DNA from: Nitrosopumilus sp. b1
GTDB lineage: Archaea > Thermoproteota > Nitrososphaeria > Nitrososphaerales > Nitrosopumilaceae
DNA: 64,000 nt
NCBI RefSeq assembly: GCF_014078545.1
Contig: NZ_MU078723.1
Location: 186,001 to 250,000, forward strand
Direction of reading: 5' to 3'
Position 1 is the stretch's first letter, and the number at the start of each line of letters is the position of its first letter. Both the position numbers and the translations under genes were made by a program. Positions 1-64,000 of this stretch are shown here, piece by piece. Under the pieces are notes generated by a model, which did not search any database, had not been told where the DNA came from, and saw only the letters and a program-made list of their open reading frames with translations.

Positions 1-113
1 ATTGATGTCTCATAGATGTCGTTTGTGAATAGCCAACTTAGAATAAAGAGCATTCCAGTTGTAGAACCACGATAAATTGCAGTCTTGAGTAATGTTCTTT
101 TTTTGCTATCCAT
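1..113 (-). CDS. DUF2061-like small membrane protein (N-terminal part, cut by window edge)
   Basis: On the minus strand an ATG at 113 opens a frame that runs off the left edge and reads MDSKKRTLLKTAIYRGSTTG, followed by a hydrophobic stretch with LSWLFTND. The Lys/Arg-rich start, then TAIYRG, then a membrane helix with SWL is the pattern of DUF2061 membrane proteins, which have no known activity. An in-frame ATG at 128 would add five residues. Only about 37 residues are visible, so the family call is provisional. Confidence 0.55.
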   Translation of the reverse strand, partial: MDSKKRTLLKTAIYRGSTTGMLFILSWLFTNDIYETS

Positions 114-238
114 GAAAAAGAGTCTCATTGCATTAGGTAATCAAAACGATGTTGTGCAGTAATTGCTACACCAGTTTTTAAGAAAATTTGTTTTTCAAAT
201 GCAATCCCTATATAGACGAGCTAAGATTGGACAAAGTC

Positions 239-1183
239 ATGGAATTGCTTATCAATGGCTTGCTTGTTGCAGTTGGACTTGCAATGCTGTACTTTGGTGC
301 AGAATGGTTGGTCAAAGGCTCAGTATCCATTGCACAAAAATTCAAGATTAGTCAGCTAGTAATTGGTTTAACCATTGTTGCCTTTGGAACATCCACCCCA
401 GAGTTATCAGTTAGTGTCTCATCTGCAATAAACGGAGTTTCAGACGTTGCACTTGGAAACGTTGTTGGCAGTAATATCGCAAACATTGGACTAATACTTG
501 GAATCTCAGCAATTATCACACCAATTGCAGTTGCAAGGCAAACCATTCGCAAAGAAGTTCCCATAATGATTGGGGTTTCAGTTCTTTTGTTAGCTGTATC
601 ACTTGATGCACAGATCTCAATGATTGAAGGAATTTTATTGGCAATTGGAGTTGTAGCATTTACTGTTTTTAGTTACAAGAGTGCAAAAAAAGAGGAACAA
701 GTTGTAGAATCAACAGACGGAACAGTTAGTGTAAAGACAACCACATATCGCTCTATACTCTTAATTGGAATTGGCCTAGTTCTTCTTACAATTGGCTCCT
801 TTGTGACAGTAGATAATGCAGTATTAATTGCTCAAAATATTGGTATCTCTGAAAGAGTTATTGGCCTCACTCTAGTTGCAGTTGGCACCTCACTACCAGA
901 ATTAATCACATCAGTTGTTGCTGCAAGAAAAGGCCATGCAGACTTGAGTGTAGGCAACATTGTTGGAAGTAACATCTTTAACATATTGGCAATAATTGGA
1001 ATCTCTGCATCAATTGCAGGAATTACAGTCAACGATTCAATGTGGAGTGATTATTACATTATGATAATTTTTGCGCTGGTTCTTTTACCTATAATGAGGA
1101 CTGGCTTTAAGATTAGTAAATTAGAAGGAATTGCATTGCTTGCAGGCTATCTGATATACACTGCAGTCTTACTCTTAATGTGA
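239..1183 (+). CDS. Calcium/sodium antiporter, CaCA family (YrbG-like)
   Basis: Integral membrane cation/Ca2+ exchanger, expected to move Ca2+ out against Na+ or H+. The protein has two homologous halves, each with an alpha repeat: GTSTPELSVSVSSAINGVSD followed by GNVVGSNIANIGLILG in the first half, and GTSLPELITSVVAARKGHAD followed by GNIVGSNIFNILAIIG in the second. About ten hydrophobic helices are visible around a polar central loop (KSAKKEEQVVEST). The ATG at 239 (MELLINGLL) puts the start just before the first helix; an upstream in-frame ATG at 188 would add a hydrophilic 17-residue leader and seems less likely. About 314 residues is the usual size for prokaryotic members. The substrate cannot be fixed from sequence. 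Confidence 0.9.
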   Translation: MELLINGLLVAVGLAMLYFGAEWLVKGSVSIAQKFKISQLVIGLTIVAFGTSTPELSVSVSSAINGVSDVALGNVVGSNIANIGLILGISAIITPIAVARQTIRKEVPIMIGVSVLLLAVSLDAQISMIEGILLAIGVVAFTVFSYKSAKKEEQVVESTDGTVSVKTTTYRSILLIGIGLVLLTIGSFVTVDNAVLIAQNIGISERVIGLTLVAVGTSLPELITSVVAARKGHADLSVGNIVGSNIFNILAIIGISASIAGITVNDSMWSDYYIMIIFALVLLPIMRTGFKISKLEGIALLAGYLIYTAVLLLM

Positions 1184-1193
1184 TTAAAGGATT

Positions 1194-1334
1194 CTAAAGT
1201 GATTTGAATTTCTTCATTGCTTCTTTTGCTAATTTTTCAAGATCAGCGCCTGAATCTTTTGTTGGATCTTCAGATGTTATAGCCTTATCATAGTCATCTT
1301 GAGTGTTGCTGAATTTTTTCTTTTTTTCTGACAT
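1194..1334 (-). CDS. Small charged hypothetical protein, 46 aa
   Basis: A complete minus-strand frame from ATG at 1334 to TAG at 1194 encodes a 46-residue hydrophilic protein beginning MSEKKKKFSNTQDDYDKA and ending KLAKEAMKKFKSL. It is highly charged (Lys/Asp/Glu), has no membrane segment and no cysteines, and its C-terminal half looks helical. It lies convergent to the antiporter gene with a ten-base gap. I do not recognise a family. Coding status rests on the clean frame and plausible composition only. Confidence 0.5.
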   Translation of the reverse strand: MSEKKKKFSNTQDDYDKAITSEDPTKDSGADLEKLAKEAMKKFKSL

Positions 1335-1406
1335 TACATAGTGTTAATCTTGAATCTATAAAATCTCTTTTACAATTTTTTGCAAAATAAAAATAGATGG
1401 CTGAGT

Positions 1407-1727
1407 TTAAGGCTCAACCATTGCTAATTTAGCTTTTACGCTGTCATAGTATCCGTTAATCTCCATTGCAGGAACATTAAACGTGGCTGATACTACGTCA
1501 CCAACTTGGGCGCTACATTCTGAAACAACTACACTAATGCCCAAAGCAGATTCGCCAACACAGCCATATTCTGTTACTGCCAGAACTGTCACGTCTTCTG
1601 TAACTTGTGTTGGAATTATGTTCCAAGGCGTTAGTGTAAGAACAAGTACCACTGTTAATCCAGCTGCAATCAATGCAATTACTGGAATTGCTGGTGCTTT
1701 CTTTTCTTTTTGTATTGATTCTTGCAT
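1407..1727 (-). CDS. Membrane-anchored hypothetical protein
   Basis: Protein of 106 residues with a short basic N-terminus (MQESIQKEKKAP), one transmembrane helix (about residues 13-35, IPVIALIAAGLTVVLVLTL), and an extracytoplasmic domain with two cysteines (YGCVGES, VVSECSAQ) that could form a disulfide. The ATG at 1727 is chosen because GTGAGGAG, a good ribosome binding site, lies just upstream (about 1735-1742 on this strand); the frame is open further upstream to 1763. A TTGGCACTAGC element lies 60 bp upstream of this ATG. No function is recognised; the topology suggests a type II membrane protein with an outward-facing domain. Confidence 0.65.
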   Translation of the reverse strand: MQESIQKEKKAPAIPVIALIAAGLTVVLVLTLTPWNIIPTQVTEDVTVLAVTEYGCVGESALGISVVVSECSAQVGDVVSATFNVPAMEINGYYDSVKAKLAMVEP

Positions 1728-1786
1728 TTTTTTTCTCCTCACTATACTTACGTATTCATTCAATATAACCAGCAGGGGTTTTTTTT

Positions 1787-1821
1787 GCTAGTGCCAACAA
1801 TTTTGAGCACTAGACCACTAG
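1787..1821. promoter_or_regulatory. Divergent pair of TTRGCACTAG elements
   Basis: GCTAGTGCCAA at 1787-1797 (TTGGCACTAGC on the minus strand, pointing to the gene starting at 1727) and GAGCACTAGACCACTAG at 1805-1821 (pointing to the gene starting near 1876). These match the element found upstream of many genes between 31.9 and 43.7 kb in orientation; spacing to the start codons is about 55-62 bp, slightly longer than in those cases. Confidence 0.45.
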
Positions 1822-1875
1822 AAAAGAAATTCTTGAAAAAAAAATTGTTTTATGTGATTACTCTACTTGAAAAAC

Positions 1876-2103
1876 ATGGGAGAGATAGCTACCAATGAAG
1901 ACATCACAATGGCAGATAATGAATGGGGAATGATTTCAAAAGATCCAAGAATGTATGAATCAGGAGTAGATAATGCAGTAATCGAAGTGGTAGATAAGGA
2001 AAATAATCTTCAAAAGATTACGTTCAAGAAAGGCGGAGTGCTCAATCTTGGGCGCCAAGGAGATACAATTTATCTGTCTTGGGACGATGCAGATATTACA
2101 TAG
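1876..2103 (+). CDS. Small acidic hypothetical protein
   Basis: A 75-residue soluble protein if the ATG at 1876 is used; TTG at 1867 and ATG at 1909 (MADNEWGMISKDPRMYESG) are in-frame alternatives and no ribosome binding site settles the choice. The sequence suggests a small beta-rich domain: DNAVIEVVDKENNLQKITFK, then GDTIYLSWDDADIT. No cysteines or membrane segments are present. It is followed by a C2H2 zinc-finger gene after a 67-base gap with its own promoter-like element. I do not recognise the family. Confidence 0.6.
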   Translation: MGEIATNEDITMADNEWGMISKDPRMYESGVDNAVIEVVDKENNLQKITFKKGGVLNLGRQGDTIYLSWDDADIT

Positions 2104-2141
2104 GTTTTTGAATTCATGAGGATTTTTGAGAGAGTATCTAG

Positions 2142-2154
2142 TTTTAGTACTAGA
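2142..2154 (+). promoter_or_regulatory. Variant TTTTAGTACTAGA element upstream of the zinc-finger gene
   Basis: TTTTAGTACTAGA lies 17-29 bp upstream of the ATG at 2171. It matches TTTTAGCACTAGA of the stress-region genes at all but one base, but it is closer to the start codon than the other copies. If the frame instead begins at TTG 2126 the site would be inside the gene. Confidence 0.25.
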
Positions 2155-2170
2155 TCCCACTAAACTAAGC

Positions 2171-2365
2171 ATGTCATCAGAAGATAGTATAAGGAAATTC
2201 AAATGTAAAAAATGCGGTTCACGCTTCAAGTATGAGAAAAGATTGCAAAAACACGATGAAATTGCCCATAATAAGAAAAAGGAAAAATGCAGAGCGTGTG
2301 GCGAGGAATTTCATTCTGAAGACAATCTAAGAAAGCACAAAAAAGTTTGCACGGAAAGAATCTGA
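2171..2365 (+). CDS. Two C2H2 zinc-finger small protein
   Basis: A 64-residue protein with two classical zinc fingers: FKCKKCGSRFKYEKRLQKHD with the second histidine in EIAH, then EKCRACGEEFHSEDNLRKHK with KVC, where the last ligand is Cys rather than His. C2H2 fingers of this type bind DNA, RNA or protein; in archaea such small proteins are candidate transcription factors. The ATG at 2171 (MSSEDSIRKF) is preferred over TTG at 2126 because the added residues are unrelated to the finger fold. No operon partner: the next gene is convergent. Confidence 0.75.
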   Translation: MSSEDSIRKFKCKKCGSRFKYEKRLQKHDEIAHNKKKEKCRACGEEFHSEDNLRKHKKVCTERI

Positions 2366-2425
2366 ATTAAATCATTAGAATTAACCAAGGCAGATTGTGG
2401 TCATTAATCAAGACACAGTTTAGTT

Positions 2426-3607
2426 CTATGAATTTAAAGAAATTTTATTTTTATTAAAATCCGCTATTTTAAAACCAATTGAAAAGGTAGTAGGGTTATT
2501 TTTTACAGATATAGAACCGCCTTGATTATTGAGAACCTGTTTACATCTTGAGAGTCCAAGACCAGTCCCGTTTTCTTTTGTAGTGTATAAGGCCTCAAAG
2601 ATATTCTCCAGATCAGATTCAGGTATGCCAGGGCCAGAGTCCTGAATATCAACGAAGCATTGTTTATCAACTTCTGTAACAAAAATTTTAATTTCACCTT
2701 CTTCTCCAATAGCTTGGATAGCATTTAGGATAATATTTGAAAAGATTGAGATGGTTTTTGTTTCATCACATTGTACCGTGCATGTATTCTTTGACAATTC
2801 AATCGTTATAGTTGGTTGAATTACCAAATCTGCAATTGCCTTTTTAATTAATTCAAGTACATCATGCTTTGAAATTTCTGGAGGGTTATCCTTTAGAAAT
2901 CCCAATACATCATTTACTTGGCCAACAATGCTTTGAACAGCTTTTTCCATACTCTCAAGAGATTTTAGCATGATCAAATCTTCATTTTTTGAATATCGAA
3001 GTCGCATCAAGTCAACATGTGCCTTGAGAACAGTTAGTGGATTTCTAATGTCATGTGCCATCTTAGCTGAGATCTCCCCCAAGTGTGAAAACCTCTCAAC
3101 TATTTCATAGTCTTGGGATTGCTCTTCAATTATACTCTGTAATTCTTTTTGTGATTCGTGTAAGCTTCGTCTTGCTTCTTCTACTCTTTTTGTTTGGATA
3201 TTGATTTTAGAATGTATGTCTCTGCATTCAGACTTTTCTTTTTCAATATTTCTTTTAATAGAATTGATTTTTTTCCTATGCTTTATTGGATTTGTAAAGG
3301 TGTTAAGAGAATAATCTTTTGTTTTGGTAAAATCCTGTTTATCTGGAATCTCAGGTTTTGTATCTGAATCATCAGATGAAGGGTCTTTGGAATCTAATTT
3401 TGCATTTTCCTCATCTAGTCCGTCAAACTCAGTTGAATACACATTATTTGGCTCTCTGCTAAATTTGAGAGTTCGTTCAGTTGCCGAGAATGGATCATCA
3501 TCCATTTTTTGCTCTCTTGCAATGAATTTTGCCATGTATGATTGTATGAATTTCTTGATTTCAATTGTTGAGTGATCAGTTTTTGCAAACAGTTTTTGTT
3601 GATTCAT
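2426..3607 (-). CDS. Soluble sensor histidine kinase
   Basis: A 393-residue kinase without transmembrane helices, so it should sense a cytoplasmic signal or a protein partner. The first ~110 residues are polar and low in complexity, about 115-170 form a coiled coil, and the dimerisation/phosphoacceptor box is around HLGEISAKMAHDIRNPLTVL with the phosphorylated His at about 185. The ATPase domain follows with an N box (IFSNIILNAIQAIGE), G1 (DIQDSGPGIPESDLENIF) and G2 (TTKENGTGLGLSRCKQVL). No receiver is encoded next to it; orphan response regulators at 10.5, 32.0 and 63.3 kb are possible partners. The sensory input is not evident. Confidence 0.9.
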   Translation of the reverse strand: MNQQKLFAKTDHSTIEIKKFIQSYMAKFIAREQKMDDDPFSATERTLKFSREPNNVYSTEFDGLDEENAKLDSKDPSSDDSDTKPEIPDKQDFTKTKDYSLNTFTNPIKHRKKINSIKRNIEKEKSECRDIHSKINIQTKRVEEARRSLHESQKELQSIIEEQSQDYEIVERFSHLGEISAKMAHDIRNPLTVLKAHVDLMRLRYSKNEDLIMLKSLESMEKAVQSIVGQVNDVLGFLKDNPPEISKHDVLELIKKAIADLVIQPTITIELSKNTCTVQCDETKTISIFSNIILNAIQAIGEEGEIKIFVTEVDKQCFVDIQDSGPGIPESDLENIFEALYTTKENGTGLGLSRCKQVLNNQGGSISVKNNPTTFSIGFKIADFNKNKISLNS

Positions 3608-3689
3608 TAATTAGATATGTGTAAAATGCGCCAGGTAAGTGTCATTCTCAAAAAATTTGTCTACAAAATATTTCAAAAATTGTCTCAAA

Positions 3690-3708
3690 GTAATTTATAA
3701 AAAATTAC
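3690..3708. repeat. Short inverted repeat in an AT-rich intergenic region
   Basis: GTAATTT and AAATTAC arms (7 bp each) flank a five-base centre at 3690-3708. It lies between the histidine kinase start and the SnoaL-like gene in the longest gene-free stretch (3608-3872). It could be a regulatory palindrome for either gene, but such AT-rich palindromes are common here by chance. Confidence 0.25.
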
Positions 3709-3872
3709 TAGTTTGTCATAAACAATTTTTATAAATAAAATTTGAAAGATATTTCTTAAAGTTTGTAAGAGATTAGGTATAGTACTCTACGCCAGATAAC
3801 TTAAGCCAATAGGGCAACGATGCTGATTAAAAAAATAATGTTGATTACAGGTATTTTGCCCACATATGCCAA

Positions 3873-4355
3873 GTGAGAAGGGTTTTGGATTCTAAAGATC
3901 ACGTACAAAACTGGATTAACGCATGGAATAAGCATGATTTACAGACCATACTCAAAATGTATTCAGAGAATATTGATTTTGAAAGTCCTAAGATAAGAGA
4001 CATAATTCCAGAATTATCTGTTCAAAAAATTACAGACAAGAAAACTCTGGAAAAATATTGGAAAAAAGGTTTGGAAAAATACCCAAATTTGCATTTTACA
4101 TATTTGACACATTTTCAACCAGATGACAAAACCTGTATCTTACAATATTTGGCAAACCTAGATGGAACCTCAACAGTTTCTGTTATGGAACAATTTACCT
4201 TTGAAAATGATATAATTATAAAATCACAGGTTTTTTACGGAGTTAAATTAAACTTCGACTATCGATTTGAATCACATGGTGTTTTTGTTTTCAGATCAAA
4301 TGGCACAAGTCAAGATTTTAGTCTAGGAAGAGTTTGTGAGGACTCTCCTTTGTAA
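3873..4355 (+). CDS. SnoaL-like / NTF2-like fold protein
   Basis: A 160-residue soluble protein starting at GTG 3873. Residues about 8-125 follow the SnoaL-like pattern: a helix with VQNWINAWNKHDLQTILKMY, the SENIDFESP strand, a helix around TDKKTLEKYWKKGLEKYPNL, then antiparallel strands ending in the loop before VFYGVKLNFDYRF. Members are small hydrolases, isomerases or binding proteins, and activity cannot be inferred. The last 13 codons overlap the convergent regulator gene (4318-4355). The start is uncertain; an ATG at 3865 is out of frame. The gene opens an accessory-looking block that ends at the tRNA. Confidence 0.65.
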   Translation: MRRVLDSKDHVQNWINAWNKHDLQTILKMYSENIDFESPKIRDIIPELSVQKITDKKTLEKYWKKGLEKYPNLHFTYLTHFQPDDKTCILQYLANLDGTSTVSVMEQFTFENDIIIKSQVFYGVKLNFDYRFESHGVFVFRSNGTSQDFSLGRVCEDSPL

Positions 4356-4980
4356 TGTGAAATTTGTATAGCTCATTATCCTTTAGAATGTAAAACGGGT
4401 CATGCATTAAAAACAGCTCCATGCATTCATTCACTGATGAAGAGGTTACATCCTCTATTTTGTATGGACAAAAAAATATCCCAGGATGGGGATCTTTGTC
4501 GTAATCTCTTTCTATTTTTATAGCGTTAGCAATTGATGATGACGCAAGATCTGATAATGCAAAGTCCATTACAAAAAGGGGTTTTTGCTTCGATGCCTCG
4601 AGAATTTTTTTTTCAATTTTGGAAAAATATTTTACGTTTTCAGGTTTGTAGGGTAAAACAGAACCATCAAACCAACCTAATTTAGACAAGTCTTTTTTGG
4701 AAATATGCTTTGGAGAAGCACAAAACGCTCTAAACCATCCCTGTTCCTGCGCAATCTTGTCAATTGATTTTAGCAGATTGACTACGGCCTTCTCGTCATC
4801 ATATATTAGCATAATATGCTTTTTTGGAATTTGTGATTTTTGTAAAAGCCATTTGTCGATCGCGTCTTTCACAATAGAATTAATAGATACGCCCATAGAA
4901 TCTGCAATTTTTGTTAGTGAGGCGTGTTCCTTTTCATCAATCTCTCGGATATGAAGATCTTTTCCCACATGATTATTCAA
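4318..4980 (-). CDS. Ribbon-helix-helix-like regulator with C-terminal sensory-type domain
   Basis: The 220-residue protein has an N-terminal segment LHIREIDEKEHASLTKIADS followed by INSIVKDAIDKWLL, which fits a ribbon-helix-helix DNA-binding fold (about residues 8-47). The remaining ~165 residues start with KKHIMLIYDDEKAVVNLLKS and contain FVMDFALSDLASSS; this recalls sensory domains of the MEDS/DcmR kind, but the match is weak. The gene is divergent from a methyltransferase operon, and two GGTACC palindromes sit in the gap, so autoregulation and control of the methyltransferase are the natural hypothesis. Ligand unknown. Confidence 0.6.
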   Translation of the reverse strand: MNNHVGKDLHIREIDEKEHASLTKIADSMGVSINSIVKDAIDKWLLQKSQIPKKHIMLIYDDEKAVVNLLKSIDKIAQEQGWFRAFCASPKHISKKDLSKLGWFDGSVLPYKPENVKYFSKIEKKILEASKQKPLFVMDFALSDLASSSIANAIKIERDYDKDPHPGIFFCPYKIEDVTSSSVNECMELFLMHDPFYILKDNELYKFHITKESPHKLFLD

Positions 4981-5000
4981 AAATTCTGATATAATAATTT

Positions 5001-5054
5001 ATGGTACCACGGTACCATTTTACTAATGCTTATATTATGGTACCATGGTACCAT
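5001..5054. promoter_or_regulatory. Double palindromic GGTACC operator
   Basis: ATGGTACCACGGTACCAT at 5001-5018 and ATGGTACCATGGTACCAT at 5037-5054 are near-identical 18-bp palindromes, 36 bp centre to centre. Each is also a tandem of two GGTACC half-sites. They occupy the gap between the divergent regulator (start 4980) and the small gene starting at 5059; the second palindrome ends four bases before that ATG. This is the arrangement expected for a dimeric ribbon-helix-helix repressor binding two sites on helical phase. Confidence 0.75.
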
Positions 5055-5058
5055 TTAC

Positions 5059-5250
5059 ATGAATACCAGACTGGAAAGAAAAATAGCAGAATGGAAATTG
5101 GCATTTTATTCAATTAAATATTCTCAAAGTAAAGATGCAAAAATTCTTGCAGAATTAATCGATCTTGCGAAAAATGTATTGCCAATAGCACAAACAACAC
5201 CAAATCCAATAGTTCTGATTACTTCACTTGAAAAACCGGTGAGAAAATGA
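5059..5250 (+). CDS. Small hypothetical protein upstream of methyltransferase
   Basis: A 63-residue protein (MNTRLERKIAEWKLAFYSIK...) made mostly of predicted helix, basic at both ends, with no cysteines. The ATG at 5059 lies directly after the second GGTACC palindrome, implying a leaderless or very short-leader mRNA. Its stop overlaps the methyltransferase start as ATGA (5247-5250), so the two are translationally coupled and probably work together. No family is recognised. Confidence 0.65.
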   Translation: MNTRLERKIAEWKLAFYSIKYSQSKDAKILAELIDLAKNVLPIAQTTPNPIVLITSLEKPVRK

Positions 5251-6290
5251 GTGAGGAAAATTTTGAGAATAGAATGCTAGAGGTCATGAATGATGCCTCT
5301 TTGGCATTAATGCTGTCTGTGGGGCATAGAACAAAGTTGCTTGACAAAATATCTGAGCTTCCTCCATCTACAAGTACAGAAATAGCATCAGCGTCTGGGC
5401 TAAATGAGAGATATGTACGCGAGTGGCTTGGTTCAATGGTCACAGCAAGAATAATCGATTATAATGTGGCAACAACAAAATACTCCCTTTCAAAGCAAAA
5501 AGCCAAGTTTTTGACAAGGAATGGTACGTACAATTTTGCATCATCAATGCAGTTTATTCCAGTTCTGGCATACGTTGAGGATCAAATTGTCGAATGTTTT
5601 GAAAACGGAGGCGGAGTCCCATACGAATCGTTTAACAGGTTTCACGATGTGATGGCAGAAGAAAGTCAGCAAACAGTTCTCTCTGCACTTGTAGATAAGA
5701 TAATTCCAATCATACCAGGATTGCGTGAGAAACTCAGTTCAGGAATTATCGTTTTGGATGTTGGATGTGGAAGTGGAAAGGCAATCAATCTGTTGGCAAA
5801 GACATTTTCAAAATCACAATGTCATGGTTTTGATATTTCCGATGAGACAATACGTATTGCAAAACGCGAATCAAAAAGACTTGGATTGACAAACACAGTA
5901 TTTGAAAAACAAGACGTATCAAAAATTTCAAAAGAGCAACACTATGATCTTATAACGGCATTTGATGCAATACATGATCAGGCGGATCCGGAAAAAGTGT
6001 TGGAAAATATTAGAAAATCTCTAAAACCGGAAGGAGTGTTTTTGATGCAGGATATTAAAGCATCTTCAAAGCTTGAAAACAATATGCATCATTCGTTAGC
6101 ACCATATCTTTTTGCAGTATCATGTCTTCATTGCATGACAGTGTCATTAGCACAGAACGGAAAAGGTCTCGGGGCTATGTGGGGAAAAGAACTTGCTAGT
6201 CAGATGCTAAAAGAGGCAGGGTTTTCTATAGTCGAGATTAAAGAGCTTCCACATGATCCAATCAATTACTATTACATAGCAAGGCCATAG
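5247..6290 (+). CDS. SAM-dependent methyltransferase with N-terminal winged helix (Rv2258c-like)
   Basis: A 347-residue class I methyltransferase. Residues about 10-90 form a winged-helix dimerisation domain (TSTEIASASGLNERYVREWL, then a wing ending in YSLSKQ), and the Rossmann fold begins with motif I VLDVGCGSGKA at about residues 169-179. The acidic loop GFDISDETI binds the SAM ribose and DLITAFDAIHDQADP is motif IV/post-I. This arrangement is typical of small-molecule O- or N-methyltransferases rather than DNA or rRNA enzymes; the substrate is unknown. It is coupled to the upstream 63-residue gene and lies under the GGTACC operator. Confidence 0.8.
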   Translation: MSEENFENRMLEVMNDASLALMLSVGHRTKLLDKISELPPSTSTEIASASGLNERYVREWLGSMVTARIIDYNVATTKYSLSKQKAKFLTRNGTYNFASSMQFIPVLAYVEDQIVECFENGGGVPYESFNRFHDVMAEESQQTVLSALVDKIIPIIPGLREKLSSGIIVLDVGCGSGKAINLLAKTFSKSQCHGFDISDETIRIAKRESKRLGLTNTVFEKQDVSKISKEQHYDLITAFDAIHDQADPEKVLENIRKSLKPEGVFLMQDIKASSKLENNMHHSLAPYLFAVSCLHCMTVSLAQNGKGLGAMWGKELASQMLKEAGFSIVEIKELPHDPINYYYIARP

Positions 6291-6332
6291 TTTTAGAATC
6301 AGCTCTTTTACTATTGGTGATGAAAATGAAGC

Positions 6333-6731
6333 TCATTGAATAATTGGAAGATTTTTTCCATAGACCTGTCGAAAAGTTCTTGGTTTGTTATCGCAGAATA
6401 CATCATCACAACAAAATTTCATAGAAAATTTTGCCATCTCCTCTAATATTGTGCGCAGTGCTTTTCCTTTTTTGGTTAGTTCGTATTCAATGCGAATTGG
6501 TGTTTCATTATAGATTTTTTTCTCAATAAGATTGCTTTTTTCCATTTCTCGTAGCCTAGATGATAGTGTGTTTGGATTAATTCCTTCAATTGAATTCAAA
6601 AATTCATTGAACCTATGCTGATTTAGCACAATCATGTTTCGTAAAATATGAATGGTGAATTTTTTTCCAATTATTCTAAACGTGTTATCAATGGGATCTC
6701 CCCTACATTCTTCTGGTAGAAAATCTATCAT
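6333..6731 (-). CDS. HxlR-family winged-helix transcriptional regulator
   Basis: From the ATG at 6731 the protein is 132 residues: IDNTFRIIGKKFTIHILRNM (the HxlR helix pair), FNEFLNSIEGINPNTLSSRL (recognition helix), and NETPIRIEYELTKKGKALRT (the wing). HxlR proteins bind promoters as dimers and often respond to oxidants or metals through cysteines. Here there is an N-terminal Cys (PEECRG) and a C-terminal CCDDVFC cluster, which makes redox or metal sensing plausible. The frame is open to a TTG at 6782. It is divergent from the metallothionein-like gene and is its obvious candidate regulator. Confidence 0.8.
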   Translation of the reverse strand: MIDFLPEECRGDPIDNTFRIIGKKFTIHILRNMIVLNQHRFNEFLNSIEGINPNTLSSRLREMEKSNLIEKKIYNETPIRIEYELTKKGKALRTILEEMAKFSMKFCCDDVFCDNKPRTFRQVYGKNLPIIQ

Positions 6732-6824
6732 TCTTGGCAACTTAACAAAACCTAACCTACTATAGTTTTCAACACTTACCAAGTTATTAACTTAACTTTC
6801 TATAGCAACTATGAAAAGATAATT

Positions 6825-6833
6825 GGAGGTGAT
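6825..6833 (+). promoter_or_regulatory. Strong Shine-Dalgarno site of the Cys-rich peptide gene
   Basis: GGAGGTGAT just upstream of the ATG at 6837 is nearly a full complement to the 3' end of archaeal 16S rRNA. Most genes in this window lack such a site, so it supports real, efficient translation of the 25-codon frame that follows. Confidence 0.8.
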
Positions 6834-6836
6834 AAG

Positions 6837-6914
6837 ATGACAGAAAAATGCAGTTGTACATGTAGTTGTAACTGTTCTTGTAACAGCGAAGATTGTGATT
6901 GTAAATGTGAATAA
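6837..6914 (+). CDS. Metallothionein-like cysteine-rich peptide, 25 aa
   Basis: ATG 6837 to TAA 6912-6914 encodes a 25-residue peptide with nine cysteines at positions 5, 7, 9, 11, 13, 15, 20, 22 and 24, all in C-X-C spacing (CSCTCSCNCSCN, then CDCKCE). There are no aromatic or hydrophobic residues. Dense C-X-C repeats are the metal-thiolate signature of metallothioneins, so it probably binds Cu(I), Zn or Cd. A strong ribosome binding site precedes it and a hairpin/T-tract follows 24 bases after the stop. The HxlR regulator is divergent. No family I know has exactly this sequence; it is too short for routine gene callers. Confidence 0.75.
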   Translation: MTEKCSCTCSCNCSCNSEDCDCKCE

Positions 6915-6937
6915 TCACATTTCTTTTTTTATTTCAG

Positions 6938-6960
6938 ACTAAGATTTCCCTTAGTTTTTT
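6938..6960 (+). terminator. Hairpin plus T-tract after the Cys-rich peptide gene
   Basis: ACTAAG (6938-6943) and CTTAGT (6950-6955) form a 6-bp stem with a six-base loop, followed directly by Ts to 6960; a T-rich run also precedes it at 6921-6930. Archaeal termination needs mainly the T-tract, so this should end the peptide transcript before the tRNA on the other strand. Confidence 0.5.
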
Positions 6961-7057
6961 GTAGATTCAAAGTTTGTATCAATTTAGATTCTAAAACACA
7001 GTTACTTGGAAATATTAGATATTATTCAACCTGAAGGGGTTTAACCATAAAGTTTAG

Positions 7058-7139
7058 CGCCAGGTAAGGGATTCGAACCCCTGCACGCTTGCGCGTAGCC
7101 GTTTTCGAGACGGCCGCCTTACCACTTGGCTAACCTGAC
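7058..7139 (-). tRNA. tRNA-Ser(CGA)
   Basis: Read on the minus strand: acceptor GTCAGGT pairs with ACCTGGC, with discriminator G. The D-arm contains AGCCAAGTGGTAAGGC, the anticodon loop is CTCGAAA (anticodon CGA) on a GCCGT/ACGGC stem, a long variable arm (TACGCGCAAGCGTGC region) is present as in class II tRNAs, and the T-arm has GGTTCGAATCC. The long variable arm plus CGA anticodon identify serine. CCA is not encoded and no intron is seen. A 12-base copy of its 3' end occurs at 3628-3639. Confidence 0.95.
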
Positions 7140-7220
7140 AAAATTTGATTGAAATTTCTCCTTAATATGATAACTGTAATTTAGAAAAGACAAAAAACAG
7201 GTACCAATACAGAATAACAA

Positions 7221-8246
7221 ATGGGATTAGATCTAAAGCAATTAGTAGTTAGAGAAAAGACAAAGCTGGAGTCATTTCAGACCAAAGTAGTAGCAATTGA
7301 TGCATACAATGCAATTTACCAGTTTCTTGCAATAATTCGCGGTCCAGATGGAATGCAGTTATCAGATTCCCAAGGAAGAGTTACAAGTCACATATCAGGT
7401 CTGTTCTATAGAAACATCAATTTTCTTTCACTTGGAATAAAGCCAGTCTATGTCTTTGATGGTAAACCTCCGTCATTAAAATCAGCAGAGATTGAAAGAA
7501 GGCGTCAGATCAAAAAAGATGCCACTGTAAAATATGAAAGGGCAATTGCAGATGGAAACTTGGAAGATGCAAGAAAGTTTGCACAACAGACAACTGCAAT
7601 GAGGGATGGAATGGTAGAAGACTCTAAAAAAATTCTCTCATTATTTGGGGTACCATACATTGATGCGCCATCAGAGGGGGAAGCAACTGCAGCCCATATG
7701 ACGCAAACTGGAGTAGCATATGCATCAGCTAGTCAAGACTTTGATTCAATTCTGTTTGGAGCAAAACGACTGATTAGAAACTTTACAAACAGCGGAAGAA
7801 GAAAGATTCCAAATAGAAATTCATACATGGAGATAGAGCCGGAAATCATTGAAACTCAAAAGACACTAGAAGCATTAGGACTAACAAAGGAACAGATTGT
7901 AGATGTAGGAATACTGATTGGAACGGACTTTAATCCGGATGGTTTTGAAAGAATTGGTCCAAAGACTGCACTAAAGATGATAAAGGATCATTCAAGGTTG
8001 GAAGACATTCCAAAGATTCAGGAGGAATTAGAAAGTGTCCCCTATGAACAGATTAGGAAAATCTTTTTGGAGCCAAAGGTATCTGAGATATCAAAGGTGG
8101 ATTTTGGAGAGATAGATTACGAGGGAATTGTAAAGTATCTTTCAGAAGAACGAGACTTTTCAGTAGACAGAGTAAACTCTTCACTAAATAGACTCAAAAA
8201 AGCAATAGAGAAGAAGAGTCAGACGCTAGAGCAGTGGTTTAGCTAG
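7221..8246 (+). CDS. fen: Flap endonuclease 1
   Basis: Structure-specific 5' nuclease that removes flaps during Okazaki-fragment maturation and base-excision repair. The 341-residue length is standard for archaeal FEN1. The metal ligands are in place: [13 protein letters not shown] and VFDGKPP in the N domain, [20 protein letters not shown] and IGTDFNPDG in the I domain. The C-terminus TLEQWFS is a PCNA-interacting peptide (PIP box). It starts at ATG 7221 and is a single-gene unit beside the tRNA. Confidence 0.97.
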
Positions 8247-8326
8247 TAGAAAACTCAAGCAACACAGACAAGTTAGACAAATGATTATTTGTACAATTTA
8301 GAAATGTGTCAAGAAAAATTTTGATT

Positions 8327-9223
8327 TTAAGAGCCGTTATTTGGAGTGGGTTCTATAACAATTTCATCAATGTTGAATTTTTCAGCAACTGATAATTTTA
8401 TCTTCTCTACAATTTCATAGACATTATCCAAAGTCATTTTTTGATCTAAAATCACATGTATTTGAGCATATGAACCATGACCCAGTGGTCGAATTTGGAC
8501 ATCTTGTACATCAACATTGAAACTTGTTGTAATGTGTTCTTTGATTTCATCATGCAAGTCAGGGTCTTTGACAGCATCAAGGAGCACTAGAGATGATTCT
8601 CTGATGGCAGTATATGCCATGAAAAAGATGTATCCGGCTATGATGATTCCTCCAATTGCATCCATGTATTGAATTCCAAAGTATCCAAGCAAAACACTTC
8701 CAAAGCCGATAAATGAAGCACTGCCATCTTTTATTGAGTTTTTTGCATCAAGGGTTAATGAGACAAGATTGAATTTTTTTGCCACTCTTCTAACTTGAAA
8801 TGCGCGATATAGGGAAATGCTTCCTGCAGCCAAAAGAGTAACCATTGTAATTTCGGGATTGATGGTTTCAGATGGATGAATGATTCTCTCATATGCATGG
8901 TACACAATGAAAGCACCTAAAATCAGAATAGCTATTGCAGCAATGAGTGCAGCAAGACTCTCGATTTTTGCATATCCAAAATGAAAACTATCAGAACGAG
9001 GTCTGTGAATCATTCTAATTCCAAACCAGACGATAAAGGAGACTATTCCATCTGCAATAGAATCAAGTCCATCTGCAAAAAGTGTCAAACTGCCAGTAAA
9101 TGTAGAGATAAGAATTTCTGCAACGCCTATGCCTGCCAGAACCCATATTGAGCCCCAGGCAATTTTTCGTGCCTCTTCAAATGCTTTGGATTTATCCAAA
9201 TGTATGGACTTGAAATTATTCAT
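8327..9223 (-). CDS. Cation diffusion facilitator family metal transporter
   Basis: 298 residues with about six transmembrane helices (WVLAGIGVAEILISTF to the fifth and sixth helices near GFGSVLLGYFG and GGIIIAGYIFF), then a cytoplasmic C-terminal ferredoxin-like domain with VDVQDVQIRPLGHGSYAQIH. CDF proteins export divalent metals such as Zn, Mn, Fe or Co by H+ antiport. The helix-2 site reads DGLDSIADG and the equivalent helix-5 site reads DAKNSIKDG, with Asn where a His or Asp ligand is usual, so metal choice is unclear. It lies next to a TerC gene; both fit metal homeostasis. Confidence 0.85.
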   Translation of the reverse strand: MNNFKSIHLDKSKAFEEARKIAWGSIWVLAGIGVAEILISTFTGSLTLFADGLDSIADGIVSFIVWFGIRMIHRPRSDSFHFGYAKIESLAALIAAIAILILGAFIVYHAYERIIHPSETINPEITMVTLLAAGSISLYRAFQVRRVAKKFNLVSLTLDAKNSIKDGSASFIGFGSVLLGYFGIQYMDAIGGIIIAGYIFFMAYTAIRESSLVLLDAVKDPDLHDEIKEHITTSFNVDVQDVQIRPLGHGSYAQIHVILDQKMTLDNVYEIVEKIKLSVAEKFNIDEIVIEPTPNNGS

Positions 9224-9394
9224 AAATGATTAACGTTATTGGAATCTATCAAAATTCGTCTATTATACTTAATTGATTCAGATTTTAGAATATTGGATAG
9301 TTGTACCTAAACCTGATTTATCTGGAGATTTAACGCCCAGTATCTTTAGTTAGGAAAACATCAAAAAACCATTCCAGAATTTCTGAATAATAGG

Positions 9395-10381
9395 TTAAGT
9401 TAATTTTTCTTGTTTCTCATTTTTTTGTTTTCTTGCTCGGATAATTGATGCAGCAAAGGTAACGCCCAAAAGTGAAAATACCACAATCAATGAATGTATG
9501 ACCTCAATATGAATAAATTCAGAAAGGAGCATTTTTACTCCAATAAATCCAAGTATGATTGTCAAGCCATACTTTAGATAATACAGTTTTTCTATGCCAG
9601 AGCCAACAACAAAGTACAGACTTCGAAGACCGAGTATAGCAAAGACATTAGAGGAAATTATGATAAAAGAGTCCCGTGTAATTGAAAGAACTGCAGGAAT
9701 CGAATCCAGTGCAAATACAAGGTCGGTCATCTCTACTGACAATAAAGCAACTAACAGAGGAGTGACGACAAACTTTCCATTAACTCTCTTGAAGAATCTG
9801 TGATCATTTGATGTGGAATCAACGGATGTAAATTTATTTAAAATTCTTACTACAATGCTTTTTTCAATCTCTAACTTTTCCTTTTCTTTTTTAGTAATCA
9901 TTCTAATGCTAGTAAAAATTAGAACTGCTCCAAGCACATACACCATCCAATGAAAAGATTCTAGTAAAGATACACCGGCAAGAATAAAACCAATTCTCAT
10001 CACAATTGCCCCAATTATACCCCACATCAAAACACGATGTTGATGAATGTGGGAAATTCCCAGGGATGTAAATATCAAAACAAAGACAAGCATATTATCA
10101 ACACTGAGTGATTTTTCCAGGGCATAGCCTGTTGCATACTCTATTGCTTTTTGAGAACCCATTACAAAATAAATCAAAACTGCAAATATGCCGCCAAGTC
10201 CAATCCAGATGATTGTCCATATGGAGTCAGTTAAAAATGGCTGTGATGTTTTACCGTCTTGCTGTTTTTTTCTTTTAAAGAATCTGTGAAAGTGGTCTGA
10301 AAAAAGATCTATCGAAAGAGTTACGCTGACTATGGCAATGAAGATAATCCATAAACTCGTTGGAGCGGTACTTGCTTCCAT
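9395..10381 (-). CDS. TerC-family integral membrane protein
   Basis: 328 residues with about nine hydrophobic helices and the two TerC repeats, YALEKSLSVDNMLVFVLIF and LLSVEMTDLVFALDSIPAVL, carrying the conserved acidic residues in membrane segments. The length and order match the Alx/TerC branch, linked to manganese export or metal loading of exported proteins and to tellurite and alkaline stress. A charged cytoplasmic loop (TKKEKEKLEIEKSIV) separates the halves. The ATG at 10381 is preceded by no clear ribosome binding site. It is in the same direction as the CDF gene but 171 bases away, so they may not be co-transcribed. Confidence 0.85.
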   Translation of the reverse strand: MEASTAPTSLWIIFIAIVSVTLSIDLFSDHFHRFFKRKKQQDGKTSQPFLTDSIWTIIWIGLGGIFAVLIYFVMGSQKAIEYATGYALEKSLSVDNMLVFVLIFTSLGISHIHQHRVLMWGIIGAIVMRIGFILAGVSLLESFHWMVYVLGAVLIFTSIRMITKKEKEKLEIEKSIVVRILNKFTSVDSTSNDHRFFKRVNGKFVVTPLLVALLSVEMTDLVFALDSIPAVLSITRDSFIIISSNVFAILGLRSLYFVVGSGIEKLYYLKYGLTIILGFIGVKMLLSEFIHIEVIHSLIVVFSLLGVTFAASIIRARKQKNEKQEKLT

Positions 10382-10541
10382 GTATGTCTAATCGATGTCC
10401 AAGATTGATACCATGTATTTAGACATATTGAGAAGAATGGTAGCAGTATCACTCGTTTAAACAGTCTATCTAGTTTTATCCCAAAAGACAGGCACGGCTG
10501 AAAACAAGGTAAACAATGGTTTGAATTAAAAAATCATTTTT

Positions 10542-11015
10542 TTATTTTTTTATACTTTTAGACATTTTGGAAAATTTTTCATTTAACATTTCGGTGGTAT
10601 TTTGTAATTCAGTTATTTTGTCCTCGTTTGCCTTTTCTCTTAGATTTTTTATTACTTTGAATGCAAATTCGTTTCTATCAAATGGCTTTAGAAGAAAATC
10701 ACATGCGCCGTATTTTATCGCATCCTGTGTATCATTTTTTGAACCAGACAGACTCATCATCATTACTTTAACGGATGGATCCATTTTTTTCATTAGTCTT
10801 AATGTGGTGATTCCATCCATCTCAGGCATTTGTAAATCAAGTAGAACTAGATCAGGTTGAATTTTCTGGAATTTGGCTAATGCTTCCTTACCATTTTTTG
10901 CATCAAAAACATAGGGAGTAATATCGTTCATATCTATTAATTTGTGAAGTAGTTGCCGCATTGAAAGACTATCATCTACTATCAAAATTCTAAAAAATCC
11001 CTCCTTAAACTTCAT
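10542..11015 (-). CDS. CheY-like response regulator
   Basis: A 157-residue single receiver domain followed by a short C-terminal coiled coil (TELQNTTEMLNEKFSKMSKS). The acidic pocket is D14/D15 (ILIVDDSLSM), the phosphoacceptor is D60 (LVLLDLQMPEMDG), and the conserved switch residues are S88 and K110 (FLLKPFD). There is no DNA-binding output domain, so it acts by protein contact. It is an orphan here; the soluble kinase at 2426-3607 is one possible donor. ATG 11015 is used. Confidence 0.9.
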   Translation of the reverse strand: MKFKEGFFRILIVDDSLSMRQLLHKLIDMNDITPYVFDAKNGKEALAKFQKIQPDLVLLDLQMPEMDGITTLRLMKKMDPSVKVMMMSLSGSKNDTQDAIKYGACDFLLKPFDRNEFAFKVIKNLREKANEDKITELQNTTEMLNEKFSKMSKSIKK

Positions 11016-11179
11016 TTAAGTAAATTTTTGAATTTTTGGCAGATAAAAAAATAGGTGTTTAAAATACACAAATAATATTTTCATATTTTGCCTGAAGTTT
11101 CTACGAAATGACAAAAACTCAGATTATCACTCGTGATTTTTTAATCAATCTTAATATTTGAATTTAAATTGGTTAATGT

Positions 11180-11623
11180 ATGATATCACACATTTTGGTT
11201 CCCTATGATTTTACAAATTTTGCAGATTTGGCATTTGAGAAAGCAATAGAGATTGCAAAAAAATTTGATTCAAAATTAACGCTGCTTACTGTTCTTGGAA
11301 GCGATACGGACACATCTGGAATGTCATTTTCCAGAGCACAAGAAGCCCATGATGAGGCAGAATCAAAGGCAAAAGAGGATCTAAACAAGATGAAGGATTC
11401 AAAGAAAATTGAAGACATCGATATTTCAGTAAAGATCATACATCATTCATCATCAATAGAAGGAATACTCTCCTTTGCTGAATCAAACAATGTAGATTTG
11501 ATTGTAATGGGCTCACATGGAAGATCAGGCTTTAAAAAACTGGTTCTAGGAAGCATAGCATCTGGAATCATAACAAAAGCGAATTGCCTAGTAATGATAG
11601 TAAAACAACCAAAAAAAGAATAA
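11180..11623 (+). CDS. Universal stress protein (UspA family)
   Basis: 147 residues with the alpha/beta USP fold: ISHILVPYDFTNFADLAFEK at the start and the ATP-binding loop GSHGRSGFKKLVLGSIASGI at about residues 112-131 (G-2X-G-9X-G(S/T)). It probably binds ATP and dimerises. It is a single transcription unit. It is one of four USP genes in the window; the others are at 25.5 and 27.8 kb, where CBS-domain genes accompany them. Confidence 0.9.
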   Translation: MISHILVPYDFTNFADLAFEKAIEIAKKFDSKLTLLTVLGSDTDTSGMSFSRAQEAHDEAESKAKEDLNKMKDSKKIEDIDISVKIIHHSSSIEGILSFAESNNVDLIVMGSHGRSGFKKLVLGSIASGIITKANCLVMIVKQPKKE

Positions 11624-11655
11624 TTGATTTTGGATAGTTGTAGTTTTTTGAAAAA

Positions 11656-11862
11656 TTAATGATTAATGAAAGAGTATTTTTCACCACATTTTCCGCATCT
11701 GTCATGTGAACCTTTTGCTGGTTTTGTTACACCGCAAAGACCACAGTATCTCATTATTCCCATTTCAATAAGATTTCGTGAACAGTTTTGTTTTTCTTCT
11801 GAATTATGATCTACTCTTGGTTTTGTACAAAACTCACATATCTCATCTGTTTCCATTTCCAT
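11656..11862 (-). CDS. Small double zinc-ribbon protein
   Basis: A 68-residue protein with an N-terminal CEFCTKPRVDH motif and a C-terminal YCGLCG...DRCGKCG pair (two CxxC knuckles), giving at least one complete four-Cys zinc ribbon. Similar small ribbons occur repeatedly in this window. Function could be nucleic-acid or protein binding. It starts at ATG 11862 and is convergent with the universal stress protein gene. Confidence 0.65.
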   Translation of the reverse strand: MEMETDEICEFCTKPRVDHNSEEKQNCSRNLIEMGIMRYCGLCGVTKPAKGSHDRCGKCGEKYSFINH

Positions 11863-11915
11863 CCACTTGATTCAGTTGTGGCATATAAAAGATAAAAAAG
11901 TAGATGTACAAAGTT

Positions 11916-12224
11916 TTACTTTAATCTGTAATACACCTTCATGAATTCAGCTGCCTTGTCATTTGCAATAATCTTTTTTATATTTTTTATTTTTTCGTTT
12001 TTTATTTCCTTGTCAGTTTGACTAACAGCATCCTCTTTGCAGATATCATTACCACAAACCTTATGGTAAGTTTTCTTGCCAAAATCATGAGTGGTTACTC
12101 CTTTGCTTTTTTTCATTACAAGAAAACCATCCGGCGTAATTAGATAGGCCCAAGCATTAAGCGTGGGAAAAACCAAAGACAGTGCCAGAATCATTGCTGT
12201 TGAGGTCAAGATAATTTTTTTCAT
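11916..12224 (-). CDS. Secreted small hypothetical protein
   Basis: The 102-residue protein begins with a clear signal peptide (MKKIILTSTAMILALSLVFP, cleavage probably after NAWA at about residue 26). The mature part has two cysteines in HKVCGNDICKED and a Lys-rich helical tail (KNEKIKNIKKIIANDKAA). It should be exported and may have one disulfide. No family is recognised. It lies in line with the 44-residue gene starting at 12380, 21 bases downstream of that gene's stop, and may be co-transcribed. Confidence 0.65.
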   Translation of the reverse strand: MKKIILTSTAMILALSLVFPTLNAWAYLITPDGFLVMKKSKGVTTHDFGKKTYHKVCGNDICKEDAVSQTDKEIKNEKIKNIKKIIANDKAAEFMKVYYRLK

Positions 12225-12245
12225 TTAGGGTATCACTTTGTCTTG

Positions 12246-12380
12246 TTACTTGTTTTTTCGTATATTTCGATAGTCAGTCATGAAATTATCAAAATTCTCA
12301 ATCTCTTCTATTGGGATTCCTTCTAGCTTGCCCCATGATTTTCGTACAGAATGTTCTGCCTTTATTTTATTTTCATACAT
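12246..12380 (-). CDS. Small hypothetical protein, 44 aa
   Basis: ATG 12380 to TAA 12246-12248 encodes a soluble 44-residue protein (MYENKIKAEHSVRKSWGKLE, later NFDNFMTDYRNIRKNK). Composition is balanced and helical, with no cysteines or membrane segment. It precedes the secreted-protein gene by 21 bases on the same strand, which favours a small operon. Family unknown. Confidence 0.5.
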   Translation of the reverse strand: MYENKIKAEHSVRKSWGKLEGIPIEEIENFDNFMTDYRNIRKNK

Positions 12381-12528
12381 GAACAAGTTATTGTAGATAA
12401 ATTATTAGTGGATAACTCAGAAATTGTGGCATGCCTAATTTTAGTAGGTTTTTTTCAACTTTGCAAGTAATTGATAAAGCATGCATTGAAAGTTACCTTA
12501 ATTATCAATCAAGATAATCAGTCAAATC

Positions 12529-13590
12529 ATGGTAAAGCTTTTCAAAAAATCAGGTAGAAAACCAGGAAGTGCACCAGGAACAATTACGCACATCGGAAAA
12601 AAAACAAATGTTTCAAAAATTCAGATAGTAGATTTTGACAAAAGGGAATTACTTGAAAAAGAAGTTAAAAATATTGAAGATTGCTTCCCGTTTTTTGATA
12701 ATCCAACCATCACATGGGTAAATATTGTCGGATTACATGATGTCAAGTCTATTGAAAAAATAGGAATGCGTCTTGGGGTACACCCACTTGTCTTAGAAGA
12801 TATTGCAAATACTGATCAGCACCCAAAGGTGGAAGATTATGATGAGTTTATTTTTGTAGCACTAAAGATGTTTAGATTTGAAAATATCAATAACGAGCTT
12901 GAAATGGAACACCTTAGCATAGTTTGTGGTAAAAATTACATTCTTTCATTTATGGAATCAATAGACGATGTCTTTGAACCAGTATGTGTCAGGATAAGGG
13001 AAGGAAGAAAAACAATGAGGGAAAGCAAGTCAGACTATTTGATGTATGCTCTTCTTGATGCAATTGTTGACAATTATTTCATTGTGCTTGAAAATATTGG
13101 AGAAAAAATAGAAGACTTGGAAAAAAAGATAGTTCAAAGTCCCAAACCATCTCTCCTCAATAGACTGCATAAGCTTCAAGATGAGATGCTAGTAATCCAA
13201 AAGTCTGTTTTACCACTACGGAAATTTATTCCAACACTTGAGCATCTTAAAACTCCACTTATTTCAACATCCAGTGCAATATTCTTTAGAGATCTTAGTG
13301 ACCACATTGTACAGATTACAGATACCATAGATGCTACAAACAACAAGCTATCAACAATGAACAATCTTTACCTGTCAGTTCTGAATCATAAAACAAATGA
13401 GGCAATGAAGATACTAGCATTAATTGCAACAATATTCATTCCGGTGACATTTTTGGCTGGAGTTTATGGAATGAATTTTGAGTTTATGCCAGAGCTTTCA
13501 TCGCCTTTAGGATATCCAATTGTTCTAGGAGTAATGATTGGAATCGGGATTTCCATGGTTGTTTATTTTAAAAAGAAAAAACTACTTTGA
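12529..13590 (+). CDS. corA: CorA-family magnesium transporter
   Basis: 353 residues: a cytoplasmic alpha/beta domain with HPLVLEDIANTDQHPKVEDY, a long stalk helix (VLENIGEKIEDLEKKIVQS to NKLSTMNNLYLSVLNHKTNE), and two C-terminal membrane helices with the signature YGMNFEFMPEL between them. The pentameric channel brings in Mg2+ (or Co2+/Ni2+). The C-terminus KKKKLL is basic as usual. The stop overlaps a convergent small gene by nine bases. The N-terminal 40 residues (Lys/Gly rich, GRKPGSAPGTITH) are an extra basic extension. Confidence 0.95.
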   Translation: MVKLFKKSGRKPGSAPGTITHIGKKTNVSKIQIVDFDKRELLEKEVKNIEDCFPFFDNPTITWVNIVGLHDVKSIEKIGMRLGVHPLVLEDIANTDQHPKVEDYDEFIFVALKMFRFENINNELEMEHLSIVCGKNYILSFMESIDDVFEPVCVRIREGRKTMRESKSDYLMYALLDAIVDNYFIVLENIGEKIEDLEKKIVQSPKPSLLNRLHKLQDEMLVIQKSVLPLRKFIPTLEHLKTPLISTSSAIFFRDLSDHIVQITDTIDATNNKLSTMNNLYLSVLNHKTNEAMKILALIATIFIPVTFLAGVYGMNFEFMPELSSPLGYPIVLGVMIGIGISMVVYFKKKKLL

Positions 13591-13890
13591 TGATTTTTCT
13601 TCCAGGTATCTAGCAATCTCTTTTTCTAATATCCCTTTTTTGCTTCTAATCTCTTGATGCACTAGAAAAAGAAACTCCTGACCCCAATTTTGTCCGTATT
13701 TTTTACGATATCCTTCAGAGTATTCACTTTCTTTGCTTCCAAGAATCCATCCGGTGATAAATGATGACTCGTTTTCTGGATTCCATGAAGTTCTCAACAT
13801 AGGATAATAAACTTCCAAGAATCCTTTAAGATCACTATCAATTCTTTTTAGATCATACTTTATGTATTCTAAAAACTCCTGATCATTCAT
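13582..13890 (-). CDS. Hypothetical protein, 102 aa
   Basis: Soluble protein with helical character and many aromatic residues: MNDQEFLEYIKYDLKRIDSD, then SFITGWILGSKESEYSEGYR and LVHQEIRSKKGILEKEIARY. No cysteines and no membrane helix. ATG 13890 is 19 bases after the stop codon of a small RHH-like gene's region end (13909), so the two may be co-transcribed. No family is recognised. Confidence 0.65.
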   Translation of the reverse strand: MNDQEFLEYIKYDLKRIDSDLKGFLEVYYPMLRTSWNPENESSFITGWILGSKESEYSEGYRKKYGQNWGQEFLFLVHQEIRSKKGILEKEIARYLEEKSSK

Positions 13891-13908
13891 GCCTTTTGGT
13901 AGAATTGT

Positions 13909-14046
13909 CTAGTATTTTTCTCGAATCTTTTTTTCTAAAACATCGATAAGTTCGTTGACAAGAAAGTCGCCATCTCTAGCATGGCTGATACCAGCAATCT
14001 TTTCCATACGCTTCATCGTTTCGTTTGAAATTTGTAGTTGTACCAC
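13909..14046 (-). CDS. Short ribbon-helix-helix-like protein
   Basis: Starting at GTG 14046 the protein is 45 residues: MVQLQISNETMKRMEKIAGI, then DGDFLVNELIDVLEKKIREK. A short beta strand followed by two helices is the layout of MetJ/Arc (ribbon-helix-helix) DNA-binding dimers or antitoxins. The open frame extends further upstream to 14133 but the added sequence does not look protein-like. The gene at 13582-13890 follows 18 bases later on the same strand, so a two-gene unit is possible. No toxin-like neighbour is evident. Confidence 0.5.
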   Translation of the reverse strand: MVQLQISNETMKRMEKIAGISHARDGDFLVNELIDVLEKKIREKY

Positions 14047-14113
14047 AATGAGGATAGTTTTTATTGTAATATAAGTTGGAGGGGTTTTGCACCATCTCAA
14101 TAAAAAAGAGGGA

Positions 14114-14269
14114 TTACTCCTTATAATGAACAAGTAGAGTGTTGTCCATCACAGGCAATACGGCAATGACATTATCTCCCTTTTCAGCCAGAAAATCATT
14201 TACGACATCCTGCAGATATACTCCTTGAGATAACTCCTTTGATTCAAAGTAGCGAATTTTGTGAATCAT
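14114..14269 (-). CDS. Small hypothetical protein, 51 aa
   Basis: ATG 14269 to TAA 14114-14116 encodes a 51-residue soluble protein (MIHKIRYFESKELSQGVYLQ, then NDFLAEKGDNVIAVLPVMDN, ending LLVHYKE). The pattern strand-helix-strand with NVIAVLPV and TLLVHYK suggests a small alpha/beta fold as in many short archaeal proteins. No family recognised, no cysteines. Confidence 0.5.
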   Translation of the reverse strand: MIHKIRYFESKELSQGVYLQDVVNDFLAEKGDNVIAVLPVMDNTLLVHYKE

Positions 14270-14377
14270 GCAATTAAAGACCTGACTTCATGTATTAATG
14301 ATTCTAGAAGTGATTTTGAGAAAAATCATACCCACTAATTTTCTTGGACTTAAGTAGTATGAGGGCGTAATAGAATA

Positions 14378-14476
14378 GTGAATTTTAGGAAATGTGTTCA
14401 TTGTGGAAGAGAATATCAAAGTATGTTTGATTCCCCCGTATGTTCATCAAAGTGTTCATCTGAGATTTCAGGGTAA
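14378..14476 (+). CDS. Mini zinc-ribbon protein, 32 aa
   Basis: From GTG 14378 to TAA 14474-14476: a 32-residue peptide with RKCVHCGREYQ and VCSSKCSSE, that is CxxC ... CxxxC, enough for one zinc site. The second pair resembles the C-terminal knuckle of DUF2256-like small ribbons. Start codon is uncertain (GTG). It is followed 28 bases later by another tiny Cys-rich frame. Confidence 0.45.
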   Translation: MNFRKCVHCGREYQSMFDSPVCSSKCSSEISG

Positions 14477-14504
14477 TATGCAAAATAAGGATTTTGAGAA
14501 TTAG

Positions 14505-14603
14505 TTGGTAACTTGCGATAAATGCTATCACGAACACCATGATCAATGCATGGGCAAGGCAGGAATGTTTGATTGTGATTGCAGTTGTGTAAAAGGGCAC
14601 TGA
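14505..14603 (+). CDS. Cys/His-rich mini protein, 32 aa
   Basis: TTG 14505 to TGA 14601-14603: 32 residues with VTCDKCYHEHHDQCMGKAG and DCDCSCVKGH, i.e. six Cys and four His. CxxC followed by a HEHH cluster and a C-X-C-X-C tail can bind one or two zinc ions. The C-X-C-X-C tail echoes the metallothionein-like peptide at 6837. Start codon and expression are uncertain. Confidence 0.4.
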   Translation: MVTCDKCYHEHHDQCMGKAGMFDCDCSCVKGH

Positions 14604-14625
14604 CTATTTTAAAAAAATATTGTTG

Positions 14626-14769
14626 CTAGCCAAATAAACCGCTAGCAACAAAATATGCTCCTGCACCCATCCCCATAACTGCACCTAATGCCATGCAGAT
14701 GAGGTCAAACTTTACTACCTTTTTGAATGGGGCATGTACCATTTTGTTCCATGTGTTTTGTGTGTTCAT
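14626..14769 (-). CDS. Small membrane protein, 47 aa
   Basis: ATG 14769 (MNTQNTWNKMVHAPFKKVVK) opens a 47-residue protein with a basic N-terminus and one hydrophobic helix, LICMALGAVMGMGAGAYFVA, rich in Gly/Ala. The frame is open further upstream to 14922, but that part crosses an inverted repeat and looks like leader DNA, so the shorter start is preferred. Function unknown. Confidence 0.45.
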   Translation of the reverse strand: MNTQNTWNKMVHAPFKKVVKFDLICMALGAVMGMGAGAYFVASGLFG

Positions 14770-14856
14770 ACAAACACTACACAAAGGAGTTAGATAGATT
14801 TTGGTAAGCTGGATAGCTGACCACAGTATATGATCTAGAATCACATAGATAATAAA

Positions 14857-14922
14857 ATGCGAGAACAGCTTTTTCCCAGACCAGACAGGAATGACGAATT
14901 GGCATTCACAATGTTCTCGCAT
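14857..14922. repeat. 11-bp inverted repeat upstream of small membrane protein gene
   Basis: ATGCGAGAACA at 14857-14867 and TGTTCTCGCAT at 14912-14922 are perfect inverted copies separated by 44 bases. They lie between two divergent small membrane-protein genes (starts 14769 and 14942). They could be a pair of operator sites or arms of a hairpin in a leader RNA. Confidence 0.45.
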
Positions 14923-14931
14923 GACTTTCTT

Positions 14932-14940
14932 AGGAGGGGT
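14932..14940 (+). promoter_or_regulatory. Strong Shine-Dalgarno site
   Basis: AGGAGGGGT directly precedes the ATGATG at 14942-14947. Such a purine-rich site is uncommon in this window and supports the 38-codon frame as a real gene. Confidence 0.65.
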
Positions 14941-14941
14941 A

Positions 14942-15058
14942 ATGATGTATCAGATTAAACAAAAACTAAAACAAACACTACCACGTCACAGAAAGGCATA
15001 CTATGGAATTTACGGAATTTCAGTACTTGCAGTGATAATATTATCAATAATCCTATAG
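14942..15058 (+). CDS. Single-helix small membrane protein, 38 aa
   Basis: ATG 14942 (or 14945) to TAG 15056-15058. The peptide has a basic N-terminal half (YQIKQKLKQTLPRHRKAYYG) and one transmembrane helix (IYGISVLAVIILSIIL), with the positive end predicted inside. A strong ribosome binding site precedes it, and an 11-bp inverted repeat is upstream. No family is known to me; small single-helix proteins commonly modulate larger membrane complexes. It converges on the phosphate operon. Confidence 0.6.
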   Translation: MMYQIKQKLKQTLPRHRKAYYGIYGISVLAVIILSIIL

Positions 15059-15082
15059 ATTATTGATGTTCAAGAAATTTCA

Positions 15083-15754
15083 TCACGGTGTAGATTGGAA
15101 ATCTTTTGTGTGATCAGCAATTCGCTGCTCGCTAGGCTTGTGCTTACCAGTAACGATATAATTTATTGCATCACTCATAAACACAGCATGATCACCTATT
15201 CGCTCTAGGTATCGCAATAGAAGAGCTTCAGCTAAAGCACATTTTGTATTTTCTGATTCAATTAATTTTGGTAGTCTCTCTTTGTAGATTTTATCTATGA
15301 AAGCTTCGTCTTCCTGAATCTTTACTGCTTTTCTTACATCAAGTTCTGCAAATGACAAGACGGCTTCTTTTATCATGTGTTTTACCTTTTTTGTAATCTC
15401 AAATAGTGATGCGTTTGTGCATTCAGAGATATCACCAAACAAATCCCGAACTTGTGTAATATCATATGCGTATCTTCCAAATCTTGAAAACGCATAAGAG
15501 ATCTCAGTAGAGGAACGAATCAACCTAAAATCATCAGCTACGGGCTGATATTTGAGTAACATATCAAAGATCAAGTCTTCAACTTCAAAGTATTTGTTGC
15601 GAATTGAATCTGACAAGGCTCTAACCTTATCTGTAGTATTTTTTCCCTCAAGATACGAATCTACTGCAAGAGATATGCATTCAATTGCCATATCTCCCAT
15701 CTCAGACATTATCAGAGATAATTTTTCAAGCGAAGGATCAATCAGACGCGGCAT
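15083..15754 (-). CDS. phoU: PhoU-family phosphate regulator
   Basis: 223-residue all-helical protein with two PhoU three-helix repeats; motifs include SLEKLSLIMSEMGDMAIECI, FEVEDLIFDMLLKYQPVADD and RYLERIGDHAVFMSDAINYI with the E-x-x-D metal-binding pattern. PhoU restrains the Pst transporter and phosphate signalling. It is the last gene of pstC-pstA-pstB-phoU; its ATG overlaps the pstB stop (TAATG, 15754). A variant from the classical two-component partner: no PhoR/PhoB pair is encoded here. Confidence 0.92.
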   Translation of the reverse strand: MPRLIDPSLEKLSLIMSEMGDMAIECISLAVDSYLEGKNTTDKVRALSDSIRNKYFEVEDLIFDMLLKYQPVADDFRLIRSSTEISYAFSRFGRYAYDITQVRDLFGDISECTNASLFEITKKVKHMIKEAVLSFAELDVRKAVKIQEDEAFIDKIYKERLPKLIESENTKCALAEALLLRYLERIGDHAVFMSDAINYIVTGKHKPSEQRIADHTKDFQSTP

Positions 15755-16587
15755 TAACCAAACTGCCCCTGAACATATTTTGCTGTTAATTCATTTTTTG
15801 GATCAGTGAAAAGCTTCTTTGTTTCTCTAAATTCTATCAAATCACCAAGATACATGAAACCAGTATAATCAGAAACGCGGACAGCTTGTTGCATGTTATG
15901 GGTAACGATAATTATCGTAAATTCCTTCTTTAATTCAGTAATAGTTTCTTCAATTTTCTGAGTTGCGATTGGGTCAAGGGCAGATGCAGGCTCATCCATC
16001 AAAAGTACTTCGGGCTGTATGGCTAGTGCTCTAGCAATGCATAATCTTTGTTGCTGTCCTCCGGAGAGCTCTATCGCGGGCTTTTTGAGATTATCTTTGA
16101 CCTCATCCCAAAGATATGCCATTTTTAGAGAATCCTCTACAATTTCTTCTAGAATTTTTTTGTCTTTTACGCCATTTAATCGAAGGCCTGCTGTGACATT
16201 ATCATAAATCGACATTGTAGGAAATGGATTAGGTTTTTGAAAAACCATGCCAACTTTTCGCCTATGATAAATTGGGTCAATACTCTTTGAATATAGATCT
16301 ATTCCATCAATCATTACTTTGCCTGCAACTTTGGCATTTTTTGTCATGTCATGCATTCTGTTTAAGCATCTCAGAAATGTAGTCTTTCCACATCCAGAGG
16401 GTCCAATCAACGCAGTTACAGACTTTTCTTTAAACTTCATTGTAATGTTTTTTACTGCAGCGATTCCACCATAACTGATCGTAACATTTTCAGCAATCAT
16501 TTTGAATTTTTCATTTGATTCATCAATACGTTTTGAAGTGAATTCTTTTGCTTCTGAATTAGTTTGTTTCGTAGTCAAGGTGCTCAT
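15754..16587 (-). CDS. pstB: Phosphate ABC transporter ATP-binding protein
   Basis: 277 residues with Walker [21 protein letters not shown]-loop [20 protein letters not shown], signature [20 protein letters not shown], Walker [14 protein letters not shown] and switch His ([15 protein letters not shown]). The FPMSIYDNV-type sequence after the Q-loop and the C-terminal [18 protein letters not shown] are diagnostic of PstB. An N-terminal ~25-residue hydrophilic extension precedes the domain. Its ATG overlaps the pstA stop as ATGA (16584-16587). Confidence 0.97.
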
Positions 16588-17510
16588 TGTTTTACACTCC
16601 TATTCTGTTTGATTAATCGTCCAACTAGACCTACACCTTGTTTATTTAGAACAAAGTAACGAACACCCACATTTACTGCAAGAATAATCAATATCAAAAC
16701 CAGTGCCGCTCCCCAACCCTGTAGTTGTGCACTATCATACGGGAGTAAAGAAAGACGCCATATTCTTAGAGGTAGTGCATCCATAGGAGTATCAAAGTCA
16801 CTGAAGAATTGACTGCTTCCAAGAATTGTCATTATTAATGGAGCCGTTTCTCCTCCGATTCGTGAAACTGATAACAACACACCTGTTACCAATCCACTTT
16901 TTGCAGCTGATAAGACAATTCTCATGATGACAACCCACCTTTTCAGTCCTAATGCCATTCCAGCTTCACGATATGTGACTGGAACCATTTTGAGTGATTC
17001 CTCAGTAGTTCTAGCCACTATTGGAAACATGATAAGTGATAATGCAAATGCACCGGCCCATACTGAAAAGTGGCCTAGGACCAACACTATAACCAGAAAA
17101 GCAAAAATTCCTAGAACAATGGACGGAAATTCCATAAACACATCATTAAAAAATCGAACAGATTTTGCCAAGCGATTATCTCCAAATTCAGAGAGAAATA
17201 CGCCTGAAAGAACACCTATTGGTACACCAATAAGGCTTGCCATGCCAATAATTATCAAAGTACCCTGAATTGCAGGTCCAATTCCTCCATCCCCAGTACC
17301 TATCGAACCTGGAACCTGAGTGAGAAATTCTATGCTGATAGCTGCTGCACCATTTTTGAAAACCTCAAGCAGTATGCTACCAAGTGGGACTATAGCAGTG
17401 ATAACACATGCAATAACTATCAACCTTACAATTTTATCAACAATTAATCTGCGTTCAACATTTTGTTTAAAGAGAGTTCTATACTCTTGTCTTCGTTGTA
17501 TACTAGTCAA
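16584..17510 (-). CDS. pstA: Phosphate ABC transporter permease PstA
   Basis: About 308 residues from TTG 17510, with six membrane helices and the EAA-type loop [20 protein letters not shown]. The TTG at 17510 overlaps the pstC stop as TTGA, an arrangement seen twice more in this window (35755, 57950). The open frame extends to 17579 but that would overlap pstC by 73 bases and add a Cys-rich segment foreign to PstA. PstA pairs with PstC to form the phosphate channel. Confidence 0.94.
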
Positions 17511-18478
17511 TTGTTGATAGCTCCTTCTTTGATTTTTAACATTCGTGATACAAGAACATGTGCCACAACATTGATACAAATTGCAATTCCCAAAAGAACA
17601 AGCGCAACTCCAATTAATGCGGGAAGGTGTAATGATGCAGGTGAGGCTTCTACAAATTCATTGGCAATTATACTTGACATGGTCTGACTTGGTTTGAATA
17701 ATGATGATGGAATTGCGCTCAATCCAGTAGCATTACCAATCAACATTGTTACTGCCATTGTCTCACCGACTGCTCTTCCAAGACCCAAAATGGATGCACC
17801 AATTAATCCTGTTTTTGCATATGGGAATACAGCAAGTTTGAACATCTCCCATTTTGTTGCACCAAGCATGTATGCAGCTTCCTTTTGTTGTTGAGGTACT
17901 GCCTTCATTATTTCCCTAGATACTGCAGATACAGTAGGGATGATCATTATTGCTAAAATTATACTTGCGGTAAAGATGTCCAAACCAAATGGAGCGCCTG
18001 AAAAAAACCAAACAGTGTCGCCAAATGCAGCATGTAATGGTTTTTCAATAAAATCACGAAAATATTCTCTAAATACAAAAAGTCCCCACAATCCGTAAAT
18101 TACACTGGGCACTGCTGCAAGTAATTCTACAACAAAACCCAAAGGATTTCCAATTTTTGCAGGAGCATCTGAAATAAACATTGCAATGCCAATACTAAGT
18201 GGAACACCTATTGCCATTGCAAGTGCTGCGGTAACTAGCGTTCCTAAAATATATGGCAACGCTCCAAATGATTCTCTTCCCTCTACGGCATTCCAATCAG
18301 TGCCAGTAACAAATGAAAATCCTTCTTCCTCCCAAATAGGATATGATTCAGCAGTAAGTTGGAAGATCATCAATGCAATAATTACTAAAACATAGACGCC
18401 TGCTATGGTTGCCCCAATTTTGAATATTTTGTCTGTATTTAGTCTCCTTTTTTGGGTAGTACTTACTGCCTTAACCAC
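17507..18478 (-). CDS. pstC: Phosphate ABC transporter permease PstC
   Basis: 323 residues with six membrane helices, the periplasmic-type loop containing GTDWNAVEGRESFGALPYIL, and the cytoplasmic coupling loop QQQKEAAYMLGATKWEMFKL. It is the first gene of the pstC-pstA-pstB-phoU operon. Its ATG at 18478 faces the TTCTATATAGAA/TAGAATAT promoter cluster shared with the divergent AbrB-PhoU gene. The substrate-binding protein pstS is separate, at 20443-21693. Confidence 0.95.
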   Translation of the reverse strand: MVKAVSTTQKRRLNTDKIFKIGATIAGVYVLVIIALMIFQLTAESYPIWEEEGFSFVTGTDWNAVEGRESFGALPYILGTLVTAALAMAIGVPLSIGIAMFISDAPAKIGNPLGFVVELLAAVPSVIYGLWGLFVFREYFRDFIEKPLHAAFGDTVWFFSGAPFGLDIFTASIILAIMIIPTVSAVSREIMKAVPQQQKEAAYMLGATKWEMFKLAVFPYAKTGLIGASILGLGRAVGETMAVTMLIGNATGLSAIPSSLFKPSQTMSSIIANEFVEASPASLHLPALIGVALVLLGIAICINVVAHVLVSRMLKIKEGAINN

Positions 18479-18528
18479 AACTTAGGGCGCCAATACATGA
18501 GTTATCTAAAAAACGTCCATAAATTACA

Positions 18529-18570
18529 TAGAATATGTGTAGAATATAGTTCTATATAGAATATGTTCTA
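18529..18570. promoter_or_regulatory. Phosphate-locus operator: TAGAATAT repeats and TTCTATATAGAA palindrome
   Basis: Between pstC (minus) and the AbrB-PhoU gene (plus) lie three TAGAATAT copies (18529, 18540, 18557) and a perfect 12-bp palindrome TTCTATATAGAA at 18550-18561, which also completes TAGAATATGTTCTA at 18557-18570. The same TTCTATATA core is found upstream of the secreted-protein gene (20380) and pstS (21748). The AT core may include the TATA box, so repression by occlusion is plausible. Confidence 0.65.
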
Positions 18571-18605
18571 AAACAGTATAATCTAAATAAATCATCATAA
18601 ATTAA

Positions 18606-19643
18606 TTGCAAAAAACAAATGATGGAAAACAGACACGTCGTTTGCAGATTGTTGGAGGTTCAACATACGTCGTATCACTTCCAAAAAATTGGATTACAGA
18701 AATGAAGTTAAAACCAAACAGCGTAGTCTCTCTTGTAAAGAATCCAAATAATTCCATTACAATTTACCAAGAAGATTCAATAAACAAGGAAGATAGTAAT
18801 CCAGTAGTTTTTATTGGTAAAGACGACTCTGTAGAATCAATCAGAAGAAAGATAATTGCGATGTATCTTTCAGGATATAATATTATTCAAATAAAGACAA
18901 GAGGAATAAAAATTCCAATCAAGCATTCAAAAGTAATTACAGAATTAGTAAGAAATACACTAATCGGTACTGAGATAATTGAATCAAGTTCTGAAAAGAT
19001 TACACTCCAAGTATTAACTAGGCTATCACAGTTATCGTTTGGCATAGCGTTAAACAGAATGTATGATACTACATCAAATATGCATCGTGAAGTAATGGAG
19101 GCATTAAAAAATCAGGATTTAGAATATGCTCAAGAGATTATTAAAATGGATGATGAGGTAGATAGATTTAGCTTGTACATGAGACGAAATCTGAATTTAG
19201 CTTTACAAGATGTTCAAGTGTTATATGATTCTGGATTAGAAAATCCTGCAGAATGCTTGGGACATAGAACTGTAGTAAAGTGTGTAGAAAGAATCGCAGA
19301 TCATGCTGCATTGATTGCAAAAAAGATAAAATTTCTTGATGGCCCATTAAATACTAAAACATTAAAAGAGATTTCAGAAGCAAGTGAAGAGTCAGTTAAA
19401 GTTTTTGAAGAATCCATTCAAACTCTAATTAAAAGAGATTATGAAAAGGCAGAAAACATTGCATCAAACATTCAAAATATCATTGAAAAAGAAAAAAAGA
19501 TTATGAAAAATCTAAGTGATTCTGACCCAAATAATGCCATTACAAAATTGATTTTAGAAGACATTAGAAGAATTGCAGAATACACAAGAGATATTGTCGA
19601 AGTTGTTATTGATGAGAATATCAATAGTGTAATATCAAAATAA
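18606..19643 (+). CDS. AbrB-domain / PhoU-domain transcriptional regulator
   Basis: 345 residues starting at TTG 18606. The N-terminus (about 9-55) is a SpoVT-AbrB DNA-binding fold: RRLQIVGGSTYVVSLPKNWI followed by VVSLVKNPNNSITIYQED. The rest contains two PhoU repeats, with RTVVKCVERIADHAALIAKK and LEDIRRIAEYTRDIVEVVID. Such fusions are common in archaea and are thought to link phosphate status to transcription. It is divergent from pst and next to the palindromic sites, which makes it the natural candidate to bind them. Confidence 0.9.
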   Translation: MQKTNDGKQTRRLQIVGGSTYVVSLPKNWITEMKLKPNSVVSLVKNPNNSITIYQEDSINKEDSNPVVFIGKDDSVESIRRKIIAMYLSGYNIIQIKTRGIKIPIKHSKVITELVRNTLIGTEIIESSSEKITLQVLTRLSQLSFGIALNRMYDTTSNMHREVMEALKNQDLEYAQEIIKMDDEVDRFSLYMRRNLNLALQDVQVLYDSGLENPAECLGHRTVVKCVERIADHAALIAKKIKFLDGPLNTKTLKEISEASEESVKVFEESIQTLIKRDYEKAENIASNIQNIIEKEKKIMKNLSDSDPNNAITKLILEDIRRIAEYTRDIVEVVIDENINSVISK

Positions 19644-19657
19644 AAAAAGAAAAAAAA

Positions 19658-20323
19658 TTATTGATTGTATAGTTGTTCTCTAAGGGTTTGTTCCTTTTGA
19701 TACTCTACACTACTCTTTGTCTTGGCTACAGGATGACCATTTGTGATTATCTCATAGACAGGATTTACTGGAGAATAGTCATAGCATGAAAACTCAAATT
19801 GTTCCAGGTGGGCAAACCCTTTGTCAGAATTCCAACCTTCCTCTTTATCATATAGAGTCTCTATCTTGTAGTCAGTAATTTTACAGGTTTGATAAGAAAA
19901 TGAACGTACAACATCATCATGTTTTATGAATAATACGTCAATATCCATCTTGTTTGATTCTTCTGATCTAGTATTACTTTGGCCTACAAGATTGTGAAAT
20001 TCATCGGCGTGTTTGTATAGATAAGGAGAGTTATCACTCACAATTTTTTCTAGCTTAAAGATTGGAGGTTTTGTGTTATCAAAAGATTGTATTTGATTTA
20101 TTGCCTCAAAAGGAACCTGTTCTTCAATACCATTTTTGTATGTAAAAACAGCTAAAAGTTGGGTTTCTTCAGCAAATGTGTATCCTTTGTCTTCTCCTTT
20201 TTCTGCTACAATTTCATTTAATTGAAATCCTGCAATCATAGTTACAGAAAAAATTGCTGCAACACTAAGAGTCATTGCTTTTGTTTTTATTGAAGTCATT
20301 GAGTTTGCTAAAAGATTTTTCAT
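19658..20323 (-). CDS. Secreted hypothetical protein, candidate phosphate-regulon member
   Basis: From ATG 20323 a 221-residue protein with signal peptide or N-terminal anchor (SLSVAAIFSVTMIAG region, residues about 17-33), then an extracytoplasmic domain: QLLAVFTYKNGIEEQVPFEA, EKIVSDNSPYLYKHADEFHN, and a cysteine pair in FSYQTCKITDY and FEFSCYDYSP. In-frame ATGs at 20359 and 20341 are alternatives. It sits between the regulator and pstS and carries the same TTCTATATACT core upstream, so a role in phosphate acquisition is inferred from context alone. Confidence 0.7.
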   Translation of the reverse strand: MKNLLANSMTSIKTKAMTLSVAAIFSVTMIAGFQLNEIVAEKGEDKGYTFAEETQLLAVFTYKNGIEEQVPFEAINQIQSFDNTKPPIFKLEKIVSDNSPYLYKHADEFHNLVGQSNTRSEESNKMDIDVLFIKHDDVVRSFSYQTCKITDYKIETLYDKEEGWNSDKGFAHLEQFEFSCYDYSPVNPVYEIITNGHPVAKTKSSVEYQKEQTLREQLYNQ

Positions 20324-20379
20324 AATAACTTGTGTGATCATTTTTTTTGTAAAGAACAAAGTGTTACATTATTTCATAG

Positions 20380-20389
20380 TTCTATATAC
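20380..20389 (-). promoter_or_regulatory. TTCTATATAC half of the phosphate-locus palindrome
   Basis: TTCTATATAC at 20380-20389 lies 57 bp upstream of the ATG at 20323. It matches the left arm of the pstS palindrome at 21748-21766, but here the right arm is degenerate (TGAAAAC follows). Confidence 0.5.
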
Positions 20390-20442
20390 TGAAAACAAGA
20401 AGCTGGAAAAATTAATTAAAAAATAAAAAAATAAAATGAAAG

Positions 20443-21693
20443 TTAAATTTTGATAATTCCTTGTGAGACCAAATACTGAATACTTGCAACATATTCTTCA
20501 TTAGATATTTGGCCATCAGCCCATAGCTTTGCTACGTTCTTAATCCATTCAGGAATTTCAAGTGAGCTTTTTGCTTTTGCAGATTGATAATCAAAGAGTT
20601 TAGTATCTTTGTATTTTACCATAGCTAGTCCTTGCTTTCCTAATTCTACAACAGAGTCAGACAATGGAACATACAGTAATGAGGGTGAGAAGTTTTGCCC
20701 ATCTGTAATCATCCAGTATATCATATGAATTACAGCTTTTGCCTCTTCAAGAGATTTTGTAGTCTTTGAAATATCATCATAGACTAGCAGATACGTAAAG
20801 CTTGCAATTGGATACGAGTCTTTACCAGGTGCGTTAACTAGAGTTACTTTACTCCAATCTCCAGCAGGAGACGGTAAATTCTTTGCAACACCAGAGGATG
20901 CAGCAGATATGGTATCCAATGTTGGCTCTATGAATGCATTCTTGTCTCCGTTTTGAACAAATGCATATGACATTCCAGTTTGAAATGCGTATGCGAGCTC
21001 TATGTAGCCAATTGAATATGGAGTACTTCTAACAATTCCTGCAACTCCTTCGTTTCCAGCAGCGCCAACACCTACAGGCCACGGAACGCTTTTACCGCTA
21101 CCAACCTTTTCATCAAATTCTGAGCTAACTTTTGTCAGATAGTCAGTAAACACAAATGTTGTACCAGAGCCATCAGAACGCTTTGCTACAATTATTTCAG
21201 CATTAGGAAGGTTTAGGCCAGAATTATGTGCTGCAATTCTTGGATCATTCCATTTTGTAATCTTGCCAAGGTAAATGTCTGCGATTTCATCACCAGTAAG
21301 CTTTAGTCCTTTGTTAGGAACTTCTGGGATATTGTATGCTACAACAACACCTCCAATTGCTTCTGGAATATGCAAGGTTCCAGGAGCCAGTTCACTCTCT
21401 GATTTTTTTAGTGGCGCATCAGAGGCTGCAAAATTTACAGTTTTTTCGATGTGCTGTTTAACACCTCCACCACTACCAATTGACTGATAATTGAGGTTTA
21501 CATTTGGAAATTCTTTGTTAATTTCTACCCTCCATAGATCAATTAGTGGAAACGGAAATGTTGCACCTGCAGCATTGATTTGAAATTGCTTTGATGGGTC
21601 AGGAGCATCAGGCTGTGTTGCTGCATATGCTTGTGGCAACAAAACTGAAGCTAAGATAGTCGTTAGGATAAGCAATGATGTCTTTGTTTTCAT
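20443..21693 (-). CDS. pstS: Phosphate-binding protein PstS
   Basis: 416 residues with a signal peptide (SLLILTTILASVLLPQAYA). Phosphate-binding motifs are present: NAAGATFPFPLIDLWR, YQSIGSGGGVKQ, AASDAPLKKSE, and VAKRSDGSGTTFVFTDYL. The length exceeds bacterial PstS because of a C-terminal tail ending in WIKNVAKLWADGQISNEEYV, a short helical module often found at the end of thaumarchaeal secreted proteins. No lipobox Cys is obvious. It has its own promoter with a perfect 19-bp palindrome. Confidence 0.95.
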   Translation of the reverse strand: MKTKTSLLILTTILASVLLPQAYAATQPDAPDPSKQFQINAAGATFPFPLIDLWRVEINKEFPNVNLNYQSIGSGGGVKQHIEKTVNFAASDAPLKKSESELAPGTLHIPEAIGGVVVAYNIPEVPNKGLKLTGDEIADIYLGKITKWNDPRIAAHNSGLNLPNAEIIVAKRSDGSGTTFVFTDYLTKVSSEFDEKVGSGKSVPWPVGVGAAGNEGVAGIVRSTPYSIGYIELAYAFQTGMSYAFVQNGDKNAFIEPTLDTISAASSGVAKNLPSPAGDWSKVTLVNAPGKDSYPIASFTYLLVYDDISKTTKSLEEAKAVIHMIYWMITDGQNFSPSLLYVPLSDSVVELGKQGLAMVKYKDTKLFDYQSAKAKSSLEIPEWIKNVAKLWADGQISNEEYVASIQYLVSQGIIKI

Positions 21694-21747
21694 TAATTCA
21701 AGTCTCTTTATGAGTTATTTACAAATGCTAGGCATAGATTATGTATT

Positions 21748-21766
21748 TTCTATATACTATATAGAA
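21748..21766. promoter_or_regulatory. Perfect 19-bp palindrome upstream of pstS
   Basis: TTCTATATACTATATAGAA is an exact palindrome around the C at 21757, 55 bp upstream of the pstS ATG (21693). It shares TTCTATATA with the site between pstC and the AbrB-PhoU gene and with 20380-20389. The TATATA arms could double as the promoter TATA box. Confidence 0.7.
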
Positions 21767-21830
21767 GAAATGTTTTACATCATAAGAAGTTCTTGCAAAG
21801 TAAATTAAAGAAGAACTACATAGGTTAGTT

Positions 21831-22124
21831 ATGGCCTCAGTACTGGTTATTCCCATCATCGTGGTGGCAATCATAGGATTGTCAGGATATCTGATATACA
21901 GACTTGCCCTATACGATTTGATTTGCAAAAGATCAGTAAATCAAACACTGCGAAAATACAATATTAAAAAAACACCTTCAGAGATAATCAAAGAGTACTA
22001 CCACAACAAGGGTGAACAAATTTCACACCAAGAAATTCAAGATATGGAAAAAAGATATCGACAAAATGAACCTGAACAGTTTCTTGCAATGTATGATTCG
22101 ATAAGAGAAAACACGAAGAGCTAA
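21831..22124 (+). CDS. Membrane-anchored hypothetical protein, 97 aa
   Basis: One N-terminal transmembrane helix (VLVIPIIVVAIIGLSGYLIY), then a basic cytoplasmic helical domain: SVNQTLRKYNIKKTPSEIIK, EYYHNKGEQISHQEIQDMEK. The tail is predicted inside by the positive-inside rule. ATG 21831 is used. It is convergent with the SPFH gene (five-base gap) and divergent from pstS. No family recognised. Confidence 0.65.
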   Translation: MASVLVIPIIVVAIIGLSGYLIYRLALYDLICKRSVNQTLRKYNIKKTPSEIIKEYYHNKGEQISHQEIQDMEKRYRQNEPEQFLAMYDSIRENTKS

Positions 22125-22129
22125 TTTGA

Positions 22130-22993
22130 TTATGGTGCAACAGGGATTTGTATGAATGGTGTTCCGCCTTCACCCACTACTAGCGGTAGTTTTCCATCCC
22201 ATGCTTGTGTCTTTAACCACTCTAGATAATTTGGATTCTCAGCTAAAGCCTTGTTGATAATAGCAATTGCTTCTGCCTCACCTTTTGCTTCGGCAATGTT
22301 TGCATTTGCCTTTCCAATTGCCTGAGCCTCATTTTGTCTGGCTTCTACTTCGATTCTGCGCAAGTCATTTTCTGCTTTTAGTGCCTTTTGCTCTGCTTCT
22401 ACTTTTGATTCAATAGCTTGGGCAAATAATGGAGAGAATTCAAAATCAGTAATAGAAATGACTTCAGTTACAACTTCAAATTGGGCTAATCTTGCAGCTA
22501 TAGATGATTCTATGTCTGCTTTTACAAGAGGCCTTTTAGTGATCAGTTCTTCAGCATTATAGTTTGCAGTAACTTGTTTTACAGTCTCCTCAATTGCTGG
22601 TTGTATTACCCTATTTTCGTAATCAAGACCCAGATTCTTGTAGAGTCTGTGCACTGCTTCTTTGTCAGGATGATAGTTGACAGTGACAGTTGTTTCTACT
22701 GTTTGAAGATCCTTTGATGCACTTCTGGCATCATTTGAATATTTCAGTGTACGAACCTCAACATCTACTACCTCGTCTTGGAATGGTACTACAAAATGCA
22801 GTCCTTCATCAAGCGGAGGATTTGTAAGATCAACTGCATTCCAGTGTAAAAGAACGCCTCTATGTCCTGCATCAACTATCTTGACTGATGCAGAGATTAC
22901 AACGCCGACTAGGATTAAAACGATTATTCCAATTAGAACTAATTTTACAGTACCCATGTTTACATTAACGTTAGGGGATTGATATTTTGACAA
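22130..22993 (-). CDS. Prohibitin-like SPFH/band 7 protein
   Basis: 287 residues: one N-terminal membrane helix (VKLVLIGIIVLILVGVVISA), the SPFH domain (VDAGHRGVLLHWNAVDLTNP to the ITDFEFSPLFAQAI segment), then a long Ala/Glu-rich coiled coil (KVEAEQKALKAENDLRRIEV to NIAEAKGEAEAIAIINKALA). The DEGLHFVVPF and EFSPLFAQAI motifs are prohibitin-like. Such proteins form membrane ring scaffolds that control proteases. No partner protease is adjacent. Confidence 0.92.
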   Translation of the reverse strand: MSKYQSPNVNVNMGTVKLVLIGIIVLILVGVVISASVKIVDAGHRGVLLHWNAVDLTNPPLDEGLHFVVPFQDEVVDVEVRTLKYSNDARSASKDLQTVETTVTVNYHPDKEAVHRLYKNLGLDYENRVIQPAIEETVKQVTANYNAEELITKRPLVKADIESSIAARLAQFEVVTEVISITDFEFSPLFAQAIESKVEAEQKALKAENDLRRIEVEARQNEAQAIGKANANIAEAKGEAEAIAIINKALAENPNYLEWLKTQAWDGKLPLVVGEGGTPFIQIPVAP

Positions 22994-23106
22994 TTACACA
23001 TCTTAGGCATTCAACACTATTATACCAAGCTAATCCAAATTTCAAATTAGGCACCAGATTTTTTCAAGATTAACAAATTTATGAGATCAATTGTGATACA
23101 AAGTAA

Positions 23107-23505
23107 TTGGAGCCAAATTTTACGTGGATCTACTTGTTGATATTTCTTGCAATTCCTTTGGCAAGAATAATTCCGCGTGTTTTGTCAAAAAGGAAATCAA
23201 GAGTAGATAGCAGTCAAGAATTTCCAATACAACCTCCAACTAGTAGCAAGTACGTTAGAAATACTCAAGAGCAATTTACAAAGGAAGACACAAAGAACAG
23301 ACTAGTTCTAGGAGAGATTAATCGAGGCTCAAAAACATTTGAAAAAATTCAAAAAAACACTGGCCTTGGAAATAAAGAGTTAGATTCTATTCTGCAAGAT
23401 TTGGAAAATGATGGGATGCTTAGAGTCGAGCAAAAACAAGGAATGTTTAGGCCAAAGATAGAATTGTATGCAACAGAGAAGGGATTCAAAGCATATTACT
23501 CTTAA
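23107..23505 (+). CDS. Membrane-anchored winged-helix protein
   Basis: 132 residues from TTG 23107: an N-terminal transmembrane helix (FTWIYLLIFLAIPLARII), a polar linker, and a C-terminal winged helix (about 65-130) with VLGEINRGSKTFEKIQKNTG, LDSILQDLENDGMLRVEQKQ and ELYATEKGFKAYY. A membrane-tethered DNA-binding domain implies a membrane-linked transcription factor. The start codon is inferred because the frame contains no earlier ATG. Confidence 0.75.
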   Translation: MEPNFTWIYLLIFLAIPLARIIPRVLSKRKSRVDSSQEFPIQPPTSSKYVRNTQEQFTKEDTKNRLVLGEINRGSKTFEKIQKNTGLGNKELDSILQDLENDGMLRVEQKQGMFRPKIELYATEKGFKAYYS

Positions 23506-23624
23506 ATCCAGAAGATCGATTTTTTATCACATAGTAATAAAAATAGATTCAGAATCATTTGGTTTATTTTTCAATTAAAGGAAGGACCCGAGTCTCAGAG
23601 CGGTAATAATCAAGAATTAATCCA

Positions 23625-24959
23625 TTAACCCTCAGAAGCGATTGATTTTTCTTCAAGATTCTTCTTTCTTGCTCTCCTATCAAAGAACATGCATGCTGTG
23701 AGATCCCCAGTAACATTTACCATAGTTCTTGTCATATCCAGTATTCTATCAACACCCAAAAGTAGTATGATTCCAACAGGTGGAATTCCTGCAGCAATTA
23801 GAATTGTGGACAAAATTACTATCCCAGTACCAGGGGCAGAGGGTGCACCAATGGATGCGGCAAGTGCAGTCAATGAAATAAGAATTATCGTTGTAAAACC
23901 AAGCTCAATACTGAACAGTTGAGCCAAGAAGAATGTTGCAATTATTTGATACATTGCAGTTCCATCCATGTTGATTGTGGCACCCAATGGAATTACAAAC
24001 TGTGAAACTTTTGGCTCAACCTTGAGTTTTTCCTCTGCTGTCTTTATTGACAGAGGCATTACTGCAGCTGAGCTTGAGGTAGAGAATGCAAGAAGTTGGG
24101 GATCCCTTATCATCCTAAGAGTAGGTAACAGAGGTCTTTTAGCAAAAAATTTGATTATTATAATATAAACAATCAACATGATAAATAAACCAATTACGAC
24201 AGTCATCATGTAAGCCCCAAGTCCAGATAATGCAGTTAACCCAAGTTTTGATGTAATGCTTGCCATAAGGCCAAATGCTGCAAATGGTGCAAGACGCATT
24301 GCCCAAGAGACAACCTTGAGAGTAATCTTTTGAATTGATTCTAAAAGATCTAAGATTGGCTTTGAGCTTTTTTCTGGAAGTGTTATCATCGAAACACCAA
24401 CGATTAGTGCAAATACAATAATGCTTAGCATCTCGCCTGCCATAAACGATGAGAGAGGATTACTTGGGACAATGCTTACAATACTTTGAGGAATATCCTG
24501 TAAACCTAATTCTGGCTTTTGTTCAGGGGTGGCATCTTCGAGTCCAAAGCTTTCTCGTATAAGTTCACTATCAATAAAATTTCCAGGAACTATTGTTGTT
24601 ACAACAATAATGCCAATCGATAATGCAATTGCAGTAGTTATTACAAAATAGATTGCAACCCCAAGACCAAGGGATTGCAGTTGCTTCATGCTTCCACTTG
24701 ATGTTAGTCCACGAATAATGGATGCAAAAATTAAAGGAACTATGATCATCTGAATAATTTTTAAGAAAAGATGTGCAGGAATTGAAAGCCACTCTGTAAT
24801 TGTGTTGGCTGTATCTTCTTCGACATATCCAAATTCAGGGCCTATAAAGACTCCAAATACAAGTCCTAAAAACAAGGCAAAGAGAACTTGTGCCCAAAGT
24901 TTTGTTTTGATTAATGTTATAATGTATGGATGGGGGTATTCAAATGATTTTAGACTCAC
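23625..24959 (-). CDS. Dicarboxylate/amino acid:cation symporter (DAACS family)
   Basis: 444 residues with the GltPh-type fold: eight membrane helices and two re-entrant hairpins. Motifs include AFSTSSSAAVMPLSIKTAEE (HP1 serine-rich loop), NMDGTAMYQIIATFF (helix 7 NMDGT) and SIGAPSAPGTGIVILSTIL (HP2). The motif order shows uptake of C4-dicarboxylates or acidic amino acids with Na+ or H+. An ammonia oxidiser with such a transporter may take up organic nitrogen or carbon. The C-terminus is charged and cytoplasmic. Substrate is not resolved. Confidence 0.93.
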   Translation of the reverse strand: MSLKSFEYPHPYIITLIKTKLWAQVLFALFLGLVFGVFIGPEFGYVEEDTANTITEWLSIPAHLFLKIIQMIIVPLIFASIIRGLTSSGSMKQLQSLGLGVAIYFVITTAIALSIGIIVVTTIVPGNFIDSELIRESFGLEDATPEQKPELGLQDIPQSIVSIVPSNPLSSFMAGEMLSIIVFALIVGVSMITLPEKSSKPILDLLESIQKITLKVVSWAMRLAPFAAFGLMASITSKLGLTALSGLGAYMMTVVIGLFIMLIVYIIIIKFFAKRPLLPTLRMIRDPQLLAFSTSSSAAVMPLSIKTAEEKLKVEPKVSQFVIPLGATINMDGTAMYQIIATFFLAQLFSIELGFTTIILISLTALAASIGAPSAPGTGIVILSTILIAAGIPPVGIILLLGVDRILDMTRTMVNVTGDLTACMFFDRRARKKNLEEKSIASEG

Positions 24960-25006
24960 AAAGGTGATGAATTATCACAGCATAAATAAAATGGATATCA
25001 TTATCG

Positions 25007-25480
25007 ATGCTGAAAATCAGCTTTTGTTTTTTAGTACTTGAGAAACAAGGCAAATTGTTGAAGATTCTTGTTTACCTGTTTGTAATTTCTTCAGCAATAG
25101 TAGGTACCAGTGGAATTGGGATTTACCTAATAGAATCACCTCATGAAGATGCACAAATTACAAATCTTATTGATGCGTTTTGGTGGGCTTCAGCTACCGT
25201 AACAACTGTAGGATATGGAGATGTGGTTCCAGTAACAGAGGTAGGAAGAGTAATCGGTATTGCTTTGATGTTTGTTGGCATATCAATAATTGGAGTATTC
25301 ATATCGGCCTTAGGGGCACTTCTAATTGGTTCCAGGCTGAAAAAACATGAAACCCTTGAGAGATCAGCTAAATCTCTCATCATAAAAAAAATTAACAATA
25401 TCGAGAAATTAGAAAAGCATGAAGTTGAGCTCCTAGTATCAATGGTAAAAGATCTTCATTCAGAATTAAAACAAAACTAG
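25007..25480 (+). CDS. Two-helix potassium channel (pore-only)
   Basis: 157 residues: helix M1 (KILVYLFVISSAIVGTSGIG), pore helix (NLIDAFWWASATV), selectivity filter TVGYGD at residues 67-72, helix M2 (GRVIGIALMFVGISIIGVFI) and a cytoplasmic helical tail (ERSAKSLIIKKINNIEKLEK...). There is no S1-S4 voltage sensor in the protein. A lone voltage-sensor-like protein is encoded 600 bases downstream on the same strand. The start may instead be TTG 25055 (LLKILVY); the first 15 residues have unusual Cys/Phe content. Confidence 0.9.
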   Translation: MLKISFCFLVLEKQGKLLKILVYLFVISSAIVGTSGIGIYLIESPHEDAQITNLIDAFWWASATVTTVGYGDVVPVTEVGRVIGIALMFVGISIIGVFISALGALLIGSRLKKHETLERSAKSLIIKKINNIEKLEKHEVELLVSMVKDLHSELKQN

Positions 25481-25488
25481 GATTGTGA

Positions 25489-25959
25489 TTATAAATTTTC
25501 TATATCAATCAAAGTGACAGGGCATTTTACATTTTCAACGATTTTTCTTGAAACACTACCTAATGAAAAGAGTTTTTTCATTCCTTTGAGTTTTCTTCTC
25601 TTTGCCATAACAATTAGATCGACATTATCATTTGCCACAGCATCAAGAATCTTTTCTGCTGCATCACCAATCTGAACTCTTACTTCACAAGTGACTTTAC
25701 TTTCTTTGATTTTTGCGATTCTTTTTTCCATCTCTTTTCCCATCTCTTTTCGGATAGATTCATTTGCATCACGTATGCCAGATAGAAGTTGATTTCTTTC
25801 AGATTCAGCCAAACCAAATGTCATTGGGTGCTGCATCTCCTCTACCACGTGGAGTAGAATGATTTTTGCAGAAGTTCCTTTTGCAGCATGAATTGCGTGT
25901 TTTAATGCTTCATCTCCTGCTACTGTTCCGGCATGTGGAACTAGAATTGTTTTGTACAT
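25489..25959 (-). CDS. Universal stress protein (UspA family)
   Basis: 156 residues: YKTILVPHAGTVAGDEALKH at the start, an intermediate helical region, and the C-terminal VDLIVMAKRRKLKGMKKLFS then LGSVSRKIVENVKCPVTLID. The ATP-loop GxxG(9x)G(S/T) is altered (MAKRRKLKGMKKLFSLGSVS), which suggests weak or no ATP binding. It lies between the K+ channel and the voltage-sensor-like gene on the opposite strand, and may be unrelated to them. Confidence 0.88.
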   Translation of the reverse strand: MYKTILVPHAGTVAGDEALKHAIHAAKGTSAKIILLHVVEEMQHPMTFGLAESERNQLLSGIRDANESIRKEMGKEMEKRIAKIKESKVTCEVRVQIGDAAEKILDAVANDNVDLIVMAKRRKLKGMKKLFSLGSVSRKIVENVKCPVTLIDIENL

Positions 25960-26071
25960 GGTGAAGATATGAAATACGCATTAATAAATTGGATATTGAT
26001 TTTCGAATTCAGAAATCAGTAAGCTTTCTAGCTGACCAAGCCTTTTGATCAACACAAAGATATGACATTGC

Positions 26072-26488
26072 ATGAAAACACTCAGAATGGAAGATAAAGA
26101 AAGAAGGAAAATTCCAAATTCTGTGAAAAATTTTGTTAGTTATTCAGCCTTTGTTCTTGTAATAATTTACCTTGTAGGACTGATAAACCTAGAACACAAG
26201 GCAATTGGTTTAGAGCATCCCTTTTTGGCAATTACAGACAATTACGTTCTCATTTTAGATGCGATTTTTTGGGCAATTGTGGGTCTGTTTAGTGCAGAGT
26301 TGTTCATCAGTTATTTCAAAGTGCGAAATTCTAAAGAATTTCTAAGAAAATACTGGTTGGAGATTCTCATGCTTGTATTAATGCCAATATTTGTTGGATT
26401 CAAGTTTCTAAAGATAACATTGAAGATTGTAAAACAGATCAAGATAGGAAAAACAGTCTTCAAAATAATTCATAAAATAAAAAAATAG
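26072..26488 (+). CDS. Voltage-sensor-like (S1-S4) membrane protein without a pore
   Basis: 138 residues with four hydrophobic helices and no pore loop or selectivity filter. The S2-S3 region (AELFISYFKVRNSKEFLRKY then WLEILMLVLMPI) reads like the S2 acidic-S3 stretch of Kv-type ion_trans domains. S4 is basic at roughly every third or fourth residue, with Lys at 111, 114, 118, 121, 124, 127 and 131. A charge-repeat S4 with an S2 Glu (E76) and S3 Glu (E97) is the voltage-sensor pattern. It may be a stand-alone sensor, a proton pathway or a partner of the nearby pore-only channel. Confidence 0.65.
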   Translation: MKTLRMEDKERRKIPNSVKNFVSYSAFVLVIIYLVGLINLEHKAIGLEHPFLAITDNYVLILDAIFWAIVGLFSAELFISYFKVRNSKEFLRKYWLEILMLVLMPIFVGFKFLKITLKIVKQIKIGKTVFKIIHKIKK

Positions 26489-26500
26489 AGTTTTGCTGAT

Positions 26501-27340
26501 TTACATTCCGGCAAATTGATTGCCAAGTAATGAATCAAGCAGACTCGTGATCTCTGGATTCTGTCCTACGTAGAGGACGATTAGCTTGCCTTGTGTGTAA
26601 AAGTGCGGAGTATCCATCCAGCGAATTACATTATTGCCTATTTGGGTTCCATCAGAAGAAACCGTTTTGCTTGCCATTTGTGCATCTTGATCTGTTTCAA
26701 ACTCATAGACATGTGTTTCAATACCACTAATTGAGAGTGTTTTCATTGGGACAGAAAATGAAGAGTCATTAGCTGTCTCGATTAACTCAAAAGCTAAACC
26801 TCGTGAGTTAATTGCTTCAAGAAATGTCACATAGTCATTAACTGTGCCATCAAAATATTGAACAGGTTCATTACTTGATGGAAGTTTTTTGAGTATGTAT
26901 TGGTGGTTGAGCTCATCCCATGTTTCATCCGTAACTGCAGAAATTACTTGTCCCTCAGTCACTATGATGCTCATCACATGTGGTGTAATCACTTGTGTTA
27001 ACATCTGTCCGTCTCTGTTTCCAAACCCACCCTGTGAGGATTCAAATGCAACTTTGATGTTGTACTGAACTGGAAGTGACTCCATTGCATCAACTGAAAT
27101 AAGATCCAGTGTTCCATCAATCCCGTCAAAAGAGTATGTTGGACTAGAGCGCACAAATTTTTGGGCAATCTCAATTGCTTTTTCTTCGTCTTTGTTTGCC
27201 GTTACAACTAGCTCTGAGGTTTCTGTGCTTAATGCAGGAACCGCATAGAGGCCAATTGCAAGTGCAGCTATGACACTAATGCTAGCTGCTATCAAGGCTG
27301 GTTTTTTTCGTCTTTGTATTTGTGACATATTTTTGGTCAA
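26501..27340 (-). CDS. Membrane-anchored extracytoplasmic hypothetical protein
   Basis: 279 residues with a basic N-terminus (QIQRRKKPALI), one helix (AASISVIAALAIGLYAVPAL) and an extracytoplasmic domain of about 240 residues containing EKAIEIAQKFVRSSPTYSFD and VITPHVMSIIVTEGQVISAV, a pattern that recalls PepSY-like repeats. There are no cysteines in the domain. An in-frame ATG at 27328 (MSQIQRR) is an alternative start. No close family recognised. Confidence 0.65.
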   Translation of the reverse strand: MTKNMSQIQRRKKPALIAASISVIAALAIGLYAVPALSTETSELVVTANKDEEKAIEIAQKFVRSSPTYSFDGIDGTLDLISVDAMESLPVQYNIKVAFESSQGGFGNRDGQMLTQVITPHVMSIIVTEGQVISAVTDETWDELNHQYILKKLPSSNEPVQYFDGTVNDYVTFLEAINSRGLAFELIETANDSSFSVPMKTLSISGIETHVYEFETDQDAQMASKTVSSDGTQIGNNVIRWMDTPHFYTQGKLIVLYVGQNPEITSLLDSLLGNQFAGM

Positions 27341-27385
27341 ATGGCAGATATCGGGTGAAATTATAACCTTTGATTAAATCAGAAT

Positions 27386-27835
27386 TTAACCTTGAGAATG
27401 AAAATATGGTTTTAGCTTCTCAAATAGATAGTCCCCATCTAACATTGATAGGATAACTACAAGGTCTGCAGAGGAGATAACTCCCAGGATACTGTCGTTT
27501 TCCAGCACAAGCATGTGATGTGTATTAGTTTTAGTCATTTTTTCAGCGACGATAAGAATTGATTCTTCAGGACCAACAGAGACTAGTTTTGAGGACATTA
27601 TCTCTGAGATTTGCAAGTTTGGGGATTTTGCAAAATTTGTTACTGCAATCGCGATATCAGTGTATGTTACTATTCCAAAGGGTTTGTCATCTTTGATTAT
27701 TATTGCAGAGCTGATATTTTTTGCGTACATTTTTTTGCAGACGTCTTTAATGGAGTCATATGATTGAACCGTGACGATCTCCTTTATCATGAATTCCTTA
27801 ACAGGAACTGTATTGGACTTGGAATCAGTACTCAA
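27386..27835 (-). CDS. CBS-domain pair protein
   Basis: 149 residues made of two CBS motifs: VKEFMIKEIVTVQSYDSIKD with ISSAIIIKDDKPFGIVTYTD, and ISEIMSSKLVSVGPEESILI with THHMLVLENDSILGVISSAD. CBS pairs bind adenine nucleotides or SAM and act as energy sensors. It lies six bases downstream of a universal stress protein gene (27842-28264), so the two are probably one operon. Confidence 0.9.
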   Translation of the reverse strand: MSTDSKSNTVPVKEFMIKEIVTVQSYDSIKDVCKKMYAKNISSAIIIKDDKPFGIVTYTDIAIAVTNFAKSPNLQISEIMSSKLVSVGPEESILIVAEKMTKTNTHHMLVLENDSILGVISSADLVVILSMLDGDYLFEKLKPYFHSQG

Positions 27836-27841
27836 TGCAGG

Positions 27842-28264
27842 TTATTTAATGAGGTACACAGGTATATGGGATTTGTGCAAAACATAATTTGAGACACTTC
27901 CCAGCATGTTACTTTTTGCAGAACCTGTTCCAGTAGTACTCATAACTATATGATCATATTTTCCACTCTTTGCAATCTTTACTGTTTCTAGACCAGGCCA
28001 ACCCCTTACAACTCTGGAATTAAATTTGACTCTTTTCTTGTCTGCAATCTTTTTTGCATTTTGTGTGATAGTTTTTCCTTCCTGTAAAAGCTGCTTATCA
28101 TATGCCTTTGTTCTGGGTCCACCTGCAGGCACATGTGGTATTACATGCAATCCAGTAATTACTCCATCAGTTAGACTTGCAAGGTTTAGTGCATTATCAA
28201 GTGCCTTTAATGATTGACGCGAGCCATCCAAAGGAACTAAAATTTTTTTAAATTGGTTTACCAT
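27842..28264 (-). CDS. Universal stress protein (UspA family)
   Basis: From ATG 28264 (MVNQFKKILVPLDGSRQSLK) a 140-residue USP with the C-terminal ATP loop STTGTGSAKSNMLGSVSNYV (G-x-G variant) and a final strand HIPVYLIK. ATG 28276 would add four residues. It is the first gene of a USP-CBS operon, and the adjacent CBS protein ends six bases away. Context suggests nucleotide-status sensing. Confidence 0.9.
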   Translation of the reverse strand: MVNQFKKILVPLDGSRQSLKALDNALNLASLTDGVITGLHVIPHVPAGGPRTKAYDKQLLQEGKTITQNAKKIADKKRVKFNSRVVRGWPGLETVKIAKSGKYDHIVMSTTGTGSAKSNMLGSVSNYVLHKSHIPVYLIK

Positions 28265-28363
28265 GCCATGATGCAAATATTCCTAATTATTAAGATGACA
28301 GCAAATTTCACTGCTGGTAATCAGCTGGTGTTTTTTATAATGTAAAAAAAATGTCAGTTCATC

Positions 28364-29212
28364 TTGTCCACAATTAATGATCTAATGAAACCTCCCATCA
28401 CAATTAAAAAAAATGCAAACTGCTATGACGCAATCAGGGCTTTACTTGATAAAAAAATCAGCAGGCTACTAGTTGAGAATGAAGATAACATCATAGGGAT
28501 TGTTACACAAAAGGACATTGGGTTATTTCTTCTAAAAGATACAACCGATAGGAATCTTGAGCAAATACCCCTCAAGGAGATAATAAAACCACTAAAATCA
28601 ATTCAAAAATCTGCCAGCGTTAATGAATGTGCTCAATTTATGCTTGAAAATCAGTTTGGCTCAATTGGAGTTTCAGATGGAACAAAAATCATTGGAATTA
28701 TAACAAAAACAGACCTTGCAAGATACTTTCAAGAAACTTATTCCCAGAGAAAAATTGTTGGCGAGTATATGTCACCGTATTATGCGTGGGCATATGATGA
28801 CACTCCCCTATACATAATTGTAAAAAAGATGATCGATGAGAAGATTTCAAGAGTAATTCTTCGGGATCATAATGAAATCCCTATTGGAATACTGTCATTT
28901 AGGGACCTGTTTAGAACTGCGTTGCTAGCAGGACAAGAAAAAGATGTACTGGATAATGCAGATCCTGCAATATCTGTAGTCTTTGCAAGAAAGGGATTCC
29001 TATCTGAATCAGGATTTGGTGGAACTACAAATGCAAGAGAGATAATGAAGGATGAAATCACCACTGTAAACTATGATGATGACCTTGCAAAGGCGTGTTC
29101 TGTTTTAAATGAAAACAAAATTCATGGTGTCGGGGTACTGTCAAAAAACGGTTCATTGATCGGAATGCTAAGTAAAACAGACATTATCAAGGCACTAGCG
29201 TTTATTGATTAA
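28364..29212 (+). CDS. Four-CBS-domain protein
   Basis: 282 residues from TTG 28364 with four CBS repeats in two pairs: INDLMKPPITIKKNANCYDA, IKPLKSIQKSASVNECAQFM, VGEYMSPYYAWAYDDTPLYI and AREIMKDEITTVNYDDDLAK. The last ends with GMLSKTDIIKALAF. The pairs should form a tetradomain adenosyl-ligand sensor. It is divergent from the USP-CBS operon, so three nucleotide-binding regulators cluster here. The TTG start is preferred because there is no earlier in-frame ATG. Confidence 0.9.
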   Translation: MSTINDLMKPPITIKKNANCYDAIRALLDKKISRLLVENEDNIIGIVTQKDIGLFLLKDTTDRNLEQIPLKEIIKPLKSIQKSASVNECAQFMLENQFGSIGVSDGTKIIGIITKTDLARYFQETYSQRKIVGEYMSPYYAWAYDDTPLYIIVKKMIDEKISRVILRDHNEIPIGILSFRDLFRTALLAGQEKDVLDNADPAISVVFARKGFLSESGFGGTTNAREIMKDEITTVNYDDDLAKACSVLNENKIHGVGVLSKNGSLIGMLSKTDIIKALAFID

Positions 29213-29216
29213 GATA

Positions 29217-30212
29217 TCACTTTTGAATAATTGTCAGATCTTCTGATGTATCAATCTCGCTAAATTCTGATTGCTCTTCAAATGGTTTTGTTTCGTTCTG
29301 ATTGTTAGTAAAGCAAAATACTTTGGATTCTATCCAATTTGCTTCATCAAGGCTAAATTTTGAGCCGCATTTACTACATATAAAATTCTGATGTGGAGTT
29401 TGGAATCGTTGATCACATTCATTGCAGATGTAAAAGTCATTCATTACTCGATAATCGCCACCAATAATTTTGATTCTTTTATTACACTTTGGGCATTGTT
29501 CGTTATCGTATGTATCATGAGTGCTGATGTTTCCGCAGTCATAGTGCTCAATCAATGTATCCCTCCTGAAATTTTGTCCACCACATGAATCACATGAAAA
29601 AATTGAGATATTATTTACAGAATTGCAATCACGACATCCAATTTCTCTAATCTTGCTTACTTCGTAAATGACAGATTTTTCTTGTTGTCTTCTTAAAAAT
29701 GGTAGTAAAGATTTTGGGTCATAGTTACAGTATTCTGCAAGTCTAACCACGCTTGTCTTTTTTAACGAACGTAGTATTTCTAAGACTCGTCTTCCATCAA
29801 TTCCAATGTTGTTAAATTCGTCAACCTCTTTTTGGATGGTTTCTAAAACGTGATTCACACTTGATAAGCGAAGTGGCTTTTGCAGATAATGAAATACGCC
29901 CATTGAGAATAATTGTCTAATCTTTGGGTCCTTTCTATCCAACGAAGTTTCGATTATAATTTTGACGTCAGGTGCTATAGCAAATAGTTTTGAGATTAAT
30001 CCAGCAGCAGTATTATCAGGTAAATGATACCCAAGAAAGACAATAGGGTCTCGTTTTTCTAATGCCAATCCTTCAAATGTCTTTATTCCCGATTCGGCGT
30101 TTTCGCATACAAGAATTTTAGAAAAACCCATTCTTTTCAGATACTGTGTGAGTAGTAAGTTTACAGGAATGCTGTGCTCTATTATTAGAACATTTGAATC
30201 AGTAATGGACAA
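29217..30212 (-). CDS. Degenerate receiver domain fused to zinc ribbons
   Basis: 331 residues. Residues 1-120 follow the receiver fold but the phosphoacceptor Asp is Gly61 (IVFLGYHLPDN), the N-terminal acidic pair is E12/H13 (IIEHS), and only the conserved Lys (K112, YLQKPLR) remains. A helical linker (EVDEFNNIGIDGRRVLEI) leads to a C-terminal half with many Cys pairs: GCRDC, FSCDSCGG, QCPKC, YICNECD and FICSKCG. The domain cannot be phosphorylated in the normal way. A role as a phosphorylation-independent transcription or protein adaptor is inferred. Confidence 0.75.
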   Translation of the reverse strand: MSITDSNVLIIEHSIPVNLLLTQYLKRMGFSKILVCENAESGIKTFEGLALEKRDPIVFLGYHLPDNTAAGLISKLFAIAPDVKIIIETSLDRKDPKIRQLFSMGVFHYLQKPLRLSSVNHVLETIQKEVDEFNNIGIDGRRVLEILRSLKKTSVVRLAEYCNYDPKSLLPFLRRQQEKSVIYEVSKIREIGCRDCNSVNNISIFSCDSCGGQNFRRDTLIEHYDCGNISTHDTYDNEQCPKCNKRIKIIGGDYRVMNDFYICNECDQRFQTPHQNFICSKCGSKFSLDEANWIESKVFCFTNNQNETKPFEEQSEFSEIDTSEDLTIIQK

Positions 30213-30378
30213 TCACTCTTTTGATTTTTTTAGATTATTTATGGCGGATTGGTTACACAATAAACGAGCTAATTCAATCAAACTATATTAGAAGATCTCA
30301 ATACCATTCTGAAATTATTATATTATCATTATTGGAAATTGTAAGTGTATATTTATCTAAAAAGGAAATCTGAATAGT

Positions 30379-30744
30379 ATGGAAGAATCAAAAGAAAATT
30401 TACAAATAGTCTGTGACAAACTGCTAAAGAGTAGAAGTATCAGATTTGCAGGCTTTCTAGATTACATGGGAAATCTTGTTGCAGGAGGATTCAGAAGTGA
30501 TGTGGAACCACTAAAGGATGATGCTGAGCGCAAAAAGATGTTTATCGAGGCAGTTCTAAGGGTCAGAACTAGACAAGACTTTGATGAGAACTTGGGCCCA
30601 GTATCATATGCTGCTGCACGAAGAAAAAACGTTGTGACAATGACTCTTCCTTTTAAGAAACACGTATTGTTCCTATCACTTGAAGAAGACATCAATATTG
30701 ATCAGATGGGTCAAAAGATAGTGCAGGCTTGTAATGAGAGTTAA
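30379..30744 (+). CDS. DUF6659-like small alpha/beta protein
   Basis: 121 residues with a profilin/roadblock-like pattern: SIRFAGFLDYMGNLVAGGFR, a helical insert (DAERKKMFIEAVLRVRTRQD), then NVVTMTLPFKKHVLFLSLEE. The same order (RYAAVCD-x-x-GKIM, helix, RRVTIPL...LLVTID) appears in the gene at 46204-46587, so I place both in one family (DUF6659-like) with moderate confidence. Function unknown. It is followed by the VIT1-type transporter gene with two bases between. Confidence 0.55.
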   Translation: MEESKENLQIVCDKLLKSRSIRFAGFLDYMGNLVAGGFRSDVEPLKDDAERKKMFIEAVLRVRTRQDFDENLGPVSYAAARRKNVVTMTLPFKKHVLFLSLEEDINIDQMGQKIVQACNES

Positions 30745-30746
30745 TC

Positions 30747-31430
30747 ATGAGATGGCATTTTCAGGATTTTATTTATGGCTCAATTGATGGCGCAGTAACA
30801 ACATTTGCAATTGTTGCAGGAGTAGTAGGAGCATCATTATCACCAAACATCATACTAATTCTAGGATTTGCAAATTTGTTTGGAGATGGCTTTTCGATGG
30901 CTGTATCAAATTATCAAGCATCAAAGGCTCACAAAGAGTACATTGCAATGATGAGAAAAAAAGAAGAGTGGTCAATTGACAACTTGGAGGAACAAGAGAG
31001 GCAGGAAATCAGAGATATTTACTCTAAAAAGGGATTCAAGGATGAGCTTTTAGAAGAAATCGTTAGAATGATCACATCTCGAAGAAAGGTTTGGGTTGAC
31101 ACCATGATGCGAGAAGAGCTGGGCCTTGTTGATGATGAAAAAAAGCCCCTAGATTCAGCACTGAGTACATTCTTTGGCTTTAATGTTATAGGATTGATTC
31201 CCTTGTTGCCATTTGTCTTCTTTTTAATTTTAGATTGGCAAGTTGATGGGTTGGCATTTTTGTGCTCAGTAGTATCCACAGGGGCAGCATTTTTTCTAGT
31301 TGGCATGATCAAAGGAAAGATAGTCAAAAAATCAATCTGGAGTTCAGGACTATTTACTTTGTTAATAGGTGGAAGTGCGGCATTTGTTGCATATATTGTA
31401 GGATACGGACTACACCTTATCGTAAAATAA
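30747..31430 (+). CDS. VIT1/CCC1-family metal transporter
   Basis: 227 residues with five membrane helices; the N-terminal motif DFIYGSIDGAVTTFAIVAGV and the GFANLFGDGFSMAVSNYQAS motif are typical, with a cytoplasmic helical insert (NLEEQERQEIRDIYSKKGFK) that carries Glu/His-type metal sites. The family moves Fe2+ or Mn2+ out of the cytosol. The gene follows the DUF6659-like gene and faces dps, so iron handling is a shared theme. Confidence 0.92.
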   Translation: MRWHFQDFIYGSIDGAVTTFAIVAGVVGASLSPNIILILGFANLFGDGFSMAVSNYQASKAHKEYIAMMRKKEEWSIDNLEEQERQEIRDIYSKKGFKDELLEEIVRMITSRRKVWVDTMMREELGLVDDEKKPLDSALSTFFGFNVIGLIPLLPFVFFLILDWQVDGLAFLCSVVSTGAAFFLVGMIKGKIVKKSIWSSGLFTLLIGGSAAFVAYIVGYGLHLIVK

Positions 31431-31437
31431 AAAATGA

Positions 31438-31941
31438 TTATGGAATGGTTGCTCGAAGCATCCAAGCCATCTTTTCATGGTTTTCCATAAGACCCGTCAG
31501 AAAGTCACTTGTTCCCATGTCGTTGAACTCTTCGTCACACCTTGCAAGGTCTTTTCTTAAAGATTGAATGATTGACTCGTGGTCTGCAATCAGATTCTTT
31601 ACCATCTGAGTATCAGAAGGATAAACACCTGGCTGTTCTTGCAATCTGGAATGAGATTTCATCTCCTCTAATGTTCCAATTGCTTTTCCACCGAGTTGTC
31701 TGATTCGTTCTGCCACGTCATCTATGAATACTGCAAGCTGATCATACTGACCCTCAAAGAATTTGTGATAGTCATTAAAGTGCGGACTGATAACATTCCA
31801 GTGATAGTTTCTAGTCTTTGTAACTAAAACATATTCATCAGCTAGAAGTTTTGTCAGCATTGATATCACTGCTTCACGGTCGTTTTCTTGAAGTCCAATG
31901 TTTACGTCATCTTCAATCATTTTGTCTATTTTTTGTGCCAT
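31438..31941 (-). CDS. dps: Dps-family ferritin-like protein
   Basis: 167 residues of four-helix bundle with the Dps ferroxidase motifs TRNYHWNVISPHFNDYHKFF and EGQYDQLAVFIDDVAERIRQ. Dps stores iron and detoxifies peroxide at a dodecamer interface, protecting DNA. The ATG at 31941 lies 47 bp downstream of a TTTTAGCACTAGA element (31988-32000), linking it to the stress-region promoters. It is convergent with the VIT1-type transporter gene (seven-base gap). Confidence 0.95.
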   Translation of the reverse strand: MAQKIDKMIEDDVNIGLQENDREAVISMLTKLLADEYVLVTKTRNYHWNVISPHFNDYHKFFEGQYDQLAVFIDDVAERIRQLGGKAIGTLEEMKSHSRLQEQPGVYPSDTQMVKNLIADHESIIQSLRKDLARCDEEFNDMGTSDFLTGLMENHEKMAWMLRATIP

Positions 31942-31987
31942 TATCTAACAGCTGCCATTTTCATATTTATGCATTATATGAAAACAA

Positions 31988-32000
31988 TCTAGTGCTAAAA
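31988..32000 (-). promoter_or_regulatory. TTTTAGCACTAGA element upstream of dps
   Basis: TCTAGTGCTAAAA on the plus strand, reading TTTTAGCACTAGA toward dps, ends 47 bp before the ATG. A TATA-like CATATAATGCATAAATATG stretch follows between the element and the gene. It is a full match to the element at 39538-39550. Confidence 0.7.
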
Positions 32001-32001
32001 A

Positions 32002-32394
32002 TTAATAATAAATTCTGTCTTGTAACATTGCTTTACCATATTTTGATTTTTTGATTATTTCAAAAAGAAAATCCATCTCGTTTGGCTTGAAGATTACAGC
32101 GACGGGTTCATAACGACGGATTTTTTCTGCGAGTTGCATTTCATGATGGGCAGTAACTACAATTATTTTTGCATTTGGATCATAAGTTTTAATTTTTTCA
32201 ATTCCGTATCCGCCATCAAACTTAGGCATCATGATATCCATAATTACAAAATCAGGCATGGATTTTTTATAGAGACAAAAAGCTTCATCCCCATTTCGTG
32301 CATGACCCAAAACATCAAAACCTTTTGCACGAAATAATTGTTCCCATGTTTCAGTGATGGTAGGTTCATCATCAATTAGTATGACGCTCGTCAA
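32002..32394 (-). CDS. CheY-like response regulator
   Basis: A 130-residue single receiver domain. The acidic pair is D8/D9 (VILIDDEPTI), the phosphoacceptor is D53 (FVIMDIMMPKFDG), and the conserved Thr/Lys switch is in IIVVTAHHEM and VIFKPNEMDFL. There is no output domain. It is an orphan on the minus strand ending just upstream of the dps promoter element. It is one of four receiver-type genes complete in the window and one cut by the right edge. Confidence 0.9.
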   Translation of the reverse strand: MTSVILIDDEPTITETWEQLFRAKGFDVLGHARNGDEAFCLYKKSMPDFVIMDIMMPKFDGGYGIEKIKTYDPNAKIIVVTAHHEMQLAEKIRRYEPVAVIFKPNEMDFLFEIIKKSKYGKAMLQDRIYY

Positions 32395-32471
32395 TGAATT
32401 AAATTACAATTTTTAAATAATATCTAGATGTGTGTAATTGGATTACATACATAAAATTGAAAAAATAGGCA

Positions 32472-33848
32472 TCAGATTGGTTTTCCACGATACTGATGTC
32501 GAATTACTTTATGGAATAGATTATGCGATGCAACAACTGTCAGTGAAGCAATTGCGATTCCAATAAAGTTTCTAATGGTCATCATCTCATTTGGCTGTTG
32601 AGCTATTAACGACATTTGAAAGACAACATAATAGTTATCAAACAACCAAAACGCCAACGTAACCCAAGACAAAACGCCTGCTATGAAATAGCCTAGCCGG
32701 GTTTTGTTTCTAACAAAAATTATTGCTGCAATAATTGTTACGTACCAGATGGCAGAACCTAATAGCCACATTGGATTAAAGACATCTACCCGGTCATCTA
32801 ACCAATAATAGCTGGTACCAACAATTGCAAGAGCAATCAAAGAGACCACTAGAATGTTTTGATTTATCTTAAAACTTGAGCGCTCCTCAATCAATTCTGC
32901 AGTTGGAGGGTTTTTTGCCATATCCTTTGTTGCAACATCTATTGATTCACGCACGGATTTGAGGCGTAATGGGATTATTTTGGTAATAGAATCATCCTGA
33001 ACGACAGTATCATGAACAAGACTATCAATTAATGGTCTTGCCAAGGAAGCCTTTACTGGAGTTATCAAGTCCACCCAATAAGATGAAAGCCTTGTTGTTA
33101 AAAATGGAATTTGAATTACAAACAAGTTTTTGTTCAAATAAGCAGAATATGATCTCATTATTTCCTCGTATGTCATCAAGTCAGGTCCACCAATCTCGAA
33201 AATCTTTCCGGCTGTTTCTGGATGTTCCATGCAGCCAACAAGATACGACACCACATCATCAACTGCAATTGGTTGGGCAAGTGACTTGACCCATTTTGGG
33301 CACACCATTATTCGTAGTCGTTCAACTAAATATCGTAACATAGCATAGGAGCCTCCCCCTGCACCAATAATCAAAGAAGCCCTAAGTTCTGTTACTTGAA
33401 CACTTCCAGATGCAAGTATTTGACCCACTTCCTTTCTGCTCTGCATATGTGGAGACAGTTCAAGACTGTCATTTACAAGACCGCCAAGATAGATTATTCT
33501 TTTGACACCTGCACGTGTTGCAGCTTTTAGAAAGTTTTGAGCTTGTGTTTTTTCACGTTTGATAAAATCCTTCCAATCAGATTTACTTCCCTCCATTGAG
33601 TGAAGTAGGTAAAATGCAACTTCAATTCCTTCCATTGCACTTGTCAAGGAATCGATATCAAAGACATCAGCCTGTACATATTTTACGTTTTTTTCATCAG
33701 AAAGTTTTCTCCTTGACATTCCCTTTATGGTGTAATTATTTTCAGAAAGAGTTTTGATGAGTCTCGCACCAATAAATCCAGTTGCCCCAGTAACAAGAAT
33801 GTTGTAGGGCTTTTTTTGCATGTGTTGCTGGGTAGACTGCTGCTCCAT
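32472..33848 (-). CDS. Membrane-anchored NAD(P)-binding SDR-type protein
   Basis: 458 residues: an N-terminal atypical short-chain dehydrogenase/NmrA-like Rossmann domain (GATGFIGARLIKTLSENNYT, QADVFDIDSLTSAM) of about 300 residues, then about four C-terminal membrane helices (VSLIALAIVGTSYYWLDD to NFIGIAIASLTVVASHNLFH). The domain resembles SDR proteins acting on NAD(P)H or quinone-linked substrates, but the catalytic Tyr/Lys pair is not clear. It is one base downstream of the small two-helix gene (33850-34050), forming an operon with a TAGCAC-type element upstream. Confidence 0.75.
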   Translation of the reverse strand: MEQQSTQQHMQKKPYNILVTGATGFIGARLIKTLSENNYTIKGMSRRKLSDEKNVKYVQADVFDIDSLTSAMEGIEVAFYLLHSMEGSKSDWKDFIKREKTQAQNFLKAATRAGVKRIIYLGGLVNDSLELSPHMQSRKEVGQILASGSVQVTELRASLIIGAGGGSYAMLRYLVERLRIMVCPKWVKSLAQPIAVDDVVSYLVGCMEHPETAGKIFEIGGPDLMTYEEIMRSYSAYLNKNLFVIQIPFLTTRLSSYWVDLITPVKASLARPLIDSLVHDTVVQDDSITKIIPLRLKSVRESIDVATKDMAKNPPTAELIEERSSFKINQNILVVSLIALAIVGTSYYWLDDRVDVFNPMWLLGSAIWYVTIIAAIIFVRNKTRLGYFIAGVLSWVTLAFWLFDNYYVVFQMSLIAQQPNEMMTIRNFIGIAIASLTVVASHNLFHKVIRHQYRGKPI

Positions 33849-33849
33849 T

Positions 33850-34050
33850 TTATCTCATCGCTTCAAGTTTTGCAATCTTGGCTTTCCTTGCCTTTAGTCC
33901 TAAACCAGTAGTGATTCCACCGATTACTAACCAAAGTACTCCTCCGGCTTGAAATGCAGATATTAGATTTGGATCGAGTGCCCCTGCAGCAAAAAAGCTT
34001 GCAGCAAGACCCAAGAGTGAAACTCCAGAGATAATCAGCACCTTATCCAA
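33850..34050 (-). CDS. Small two-helix membrane protein
   Basis: 66 residues with two membrane helices (LIISGVSLLGLAASFFAAGA and LWLVIGGITTGLGLKARKA) and a basic cytoplasmic end (KAKIAKLEAMR). It is the first gene of a two-gene operon with the SDR-type protein; the stop and the next ATG are one base apart. It may help the SDR protein in the membrane. Family unknown. Confidence 0.65.
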   Translation of the reverse strand: MDKVLIISGVSLLGLAASFFAAGALDPNLISAFQAGGVLWLVIGGITTGLGLKARKAKIAKLEAMR

Positions 34051-34138
34051 CTAAGTCTCTCTCCAGTTATCAGTTTGAGGTATTCTTTTGAATTGCTTTT
34101 GCTTCATAGTGGAATTGGTGCTCTTATTTTATTTAAAA

Positions 34139-34167
34139 TAGTGCTAATGTGAATATCTAGTGCCCAA
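34139..34167 (-). promoter_or_regulatory. Two TAGCAC-type elements upstream of the SDR operon
   Basis: TAGTGCTAA (34139-34147) and TCTAGTGCCCAA (34156-34167) read TTAGCACTA and TTGGGCACTAGA toward the 34050 gene. They are 89-117 bp upstream of its ATG, further than other copies, and start right after the stop of the 34168 gene. Confidence 0.45.
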
Positions 34168-34518
34168 CTAATTAGGAATAAAGTCAGAGATGTTAGTCTT
34201 AGAGACTTTCAGCCCAGGAATGGTTTTGTCAATAAATGATGCAACAATCCCCAATGAGGATTTTACACCGTTGGTCTTTTCAGGATCAGTCCCAGGGTAC
34301 AACCGCACGGTGGTCTTTTGCTCATTTGTTGAAATTTCAATGAGAAAATCTTGATGCTTCTCATCTATAACGACTGCTGGAAGAAGCATCTTTCGCTTTT
34401 CATTATCGATATACACCTCAGTTACCTTAATCAAGTAAGGTTCTTTTTGCATAATTGGATTAAATTTTTCATACAACTCTTGGAGGTTAATCTTTTTATC
34501 AAATACTACATGAGGCAA
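34168..34518 (-). CDS. Hypothetical soluble protein, 116 aa
   Basis: 116 residues: VFDKKINLQELYEKFNPIMQ, KVTEVYIDNEKRKMLLPAVV and a second half with TVRLYPGTDPEKTNGVKSSL. A mixed alpha/beta composition, no cysteines, no membrane helix. A TTGGCACC-like site is 70 bp upstream (about 34589). No family recognised. It lies upstream of the SDR operon on the same strand, but the elements in between suggest separate transcription. Confidence 0.6.
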   Translation of the reverse strand: MPHVVFDKKINLQELYEKFNPIMQKEPYLIKVTEVYIDNEKRKMLLPAVVIDEKHQDFLIEISTNEQKTTVRLYPGTDPEKTNGVKSSLGIVASFIDKTIPGLKVSKTNISDFIPN

Positions 34519-34630
34519 AACTTTTCACGACCGTTCATAAAGTAGAATAATTCATGTGTGTTTTTAAAATGATTCATTAGAAATTCATGGTGCCAACAAT
34601 ATTTAGAGGATAGGAAAAGAAGGTGATTTA

Positions 34631-34644
34631 TTTTAGCACTAGAG
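34631..34644 (+). promoter_or_regulatory. TTTTAGCACTAGAG element upstream of the zinc ribbon-TFB operon
   Basis: TTTTAGCACTAGAG at 34631-34644 ends 46 bp before the ATG at 34690. A TATA-like TTTAAATAA follows at about 34662-34670, placing a transcription start close to the ATG. The element is a full consensus match. Confidence 0.7.
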
Positions 34645-34689
34645 AAAAAAGTAGTTTTGTTTTAAATAAATAATAGAGTACAGTTAGGT

Positions 34690-34851
34690 ATGAACAGTTC
34701 ACATGTTTTAGCACAGAAGTTTGATGATGAGAATCACATTGTTGTTAATAGAACCCTAAAGATCTGCATCAATTGTGGATATGATGAAGTGGACAAAACA
34801 GAATTTAGCTTATCGTGCGAGAATTGCGGAACAACTATGTTTTTTGAGTAA
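34690..34851 (+). CDS. Zinc-ribbon protein, 53 aa
   Basis: ATG 34690 to TAA 34849-34851 encodes a 53-residue protein with ICINCGYDE and SCENCGTTMFFE, two CxxC pairs spaced as in a zinc ribbon. It is the first gene of an operon with a TFB whose own N-terminal ribbon is unusual, so it may assist that TFB or bind another partner. The TFB ATG follows 10 bases later (34862). An in-frame TTTAGCACAG sequence near its start (34702) is coding, not regulatory. Confidence 0.65.
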   Translation: MNSSHVLAQKFDDENHIVVNRTLKICINCGYDEVDKTEFSLSCENCGTTMFFE

Positions 34852-34861
34852 GGTGAAAAAA

Positions 34862-35758
34862 ATGAATCATAAAGAAGATTGTACTAGACTAGAATTAATT
34901 ACAGATTCGGGAACTGGCGAAGTAAATTGTAAAAATTGTGGCTCTGTGCTTAATGAAAAACCAATTGAATCTGCATCCAGTTTTAAAACAAATGACGATG
35001 GTGTTGATATCAATCAAACAGGACCGCCAACTAGCATCAAGTTTGCAGACATGGGCCTGTCCACACAAATAGGTATTGCAAATAAGGACTCGACTGGAAA
35101 ATTTCTCAATGGCGAGAATAAGCGAATATTCCATAGATTAAGAATTTGGGACAAACGCTCAGTAAGTAAGTCCCATAATGCATCATACGCCAAAGCATTT
35201 ACACTTTTAGATTCACTCAAGACAAAACTTTCCCTTCCAGAGTCAGTCATACAAAAGTCTGCTCTTCTTTACAGAAAGAGTGTGGCAAAAAGAGTACTTA
35301 TCGGCAGATCAACTGCAGAGATATTGTGCTCTGTTGTGTACCTAGCCTGTAGGCTAAGCAACACTCCTCGCTCTATACAAGATATTTCAGAAGCTGCAAA
35401 TATCAAGAAAAAAGCATTGCAGAGAATCTACAGAATGCTACTAAGGGAGCTAGATGTTAAACCAGAAACGTTTAGCCCAACGGACTTTGTCAATAAGATA
35501 TCATACCATGTTGATGCATCTGAGCAATCAAGAAGACTAGCCATTGAAATTCTAGATACATCAATAAAATTGGGACTCTGTGAAGGAAAGAATCCAGTAG
35601 GACTAGCATCAGCCTCAGTATATTTGGCTGCAGCAAAACATGGAGAATCTGTCTCACAGGTCGATATTTCAAAAGTTTCTGGAATCAGTGCAGTAACAAT
35701 TAGAGAAAGAGCAAAATTACTAAAGAAGGTCGCAGATAAAATGGGTGCTAAGAGTTGA
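34862..35758 (+). CDS. tfb: Transcription initiation factor TFB
   Basis: From ATG 34862 (MNHKEDCTRLELITDSGTG) a 298-residue TFB with a purine-rich AAGGTGAA just upstream. The zinc ribbon has only one CxxC (VNCKNCGSVL), the first knuckle reading HKEDC, so it is atypical. The B-finger/linker (GPPTSIKFADMGLSTQIGIA) is present, and two cyclin folds follow: SVVYLACRLSNTPRSIQDIS and ASVYLAAAKHGESVSQVDIS with the helix-turn-helix AVTIRERAKLLKKVADKM that binds the BRE. Archaea often have several TFBs; this one lies inside the stress region and may be a specialised one. Confidence 0.93.
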   Translation: MNHKEDCTRLELITDSGTGEVNCKNCGSVLNEKPIESASSFKTNDDGVDINQTGPPTSIKFADMGLSTQIGIANKDSTGKFLNGENKRIFHRLRIWDKRSVSKSHNASYAKAFTLLDSLKTKLSLPESVIQKSALLYRKSVAKRVLIGRSTAEILCSVVYLACRLSNTPRSIQDISEAANIKKKALQRIYRMLLRELDVKPETFSPTDFVNKISYHVDASEQSRRLAIEILDTSIKLGLCEGKNPVGLASASVYLAAAKHGESVSQVDISKVSGISAVTIRERAKLLKKVADKMGAKS

Positions 35759-36039
35759 CAGACATCATCTGGGGAAACGTGGTAAGAATTCTATCAGGTA
35801 ATACTTTTGAGCTAAATGTTACGCACCAAAAGGATGGTAATGATGAGCAGTATCCGGAAACTCAAGGAATAGAGATCGACAAGACAGACATTGTAACCAT
35901 TCCAGTTGAACCAAATCAAAGAACAGCTTCTAATCTAGAGCAGGGTTTGATGAACCAATTCGTAAAGTGTGAGATAAAGCAAAAAAAGGACAATTTGCTT
36001 GTTGCAGATGTATCACACTCTGGTCAAGGCGGATATTAG
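35755..36039 (+). CDS. SNase-like small protein
   Basis: 94 residues from TTG 35755, which overlaps the TFB stop as TTGA. The beginning, IIWGNVVRILSGNTFELNVT, resembles the first strands of the staphylococcal nuclease (SNase) fold (VVRVIDGDTFEL), with Asn where the catalytic Asp would be. Only a partial OB-like domain remains, so nuclease activity is unlikely. It sits in the zinc ribbon-TFB-2OG oxygenase operon. Confidence 0.5.
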   Translation: MTDIIWGNVVRILSGNTFELNVTHQKDGNDEQYPETQGIEIDKTDIVTIPVEPNQRTASNLEQGLMNQFVKCEIKQKKDNLLVADVSHSGQGGY

Positions 36040-36041
36040 AA

Positions 36042-36818
36042 TTGTGGAATCCAATCATAATATCAGTAAAAGACAAAAAATTAGGAAATGCATTAAATCT
36101 ACTCAAATCAGCAGATACCCCAGCATTAGTACTGAAAAATTTTTTTCCTAAAGAATCTTGCGATATAGTTTCAAGTCGTGTTACGGAATATTTTTCAAAA
36201 AATAAATGTGGGAATAATAAAAAAATTGGAATATCGCTTGTATCGTTGCGTAACGATAAAGAAAACTACTTTAAAATGGCAGATGCAGCAAGGTCTGTAA
36301 TTAGAAATATTTTTCATGGCATGCAAGATCCTAGAAAAAAAATTCATTCAGAATTAAAAGAAATTTTGAATATAGATGACATAAGCATTGCAAAAGAAAA
36401 AGACTCAAGATATGCTTGTGGAGTAATTCGAATTCACGATAAAGAATCAGAATCATCACTACATAGAGACAATGTAAGTTTTGAGGCACCACACTTCTCG
36501 GTAAGCAATCTTAAAAGTCAACTTTCATTCGTACTACCATTTCAATCACCAGATAAAGGTGGAGAATTACAGTTATTTCATCAGAGGTGGAAGGAAAAAG
36601 ATGAAAAATTTAGGAGAGTTGACTTTGGCTACTATGATGAGGTCATCATGCAAAATGTGGAATCAGTAAAAATCAGTCCCACCAAAGGTGATTTGATGGT
36701 TATTAATCCAAATTTGTATCATAGAATTCAACCAGTAGTAGGTGAAAAGTTACGAATTACTTTGAACATGTTTGCTGGTTTTTTACCAAATAAAAACGAA
36801 ATCTTGACGTGGTCCTAA
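36042..36818 (+). CDS. 2-oxoglutarate/Fe(II)-dependent oxygenase
   Basis: 258 residues from TTG 36042, two bases after the stop of the upstream gene. The iron facial triad is visible as H141-x-D143 (SLHRDNVSF) and H227 (YHRIQPV), and R238 (KLRITL) should hold 2-oxoglutarate. The double-stranded beta-helix spans LSFVLPFQSPDKGGELQLFH to the end. The family hydroxylates proteins or small molecules, consuming O2. It is the last gene of the zinc ribbon-TFB operon, so it may be a stress-induced modifier. Substrate unknown. Confidence 0.8.
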   Translation: MWNPIIISVKDKKLGNALNLLKSADTPALVLKNFFPKESCDIVSSRVTEYFSKNKCGNNKKIGISLVSLRNDKENYFKMADAARSVIRNIFHGMQDPRKKIHSELKEILNIDDISIAKEKDSRYACGVIRIHDKESESSLHRDNVSFEAPHFSVSNLKSQLSFVLPFQSPDKGGELQLFHQRWKEKDEKFRRVDFGYYDEVIMQNVESVKISPTKGDLMVINPNLYHRIQPVVGEKLRITLNMFAGFLPNKNEILTWS

Positions 36819-36825
36819 TTGGTTT

Positions 36826-37191
36826 CTAAAATGATTTTCCGAGTTCTTTGAGTTTTTTCAAATCAGTTATCTCAATATCTTTACTGAGAGTCACAATTCT
36901 TGCAAGCTTTGGATTTGCCTTTTCTCCTAATCTCAAAACTAAATCTCCCTTGTATTTTATATCAAGTGTGACTTTTTCTTCACGGAGTTTTTTTGCCAAA
37001 CTTTTTGCCTCACTTAATTGCTTAATCAGACCAGGCTTTCCAGACACCTTGATTGGGATGTCAAGAATATCAATTGTTCTTGTGTTTTTTGTGGATGAAA
37101 AATTTATTGCAGGTTGATCATCGCATTGAATTTTGAGATCACCCTTTGCAAGAGATATTAAAAAATTGGCTTGGAGATTAGATTTTGTCAT
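36826..37191 (-). CDS. Hypothetical protein, 121 aa
   Basis: 121 residues beginning MTKSNLQANFLISLAKGDLK; the sequence has a repeated strand pattern (SVTLDIKYKGDLVLRLGEK) and basic helices (KQLSEAKSLAKKLREEKV). No cysteines in motifs, no membrane segment. ATG 37191 follows the stop of the 61-residue gene by 12 bases, with AGGAGA just upstream, so they form an operon. Family unknown. Confidence 0.6.
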   Translation of the reverse strand: MTKSNLQANFLISLAKGDLKIQCDDQPAINFSSTKNTRTIDILDIPIKVSGKPGLIKQLSEAKSLAKKLREEKVTLDIKYKGDLVLRLGEKANPKLARIVTLSKDIEITDLKKLKELGKSF

Positions 37192-37203
37192 TTTCTCCTA
37201 CAC

Positions 37204-37389
37204 CTACTTTGTTGTAATAGTCAACTTCCCAGTAAGGGAAACTGTTCCTGTTGGGACATGCTTACCACCACGTTCTACTTTACCTGACATCTCAAGGTCA
37301 TCAAATACGTAGGTTATAGCGGCATGTTTCTCAGTTAGTTTGTCAAAAACTTCGGCAAGCAAATTTGCCCATTCTTGTTCTTCTGCCAT
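37204..37389 (-). CDS. Hypothetical protein, 61 aa
   Basis: 61 residues: MAEEQEWANLLAEVFDKLTE, then HAAITYVFDDLEMSGKVERG and TGTVSLTGKLTITTK. An N-terminal amphipathic helix is followed by beta-strand-like repeats. Start ATG 37389 is 60 bp from the TTTAGCACTAGAA element at 37448-37460 that also serves the divergent DICT-like gene. Upstream partner of the 121-residue gene. Confidence 0.6.
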   Translation of the reverse strand: MAEEQEWANLLAEVFDKLTEKHAAITYVFDDLEMSGKVERGGKHVPTGTVSLTGKLTITTK

Positions 37390-37447
37390 GAGTCCCTAGG
37401 GTATTTTTTAGTATTTAAAAGAAGTAAGAACCACATCCTAGTGGTAA

Positions 37448-37460
37448 TTTAGCACTAGAA
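37448..37460 (+). promoter_or_regulatory. TTTAGCACTAGAA element between divergent genes
   Basis: TTTAGCACTAGAA ends 46 bp before the ATG at 37507, with ACTATTTTAATAC as the TATA-like stretch in between. It lies 60 bp from the divergent gene at 37389, so it could act on either or both. Confidence 0.7.
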
Positions 37461-37506
37461 CTAATGCTTGTTACTATTTTAATACAAAAAAAATGCTGTC
37501 AAAACA

Positions 37507-38070
37507 ATGGAGCAAAAATACACCAGCTACATAGAGAATGTATATGAAGAATATCAGACGCTAAAGAAAGTTCCCAACACAGATGAAGATGAATTCATGA
37601 AGATATCCCTTGATGAATTAATCAAAAAAGGATACATCAACTTCAAAGCATCAAAAAAGCCGCTAGTAAGATTAAGTATACTTATTGAAATGTTTGCAAA
37701 GAAGAATAAAACTGCTTTATTGGCAACTTTTGAAGACGAGGGTAAATTCAAGTATGCAGAGGATAGATATCTTGAGCTAATGAGAAAACTTCCTCGCGTA
37801 TGGGTAATTGGAAATTTCAAAAACCCATTTCTTGCACAGAATTTTCCAGGTAATGCAAAGACAATTAGCTGTAATAGTACATCTCTAAGTACAGTATGGG
37901 CCGTAATAACCAAGGGGCCAGCAGGCCCGATGGGGCTTGTTGCTGAAGAACAATCAGATGAAACTTTCAGAGGATTCTTTTCTGTGTCCCCAAAGATTGT
38001 TCAGTCATCAATTGATCTCATAAACTATATCCTCAAAGAAGACATAGACATTAACAAAGTCGAGGAATAG
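37507..38070 (+). CDS. DICT-like sensory domain protein
   Basis: 187 residues. The central part, PLVRLSILIEMFAKKNKTAL LATFEDEGKFKYAEDRYLEL, then LPRVWVIGNFKNP, has the order seen in DICT domains (helix, strand with ALLATF, RY-x-x-L, then a hydrophobic strand with WVIG). DICT domains are sensory modules that have been proposed to connect to light responses in bacteria and archaea. There is no attached output domain. The gene has a consensus TTRGCACTAG element upstream and lies in the photolyase region, which fits a sensor role. The family call is moderate only. Confidence 0.5.
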   Translation: MEQKYTSYIENVYEEYQTLKKVPNTDEDEFMKISLDELIKKGYINFKASKKPLVRLSILIEMFAKKNKTALLATFEDEGKFKYAEDRYLELMRKLPRVWVIGNFKNPFLAQNFPGNAKTISCNSTSLSTVWAVITKGPAGPMGLVAEEQSDETFRGFFSVSPKIVQSSIDLINYILKEDIDINKVEE

Positions 38071-38104
38071 ATTCTTTATTTTTTATTTTAAAAAAGAAAA
38101 AGTG

Positions 38105-38461
38105 CTAGTTGTGTCTAGCATTTGCTTGACCTTTGATCTCAACAATGTCAGAGTCAGATGCTATAGTCTGAACGTTGTCAATACTCATCAGTCCTGATAG
38201 TACAACACCATCATGCCATCTGCTAACAGATGATTGGATGGGATACTTGTCACGAATTTCTTCTACCTTTTTATCAAGCTTTATTCCATCATGATACTTT
38301 ACGTACAAGTTCACATGTGGCTTGCTTCTTGATGGAGATATTTTTTTCAGACTGCGCTGAATTTGCATTATCCTAATTGCAAGATCAGGATCCAATGCAG
38401 GTGTGCTTGAAAGTATGTGCTGGTAGAATTGGTCGTATATCGGCTCAAGGCTTTGTTTCAT
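38105..38461 (-). CDS. Conserved paralogous protein, copy A
   Basis: 118 residues. It shares most of its sequence with the neighbour at 38548-38904: both contain KPHVNLYVKY, RDKYPIQ-SVSRW-DG, LSGLMSIDNVQTI and end with ARHN or SRHN. The duplicate pattern indicates a recent or maintained tandem duplication. The fold looks like strand-helix repeats with a conserved SRSKPHVN loop. No family recognised. Its promoter has two TAGCAC-type elements. Confidence 0.65.
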   Translation of the reverse strand: MKQSLEPIYDQFYQHILSSTPALDPDLAIRIMQIQRSLKKISPSRSKPHVNLYVKYHDGIKLDKKVEEIRDKYPIQSSVSRWHDGVVLSGLMSIDNVQTIASDSDIVEIKGQANARHN

Positions 38462-38489
38462 TAATTCAATTGGCCTTTGATGATATTTA

Positions 38490-38525
38490 ACTAGTGGTAA
38501 AAATAATGGCTAGTGCTAATTTTAA
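38490..38525 (-). promoter_or_regulatory. Two TAGCAC-type elements upstream of paralog A
   Basis: ACTAGTGGTAAAA (38490-38502) and GCTAGTGCTAATTTT (38510-38524) read TTTTACCACTAGT and AAAATTAGCACTAGC toward the 38461 gene. The further copy is 49-63 bp upstream, the nearer one about 30 bp. Confidence 0.65.
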
Positions 38526-38547
38526 AAATAAAATGGAAAAGAATAGT

Positions 38548-38904
38548 TTAGTTGTGCCGAGAGTTTGCTTCGCCATTTACCTCAGTGATATCAGGATCGG
38601 AACAAATGGTTTGAACGTTATCAATACTCATCAATCCAGATAGAATTATTCCGTCATTCCATCGACTAACTGAGGCCTGTATTGGGTATTTGTCACGAAT
38701 TCGGTCAACTTTTTCTTGGTATTCGATTCCTTCCTTGTACTTTACATACAAGTTTACGTGAGGTTTGCTCCTAGTGGGAGATATTTTTTCCAGTTTTCGT
38801 TGAATTCTCATTATCTTTATTGCTAGGTCGGGCTCTATTGGAGGAATTTGCGTCTTTACCTCTTTACGAAATGAATTGTAGAGTTCTGTTATTGGACTAG
38901 ACAT
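38548..38904 (-). CDS. Conserved paralogous protein, copy B
   Basis: 118 residues, the same length as copy A, with matching segments: EPDLAIKIMRIQRKLEKISP, RSKPHVNLYVKY, IRDKYPIQASVSRWNDGIIL and SGLMSIDNVQTICSDPDITE. It is downstream of a membrane protein gene (stop at 38915, ten bases away) and probably co-transcribed with it, whereas copy A has its own promoter. Function unknown. Confidence 0.65.
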   Translation of the reverse strand: MSSPITELYNSFRKEVKTQIPPIEPDLAIKIMRIQRKLEKISPTRSKPHVNLYVKYKEGIEYQEKVDRIRDKYPIQASVSRWNDGIILSGLMSIDNVQTICSDPDITEVNGEANSRHN

Positions 38905-38914
38905 TTCTATTCAC

Positions 38915-39490
38915 CTAAAGGAATCCCTTTATCCTTGGAACTTTGGCATAGTCTTCATGGAGAATGAACCCAGTCATCAATCCCATCACAACTCCAAATA
39001 ACACATGAAGGAATAATGAGAACCACAATACACGGTCAGTCTCAAGCAGTAAGTGATACAGCCCTCCGAGCTCTTCAACGGATAGTCGGGATTCATCAAT
39101 TACATTAAACTCGGCTACCATACTTGGCATCATTACAAAGTAATGAATCGGCAAGAAGAATAATGTAAAAACAACTATTCCAGTTAATGCACCAGTAAGT
39201 ATTCCCTTCGGTACAGTAACAATACGAAATGCCCTCCATATACTTGCAGACATTGAATAGCAAGCACCAATTAATGCTGCAGCGCCCATATGTGACATAA
39301 ATCCAAATGCAATTGCACTTGTGCTGTCAATGCCAGCTACAATTCCAATCGTTTTGTAAAAAGTACCATTTGGGATATCAAGCTGCGCATCAATTGCTAA
39401 GAATGATGAAAATAATGCAAATCCGCCCACTAATCCGGCCATTGCTCCAACTTTTGCTTTTCCTAGAATCGAACTTTTTTGATTCGTCAT
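38915..39490 (-). CDS. Five-helix membrane protein
   Basis: 191 residues with about five membrane helices: VGAMAGLVGGFALFSSFLAI, SAIAFGFMSHMGAAALIGAC, GILTGALTGIVVFTLFFLPI, VLWFSLFLHVLFGVVMGLMT and a hydrophilic linker of about 40 residues. Charged loops are short. It resembles CbtA-type or other small membrane proteins in general layout only; I cannot name a family. It is the first gene of an operon with paralog B, and TTTTAGCACTAGA is 48 bp upstream. Confidence 0.65.
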   Translation of the reverse strand: MTNQKSSILGKAKVGAMAGLVGGFALFSSFLAIDAQLDIPNGTFYKTIGIVAGIDSTSAIAFGFMSHMGAAALIGACYSMSASIWRAFRIVTVPKGILTGALTGIVVFTLFFLPIHYFVMMPSMVAEFNVIDESRLSVEELGGLYHLLLETDRVLWFSLFLHVLFGVVMGLMTGFILHEDYAKVPRIKGFL

Positions 39491-39537
39491 TGCAACCCTT
39501 TCGTCGTTGACCGTATTTAAGGTTCAATGTTTCAAAG

Positions 39538-39550
39538 TCTAGTGCTAAAA
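39538..39550 (-). promoter_or_regulatory. TTTTAGCACTAGA element upstream of the membrane protein/paralog B operon
   Basis: TCTAGTGCTAAAA on the plus strand, which reads TTTTAGCACTAGA toward the gene starting at 39490. The edge of the element is 48 bp from the ATG. The sequence is identical to the element upstream of dps (31988-32000). Confidence 0.75.
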
Positions 39551-39657
39551 TAATTACAAAGATCTGTAAAAAAATTATAGAATAATTTTTATTATAAATG
39601 AAAATTACGAGAAGAATTATCCATTACAATTTTTAAAAAATAAAATCTTAGAAATAA

Positions 39658-39670
39658 ATTACCACTAGCT
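39658..39670 (+). promoter_or_regulatory. TTACCACTAGCTA element upstream of the DUF523/DUF1722 gene
   Basis: TTACCACTAGCTA at 39658-39670 ends 46 bp before the ATG at 39716. It matches the consensus except for the A at the G position, and has the same orientation and spacing. It lies 107 bp from the divergent element at 39551, in the 225-base gap between the two operons. Confidence 0.6.
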
Positions 39671-39715
39671 AAAAAGTATCTTCGTTCATTTATAGTCCAA
39701 AACAAATTATGATTA

Positions 39716-40690
39716 ATGTCAAAACGTTACAGGCCGATTGTTGGAGTTAGCAAATGCTTAGAGTTTGATAACTGTAGATACGACGGAAAGCTTTTGAATA
39801 ATTCATTTGTCAATAAGTTAAAAGAATTTGTAGATTTTATTCCAGTTTGCCCTGAGATGGGAATAGGACTAGGATCGCCACGAAAACCAATAAGATTGGT
39901 GCGCATAGGAAAGGAAAAGAACCTCTATCAGCCTTCAACAGACACGAATCTTACTCAGAAGATGAGGGATTTCACAGAGGAGTTTACTTCTTCCATTTCC
40001 AAGATCGATGGATTTATCCTAAAAAGAGGATCCCCAACATGTGGAATCAATAATGTGAGAATGTATCACAATACCCAAAAGGATGTAGCATATGACAAAT
40101 CAAGTGGGCTTTTTGCTGAGATGGTCATAAAAAAATTCCCGTTAATTATTCGAGAAGATGAAGGAAGACTGAACAACCTTACCATCCGTGAAAATTTTCT
40201 CACAAGACTCTTTGCGATGTGTAAATTGAGAAAAATTATAGAAAATAATTCACTCAATGAACTAGAAGAATTCCATAAGAATAATCACGTCTTGTTTATT
40301 CAACACAGCCTAAAATTAACAATGGAATTAGATTTAATTTTGAAAAACAAGACAAAGGTAAATTTTGATGAATTGAGTTCCACATACAAGAGGATTACCT
40401 ATAATATTCTGTGTAGAGTTCCGTCCAAAGATGGAGTTAAACAAAGCATAGATGAGATATATTATTTTACAAAAGAAAAAATATCAGACTCAGAGGCTCA
40501 GCATTTTACCCAAATAGTAAAGGAATATGATAATGGAATAATTCAGCCATCCCATATTTTTACACTGTTGTATTCTTGGGTTTTACGATTTGGAATTGTG
40601 GAATTACAAGATCAGACAATATTCAATCCATTTCCAAAAGATCTAATCAAAGATCTCTTATCAAAACCAAAAGAATACGCCATAGCATGA
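39716..40690 (+). CDS. DUF523/DUF1722 fusion protein (YbgA-like)
   Basis: 324 residues: DUF523 (residues ~1-150: VGVSKCLEFDNCRYDGKLLN, PVCPEMGIGLGSPRKPIRLV, GFILKRGSPTCGINNVRMYH, with conserved Cys residues that may bind a cofactor or metal), then DUF1722 (~165-320: RENFLTRLFAMCKLRKIIEN to NPFPKDLIKDLLSKPKEY). YbgA-type proteins are often next to photolyase genes in bacteria, as here (photolyase starts at 40911). The function is unknown but neighbourhood suggests DNA-photodamage handling. Confidence 0.85.
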   Translation: MSKRYRPIVGVSKCLEFDNCRYDGKLLNNSFVNKLKEFVDFIPVCPEMGIGLGSPRKPIRLVRIGKEKNLYQPSTDTNLTQKMRDFTEEFTSSISKIDGFILKRGSPTCGINNVRMYHNTQKDVAYDKSSGLFAEMVIKKFPLIIREDEGRLNNLTIRENFLTRLFAMCKLRKIIENNSLNELEEFHKNNHVLFIQHSLKLTMELDLILKNKTKVNFDELSSTYKRITYNILCRVPSKDGVKQSIDEIYYFTKEKISDSEAQHFTQIVKEYDNGIIQPSHIFTLLYSWVLRFGIVELQDQTIFNPFPKDLIKDLLSKPKEYAIA

Positions 40691-40694
40691 AATG

Positions 40695-40706
40695 TTGGCA
40701 CTATTG
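40695..40706 (+). promoter_or_regulatory. TTGGCACTATTG element upstream of the small membrane gene and photolyase
   Basis: TTGGCACTATTG at 40695-40706 ends 45 bp before the ATG at 40752, with AGTATATATGC as the TATA-like stretch. It matches TTRGCACTA with the last G changed to T. It is the nearest such element to the photolyase gene. Confidence 0.6.
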
Positions 40707-40751
40707 CAAAAATTGTCACCAGTATATATGCAATGAAACATACAACCCACT

Positions 40752-40862
40752 ATGCAAAAGGAAAAAGAACCAATGAGTGGAAAAAAACTCTTTGGATTAA
40801 TTGCTGCAGTCATGGTCGGAACTGTGATTGTAGGCCTAGTGCTGTTTACAAACTTTTTGTAG
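40752..40862 (+). CDS. Single-helix small membrane protein, 36 aa
   Basis: ATG 40752 to TAG 40860-40862 encodes MQKEKEPMSGKKLFGLIAAV followed by a hydrophobic segment (MVGTVIVGLVLFTNFL). A charged N-terminus and one transmembrane helix are typical of tiny modulators. It is upstream of photolyase by 48 bases on the same strand and could be in the same transcript. A shorter start at ATG 40773 is also possible. Confidence 0.5.
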   Translation: MQKEKEPMSGKKLFGLIAAVMVGTVIVGLVLFTNFL

Positions 40863-40910
40863 GCAGCAAAAATTTTTTTTATATTTAATCAATAAATGAA
40901 ATGAAAAATT

Positions 40911-42275
40911 ATGTCGAAATTTAAAAAAAGCCTTTTTATTTTTAGAAGAGATCTCAGATTAGAGGACAATACAGCACTAATAGATGCTTGCGTGCATTCT
41001 AAGGAAGTAATTCCTTGTTTTATTTTTGATTCTGAAATAATGAAATCCTTCAAAAATTCTAATTTTAGAATCAGATTTTTAATTGAATCACTAATGGACT
41101 TGCAATCACAGCTAAAAAAGTCAGAAGGTAGATTGCAAATATATCAAGGAAAAAGTTTGCAAATCATCAAAAAGATAAAAAAGCAATTTGATTTTGATGC
41201 AGTTTTTACAAATACAGATTTTACGAAGGCAAGTATGTGTAGAGATAAAGAGATCAGAGATTTTTGCAAAAAGAAGAATATGGAATTTGTAGCCCTAGCA
41301 GATTTGACGCTACAAAATTTTGATCGAATTAGGACTGCAGAAGGAAGCCCCTACAAAGTATATACACAATTTTTTAAAAAAGCCAGATTGGTCAAAGTCA
41401 GAGAACCCCAGTGCTTTAGATACAAAAATTTCATTAAAAAAAGTAGTCCAGATGAGAAAAACCTCGATGACCTCTCAAAAAAATATCCAGAAACAAATTC
41501 CCCTATCAAGGGGGGCACAAAGCAAGCAAAAAGAATCCTGAATAATCTTTCAAAATTCAAAAATTATGATAAAGACAGGAATTATCCTCACATGGATGCA
41601 ACAACTCATCTATCATCTCACAACAAGTTTGGTACGTGTTCAATAAGGGAGATTTATCATAAAATTATAAACGAATTAGGAAAGAATCACACCTTAATCA
41701 ACGAATTGTATTGGAGAGATTTTTTTATCAGCATTATGTATCATTATCCTTACACGTTTAATTCATCATTTAGAAAAAAATATTCAAAAATCCCATGGAG
41801 TAAGAATGAAGAGAATTTTAAAAAATGGTGTAAAGGAATAACAGGTTTTCCCATTGTTGATGCAGGAATGAGACAACTTAATGCAACAGGATACATGCAT
41901 AACAGAATCAGAATGATTGTTGCGTCATTTTTAACAAAAGATCTTCACATTAATTGGAAGTGGGGAGAGAGATACTTTGCTGAAAAGCTAATCGATTATG
42001 ATCCTTCAGTGAATGTAGGCAATTGGCAATGGGCTGCATCTACGGGATGTGACTCACAGCCATGGTTTAGAATATTCAATCCATGGTTACAGCAAAAAAA
42101 GTATGATCCTGATTGCAAGTATACCAAAAAATGGATTCCAGAACTTGAAAATATACCTGTAAAGGACATCCATAATTGGGATAAAGTAGAGATAAAAATT
42201 TCCTATCCATCTCCCATTGTAGATCATAAAGAAGAATCTTCCCACACAAAACAAGTTTTCAAAAAATTTTCATAA
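40911..42275 (+). CDS. phr: Deoxyribodipyrimidine photolyase (class I)
   Basis: 454 residues. The N-terminal antenna domain starts with LFIFRRDLRLEDNTALIDAC; the FAD-binding domain contains NELYWRDFFISIMYHYPYTF, GFPIVDAGMRQLNATGYMHN, RIRMIVASFLTKDLHINWKW and NWQWAASTGCDSQPWFRIFN with the Trp residues for electron transfer. It uses blue light to repair UV-induced pyrimidine dimers. A surface-ocean archaeon would gain from it. It lies beside the DUF523/DUF1722 gene. Confidence 0.96.
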   Translation: MSKFKKSLFIFRRDLRLEDNTALIDACVHSKEVIPCFIFDSEIMKSFKNSNFRIRFLIESLMDLQSQLKKSEGRLQIYQGKSLQIIKKIKKQFDFDAVFTNTDFTKASMCRDKEIRDFCKKKNMEFVALADLTLQNFDRIRTAEGSPYKVYTQFFKKARLVKVREPQCFRYKNFIKKSSPDEKNLDDLSKKYPETNSPIKGGTKQAKRILNNLSKFKNYDKDRNYPHMDATTHLSSHNKFGTCSIREIYHKIINELGKNHTLINELYWRDFFISIMYHYPYTFNSSFRKKYSKIPWSKNEENFKKWCKGITGFPIVDAGMRQLNATGYMHNRIRMIVASFLTKDLHINWKWGERYFAEKLIDYDPSVNVGNWQWAASTGCDSQPWFRIFNPWLQQKKYDPDCKYTKKWIPELENIPVKDIHNWDKVEIKISYPSPIVDHKEESSHTKQVFKKFS

Positions 42276-42278
42276 TAA

Positions 42279-42291
42279 TTGACACTAGATA
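42279..42291 (+). promoter_or_regulatory. TTGACACTAGATA element upstream of the nitroreductase-like gene
   Basis: TTGACACTAGATA at 42279-42291 ends 34 bp before the ATG at 42325; a TATA-like TTTATACTTAAA follows at 42308-42319. It matches the consensus with A at the third position. The photolyase stop lies just before it. Confidence 0.6.
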
Positions 42292-42324
42292 ATTTTCAGC
42301 AATAGATTTTATACTTAAAAAACG

Positions 42325-42939
42325 ATGACAGAAAATATGAACACACTTGAAGCTATAGAAGCCAGAAGATCAATTAAAAATTTTGATCCTACTCATATTA
42401 TGCCAGAGGACATTGAAAAAAAGTTATTTTCTTCGGTGTTACTCTCTCCTACTTCATTTAACATTCAGCATTGGCGTTTTGTCTTGGTCAAAGATAAACA
42501 GATGAGGGAAAAGATCAAAACAGTATCATTTAATCAACCCAAAGTAACAGATGCCTCACTTTTAGTCGTGATCTGCGGAGATACTCAAGCCTGGAGGAAA
42601 GATCCTAGAAGATATTGGAAAAATGCTTCAGAGTCAGATAGAAATAATTTGCTACCAATGATTGAGGCGTTTTACAGTGGCCGCGAAGAAATGCAGAAGG
42701 AGGAAGCTATAAGATCATGCAGTATTGCTGCACAAACATTGATGATTGCTGCAAAATCCCTTGGTTATGACACGGCCCCAATGATAGGTTTTAATCAAAT
42801 TGAGGTTGGGAAGATCATAAACTTGCCAGATGACCATTTAATTGCGATGATTGTCTGTGTTGGCAAAGCAAAGGATCCACCCTTACCTAGAGGCGGACAA
42901 TTAGACTATAGACAAGTAATCATCGAAGACAAATTTTGA
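42325..42939 (+). CDS. Nitroreductase-family flavoprotein
   Basis: 204 residues with the FMN-binding signature EAIEARRSIKNFDPTHIMPE and the domain core PTSFNIQHWRFVLVKDKQMR, AAQTLMIAAKSLGYDTAPMI and IAMIVCVGKAKDPPLPRGGQ. Nitroreductase-like enzymes reduce quinones or nitro compounds with NAD(P)H and can lower oxidative burden. Length is as in the family. It has its own TAGCAC-type element, and is monocistronic. Confidence 0.9.
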   Translation: MTENMNTLEAIEARRSIKNFDPTHIMPEDIEKKLFSSVLLSPTSFNIQHWRFVLVKDKQMREKIKTVSFNQPKVTDASLLVVICGDTQAWRKDPRRYWKNASESDRNNLLPMIEAFYSGREEMQKEEAIRSCSIAAQTLMIAAKSLGYDTAPMIGFNQIEVGKIINLPDDHLIAMIVCVGKAKDPPLPRGGQLDYRQVIIEDKF

Positions 42940-42964
42940 ATTAGTTTTTTTGTAGTTCCTTGGT

Positions 42965-43636
42965 CTATGAAAGTTTTCTTTTCACAACGTAAAGTAATGG
43001 AATAAACAAAATTATCGGAATAGGGATTAGCATTGATAAATAATCTTCAAAAAAGTATTTTGTCTCAAACCATGCCATTGGCAGTACAGTAAAAATGTCA
43101 ACTGCTGAAAAATCCTCTATAGTTCCAACTGCAAGGGCATATTTGCCCTGCATTCCCTGAGAATCATAAACTACCAGATAGTACTGGCCATCTTGAGGAA
43201 TAATGATGTTAATTTCCTGGCGTTCCCAGTACGTAGCCTGACCAAATGGCTCGTAGAATTCATTTGATGGTATTGCGCCCTCATACTTGGAAATCAATCC
43301 TGCGCTTTGGATAATTTTTTCAATGTCATTAGTGTCTGAAATTTCTGTACCGCTGAATAATGCAAGATAAGGCTTGTAATTTTCGTATCTGTCAATTTTG
43401 GGAATAACTATACTAGAATAAACAGAATCTCCGGCCTTTGCTTCAAAAGTATAGAATTTTTTTTGATTTGCATCCAAGGTTTCAAAAATAACCCAAGAGA
43501 TCTTATGGTCAGGAATTAACAATGCATTTTCAATTGAGATGTTTTCTTCAGTTGTGGAAAGTGGTTTGTGAGAAAATGCAGGTTGAAGTGTAAATCCAAT
43601 TATGAATACTATTAAAACTAAAACTTTTGAATTCAT
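42965..43636 (-). CDS. Signal-peptide protein with C-terminal membrane anchor
   Basis: 223 residues: signal peptide (VLVLIVFIIGFTLQPAFS), an extracytoplasmic domain of about 160 residues rich in aromatic and polar residues (YYLVVYDSQGMQGKYALAVG near the end looks like a PPC-type beta-sandwich), and a C-terminal helix (LSMLIPIPIILFIPLLYVV) ending in KRKLS. This is a dual-anchored extracytoplasmic protein. The divergent element at 43686 is 50 bp from its ATG. No family is sure. Confidence 0.65.
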   Translation of the reverse strand: MNSKVLVLIVFIIGFTLQPAFSHKPLSTTEENISIENALLIPDHKISWVIFETLDANQKKFYTFEAKAGDSVYSSIVIPKIDRYENYKPYLALFSGTEISDTNDIEKIIQSAGLISKYEGAIPSNEFYEPFGQATYWERQEINIIIPQDGQYYLVVYDSQGMQGKYALAVGTIEDFSAVDIFTVLPMAWFETKYFFEDYLSMLIPIPIILFIPLLYVVKRKLS

Positions 43637-43685
43637 GCTCTTTCTTGTTTTGTTTGTTAATATAGGAGGTACAAACTTTTCAAAG

Positions 43686-43698
43686 TTGGCACTAGCTA
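43686..43698. promoter_or_regulatory. TTGGCACTAGCTA element between divergent genes
   Basis: TTGGCACTAGCTA lies 50 bp from the ATG at 43636 (minus) and 45 bp from the ATG at 43743 (plus). On the plus side a TATA-like TTCATATACTATA follows. It is oriented as in the plus-strand genes, and could serve both directions. Confidence 0.65.
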
Positions 43699-43742
43699 TC
43701 TACTTTATCACTATTCATATACTATAACGAGCATGAATAAGT

Positions 43743-43841
43743 ATGAGTCTGATAGCATTACAAAAATGCAGGGAATGTGGAAAAAGTTTTGAAGAGTGGT
43801 CTTGTGATTACTGCTACTCTAGAAGAGTTTTGAGGGATTAG
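43743..43841 (+). CDS. Mini zinc-ribbon protein, 32 aa
   Basis: ATG 43743 to TAG 43839-43841: MSLIALQKCRECGKSFEEWS followed by CDYCYSRRVLRD. Two CxxC pairs with the short spacing of a zinc ribbon and no other fold. It starts a three-gene operon with a PPOX-like flavoprotein and another zinc-ribbon protein. A one-base gap separates its stop from the next TTG start. Confidence 0.55.
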   Translation: MSLIALQKCRECGKSFEEWSCDYCYSRRVLRD

Positions 43842-43842
43842 A

Positions 43843-44280
43843 TTGCAAGTTCTAATTCAGAAAGATGTAGATTCTCTAATTAACAGCACAAAGATTCCAG
43901 TTCGATTATCATGTATAATGCCAAATGGGTTTCCTTGTGTACTATCATTGTGGTTTATTTGTGTAGATGGAAAGCTGTGTTGTGCAACACAGGAATCAGC
44001 AAAAATTGTAACATATTTGAAAAAAAATAGTTCATGTGCATTTGAGATTGCAGCTGACACCCCACCATACAGAGGAATTAGGGGGTACGGAGTGGCAAAA
44101 ATTAGAAGAGACACCGGAATTGAAATTTTGAATAAATTAATTGACAGATACCTGGAAAATAAAGAATCAAAGTTGGCAAAATTTTTAAGAAAAAATTCTG
44201 AAAATGAAGTTGCAATAGAGATTACGCCAAGGAGGATTTTCTCATATGACTATTCAAAGCGAATGAGTGATTCAAAATGA
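43843..44280 (+). CDS. PPOX-class FMN-binding protein
   Basis: 145 residues from TTG 43843, with the split beta-barrel pattern of pyridoxamine 5'-phosphate oxidase-like proteins: PVRLSCIMPNGFPCVLSLWF, GKLCCATQESAKIVTYLKKN, CAFEIAADTPPYRGIRGYGV. They bind FMN or F420 and carry out redox reactions on small molecules. The stop overlaps the next start as ATGA (44277-44280). The substrate is unknown. Operon with two small zinc ribbons. Confidence 0.8.
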   Translation: MQVLIQKDVDSLINSTKIPVRLSCIMPNGFPCVLSLWFICVDGKLCCATQESAKIVTYLKKNSSCAFEIAADTPPYRGIRGYGVAKIRRDTGIEILNKLIDRYLENKESKLAKFLRKNSENEVAIEITPRRIFSYDYSKRMSDSK

Positions 44281-44417
44281 GAGATGAAGGATGTCCCACA
44301 TGTGGTTCAAAGAACTTTGGGACAATAGATATGAAGAGACAAAATGACTCTAGCAAATGGAAGATGCAGTGTTATAATTGTAAGAAATTTTGGTATGAGG
44401 TAAAATCTTCCAATTAA
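44277..44417 (+). CDS. Small zinc-ribbon protein, 46 aa
   Basis: ATG 44277 to TAA 44415-44417: MRDEGCPTCGSKNFGTIDMK then WKMQCYNCKKFWYEVKS. Two CxxC knuckles separated by about 25 residues form a complete zinc ribbon like those in RNA polymerase or TFIIS-type small ribbons. It overlaps the upstream PPOX-like gene as ATGA, so it is coupled in translation. Confidence 0.65.
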   Translation: MRDEGCPTCGSKNFGTIDMKRQNDSSKWKMQCYNCKKFWYEVKSSN

Positions 44418-44450
44418 ATTCTAAGAGAATTGGATAGTTCTTGTTTCATA

Positions 44451-44675
44451 CTAGATACAAGAACTGTGATTCTCTTCAGACCAAGATCCTTTGCCACAAC
44501 GTACACATTGCAATGTTATGGGTTTGCTACAAATTCCACATGTTAGCATAACATGTTTTTGGCCTGAACAAAGTATGCATTTGTTGTAAAGTTTTTGCCC
44601 TTCTTTTACTGGCACACTTTCAACCAGAGTTTCTTCATGCTGGGACTGCCTTGATTTTAAGAGTAGTTGGCTCAT
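44451..44675 (-). CDS. Small zinc-ribbon protein, 74 aa
   Basis: 74 residues with CILCSGQKHVMLTCGICSKP and TLQCVRCGKGSWSEENHSSC: five or six Cys pairs in total and a His, enough for two zinc sites. The N-terminal 30 residues are hydrophilic. It is convergent with the three-gene operon. Role unknown. Confidence 0.6.
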   Translation of the reverse strand: MSQLLLKSRQSQHEETLVESVPVKEGQKLYNKCILCSGQKHVMLTCGICSKPITLQCVRCGKGSWSEENHSSCI

Positions 44676-44743
44676 GAAACAATTACGTGAGTAAAATATT
44701 AGTGCATACCGTGCAACTTGTGGTATGCTATTTTCGATTGAGA

Positions 44744-45715
44744 TTATCCTTTAAGATTTGATTCCAAAAATTCTAGCGTCTTTTCCCATGCATCATCTGC
44801 TTCTTCAGGGGCATATCGCTCACCGGTAGGGTTTGCAAAAGCATGATCAACATTTGGATATATGTAAATTTCATTCTGGATTTCAAGTGAATCCAAGGTA
44901 TTTTCAAACTCATTTACTACACTTGGCGGTATTCCCTGATCAAGTTCTCCAAAGATTCCAAGTACAGGGGCAGACAATGCAGATAGAGTCTCAGATGCAG
45001 TAACCAACTTGCCGTAATAAATTACCGTAGCATCCATTTCTGGATTTATCAGTGCGAGATTTAGCGACTGTGCACCACCAAAGCACCATCCAATAGAGCC
45101 AACCATTTGAGCATCGTTAGAAAGTTTCAGATACTCTACTGCAGAATTCATGTTCATTATTGCCTTTTCTTGATCAAATGCACTGACTTGAGCCATTGCT
45201 GTCTGAGCACTAGTTGCAACACTTCCATCAAAGAGGTCAACTGCCAAGACAACATATCCATGTGATGCAAGTTTTTCAGCAGTCTCTTTGATGTTTTCAT
45301 TTAGGCCCCACCACTCATGAATTACAATGACGCCAGGAAATGACTCAGATGAAGTGGGTTTTGCAAGGAATCCCAAGTATTCATCATAGTTTACCATACT
45401 AGTTGTAACTTTGTATTCTCCGTATTTTGTTTCATCAGAGTTTTGAATTGCATCTGGAGCTACATCAGGTAATGAATGAGCACCCCATCCACGCTCTAAC
45501 AATATTGCAACACTAGAAGGTTTTACACATGCAGGATTACCATTAGATAATTTGAAGATTAATTCTAATCCTTCAGTGCAAGTAATGCTTGATGGGAACA
45601 CTCCATCTTGAATTTGTTTCATTGGCGGTGGAAAATATGCGATTGATTGAGAATATGATAACGGAACTCCACTAAAAATTATCGAAAGTGCAATAATTAG
45701 AATAATACTATTCAT
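44744..45715 (-). CDS. Secreted dienelactone hydrolase-family protein
   Basis: 323 residues: signal peptide (IILIIALSIIFSGVPLSYS), an N-terminal extension of about 75 residues including ITCTEGLELIFKLSNGNPAC, and an alpha/beta hydrolase fold with the DLH elements VIVIHEWWGLNENIKETAEK, nucleophile GSIGWCFGGAQSLNLAL (Cys), acid in LGIFGELDQGIP, and His in YPNVDHAFANPTGER. Dienelactone hydrolases cleave lactones or similar esters; here the enzyme is exported. Substrate unknown. Confidence 0.88.
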   Translation of the reverse strand: MNSIILIIALSIIFSGVPLSYSQSIAYFPPPMKQIQDGVFPSSITCTEGLELIFKLSNGNPACVKPSSVAILLERGWGAHSLPDVAPDAIQNSDETKYGEYKVTTSMVNYDEYLGFLAKPTSSESFPGVIVIHEWWGLNENIKETAEKLASHGYVVLAVDLFDGSVATSAQTAMAQVSAFDQEKAIMNMNSAVEYLKLSNDAQMVGSIGWCFGGAQSLNLALINPEMDATVIYYGKLVTASETLSALSAPVLGIFGELDQGIPPSVVNEFENTLDSLEIQNEIYIYPNVDHAFANPTGERYAPEEADDAWEKTLEFLESNLKG

Positions 45716-45877
45716 AAGGATAATTCTTTGACAGAGTATTTTATTTTATGTTCTAAAAAATGTCGATTTTGTCATGTTCTATAGGAAGATTATCAATTCA
45801 AGCCTCACAAACAGTAGCAGATTTGTGCGAAATGATCAACATAGGATTAATCTCAAAATTTACTAATACAGGAATTG

Positions 45878-46102
45878 ATGGAGACATCAAAAAAGACCAT
45901 GATTGGAGTAATACTAGGAGTTGCAGTTATTGTAGCTGTGGCATCGTTGATGGTACTTCCATTCTCAGAAGAAGAGGCAGGAGTTCAAAAGATAGCCGAA
46001 GAGAATATCAAAAAATATCAAGAATCAGAAGACATGATGCTCAAATTAATAGAACAAGAGAAAGAGGAATTATCATACAAACTAGGCGGAAAGTTACCCT
46101 AG
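45878..46102 (+). CDS. Membrane-anchored hypothetical protein, 74 aa
   Basis: From ATG 45878 (METSKKTMIGVILGVAVIVA) the protein has one transmembrane helix and a Glu/Lys-rich helical tail (EEEAGVQKIAEENIKKYQES). A TTG at 45875 could be the start. A similar-length overlapping frame (45760-46134) in another phase looks random. No family recognised. Confidence 0.55.
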   Translation: METSKKTMIGVILGVAVIVAVASLMVLPFSEEEAGVQKIAEENIKKYQESEDMMLKLIEQEKEELSYKLGGKLP

Positions 46103-46203
46103 AGTTTCATAGTAAAAACTTGAGCGAAATTTAAGAAAATAATAAACGAATTTTAATTTTTGTTGAGTTGCATTTTATCTTTAACGCAAATAATTCTAAA
46201 TCA

Positions 46204-46587
46204 ATGTCTCAGAAACTTGATTATGAAACAAAATTAGGGAGAGTTTTGGCATTAGACGAGAATATCAGATATGCGGCAGTGTGCGACATGGAAGGAAAGA
46301 TTATGACGTCAAAATCAAAAGGAAACTCTGATCTTTATTTGTCTCCAGAAGAAACACAGGAAACACTACTGCATGCAGCAAAGGCATGGAAATCGCGAAT
46401 GCGTCACTATGACAAGATTGGAAAAGGACTGTACACATTGGCAGTTTATGAAAAGCTTCGAAGAGTGACAATTCCACTCTCAAGTGGGAACTTGCTGCTA
46501 GTCACAATTGACAACAAAGGTGGCCAAAAACAGATCATTGATCGAATTCTAAATGAGGTCAACTATGCAGATTACACAGTCGGGTAA
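46204..46587 (+). CDS. DUF6659-like small alpha/beta protein
   Basis: From ATG 46204 (MSQKLDYETKLGRVLALDEN) 127 residues: IRYAAVCDMEGKIMTSKSKG, a helical middle (LLHAAKAWKSRMRHYDKIGK), then RRVTIPLSSGNLLLVTIDNK. The pattern matches the 30379-30744 gene, so both appear to be one family, with a profilin/roadblock-like order. Function unknown. ATG 46168 upstream would add 12 residues and is less likely. Confidence 0.55.
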   Translation: MSQKLDYETKLGRVLALDENIRYAAVCDMEGKIMTSKSKGNSDLYLSPEETQETLLHAAKAWKSRMRHYDKIGKGLYTLAVYEKLRRVTIPLSSGNLLLVTIDNKGGQKQIIDRILNEVNYADYTVG

Positions 46588-46605
46588 TCTGTTTTTCTTT
46601 TTTGT

Positions 46606-46887
46606 TTATTCCCCAGAATCAAAATATATTGAATAGTCACCGGTGTTCTTGAAAATTCTAATGTCCCCACTCTTTAGAGTTTGATGCTCTCGTCTAAAGA
46701 AAATATCACACATTTTTGCAAAAGGCAGTTTCTGTACTTCCTCAACTGTCAGTTTCCCCTGTTTAATCAAATCTCTAAAGTATCCTTTCCTATCTAGATC
46801 ACGAATATAATTTTCAACATCAGGAAGATCATCTGAATTTTTTGTTCGAATGATCAAATGATAAGTGTCATCGACAGGGGCATCCAT
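46606..46887 (-). CDS. Hypothetical protein, 93 aa
   Basis: 93 residues: DDTYHLIIRTKNSDDLPDVE then NYIRDLDRKGYFRDLIKQGK, LTVEEVQKLPFAKMCDIFFR, HQTLKSGDIRIFKNTGDYSI. A soluble alpha/beta protein, with charged helices and no motifs. ATG 46887. The family is not recognised. Confidence 0.6.
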   Translation of the reverse strand: MDAPVDDTYHLIIRTKNSDDLPDVENYIRDLDRKGYFRDLIKQGKLTVEEVQKLPFAKMCDIFFRREHQTLKSGDIRIFKNTGDYSIYFDSGE

Positions 46888-47014
46888 ACAGTAAACGTTT
46901 TCTTCTTTTATTTAATGAGTTTCTTAATTCTCAAAGTAGACAATTTTTCAAAAAGTTTTGCATACTGATGAATCATTAGAAAGATCTATATCCAATCACC
47001 AAAAATTACGTAGT

Positions 47015-47125
47015 ATGGACTTTACAAAGTATCTTAATTGCCCAAAATGCAAACAGTCAGGATTGTACTGCAAAGAGCATAAAGAAGAAGTAGAAAAGAT
47101 GCTTGCAGGTTCAGTTACTAATTAG
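47015..47125 (+). CDS. Mini zinc-ribbon protein, 36 aa
   Basis: ATG 47015 to TAG 47123-47125: MDFTKYLNCPKCKQSGLYCK EHKEEVEKMLAG. CPKC plus a later CKEH supply a Cys3-His or Cys4 zinc site; the helical tail is charged. The next gene is convergent, four bases away. Short, but the codon frame is clean and the motif specific. Confidence 0.5.
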   Translation: MDFTKYLNCPKCKQSGLYCKEHKEEVEKMLAGSVTN

Positions 47126-47129
47126 GTGT

Positions 47130-47702
47130 TTAGCTCTTTCCAATCTGGTCTAAAATTTGAGACCACTTCATGTTTTCACCCTTTGCTTGAGCGATAGCAT
47201 TTTTGTATAAAATATCAAAGGCCCATGTGAATATCTCCTTCCAGATCTCTTTGAGGGTCTCCTCCTCAGTCCAGATAACGCTGGTCTTTACAGCATTCAT
47301 TGCAAAGATATGTCGTGCATCCTTTGTTGGATCATTTTGCCATTTTGTAATTATCCTGTCACAAAACTCTAGAATCTCGTCTTTTGATAAAGCAAGTTTG
47401 CCATCATCATATTTTGTAGAATTCTCCTTCTCAGAGGACACATCGTTGGTTGATTCATTGGGAATCTCTTCATTCTCAAAAGTTTCTTGTTCAACTCTAG
47501 AAGAAATGTCCTCAATTGGTTCCTCTTTTGGTTCAGGCTCTGAAAGAATTTCATTTAAGGAATCAGATGGCGTATCAGATTCATGCTGTGGAATAGAGTT
47601 TGATAACCCCCTTGTAAGTTCTGCAAGTTTTTTTCGTTTTTCAGCTAATAGCCGAAACTCTTCATCAATATCATCAATGTTGGAATTATCACTCATGCCC
47701 AT
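47130..47702 (-). CDS. Acidic-tailed hypothetical protein, 190 aa
   Basis: 190 residues in two parts: a charged coiled-coil/disordered N-terminus (FRLLAEKRKKLAELTRGLSN, EPEPKEEPIEDISSRVEQET) and a helical C-terminal domain (SKDEILEFCDRIITKWQNDP, WTEEETLKEIWKEIFTWAFD). A conserved fold with Trp residues suggests a small helical domain. ATG 47702 or 47696. No family recognised. Confidence 0.65.
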   Translation of the reverse strand: MGMSDNSNIDDIDEEFRLLAEKRKKLAELTRGLSNSIPQHESDTPSDSLNEILSEPEPKEEPIEDISSRVEQETFENEEIPNESTNDVSSEKENSTKYDDGKLALSKDEILEFCDRIITKWQNDPTKDARHIFAMNAVKTSVIWTEEETLKEIWKEIFTWAFDILYKNAIAQAKGENMKWSQILDQIGKS

Positions 47703-47824
47703 TTCCCACTTTGTATAGTATCCTTTATCTTATCAATGAATCGGATGAGTAAAACAGGTTTGTTCCAATTTCGTCTTTGAAATTTGGACACCATCTTAAA
47801 TATTATCTTGAGGTATAAGATATC

Positions 47825-48262
47825 TTGGTAACAGACAAGCCCACACCGAAACCAAAAGAGGATAAAATCTCAATCTGCGATGTAATGAAGAGTAGCACTT
47901 CAGAGATTATTCAGAAGGCAGAGTCACAAGTTCCATTATACATTCAGATGTATTCAGATTATTACAGAGAATATCTTCATTCACTTGATAATGTTTTTGG
48001 GACATGCTATATCTCTGAAAAAGAGTTCTTTGATAATCTAAATTTAGATAAAAACGTGCTAAAGATGTTTAGTGAGGCAAATAAAACTTTCACAAACTTG
48101 ATGACATCTCAGATCGATGTGTATGGTAATTTATTCAAGAACCATCTACAGGTTAGATTAGACACAATACGAACTTGGGATAGTTTCATGAAAATGATGA
48201 TGGAAAACTATGCCAAGATGTTAGCAGAGTTTAACAAGACTAATATGACTAAATCAAAGTAA
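47825..48262 (+). CDS. Phasin-like helical protein (putative)
   Basis: 145 residues from TTG 47825: a short basic leader (TDKPTPKPKEDK) and long amphipathic helices (YIQMYSDYYREYLHSLDNVF, RTWDSFMKMMMENYAKMLAE). It resembles phasin or PhaE-type PHA-granule proteins in size and helix layout; the resemblance is weak. It lies 14 bases upstream of an aldehyde dehydrogenase in the same direction, so the two may be co-transcribed. Thaumarchaea are known to make PHA, but I see no synthase here. Confidence 0.5.
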   Translation: MVTDKPTPKPKEDKISICDVMKSSTSEIIQKAESQVPLYIQMYSDYYREYLHSLDNVFGTCYISEKEFFDNLNLDKNVLKMFSEANKTFTNLMTSQIDVYGNLFKNHLQVRLDTIRTWDSFMKMMMENYAKMLAEFNKTNMTKSK

Positions 48263-48276
48263 TACAAACTCCAACA

Positions 48277-49677
48277 ATGAGTCAAGCACCAAACGTTACT
48301 ACGATAAACCCAGCCACTGGAGAGGAGCTAGCAACATATGAAACAATTTCAAAGGATCAAGTTACACATATCATTAAAAAATCAAAGGATGCCTTCCGCG
48401 AATGGAAGAAAGACTGGAAGAGAAGAACTGAGATTTTACAGATAGTCTCTCAGGAATTAAGAAAGCAATCAAACAAACTGGCAGAAGTTGCTACAAAGGA
48501 GATGGGAAAGCCAATCAAAGAATCACGTTCCGAATTAATAAAATGTTCTTGGGCAATGGAGTTTTACGCAGATAATGGCCAGGTCTTTCTTAATGATGAA
48601 GTCCTAAACACAGATGCACGAAAAAGCATCATAGCATTTGAGCCATTAGGAGTAATTGGCAGCATAATGCCATGGAATTTTCCTTACTGGCAAGCTCTTA
48701 GATTTGCTGCACCATCACTAGCTGCAGGAAACACAATTGTCCTAAAACCAGCTAGTGCAACATTGCAATGCGGCATAGAAATTGAAAACATTCTTGCTGA
48801 AGCAGGCGTACCATCAGGAGTTTTTCAGACTGCAGTTGGAAATTCCTCAGTTGCAGGACACATATTGGATTCAGATGTTTCAGGAATTACATTTACTGGA
48901 AGTACCGAAGTTGGCATCAAAGTAGGCCAAAAGGCAGCTGGTGGATTAAAGAAATGTGTTCTTGAGCTTGGAGGTAGTGATCCCTTCATTGTTTGTAGTG
49001 ATGCAGATGTGGATAAGGCAGCCGAAGGTGCAGTAAAGGGACGCTTCATAAACTGTGGGCAAAGTTGTGTTGCATCAAAAAGATTCTTTGTTGCAAAAAA
49101 TGTTGCAGATAGTTTCATTGAAAAGTTTGTAAAAAATACTGAAAAGCTAAAGGTGGGAGATCCACTATCTGAAGACACAGATATCGGACCACTAGTCAAC
49201 AAAGGAGGCCTTGAAACAATCGATGAACAAGTTGATGATGCAAGAAAACATAACGCACAAATTTTGACTGGCGGAGAAAGGATCGGAGATAAAGGATTCT
49301 TCTACAAGCCAACAATCGTTGGAGGAGTTACAAAAGAGATGAAAGTAGGATACGAAGAAACATTTGGACCAGTTGCAGCAATAACAGTTGTAGAAGATGA
49401 AAGAAATGCAATCAAGTATGCAAATGACACCTGCTTTGGATTAGGCGCAAGCCTTTGGACACAGGATCTTGTAAAGGCAGACAAGTACTCCAGATTAATG
49501 GAATCAGGAATGGTCTCAGTCAACAATGTACTAGTCTCTGATCCACGAATTCCATTTGGAGGAGTAAAAAAGAGCGGTTTTGGAAGAGAGCTATCAAGAT
49601 ACGGAATGCTAGAATTTGTCAACATGAAGTCAATCAGGTATTATGACCAGCTAGTAAGAACCCACTTTGTAGAGTAG
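48277..49677 (+). CDS. NAD(P)-dependent aldehyde dehydrogenase (succinate-semialdehyde type)
   Basis: 466 residues with ALDH motifs: MPWNFPYWQALRFAAPSLAA, GSTEVGIKVGQKAAGGLKKC, VLELGGSDPFIVCSDADVDK, catalytic Cys in NCGQSCVASKRF and Glu in LELGGSDPF. The family includes succinate-semialdehyde and related dehydrogenases; in the 3HP/4HB cycle of thaumarchaea a reductase of malonyl-CoA or succinyl-CoA belongs to this superfamily. I cannot decide the substrate or direction from sequence. It follows the phasin-like gene. Confidence 0.9.
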   Translation: MSQAPNVTTINPATGEELATYETISKDQVTHIIKKSKDAFREWKKDWKRRTEILQIVSQELRKQSNKLAEVATKEMGKPIKESRSELIKCSWAMEFYADNGQVFLNDEVLNTDARKSIIAFEPLGVIGSIMPWNFPYWQALRFAAPSLAAGNTIVLKPASATLQCGIEIENILAEAGVPSGVFQTAVGNSSVAGHILDSDVSGITFTGSTEVGIKVGQKAAGGLKKCVLELGGSDPFIVCSDADVDKAAEGAVKGRFINCGQSCVASKRFFVAKNVADSFIEKFVKNTEKLKVGDPLSEDTDIGPLVNKGGLETIDEQVDDARKHNAQILTGGERIGDKGFFYKPTIVGGVTKEMKVGYEETFGPVAAITVVEDERNAIKYANDTCFGLGASLWTQDLVKADKYSRLMESGMVSVNNVLVSDPRIPFGGVKKSGFGRELSRYGMLEFVNMKSIRYYDQLVRTHFVE

Positions 49678-49789
49678 ATCATAAAAATATACAAAATCGT
49701 GCTCAAATTGTTTGAAAATTGAAACCTTTTGCACCATATCGATAAATTAACAGTTTAAATTCTATTCAAAATCTCATCAGAATAATAGG

Positions 49790-50938
49790 ATGGCTCAGGA
49801 AACGCAAGTATCAATCATTATTCCAACATATAATGAATCGCAAAACATTAGGCAAATTCTAAAGTCTATTGGGGAGCACATCCCAAAAAACGTTCTAACT
49901 GAGGCAATTGTAGTTGATGATAATTCTCCAGACGGTACTGGAAAAATTGTCGAGGATTATTGGAAGTCAATTAAAGGATTTACAAATTATACAATTAACG
50001 TAATTCACAGAAAAGCAAAAGAGGGCTTGAGTTCTGCGGTCTTAAACGGAATCCAGCATGCAAGGGGAGACACCATAGTAGTAATGGATAGTGACTTTTC
50101 TCATCCACCTAGTTTAATTCCAAAGATGATAGAATCAATAAAATCACAATATGATTTAGTTGTTGCATCAAGATACACCAAAGGAGGCGGAATTCAAGGA
50201 TGGTCAATCAAGCGAAAGATCATGAGCAAAGTTGCAACAAAGATTGCAAAATCAGGACTAGGGGTTGATGCACAAGATCCAATGTCAGGATTCTTTGCAT
50301 TTAGAAAAAATATCATAAACGGATTAAAATTTGACACAAAAGGATACAAAATGCTTTTAGAAATTTTGGTTAAACGAAGAGGAGTAAAGATTCACGAAAT
50401 TCCCTACACGTTTATTGACAGAGAGTTTGGCTCAAGCAAGCTTGGTACGTTAACAATCTTGAATTATCTTCGTGATGTTTGGAAGTTATACAGATTTGGA
50501 AAACCAGAAAAAGTAAACGAAAAGAGAGCATCAGTAAAATTCCTTTCAAAGGCTGCGAGATTCTTTACAGTCGGAGCATCAGGACTTGCAGTTAACTTTA
50601 TTGCATCACTACTATTTGCAAGTGGTCCATCAGAGCTTTGGTATCTTCATGCAAACATGATTGGAATTGCATTATCCATGACATCAAACTTTGTCCTTAA
50701 CAAAGCATGGACATTTGGAGATAGAGACTTTGGATTAAAGAGAACAGCAGCACAATATGGAAAGTTTGTTGCGTTTAGCTCATTTGGTGCACTAGTTCAG
50801 CTTGGTATGGTGTTTTATCTTGTAGATAGTAATGGATTATCATATCCAATTGCACTAGTATTAGCAGTAATTACTGCAGCGTTTAGCAACTTTATTCTAA
50901 ATAAGAGATGGACCTTTAGAGAAAAGGTCTGGGCTTAA
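49790..50938 (+). CDS. Dolichol-phosphate mannosyltransferase-like GT2 fused to GtrA
   Basis: 382 residues. The N-terminal ~230 residues are a GT2 glycosyltransferase (QVSIIIPTYNESQNIRQILK, VVDDNSPDGTGKIVEDYW, DSDFSHPPSLIPKMIESIKS) of the polyprenol-phosphate sugar transferase type. The C-terminal ~120 residues have four helices of a GtrA membrane domain (FFTVGASGLAVNFIASLLFA and KWTFREKV near the end). It transfers a sugar to a lipid carrier for N-glycosylation or S-layer decoration. Confidence 0.92.
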   Translation: MAQETQVSIIIPTYNESQNIRQILKSIGEHIPKNVLTEAIVVDDNSPDGTGKIVEDYWKSIKGFTNYTINVIHRKAKEGLSSAVLNGIQHARGDTIVVMDSDFSHPPSLIPKMIESIKSQYDLVVASRYTKGGGIQGWSIKRKIMSKVATKIAKSGLGVDAQDPMSGFFAFRKNIINGLKFDTKGYKMLLEILVKRRGVKIHEIPYTFIDREFGSSKLGTLTILNYLRDVWKLYRFGKPEKVNEKRASVKFLSKAARFFTVGASGLAVNFIASLLFASGPSELWYLHANMIGIALSMTSNFVLNKAWTFGDRDFGLKRTAAQYGKFVAFSSFGALVQLGMVFYLVDSNGLSYPIALVLAVITAAFSNFILNKRWTFREKVWA

Positions 50939-50971
50939 TTACTTAAATCAAATTATTCTAGAATACATCTT

Positions 50972-51217
50972 ATGGATATTGGGGATTATTTTGTCAACCC
51001 AAATACAGACGGCAAAGACTGGATAAAGCACAAAATCATGGGACTAAAGTGGGAATTACGTAGAAGTATAGAAGAAGTAGAATTCTTGGCAGAAAAATAC
51101 CAGATGAAGAAAAAATATGATGCTTCAGAAGATGAATTATCAAAGATTCACTCAGAGTTAAGACAGGCTCTTGAAAAATCTAGAGAATTGGCATTTGAGA
51201 TAAGAAATTTCTCATAA
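50972..51217 (+). CDS. Hypothetical protein, 81 aa
   Basis: 81 residues of mainly helical sequence: MDIGDYFVNPNTDGKDWIKH, then KWELRRSIEEVEFLAEKYQM, SEDELSKIHSELRQALEKSR. A two-helix coiled-coil. It is convergent with the 51212 gene with a six-base overlap. No family recognised. Confidence 0.6.
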   Translation: MDIGDYFVNPNTDGKDWIKHKIMGLKWELRRSIEEVEFLAEKYQMKKKYDASEDELSKIHSELRQALEKSRELAFEIRNFS

Positions 51218-51526
51218 TCTTTGGTTTGTTGCCTGGCAGTATGGACATTTTAGACCATTAGTCTTTCTCCCACATTCATCGCAATTGAGAGTAAACACAT
51301 CAAACTTGCCGGTTCTAGAAATTTTATAGAATATTCCCAGTCCTATCACAGAAAACACTCCCAATAAAATGAAATTCATAGGTGCCGCATGATCAATGCT
51401 CTGAATAGAGGTACTACATTCTATTGAACAGGATTGTTTTTCATATGAGATGGATTTCCATCCAAAAGCGGTTCCGGGTATGAGAATCATTCCAGCAACC
51501 AAAAAGAGGACCAAAATGATTTTCAT
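51212..51526 (-). CDS. Membrane protein with C-terminal zinc ribbon
   Basis: 104 residues: signal/anchor (MKIILVLFLVAGMILIPGTA), an extracytoplasmic segment with two Cys (SCSIECSTSIQS), a second helix (MNFILLGVFSVIGLGIFYKI) and a C-terminal zinc ribbon (LNCDECGRKTNGLKCPYCQA). The ribbon would face the cytoplasm. Family unknown. Confidence 0.65.
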   Translation of the reverse strand: MKIILVLFLVAGMILIPGTAFGWKSISYEKQSCSIECSTSIQSIDHAAPMNFILLGVFSVIGLGIFYKISRTGKFDVFTLNCDECGRKTNGLKCPYCQATNQRL

Positions 51527-51605
51527 ATTTTCTAGTAACCCCTAAAAGTTTAACATGATGTTTGTGCAGAACGAACAGCTCTAAAAATTCTCAGAAATTT
51601 TGAAA

Positions 51606-53519
51606 TTAATTTTTGTTAATTGATTTTTGGAGTTCATCAAATGCAGATTGGACTTCATTTACCGCAGCTCCATCTTCAAGTGTACTTACATCGCCGATCT
51701 TTTCCTTACTAGCTATTGCTTTTAGTAATCGACGCATGATTTTTCCACTGCGAGTTTTTGGTAATTTAGAAACAAAGTAAATCTGCTCAGGAGTAGCAAT
51801 TGGTCCCACTCCATTTCGAATCTCAGATACAATCTCCTTTCGCAGTATATCCTCTGATTTTGAAATGCCTTCTTTTAGGACAACGAATGCAATGATTACC
51901 TCACCCTTTATTGCATCAGGAATCCCACATACTGCAGATTCAGCTACATCATGATGTGAAACTATGCTGCTTTCAAGCTCAGCAGTGCCAATTCTGTGTC
52001 CTGCAACTTTGAGAACATCATCTGCACGTCCAAGCAACCAAAAATATCCATCCTCATCTTTTATCGCATAATCCCCAGGATAGTAGCAGTTTTTGTATTT
52101 TGACCAATAAACTGTTTGATATTTTGTATCATCACCCCAAAGAGTAAGCAACATTCCAGGCCAAGGTTTACGAATTACCAAGTAACCTTTTGTATTTGGT
52201 TTTACATCATTGCCTTCTTCATCAACAACTGCAATGTCAACTCCAGGAATTGGCAACGTACCAGAACCAGGTTTTAGTGGAATTGTTTCTATCCCAGGCA
52301 ATGGAGAGATCAGCATTCCACCAGTTTCAGTTTGCCACCAGGTATCAATGATTGGACATTTTTCCTTTCCAATAGTTTTGTAGTACCACTTCCAAACTTC
52401 AGGATTAATTGGCTCCCCCACTGTTCCAAGTAGTCTTAGGGAAGAAAGATCAAAGGAGTTTGGAATGTCATCTCCAAATTTCATAAACATTCGCAACGCA
52501 GTTGGGGTTGTGTAAAATATTGTAACTTTGTATTTTTGCAATATCTCCCACATTCTTGATGGAGACGGATAATCAGGTGCTCCCTCATAGATTACTTGAG
52601 TTGCACCATGTAGCAGAGGCCCATATGCAACATAGCTGTGCCCTGTAACCCACCCAATATCTGCAGTACAAAAAAAGACATCAGAGTCTTTAATGTCAAA
52701 TGCCCACCCAAATGTAGAGTGAACATGAGTGAGATACCCCCCAGTTCCATGTAGGACTCCCTTGGGTTTTCCAGTAGTGCCAGAAGTGTATAGTATAAAC
52801 AAAGGATGAGTGCTGTCTAGTTTTTCAGCAGGGCAATCATCTGATGAGGAGTTCATCAGATCACTCCACAGTAAATCCCTAGGATTTTTTTTGATTGGAG
52901 TTTTTGTTCTCTCTAAAATGATGACATTTTGCACAGAATCATTATTTGCAATTGCCTCATCAACTACAGATTTTAGCTCAACTACAGAGCCTCTTCGAAA
53001 ACCACCATCGGCAGTAATTACAATCTTTGATTTAGAATCCTCGATTCTGTCTGCAAGAGACGTTGCAGAAAATCCAGAAAACACTACAGTATGTGTTGCC
53101 CCAATTCTTGCACATGCAAGCATGGAAATTGGCAATTCAGGCACCATAGGAAGGTAAATTGTGACTCTATCACCTTTTTTGACGCCAAGTGATTTGAGGG
53201 CATTTGCAAATTTTTGAACCATGATCCACATTTCCTCATAGGCAATATTTCTCGAAGTTCCATCTTCACCCTCCCAAAAAATTGCAGTCTTTTTTGATTT
53301 GGTCTTTTGATGAACGTCTAATGCATTGTATGAAGCATTAATTTTTCCGCCAACAAACCACTTTGCAAACGGAGGATTCCAATCAAGTGTAACATCCCAG
53401 TCGTCAAACCAATCCAGTTTCTTTGCCTGCTCTGCCCAAAAAGAAGAAAAGTCAAATTCTGCGCGTTTACGTGTTTGAGTGTCATTATTTCCAAGACCAA
53501 TGTTAAATGTCTCAACCAT
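51606..53519 (-). CDS. acs: Acetyl-CoA synthetase, AMP-forming
   Basis: 637 residues, the usual length for Acs. Motifs: A3 LYTSGTTGKPKGVLHGTGGY, A5 IIDTWWQTETGGMLISPLPG with the Trp that sizes the acyl pocket for acetate, A8 hinge LGRADDVLKVAGHRIGTAEL, and the catalytic Lys in LPKTRSGKIMRRLLKAIASK. It makes acetyl-CoA from acetate, ATP and CoA; related enzymes can activate 3-hydroxypropionate or propionate. Its role here is acetate assimilation or an acyl-CoA side reaction of the carbon cycle. Confidence 0.93.
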   Translation of the reverse strand: MVETFNIGLGNNDTQTRKRAEFDFSSFWAEQAKKLDWFDDWDVTLDWNPPFAKWFVGGKINASYNALDVHQKTKSKKTAIFWEGEDGTSRNIAYEEMWIMVQKFANALKSLGVKKGDRVTIYLPMVPELPISMLACARIGATHTVVFSGFSATSLADRIEDSKSKIVITADGGFRRGSVVELKSVVDEAIANNDSVQNVIILERTKTPIKKNPRDLLWSDLMNSSSDDCPAEKLDSTHPLFILYTSGTTGKPKGVLHGTGGYLTHVHSTFGWAFDIKDSDVFFCTADIGWVTGHSYVAYGPLLHGATQVIYEGAPDYPSPSRMWEILQKYKVTIFYTTPTALRMFMKFGDDIPNSFDLSSLRLLGTVGEPINPEVWKWYYKTIGKEKCPIIDTWWQTETGGMLISPLPGIETIPLKPGSGTLPIPGVDIAVVDEEGNDVKPNTKGYLVIRKPWPGMLLTLWGDDTKYQTVYWSKYKNCYYPGDYAIKDEDGYFWLLGRADDVLKVAGHRIGTAELESSIVSHHDVAESAVCGIPDAIKGEVIIAFVVLKEGISKSEDILRKEIVSEIRNGVGPIATPEQIYFVSKLPKTRSGKIMRRLLKAIASKEKIGDVSTLEDGAAVNEVQSAFDELQKSINKN

Positions 53520-53575
53520 GAAATGGATTATAGAATAAACTATCTAAATGTTAAAAAAAATAGTTTAAAAAAAAA

Positions 53576-54418
53576 CTATTGTGCTTCCATTCTAGCAAGC
53601 CAGTCGTCTTGGGGTGCTTTTTGTTGAGATGTGATTGGTGTCACCTGTTGGGGTGGTTTTGGTATTTGTGGTGCACGCTCAGCTTCTTTTGGTGTATCTG
53701 ATGGTGCAGTTGTTGGTTCATGTGTTGGTGCTTCAGGAAGCTTTGACTCTATGTTGGAGCTATCATCAAGATATGAGACGGCTGAATCTTGCAAATGTTG
53801 CTTTGGAGATTCCAGTGTTTGTTGAACCTCCATTTCAAGATCATTGATTCTTCTTTGAACATTTGAAATTTCTGCGTTCTCATGAGTTATGTGTTCGATT
53901 AGATCAGTAGTTTCGCGCTTTACTGATTCAAACACAGATTCAGAAATTTCGTTGCTCTTGTATTGCACTTTAGCATCGAAGACCAGCATCTTAACTGCCT
54001 TCATTTGCTCATCTAACTCTGCAAGTCTTGCTTCTAGTTTAGCTGTGATTTCGTGTTCTGTCTCACCCAATGTGAAAAGTTTTGCCTTGTACTTTTCATG
54101 AATGACTTCGGCATCATCCTTCATTTCATCGTTTTGTGAAACAATTTCCATCAGAGCTTTGAGGCGACGCAGGGTTAGACCTTTTTCGCGCAATAGTCTT
54201 TGTGAATCGAGTCTCCATTTTGGTATGAAAATAACTACATTGCCTTGTGCAACCAATTGTTCAAAAGGAATTTGCTGGAGCCCTTGTGAACCACAGTCTA
54301 CGCCAACTGTTTGAATGCTTCCGTCAATGTCAGTTATTGTTCCGATTACCTTTCCCATGGAGGTACCGTACATGTCCTTGACTTGTTTACCGATTATCTC
54401 GATATCGTCATTGCTCAT
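53576..54418 (-). CDS. cdvA: Cell division protein CdvA
   Basis: From ATG 54418 (MSNDDIEIIGKQVKDMYGTS) 280 residues: PRC-barrel-like N-terminal domain (GKVIGTITDIDGSIQTVGVD, PFEQLVAQGNVVIFIPKW), a long coiled-coil (EHEITAKLEARLAELDEQMK to VQRRINDLEMEVQQTLES), and a Pro-rich C-terminus (APTHEPTTAPSDTPKEAERA) with a final DDWLARMEAQ that would bind the CdvB winged-helix. CdvA recruits the ESCRT-III-like CdvB to midcell. CdvB and CdvC are not in the window. Confidence 0.92.
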   Translation of the reverse strand: MSNDDIEIIGKQVKDMYGTSMGKVIGTITDIDGSIQTVGVDCGSQGLQQIPFEQLVAQGNVVIFIPKWRLDSQRLLREKGLTLRRLKALMEIVSQNDEMKDDAEVIHEKYKAKLFTLGETEHEITAKLEARLAELDEQMKAVKMLVFDAKVQYKSNEISESVFESVKRETTDLIEHITHENAEISNVQRRINDLEMEVQQTLESPKQHLQDSAVSYLDDSSNIESKLPEAPTHEPTTAPSDTPKEAERAPQIPKPPQQVTPITSQQKAPQDDWLARMEAQ

Positions 54419-54543
54419 GCGCAAAACTCTAGTTGTACATATAACCAAGACTGTGTTAGTAAGGTTTCCAGTTTTAGTAAGAATAATTTAACTAAATCAA
54501 AATTTCTGGAAGATATTAAAATCCTCGATGTTTTAGATGAACC

Positions 54544-54825
54544 ATGATAGATAGAAATGAACTAGTCCAGATTCTGGATTTTGTTGCAAATCGGTGGAAA
54601 GAGATTTCCAAGGATGCAGACAACAAAGCTATGCAGACATTGCCAAGCAAGTTTTGGATGAACTCAGTTGGCGGAAAAGCTGGTAAAGGGAGATGGGTAA
54701 CTATGCTAATGTATACTGAAAGTGAAGAGGATGCAAATGCATTCAAAGAAGTATTACTTAGATGGCAATCAAAAGGAATGCAAAGCACAAAAGCACCAGA
54801 TCTGATCCAGATAGGAAAGAAATAG
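54544..54825 (+). CDS. Hypothetical protein, 93 aa
   Basis: 93 residues: NELVQILDFVANRWKEISKD, SVGGKAGKGRWVTMLMYTES, EEDANAFKEVLLRWQSKGMQ, PDLIQIGKK. Alpha/beta character with a Gly-Lys loop. It is divergent from cdvA (125 bases) and 31 bases upstream of the ThyX-like gene in the same direction, so co-transcription is possible. Family unknown. Confidence 0.6.
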   Translation: MIDRNELVQILDFVANRWKEISKDADNKAMQTLPSKFWMNSVGGKAGKGRWVTMLMYTESEEDANAFKEVLLRWQSKGMQSTKAPDLIQIGKK

Positions 54826-54856
54826 AAATTAATAATTAGATTACTCTCAAGTCGTA

Positions 54857-56473
54857 TTGTCTGAGTTTTCTGATAAAGAAAAAAAGATCCTAGCTGATCA
54901 TTTTTCAAACACGGACGATTCTGTTTTTGCAATAATCACTCCAAGACAAGTTGATCGCGGTGCACTAATGTCAAGGTATAGTAGAACTGACAAAAACATG
55001 CGACGCGTCTTTCTTGATGAGTTTTTAAAAAATGAAAACAGGGGAGAGGAATTTTACAATAGAGTGCTAATTGAGTACGGAGACGATTCAGTTGCAGAGC
55101 TTGGTGAGGCACAGATTGCAATTGAAGGTCTATCAAATATTGCAGTTAAAAAAATTGAAGATAGAAGAATTGGTCTATCATACTTGGAAAAATCTTCACG
55201 ATATGTAACATGGAACAAAAAAGTAAATGGAGAATACAGATTTTATCGAGATCCAGATTTAATGAAAACAAAATTTGCTGACGATTACATTGATGCATGT
55301 AATTTTTCTTTTGATGTGTATTCCAAAAGTATTGAGCCAATGATAAAATACGTTAGAGAAAAATTTCCAATTGAGAAATACACATTCAAAGATTCCAATG
55401 ATGGAAAAGAAAAATTATTTTCAAAATTAAAAAACGAACAGGATATAAAATCTGCAAATATGATTTACAATGGCTCCACAAAAGCTAAAGCACTTGACAT
55501 ACTTAGAGGATTGCTGCCAGCATCAACGCTAACAAATGTTGGAATTACTGGAAATGGAAGAGCATTTGAATATCTATTGACAATTCTTTACAGCTCAAAT
55601 CTCAAAGAAGAGCAAGATTTAGCCTCAAAAATCAAGGTAGAATTGGATACTACAATCAAATCATTTGTCAGACGCTCAAATGACAAGTATGGTAAGGCAC
55701 TGCAAGATTACCTAAATGATATTAAGAAATTAGCAAAGAAAAATGCAAAGGAATTATCTCAAAAAAATATCTCAACAAAATCAATTACAAAACTTGTAGA
55801 GTATGAATCAGAGACTAGTGCAATGAATAAAATCATCTCTGCATCATTATACGAACAATCACCAAGTTTGACTTACAAAATAATACTTGATGCAGTAAAG
55901 AAGATACCCGTCACAAAAAAGAAAAAGATCATAGAATCTTTAGCAAAATTAAGAAAAAATAGGCGTCATAGACCATCTAGAGCATTTGAGATGACGAACT
56001 ATACGTTTGATCTGATAAACAATTTTGGAATGTTCAGAGATTTTCACAGGCATCGTGCATTAACTCTTGAAAGACAACTCTTGACCACAGATCACGGATA
56101 TGTTACCCCAAAAGAGATTTCAATTCTAAATATGGAAAAGGAATACAAAGAATGCATGGATAAAACAAAAAATGTTTTTAATAAAATCAGAACAAAGTAT
56201 CCAGAACAAGCTCAGTACGTGGTAAATTTTGCATACAATTATCCATACTTTATGAGATTAAATCTCAGAGAGGCAGCTCATCTAATAGAACTAAGAACTG
56301 TTCCGCAAGGACATGTAGATTATAGAAAGGTAGCTCAAGACATGTTCAAGCAAATTAACAAAGCTCATCCAACACTTGCAAAGATAATTAAATTTGCAGA
56401 CATGAATGAATACGAGTTAGAAAGATTCGAATCAGAAAAAAGGACAGAAGAAAAACGAAAAAACATTAAATAA
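54857..56473 (+). CDS. Duplicated ThyX-like flavin-dependent protein
   Basis: 538 residues from TTG 54857, about twice a ThyX monomer. The first half (residues 20-200) contains [19 protein letters not shown], which aligns with the S-x-x-E-x-S-x-R part of the ThyX motif. The second half contains [20 protein letters not shown], with the RHR part. So the two parts of the motif are divided between the repeats. It may be an active thymidylate synthase-like enzyme in which sites are formed by both halves, or a divergent family. Substrate not established. Confidence 0.65.
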
Positions 56474-56494
56474 AATTATTAATAATTTACAAAC

Positions 56495-56887
56495 ATGACT
56501 GTAAAGATCCCACCAAAAGAGCTCAAAGAAAAACTATCACCAGAACAATATGATGTCTGTGTTAACAAAGGAACAGAGCCACCATTTACTGGCAAATATT
56601 TTGATTGTAAAGACAAAGGAATGTACAGGTGCATTTGCTGCGGGGAAAAATTATTTGATTCTGATACCAAATTTGATTCCGGAACAGGATGGCCAAGTTT
56701 TTGGAAACCAGTATCTGATGAGAATATCGAGTATATTTCTGATACATCTTATGGAATGGTACGTACTGAAGTAAATTGTAAGAAATGTGGGGCTCATTTA
56801 GGACATGTATTTGATGATGGTCCAAATCCAACAAATCTTCGATATTGTATCAACTCTGCATCCTTGGATTTAGAGAAAAAAGATTAA
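56495..56887 (+). CDS. msrB: Peptide-methionine (R)-S-oxide reductase
   Basis: 130 residues with the MsrB hallmarks: [60 protein letters not shown], and the catalytic Cys in RYCINSASL. The two CxxC pairs bind structural zinc. It repairs oxidised methionine in proteins, so is part of the oxidative stress defence. ATG 56495. Confidence 0.96.
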
Positions 56888-56942
56888 TCAGAACAATGAT
56901 GCGTTGTTAATCTTAATTAATGCGATATAATTTTGTGACATA

Positions 56943-57953
56943 ATGCGAATAATTTTGTGTGGATTTGGAGTAGTTGGGCAGAGTTTAGCAAAATTATTTG
57001 AATCACGTGCAGATGATCTTTACGCAAAATATGGATTAAAACCAAGAATTGTTGGAGTATTTGATAGTAAAGGAAGTGCGGTGGATTCTGCAGGATTAAA
57101 TTTGAGTAAGCTTGTCGAAACAAAAAAGAAATTTGGAACAGTAAAAAATTATGGTAAAACAAAAAATAATCTTTCAGGATTGGATCTAATCTCTAGCTTA
57201 GATGCAGATGTAATGATTGAAACCACTGCAAGTAATTACAAAGATGCAGAACCTGGCATGTCACACATAATTTCTGCAATGAAACATAAGATGCACGTAA
57301 TATCTGTCAATAAAGGACCTTTAGCACTTGCTTTTCCTTCACTCTTAGAGCTTGCAACATTTAATCAAGTATCTCTAAAGTTTAGTGGAACAGTAGGTGG
57401 GGGCACACCAATTCTAGATTATGCAAAAAATAGTCTCAGGGGTGAAAGAATAACATCATTTGCAGGAATCTTAAACGGAACTACAAATTACATTTTGACA
57501 AACATGGCAAATGGGATGTCATTTGATACAGCACTAAAGGATGCAAAATCAAAGGGTTACGTAGAAGCAGATGAGTCCTTGGATTTGGATGGATTAGATG
57601 CTGCAGCAAAACTTGTGATACTGGCAAATTGGATTATGGGAATGAAGGTAACGTTACCAGATGTAAATAGAACAGGAATACGAAACGTGACAACGCAAGA
57701 TATCAAAAATGCAGAGAAAAATAACTGTGCGGTAAAATTGATTGCATCATGCGATAATGATTTGAAAGTAGCCCCAGTTGAGATATCTACAGATGATCCT
57801 TTGTGCGTAAATGGAACTCTAAACGCAATTGCATTTACCTCTGAGCATTCGGGAACACAGACAATCATTGGAAAAGGAGCAGGAGGAATCGAGACTGCCA
57901 GTTCTATCCTAAGGGACTTGATAGATATTAGAAAAGAGATTGTAAGGGCTTGA
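56943..57953 (+). CDS. hom: Homoserine dehydrogenase
   Basis: 336 residues. NAD(P)-binding GFGVVGQSLAKLFESRADDL, substrate domain with SGTVGGGTPILDYAKNSLRG, catalytic region AKSKGYVEADESLDLDGLDA, and no C-terminal ACT domain. The enzyme reduces aspartate semialdehyde to homoserine, in threonine and methionine synthesis. The stop overlaps the PUA gene's TTG as TTGA. Confidence 0.95.
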   Translation: MRIILCGFGVVGQSLAKLFESRADDLYAKYGLKPRIVGVFDSKGSAVDSAGLNLSKLVETKKKFGTVKNYGKTKNNLSGLDLISSLDADVMIETTASNYKDAEPGMSHIISAMKHKMHVISVNKGPLALAFPSLLELATFNQVSLKFSGTVGGGTPILDYAKNSLRGERITSFAGILNGTTNYILTNMANGMSFDTALKDAKSKGYVEADESLDLDGLDAAAKLVILANWIMGMKVTLPDVNRTGIRNVTTQDIKNAEKNNCAVKLIASCDNDLKVAPVEISTDDPLCVNGTLNAIAFTSEHSGTQTIIGKGAGGIETASSILRDLIDIRKEIVRA

Positions 57954-58429
57954 AGTCAAATCTAGTATCAAAAAGTGAAACAAATGATATCCTGACAGAT
58001 ATCCGAGAGAAATGGGACATAGACATTCCAAAATCAAAAAACCTTCGAGTTTATGAAATTCAGGATGATGCCCAATTAATTTCAGGTGAAGGATTTGTAG
58101 CACTAAAGATAGGCAATGAGTATCTCCCATTCCTGTCAGAGACGTCAATTTTAGAAAAATTCCCACATGTGATGGTCGATATGGGGGCAGTCAAGTTCAT
58201 GTGTAATGGAGCAAATGTCATGCGGCCAGGGATTAGAAGTTACAGTGAATTTCAAAAAGACAGAATTGTTTGCGTCATAGAAGAATCACAACACAAGTTT
58301 CTTGCAGTAGGAAAAGCTCTGATAGACAGCTCAGAAATGGAATCAATGAAGAAGGGAGAAGTTGTAAAAAATATCCATTACATCTCTGACAAGTACTGGG
58401 AAATTGGAAAAACTGCGATAAAAAACTAG
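57950..58429 (+). CDS. PUA domain RNA-binding protein (MCT-1-like)
   Basis: 159 residues from TTG 57950, which overlaps the homoserine dehydrogenase stop as TTGA. The N-terminal 65 residues form an MCT-1-type pre-PUA domain (SETNDILTDIREKWDIDIPK), and the C-terminal PUA domain has VDMGAVKFMCNGANVMRPGI and HKFLAVGKALIDSSEMESMK. Archaeal homologues of MCTS1/Tma20 act in translation. It ends with a four-base convergent overlap with the proteasome gene. Confidence 0.88.
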   Translation: MKSNLVSKSETNDILTDIREKWDIDIPKSKNLRVYEIQDDAQLISGEGFVALKIGNEYLPFLSETSILEKFPHVMVDMGAVKFMCNGANVMRPGIRSYSEFQKDRIVCVIEESQHKFLAVGKALIDSSEMESMKKGEVVKNIHYISDKYWEIGKTAIKN

Positions 58430-59025
58430 TTTGCTGTATGTTGAATCTCTTTTGAGCCTTCTGCGTTAATTACCAAGACATCAATTCCATCACCGCTAAA
58501 TGAATCACGCATTGTAGCAGAACGAACTGCTTTTACAGCTAGATCAACTGCTTCTTGCTCGGACATGTTTTCCTTAAATTGTGGATCCAAAACACCAAGT
58601 GCCATCTCTGCACCAGTACCAACTGCGGCATATTCATCTGGCAAAACCGAACCCAAGGGGTCAAGAGTATAGATGATTGGTTTGTCCACAACACCGCCAA
58701 CGATTACTTGTGTCAATAATGGAAAGAATCTTCTCTCATACATCATATTTGACATCATCTTTGCAATAGAGTTTGGTGGAACATCTCGTTTTAGTTCCAT
58801 CTTGCGAATCTTTGCCAAGGCAGATATCTGTAATGATAAAATTTGCATATCAGCAACCAGTCCTGCACATGCTGCTCCGACTTTGGGAGTAATTTGGAAT
58901 GTCTTCTTTGTAGTTTTGCTGACTAGAAAGTTACCATAAGCGATCCTTCTCTCGCTAGCAAAAACAACACCAGAATCATAAGTAATTCCAACGGCAGTAG
59001 CGCCTGGCATGTACATGTATGACAT
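58426..59025 (-). CDS. psmB: Proteasome beta subunit, apparently lacking catalytic Thr1
   Basis: 199 residues with the beta-subunit fold: short leader MSYMYMPG, then ATAVGITYDSGVVFASERRI where active subunits have TTTVGI. The residue after the Gly-8 cleavage site is therefore Ala (A9), not Thr. The Lys in SKTTKKTFQI is present. A similar inactive beta subunit is known in Sulfolobus, where another beta subunit supplies activity. Thus this copy is likely a structural subunit; an active second beta is expected elsewhere. Confidence 0.85.
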   Translation of the reverse strand: MSYMYMPGATAVGITYDSGVVFASERRIAYGNFLVSKTTKKTFQITPKVGAACAGLVADMQILSLQISALAKIRKMELKRDVPPNSIAKMMSNMMYERRFFPLLTQVIVGGVVDKPIIYTLDPLGSVLPDEYAAVGTGAEMALGVLDPQFKENMSEQEAVDLAVKAVRSATMRDSFSGDGIDVLVINAEGSKEIQHTAN

Positions 59026-59130
59026 GAAACAAGTGATTTTGGAGCATAATAAAGGGTTTTCTACATTTTTTCAGATTTTCCAAAAAAATAGCAGTAATGG
59101 TTTATAGATTGTTAAATCGTTAGCAGACTA

Positions 59131-59547
59131 ATGACAGACGCAGCATTTCGTGAAAACAAGCTTGCAGATATTGCCTTCATGGGCCTAAGATCTGCAATTG
59201 GGGTGATCTTCATCGCTCATGGAATGATGAAATTCAATCCGGGTTTTGCCGGATTCTTAGGAAACATGGGATTGCCAGCAGAGATGCAAATTCCAATTGC
59301 ACTAGCTGAAGTGGTTCCAGGAATACTATTGATTATTGGAGTGCTATCGAGAATTTCTGCAGGTATGCTATCAATTATCATGATGGGTGCAATATTTCAC
59401 GTCAAAGGAGCAAAGAGCTTAACTGGAGACGGCGGATTTGAGATTGATCTAATCTTACTAGCATCTTGTCTTGTAATTATTGTAGCAGGACCGGGAAGAG
59501 TCTCACTAGCAAACATTATCAAAAAAATTCCAAGACCAATCCATTAA
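59131..59547 (+). CDS. DoxX-family membrane protein
   Basis: 138 residues with four membrane helices: LRSAIGVIFIAHGMMKFNPG (start motif HG-MK), FLGNMGLPAEMQIPIALAEV, VPGILLIIGVLSRISAGMLS, and FEIDLILLASCLVIIVAGPG. DoxX-like proteins are part of thiosulfate:quinone oxidoreductases or oxidative-stress membrane complexes. No DoxA/DoxD pair is near. It ends four bases into the convergent M20 peptidase stop. Confidence 0.9.
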   Translation: MTDAAFRENKLADIAFMGLRSAIGVIFIAHGMMKFNPGFAGFLGNMGLPAEMQIPIALAEVVPGILLIIGVLSRISAGMLSIIMMGAIFHVKGAKSLTGDGGFEIDLILLASCLVIIVAGPGRVSLANIIKKIPRPIH

Positions 59548-60908
59548 TTTTTTCCAAAATTTTCCATTATGTGACAAATGCATTTGGTAGTCTTTTTTAA
59601 CAAATCAATTCTTGTAAATTCATTTGGTGAATGAATTCTTGCAAACATGTAAGTACTTCCGATAGATATGCAGGGTGCCTTTAACACATTTACAAAAGAG
59701 TACATGGGTCCCGTTCCAGCATTTGATACATTCAGTATAGATTTGCCATAAGATTTGTTTGCTGCATCAATCACTTGACTGACAAAAGGATCTGATGGAC
59801 TAGTACGTGCAGCTGCCTCACCATGATATACTTTAACAGAAATGTCTGAGAATCCTATTGCTTTCAAGTGAGATTTTAATCGTTGAATTTGTTTTTTCGG
59901 ATTCATCTTTGGAACAAGTCGAAAATCAATCTTTACCATTGCCTCACCTGGCAGTACAGTTTTTGCACCATTTCCAGTATAGCCAGATATGAATCCCGCC
60001 ACATTACAGGTAGGATCACCAACAAGAGCCTTTTTTGCTTCAAGCCCAGACTTGTTTCCTAGAAATGACTTTATTCCAAATTCCTTCTTAAAGGAATTTT
60101 CATCAAAAGGTTCAGAATTAATCAGTTTGATGTCATTCTTTGATAGTGGTTCAGCCTCTTTGTACCAATCTTTGATGAGAATTTTTCCATTAGAGTCACG
60201 CAAAGAGTGTACTGCTTCAATCAATCTCCAAGCAGGGTTTTTTATTAAAACAGCCAAGCTAGAATGAGCATCTCTAATGGATTCCTTAACTGAAAGTTCT
60301 ACATACAAGAGTCCTTTCATGCCGAGTCCAACAATTGGCCTATCTTTAGAGTCAACATAACCAAATTCCCAGATTACACCATCACAGGCAAATTTCTTTT
60401 TGAATTTTTTTAGATATGCATCAATGTTTGCACTTCCAGTTTCTTCCTCACCTTCAATGAGGAATTTAATATTACAAGGTACATCACCAGTTTTTTTTAA
60501 AAATGCATCAACTGCCTTAATTCTGGTGATTAATTCGCCTTTATCATCAGACGAGCCACGACCAAAAATTTTGTTGCCTATTTTTTTACCACTAAATGGA
60601 GGATGTTCCCACAAATCAAAGGGCTCTGCAGGTTGGACATCATAATGATTGTAAAACAGTAGTGTTTTTTTTGGATTTTTTTTGGATTTAATTTCTCCAA
60701 ACACAATTGGTGCCACTCCCTTTCCAAGACGTAATAACTCTGATTTTATCCCATGTTTTTCAAGTATTTTTTTGCATAATTTTGCACATTCTTCTATTCC
60801 TTCATTTTTTGCAGAAACACTTGGTTGGCGAATTAGTTTCTGTAAATCAGATATCAATGAATTCATTCCAGAATCAACTTGTTGTAAAATTGGTTTCATG
60901 TTCTTCAC
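59544..60908 (-). CDS. M20-family metallopeptidase
   Basis: 454 residues from GTG 60908 (or ATG 60899). Zinc-binding motifs YNHYDVQPAEPFDLWEHPPF, GRGSSDDKGELITRIKAVDA, EGEEETGSANIDAYLKKF, and GLGMKGLLYVELSVKESIRD. C-terminal His-Glu elements are visible. The dipeptidase-like M20A branch (CNDP-type) cleaves short peptides. The GTG overlaps the upstream gene's TGA as GTGA. Confidence 0.9.
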   Translation of the reverse strand: MKNMKPILQQVDSGMNSLISDLQKLIRQPSVSAKNEGIEECAKLCKKILEKHGIKSELLRLGKGVAPIVFGEIKSKKNPKKTLLFYNHYDVQPAEPFDLWEHPPFSGKKIGNKIFGRGSSDDKGELITRIKAVDAFLKKTGDVPCNIKFLIEGEEETGSANIDAYLKKFKKKFACDGVIWEFGYVDSKDRPIVGLGMKGLLYVELSVKESIRDAHSSLAVLIKNPAWRLIEAVHSLRDSNGKILIKDWYKEAEPLSKNDIKLINSEPFDENSFKKEFGIKSFLGNKSGLEAKKALVGDPTCNVAGFISGYTGNGAKTVLPGEAMVKIDFRLVPKMNPKKQIQRLKSHLKAIGFSDISVKVYHGEAAARTSPSDPFVSQVIDAANKSYGKSILNVSNAGTGPMYSFVNVLKAPCISIGSTYMFARIHSPNEFTRIDLLKKTTKCICHIMENFGKN

Positions 60909-61768
60909 TTTATTCGATCAAATGGTTTCATTGCTTGAGGCAATACATCAATTAGGTCCATTGATGTCATGTGTAGTCCAACTTTTCGTTGAACAATCTT
61001 TCCTGCCTGCCCATTGATGTAGGTGGCTGCAACTGCAGACTCTAGTGAATTTCTGTTCTTTGATAGCATTCCTGCTACTAATCCAGATAATACATCACCG
61101 GTTCCGCCAACTGTCATTGCAGGAGTCTTTTTTGGATTTAGGTATGTGTTCTTGCCATCAGAAATGACATCAGTAGAGCCCTTTAGAAGAATGGTTACTG
61201 AAAATTCCTTTGCAAATTTTTCCACCATGCTTATTCTTTGTTTTAGATTAGATGGGGGAGAATCTCCAAAGAGTCGTTTGAATTCACCTACATGTGGAGT
61301 CACTACGGAATTTGTATTTGAAATTAATGGAAGAACATCACTAACTAAAGCACTGGCATCAAGGGATAATCTCACATCTGAGTCGATAAGGGACTTTACT
61401 AAAATTTTGAGTGCCTCATTGTCTTGAACAGATAAGCCCATTCCAATTGTAGCAGAATCCAAACTTTTTGGAATTTGACCAAGTAGTTTTCTTACTGCAC
61501 CACGAGTTAATTTTTGATCAACTAGTGGTATAACAATGAGATTTGGAGATATTGCTCTGGTAGATTGAACATTTACTTTTGGAATTGCAGTGTAAACTAG
61601 ATCAGTTCCACAACGTAATGCAGCAAGTGAAGACAGAATTGGTGCACCATGATAGATGTAACTTCCCCCAACGACTAGTACTGTTCCATTATCGCCTTTC
61701 CTAGAGTTAGAATTTCTAGCAGGGATGAATTTTTTTACAGCAGCTGCCTGGATGTTTTTTGAGACCAA
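60905..61768 (-). CDS. nnrD: ADP/ATP-dependent NAD(P)H-hydrate dehydratase
   Basis: 287 residues from TTG 61768: KGDNGTVLVVGGSYIYHGAP, SLDASALVSDVLPLISNTNS, VVTPHVGEFKRLFGD, TILLKGSTDVISDG and VGGTGDVLSGLVAGMLSKNR are ribokinase-like (YjeF C-terminal) motifs. It repairs damaged NAD(P)HX. The N-terminal epimerase domain found in fused versions is absent. It overlaps the M20 peptidase start. Confidence 0.92.
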   Translation of the reverse strand: MVSKNIQAAAVKKFIPARNSNSRKGDNGTVLVVGGSYIYHGAPILSSLAALRCGTDLVYTAIPKVNVQSTRAISPNLIVIPLVDQKLTRGAVRKLLGQIPKSLDSATIGMGLSVQDNEALKILVKSLIDSDVRLSLDASALVSDVLPLISNTNSVVTPHVGEFKRLFGDSPPSNLKQRISMVEKFAKEFSVTILLKGSTDVISDGKNTYLNPKKTPAMTVGGTGDVLSGLVAGMLSKNRNSLESAVAATYINGQAGKIVQRKVGLHMTSMDLIDVLPQAMKPFDRIK

Positions 61769-61808
61769 TAGTATTTGGAATATACAGTGTACGAATAAAT
61801 CTTGTTTT

Positions 61809-62348
61809 TTACTTGTTTTCAGCCTTGATTAATTGATCAATGGTTGTTAATACCTCAAGGGATTTCTTTTCAACTTGGTCTGCTAACCAATCTCTTTCGA
61901 TTTTGAGCTCTTTTTCAGCATCATTGAGTTTTTTTATGGTTTCTTGTAATTGTAAGTTTAATTCATCTGAGCGTTTTTTTTGCTCCAAAACGAGTCGATT
62001 AGAGATTTCAAGTTGGAAAACTTTTTCATTTAAAGCATTAGTTAGATTTTCCAAGACCTTTTCTTTTTCTAATTCCGCATTTTCTTTTTGTTCCAACTCC
62101 TTAATCTTGTCATTGAGAATTTGAGACATATCCTCTAAGAGTCGCTCTCTTTGAACTTCTTTTATTTTAGATAATTCATCAGAGAAATCAATTCTTTCCA
62201 GATCACGAGCGGTTATCAAGCTTGGTCTTGGAATTTGTTGTGATTTCTTGTCTAATTCTTCCTTTGTTTTTGCAAGTGATTTTATCTTACGATCAATCTG
62301 AGTCAATAAACCTGAAGAACCAATACGAGAATCTTTTTGTTCAGACAA
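61809..62348 (-). CDS. Coiled-coil hypothetical protein, 179 aa
   Basis: 179 residues from TTG 62348, almost all predicted coiled coil after residue 50: KIKELEQKENAELEKEKVLE, KVFQLEISNRLVLEQKKRSD, LVTIDQLIKA near the end. The first part (RIGSSGLLTQIDRKIKSLAK) is polar. It may form filaments or scaffold. No family recognised. Confidence 0.65.
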   Translation of the reverse strand: MSEQKDSRIGSSGLLTQIDRKIKSLAKTKEELDKKSQQIPRPSLITARDLERIDFSDELSKIKEVQRERLLEDMSQILNDKIKELEQKENAELEKEKVLENLTNALNEKVFQLEISNRLVLEQKKRSDELNLQLQETIKKLNDAEKELKIERDWLADQVEKKSLEVLTTIDQLIKAENK

Positions 62349-62432
62349 TTCGGATTAATTTAGAATACCTATAAAATTCTATTAGGATTAGTTTGTCTGA
62401 ATCGTACAGACATGATGTAAGTCTAGGAAAGA

Positions 62433-63236
62433 TTACTTTTTGCTAGTCTTTCGTGCCTTTCTGTCAAAAAATGCCTTTCTTGCATAACATAGGTATGTTG
62501 TGTGACCAATCCCTTGGAATGAATGCCTTGTTTTTCCTTCGCGTGCATCAATTGTACGCAAAATATGTTCACTTGATTCAATATCTGTAAATTCGTTTTC
62601 TACTAATGACATTGTAAGCTTTTCAAGTTGATTCATGGTTGGACAGATGCAAAATACAGCGCCACTTCCCTTTAGCATCTTTCTTACTTGCGGGATAACG
62701 GTCCAAGGGTCTCCAAGGTCAACTAGTGCAAGGTCAGCATCAATGACAGGAACTTTTTTGGCTACCTTCAAATCTAGTTTATTCATAGTAACATACTTTG
62801 ACATGCCAGCCTTTGTGATGTTTTTCTCTGCAATTTTCATGAATGACTCATCTACATCATAGGTATAGACATGTCCACGTGGCTTTACTATACTTGCAGC
62901 ATATGTGGTGAGTGCACCACTTCCAGTTCCAATCTCAATTACCTTTTGCCCATCTTTTAGACCTGAACGAGCGGCAATGTATCCTAGGTCCTTGGGATAC
63001 ACGATTTGTGTACCATGCTGAAATTTCATAATAAGATCATGCGTGGTAGGCTCAAGAAGGTACACGTACTTGTCTTTGTTTGTGACTAGTCGCTCACCGT
63101 ATTCTTTACCAATTGCATCTGCATGCTTTATGACTCCAATGTGGGTATGAAGTTGTTCATTTTTTGAAATCTTTGCCAGCCATTTTTTGGAGGGATTATA
63201 GTAAAACAAAACCAAAGACTTTTGTTTAATCTTCAT
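62433..63236 (-). CDS. trmI: tRNA (adenine-N1)-methyltransferase TrmI
   Basis: 267 residues: N-terminal beta domain with HIGVIKHADAIGKEYGERLV, then SAM fold YPKDLGYIAARSGLKDGQKV IEIGTGSGALTTYAA (motif I), and DADLALVDLGDPWTVIPQVR (motif IV, DPW). It methylates A57/A58 in the T-loop of tRNA. Its C-terminal end is basic (KAFFDRKARKTSKK). It starts with ATG 63236. Confidence 0.94.
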   Translation of the reverse strand: MKIKQKSLVLFYYNPSKKWLAKISKNEQLHTHIGVIKHADAIGKEYGERLVTNKDKYVYLLEPTTHDLIMKFQHGTQIVYPKDLGYIAARSGLKDGQKVIEIGTGSGALTTYAASIVKPRGHVYTYDVDESFMKIAEKNITKAGMSKYVTMNKLDLKVAKKVPVIDADLALVDLGDPWTVIPQVRKMLKGSGAVFCICPTMNQLEKLTMSLVENEFTDIESSEHILRTIDAREGKTRHSFQGIGHTTYLCYARKAFFDRKARKTSKK

Positions 63237-63279
63237 ATTTTTTTGCCACTATTTTTTAGATAAGAACCTACTGATTGTG

Positions 63280-63792
63280 CTAAAACGTTCTACCCTTCTG
63301 GAGTTTTTGTAAGGCAGTCAGATAATCACGAATTTGAGCATGAGTTGGATTTAGGTCCTTTAGGTTTTTCACATCAACGTTAAGCTTTGCAAGCTCATCG
63401 TAGATTTCTTTATCCTCAATAGTATCAACAAGAGCTTGTAATCCAAATGGTTTTTGCAGAAGCTCAACTATCTGTTTTAGATTCTTTATGGAATCAACCA
63501 AAGTTTCTTGGACATAAGCTGATGCAAATATTATACGTTGATTTGGATGAGATGATAGAATGTATTGTGCTACTTCCAATCCGTTCTTCTCAGGCATTTG
63601 ATAGTCCAAAATCACTACATCAAAGGGGGTTTGATCCTCATCATCAGAAGACAACTTGCTAGACTCTTTTTTGTAAAAGTCAATTGCTATTTGACCGTCT
63701 TCTGCAATTATCACATTATGTCCATTATCTTCTAAAATTGTCTTATACTGAACCAGTAAGTCTGGTTCGTCTTCAGCAATGAGAATTTTCAT
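63280..63792 (-). CDS. Response regulator, CheY-like with C-terminal extension
   Basis: 170 residues: receiver domain with E7/D8 (ILIAEDEPDL), D63 (VVILDYQMPEKNG), the Ser/Thr of IIFASAY and K in VELLQKPFG. A negatively charged insert (SKLSSDDEDQTPF, residues 44-57) precedes the phosphoacceptor strand. A ~40-residue C-terminal tail is helical (NPTHAQIRDYLTALQKLQKG). There is no known output domain. A second receiver is encoded upstream at 63836, so the two may be paired. Confidence 0.88.
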   Translation of the reverse strand: MKILIAEDEPDLLVQYKTILEDNGHNVIIAEDGQIAIDFYKKESSKLSSDDEDQTPFDVVILDYQMPEKNGLEVAQYILSSHPNQRIIFASAYVQETLVDSIKNLKQIVELLQKPFGLQALVDTIEDKEIYDELAKLNVDVKNLKDLNPTHAQIRDYLTALQKLQKGRTF

Positions 63793-63835
63793 TATTACTT
63801 TACTAAATTAGTCAAGGTTATTAGGATTTTTCTAA

Positions 63836-64000
63836 TTATATTGTTTCTAGTAACATTTCGCCTTTGCTCACTCTATCGATAGTAGAAACTACACTATCAA
63901 TTTCATATGGTTTGTACAGAATTGCAGATGCGTTTAGTTCTTGTAGTTTCTTTTCAGTATCAGATGTTAAATCTGCAGTTACCATGATCACTTTTGCTTG
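63836..64000 (-). CDS. Response regulator receiver, C-terminal part (cut by window edge)
   Basis: A minus-strand frame enters at the right edge and ends at TAA 63836-63838. It reads QAKVIMVTADLTSDTEKKLQ then ELNASAILYKPYEIDSVVST, i.e. the last two strands and helices of a receiver domain with the switch Thr (VTAD) and Lys (YKPYE). 54 residues are visible. It is 43 bases upstream of the next response regulator on the same strand. Confidence 0.75.
   Translation of the reverse strand, partial: QAKVIMVTADLTSDTEKKLQELNASAILYKPYEIDSVVSTIDRVSKGEMLLETI

Follow-up and report, generated by a model that had tools for sequence, protein, structure and literature searches.

A conserved 25-residue cysteine-rich peptide gene paired with a divergent HxlR regulator in Nitrosopumilus

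A short cysteine-rich gene facing an HxlR regulator

The window analyzed here, a 64-kb stretch of a Nitrosopumilus sp. b1 contig, contains a very small gene for a cysteine-rich peptide that is transcribed divergently from a gene for an HxlR-family regulator. The features of the locus, with positions counted in the window, are:

6333 to 6740, minus strand: divergent HxlR-family winged-helix regulator (PF01638, 3e-22)
6393 to 6413, minus strand: C-terminal CCDDVFC of the regulator (Cys107/108/113 when read from ATG); every member of the clade has the CC pair
6705 to 6707, minus strand: codon for the N-terminal Cys9 of the regulator, four residues before Pro13; present in all six peptide-linked HxlRs
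6784 to 6790, plus strand: TTATTAA, a TATA-like promoter box for the peptide gene, unchanged across the six homologues
6796 to 6818, plus strand: putative HxlR operator, an imperfect inverted repeat CTTTCTATAGCAACTATGAAAAG, common to related promoters between Cys-rich-protein and HxlR genes
6825 to 6833, plus strand: Shine-Dalgarno sequence GGAGGTGAT, of which the part GGAGGTGA is identical in all six homologues
6837 to 6914, plus strand: Cys-rich peptide gene MTEKCSCTCSCNCSCNSEDCDCKCE, 25 aa, with seven Cys invariant among six homologues
6915 to 6933, plus strand: T-rich stretch directly 3´ of the stop codon, with a T-tract at 6920-6933; present in all six
6939 to 6960, plus strand: small hairpin CTAAG-N6-CTTAG (6939-6954) plus a T-run, not conserved

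The peptide starts with ATG and has 25 codons, nine of which (36%) encode Cys. An earlier sequence-only reading had proposed this gene, and its length and Cys content were as claimed. The same reading placed all Cys in C-X-C spacing, which is a slight overstatement: there are two C-X-C runs, from C5 to C15 and from C20 to C24, but the step from C15 to C20 is C-X4-C. The peptide has no aromatic residue and no His (one homologue has a single His). Within the window, this is the one ORF of 20-45 aa with at least eight Cys, whereas first-order Markov sequence matched in composition would give 0.017 per 64 kb. Pfam searches returned no match, at E values up to 1 for the window peptide and up to 10 for its homologues, and no NCBIfam model matched any of the peptides. 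Metallothioneins as a class are short, with at least ~20-30% Cys in C-X-C arrangement and few or no aromatic residues or His, and the peptide has all of these properties. It lies outside every known metallothionein sequence family, while looking metallothionein-like in function.

The ribosome binding site upstream of the peptide ORF, described previously as unusually good, contains GGAGGTGA, a motif that occurs at no other place in the window. The same promoter order recurs at all six loci with little change: TTATTAACTTAACTTT comes first, GGAGGTGA last, and an element resembling CTATAGnnACTAT lies between them. The DNA around these elements is variable. The best match to the operator-like element is 19-21 of 23 positions in the six peptide loci and 17-22 of 23 in 35 loci where an HxlR faces a longer Cys-rich protein, compared to shuffle maxima of 16 and 17. 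Across the whole genome, a site with one mismatch occurs only here; four others have three mismatches each, which is close to the reversed-control level, and no wider regulon was found in this genome. Judging from the position of the TATA-like box, the transcript start would fall inside the operator-like element, which suggests repression. The T-rich stretch after the stop codon is likely an archaeal terminator. Of the hairpin and T-tract that had been noted together, the T-tract is real and has counterparts in all six loci, but the hairpin is found only in the window.

The divergent HxlR gene and its C-terminal CCDDVFC are also as first described. Translation probably begins at the TTG at 6740 (135 aa) rather than at the ATG at 6731 (132 aa), given that this ATG is missing in two homologues and the TTG frame is kept. 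By sequence, the nearest solved structure is that of Bacillus subtilis YodB (5hs7, 4e-15).

Conservation of the pair and its genomic context

When the peptide by itself was searched against six-frame translations, matches appeared in two genomes, adjoining the same HxlR. Inspection of the DNA beside the closest HxlRs revealed six peptides of 25-32 aa, in G000 (the genome of the window), G047, G045, G019, G159, and G205. A DNA pattern consisting of the Shine-Dalgarno sequence, ATG, and three Cys codons in C-X-C register recovered these six and two unrelated matches from 400 genomes of the order. A profile built from the six peptides detected exactly these six of 250 Nitrosopumilaceae genomes at E <1e-6, along with one additional 13-residue match containing a stop (E 0.046), and it found no genome outside Nitrosopumilaceae among 398 sampled from the phylum.

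Conservation of the frame in relatives had been proposed as a check on the gene. All six homologues are in frame, always adjoining an HxlR of the same clade, with seven invariant Cys and with insertions and deletions in multiples of three. TGT and TGC alternate at five of the seven invariant Cys, and the spacer residues vary freely. Together, these patterns point to selection acting on the Cys positions of a peptide that is translated, and we conclude that the ORF at 6837-6914 is a real, conserved gene.

In all six genomes the peptide is encoded head-to-head with the HxlR, and the other five HxlRs are 73-83% identical to that of the window. The six peptide-linked HxlRs and the HxlR of G206 form one branch (support 100/99). 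None of the genes flanking the window pair recurs in the neighborhoods of G047, G045, or G019; G045 and G159 have a neighborhood in common, and G205 has several genes in common with G206, which lacks the peptide. Since the other neighbors differ between most genomes, the pair itself is the unit. The gene adjoining the window pair (5247-6290, plus strand) encodes a methyltransferase (PF21320, PF13847) whose N-terminus is an Rv2258c-like winged helix; it was not found next to the pair in G047, G045, or G019.

The peptide is also dispensable, given that it occurs in only 6 of 250 genomes, is absent by profile search from the sister genome G001 (which also gave no HxlR match at E 0.001), and is missing from G206, where the HxlR and a promoter-like remnant are kept. 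The match between G001 and the window is confined to positions from 7032 onward. The first gene 3´ of the peptide is a tRNA-Ser in antisense orientation (7057-7139). On the left side of this tRNA-Ser(CGA), G001 carries other DNA that starts with a phage-type integrase gene (L145:8636-9895, plus strand). The tRNA-Ser(CGA) is thus an integration hotspot, with an integrase there in G001 and unrelated DNA in the window; a second copy of the tRNA end was not seen in the window. A viral origin of the pair was considered and rejected: a search for related loci in IMG/VR found no relative of the HxlR, and phage records contain only distant HxlRs (at most 39% identity). An exact promoter match in one viral contig adjoins neither an HxlR nor a peptide and was set aside as chance. 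The genome assembly has an estimated 8% contamination, but the locus is not a stray, given the 460-kb length of the window contig and the 95% match of the neighboring tRNA-FEN1 segment to a same-genus genome.

Some of the pairs lie close to copper-related genes. The G045 pair is near ZIP-like, multicopper-oxidase, DtxR-like, and cupredoxin genes, and the G019 pair adjoins a cupredoxin gene. We count this context as weak, since copper-related neighbors are frequent in ammonia-oxidizing archaea, the cases are few, and the context of G045 and G159 is shared by descent. A role in Cu uptake has been proposed for the conserved multicopper oxidases and ZIP permeases of these archaea (PMC7785015).

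Regulator cysteines and the wider HxlR family

HxlR proteins can act as activators as well as repressors. The best comparison for the window regulator is YodB, a repressor that senses quinones via Cys6 and diamide via a Cys6-Cys101´ disulfide (PMC8063818). The window protein has the HxlR winged-helix domain and a C-terminal Cys corresponding to YodB Cys101, but carries Asp where the YodB-type sensing Cys precedes Pro. As its sequence reads, it is an HxlR protein that lacks one defining YodB feature. The C-terminal FCC-DDVFC aligns over YodB FCEPGDTVC, with FCC against the FC at Cys101 and the last Cys against YodB Cys108; this third Cys of CCDDVFC is retained in two of the six peptide-linked HxlRs.

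We scored the Cys pattern of 105 distinct HxlRs, 99 with other partners and six peptide-linked. The residue preceding the conserved Pro is Cys in all 99 of the former but in only two of the latter. Conversely, the combination of Cys at -4 from the Pro and the C-terminal CC pair is found in all six peptide-linked HxlRs and in no others except the orphan of G206. The predicted sensing cysteines thus differ in just the clade carrying the peptide, which could mean that the redox switch has moved or that the cysteines form a metal site.

Related archaeal HxlRs face genes for azoreductase-like flavodoxin-fold (PF02525, 5e-37), thioredoxin (PF00085), glyoxalase-fold (PF00903), and pirin (PF02678) proteins, partners that fit with thiol or electrophile stress. 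These loci (L050, L059, L084, L054, L094, L031, L029, L109, and L127) echo the bacterial YodB/azoR1 pair, and they make this stress response of the archaea directly testable.

At least 35 further loci have an HxlR facing a protein of 108-130 aa with a Cys-rich N-terminus, no Pfam family, and nearly the same operator; examples are L011:1043-1396 and L014:1052-1387 (both minus strand), L032, and L015. This protein family is undescribed. One member has a sub-threshold SEC-C-like motif (0.032), and the helical-looking tail contains a conserved WHKAFF...ERLKKRIE..FGPTMDK. With the query used, the longer protein matched in none of the six peptide genomes, and the peptide may therefore replace it. 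We rejected the idea that the peptide is a simple N-terminal descendant of the longer protein: the promoter designs are alike, but the peptides are too short for homology to be established. Other small Cys-rich ORFs also occur near HxlR genes. A 37-aa peptide with nine Cys, MNCGCGKDDKCVSPDCNCATTGICTCGPSCHCSSNKK, is encoded in one Nitrosopumilaceae genus (L014:2192-2338, minus strand; L052:1145-1258 and L058:1093-1206, plus strand), and a possible ORF, MMNDYTCTCSCGCQNPANDYVCDNCRIGLCKVGMKK, is located at L034:2432-2542 (minus strand); neither has a Pfam match.

A candidate stress cassette and its known counterparts

We suggest, with somewhat better than even confidence, that the locus is a two-gene stress cassette composed of a thiol-based HxlR repressor and a minimal metallothionein-like peptide that acts as a trap. 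What we observed is the gene and its conservation, its pairing with one HxlR clade only, the conservation of promoter elements, the family of the regulator, and the changed Cys pattern; to this the model would add repression, an inducer, a bound ligand, and high expression. The HxlR protein, as a YodB-type thiol repressor, would occupy the inverted repeat overlapping the peptide transcript start, and would be released from the DNA when its cysteines are oxidized, alkylated, or bound by a soft metal such as Cu(I). The short message, with its near-perfect ribosome binding site, would then give rise to much peptide, whose C-X-C thiolates would bind a soft metal (most likely Cu(I), otherwise Zn, Cd, or Hg) or otherwise absorb the stressor. 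Against this model stand the lack of Pfam and NCBIfam matches for the peptides, the rarity of the peptide gene, its absence from G001 and G206, and the capacity of HxlR proteins to activate.

We favor metal binding as the role of the peptide because of its C-X-C spacing and hydrophilic spacers. Copper enzymes underlie the energy metabolism of ammonia-oxidizing archaea, and this dependence, together with the copper-related genes near the pair in G045 and G019, makes copper our favorite guess. When the locus was first read as a metal- or redox-responsive pair, the pairing and the redox or metal flavor were well judged, but metal-responsive is only one of two live readings, since the partners of the related HxlRs point to electrophile or thiol stress. 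More tentatively, and with considerable doubt, these peptides of 25-32 aa may constitute a new class of minimal metallothionein in archaea, served by a dedicated HxlR sensor in which rearrangement of the cysteines (Cys at -4 plus the C-terminal CC pair) would have converted a redox switch to a soft-metal site. Binding of Cu(I), if it occurs, would place the peptide among the smallest encoded metal buffers and would make peptide and regulator together a compact metal or thiol biosensor. No metallothionein-like buffer of ammonia-oxidizing archaea was found in the open literature searched, and publications on metallothionein and archaea, or on HxlR and Thaumarchaeota, held nothing on the window peptide, as judged by titles and abstracts.

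It is rather unlikely, though worth weighing, that the peptide is a thiol or electrophile buffer instead of a metal trap, with a repressor that responds to quinones, aldehydes, or disulfide stress, and a peptide that serves as a sacrificial reductant or nucleophile. The azoreductase, thioredoxin, glyoxalase, and pirin partners of the closest HxlR relatives speak for such a role, as does the sensing of quinones and diamide by YodB (PMC8063818). However, a small genetically encoded thiol pool would be a poor stoichiometric scavenger, the regular C-X-C spacing is that of metal-thiolate clusters, and the canonical redox Cys before Pro is gone in four of the six peptide-linked regulators. The strict pairing and the altered HxlR cysteines of peptide-bearing genomes would also suit a regulatory partner, which exchanges metal with the HxlR cysteines in a feedback loop rather than acting as a bulk trap. 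We consider this improbable, given that the G206 HxlR exists without a peptide and that the peptide spacers are unconserved, unlike those of an interface.

A short ORF rich in Cys codons and followed by a terminator-like T-tract might also be a Cys-sensing leader peptide that attenuates a downstream gene, but this is very improbable: the next downstream gene is the antisense tRNA-Ser rather than a gene on the same strand, downstream genes vary between genomes and are often convergent, and the synonymous TGT/TGC variation indicates selection on Cys positions only. A chance ORF, conceivable for so short a frame in an intergenic stretch, is ruled out by conservation: the six homologues are in frame, codons of their invariant Cys vary synonymously, and the Shine-Dalgarno sequence is conserved. 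The low expected number also speaks against chance.

The cassette we propose resembles several known systems in part. The YodB/QsrR/HypR-type HxlR (DUF24) thiol-switch repressors of Bacillus and Staphylococcus have the fold family PF01638 in common with the window regulator, which also has the counterpart of YodB Cys101 and, as its putative operator, a local imperfect inverted repeat. In addition, YodB binds the azoR1 promoter (PMC8063818), and among the related archaeal HxlRs are some that face azoreductase genes. The window regulator differs in having Asp before the Pro, a Cys four residues earlier than the Pro, and the C-terminal CC pair, and its target is a Cys-rich peptide rather than an enzyme, in an archaeal host. 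The HxlR-divergent proteins of 108-130 aa in Nitrosopumilaceae and relatives have the same divergent layout, nearly the same operator, and a Cys-rich N-terminus, but differ in their helical-looking tail, in the sub-threshold SEC-C-like motif of one member, and in not being found in the six peptide genomes. SmtA/BmtA (PF02069) and mycobacterial MymT are likewise encoded by small, regulator-controlled metallothionein genes and are Cys-rich; compared to these, the window peptide is half the length or less, with no His ligands and no HMM match, and their regulators are not known to belong to the HxlR family. The short copper metallothioneins of fungi, such as that of Neurospora crassa with 25 residues, are of similar size and have similar C-X-C runs, hydrophilic spacers, and no aromatic residues. 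In contrast to these, the window peptide is archaeal, has no detectable homology to them, and comes with an HxlR regulator of its own.
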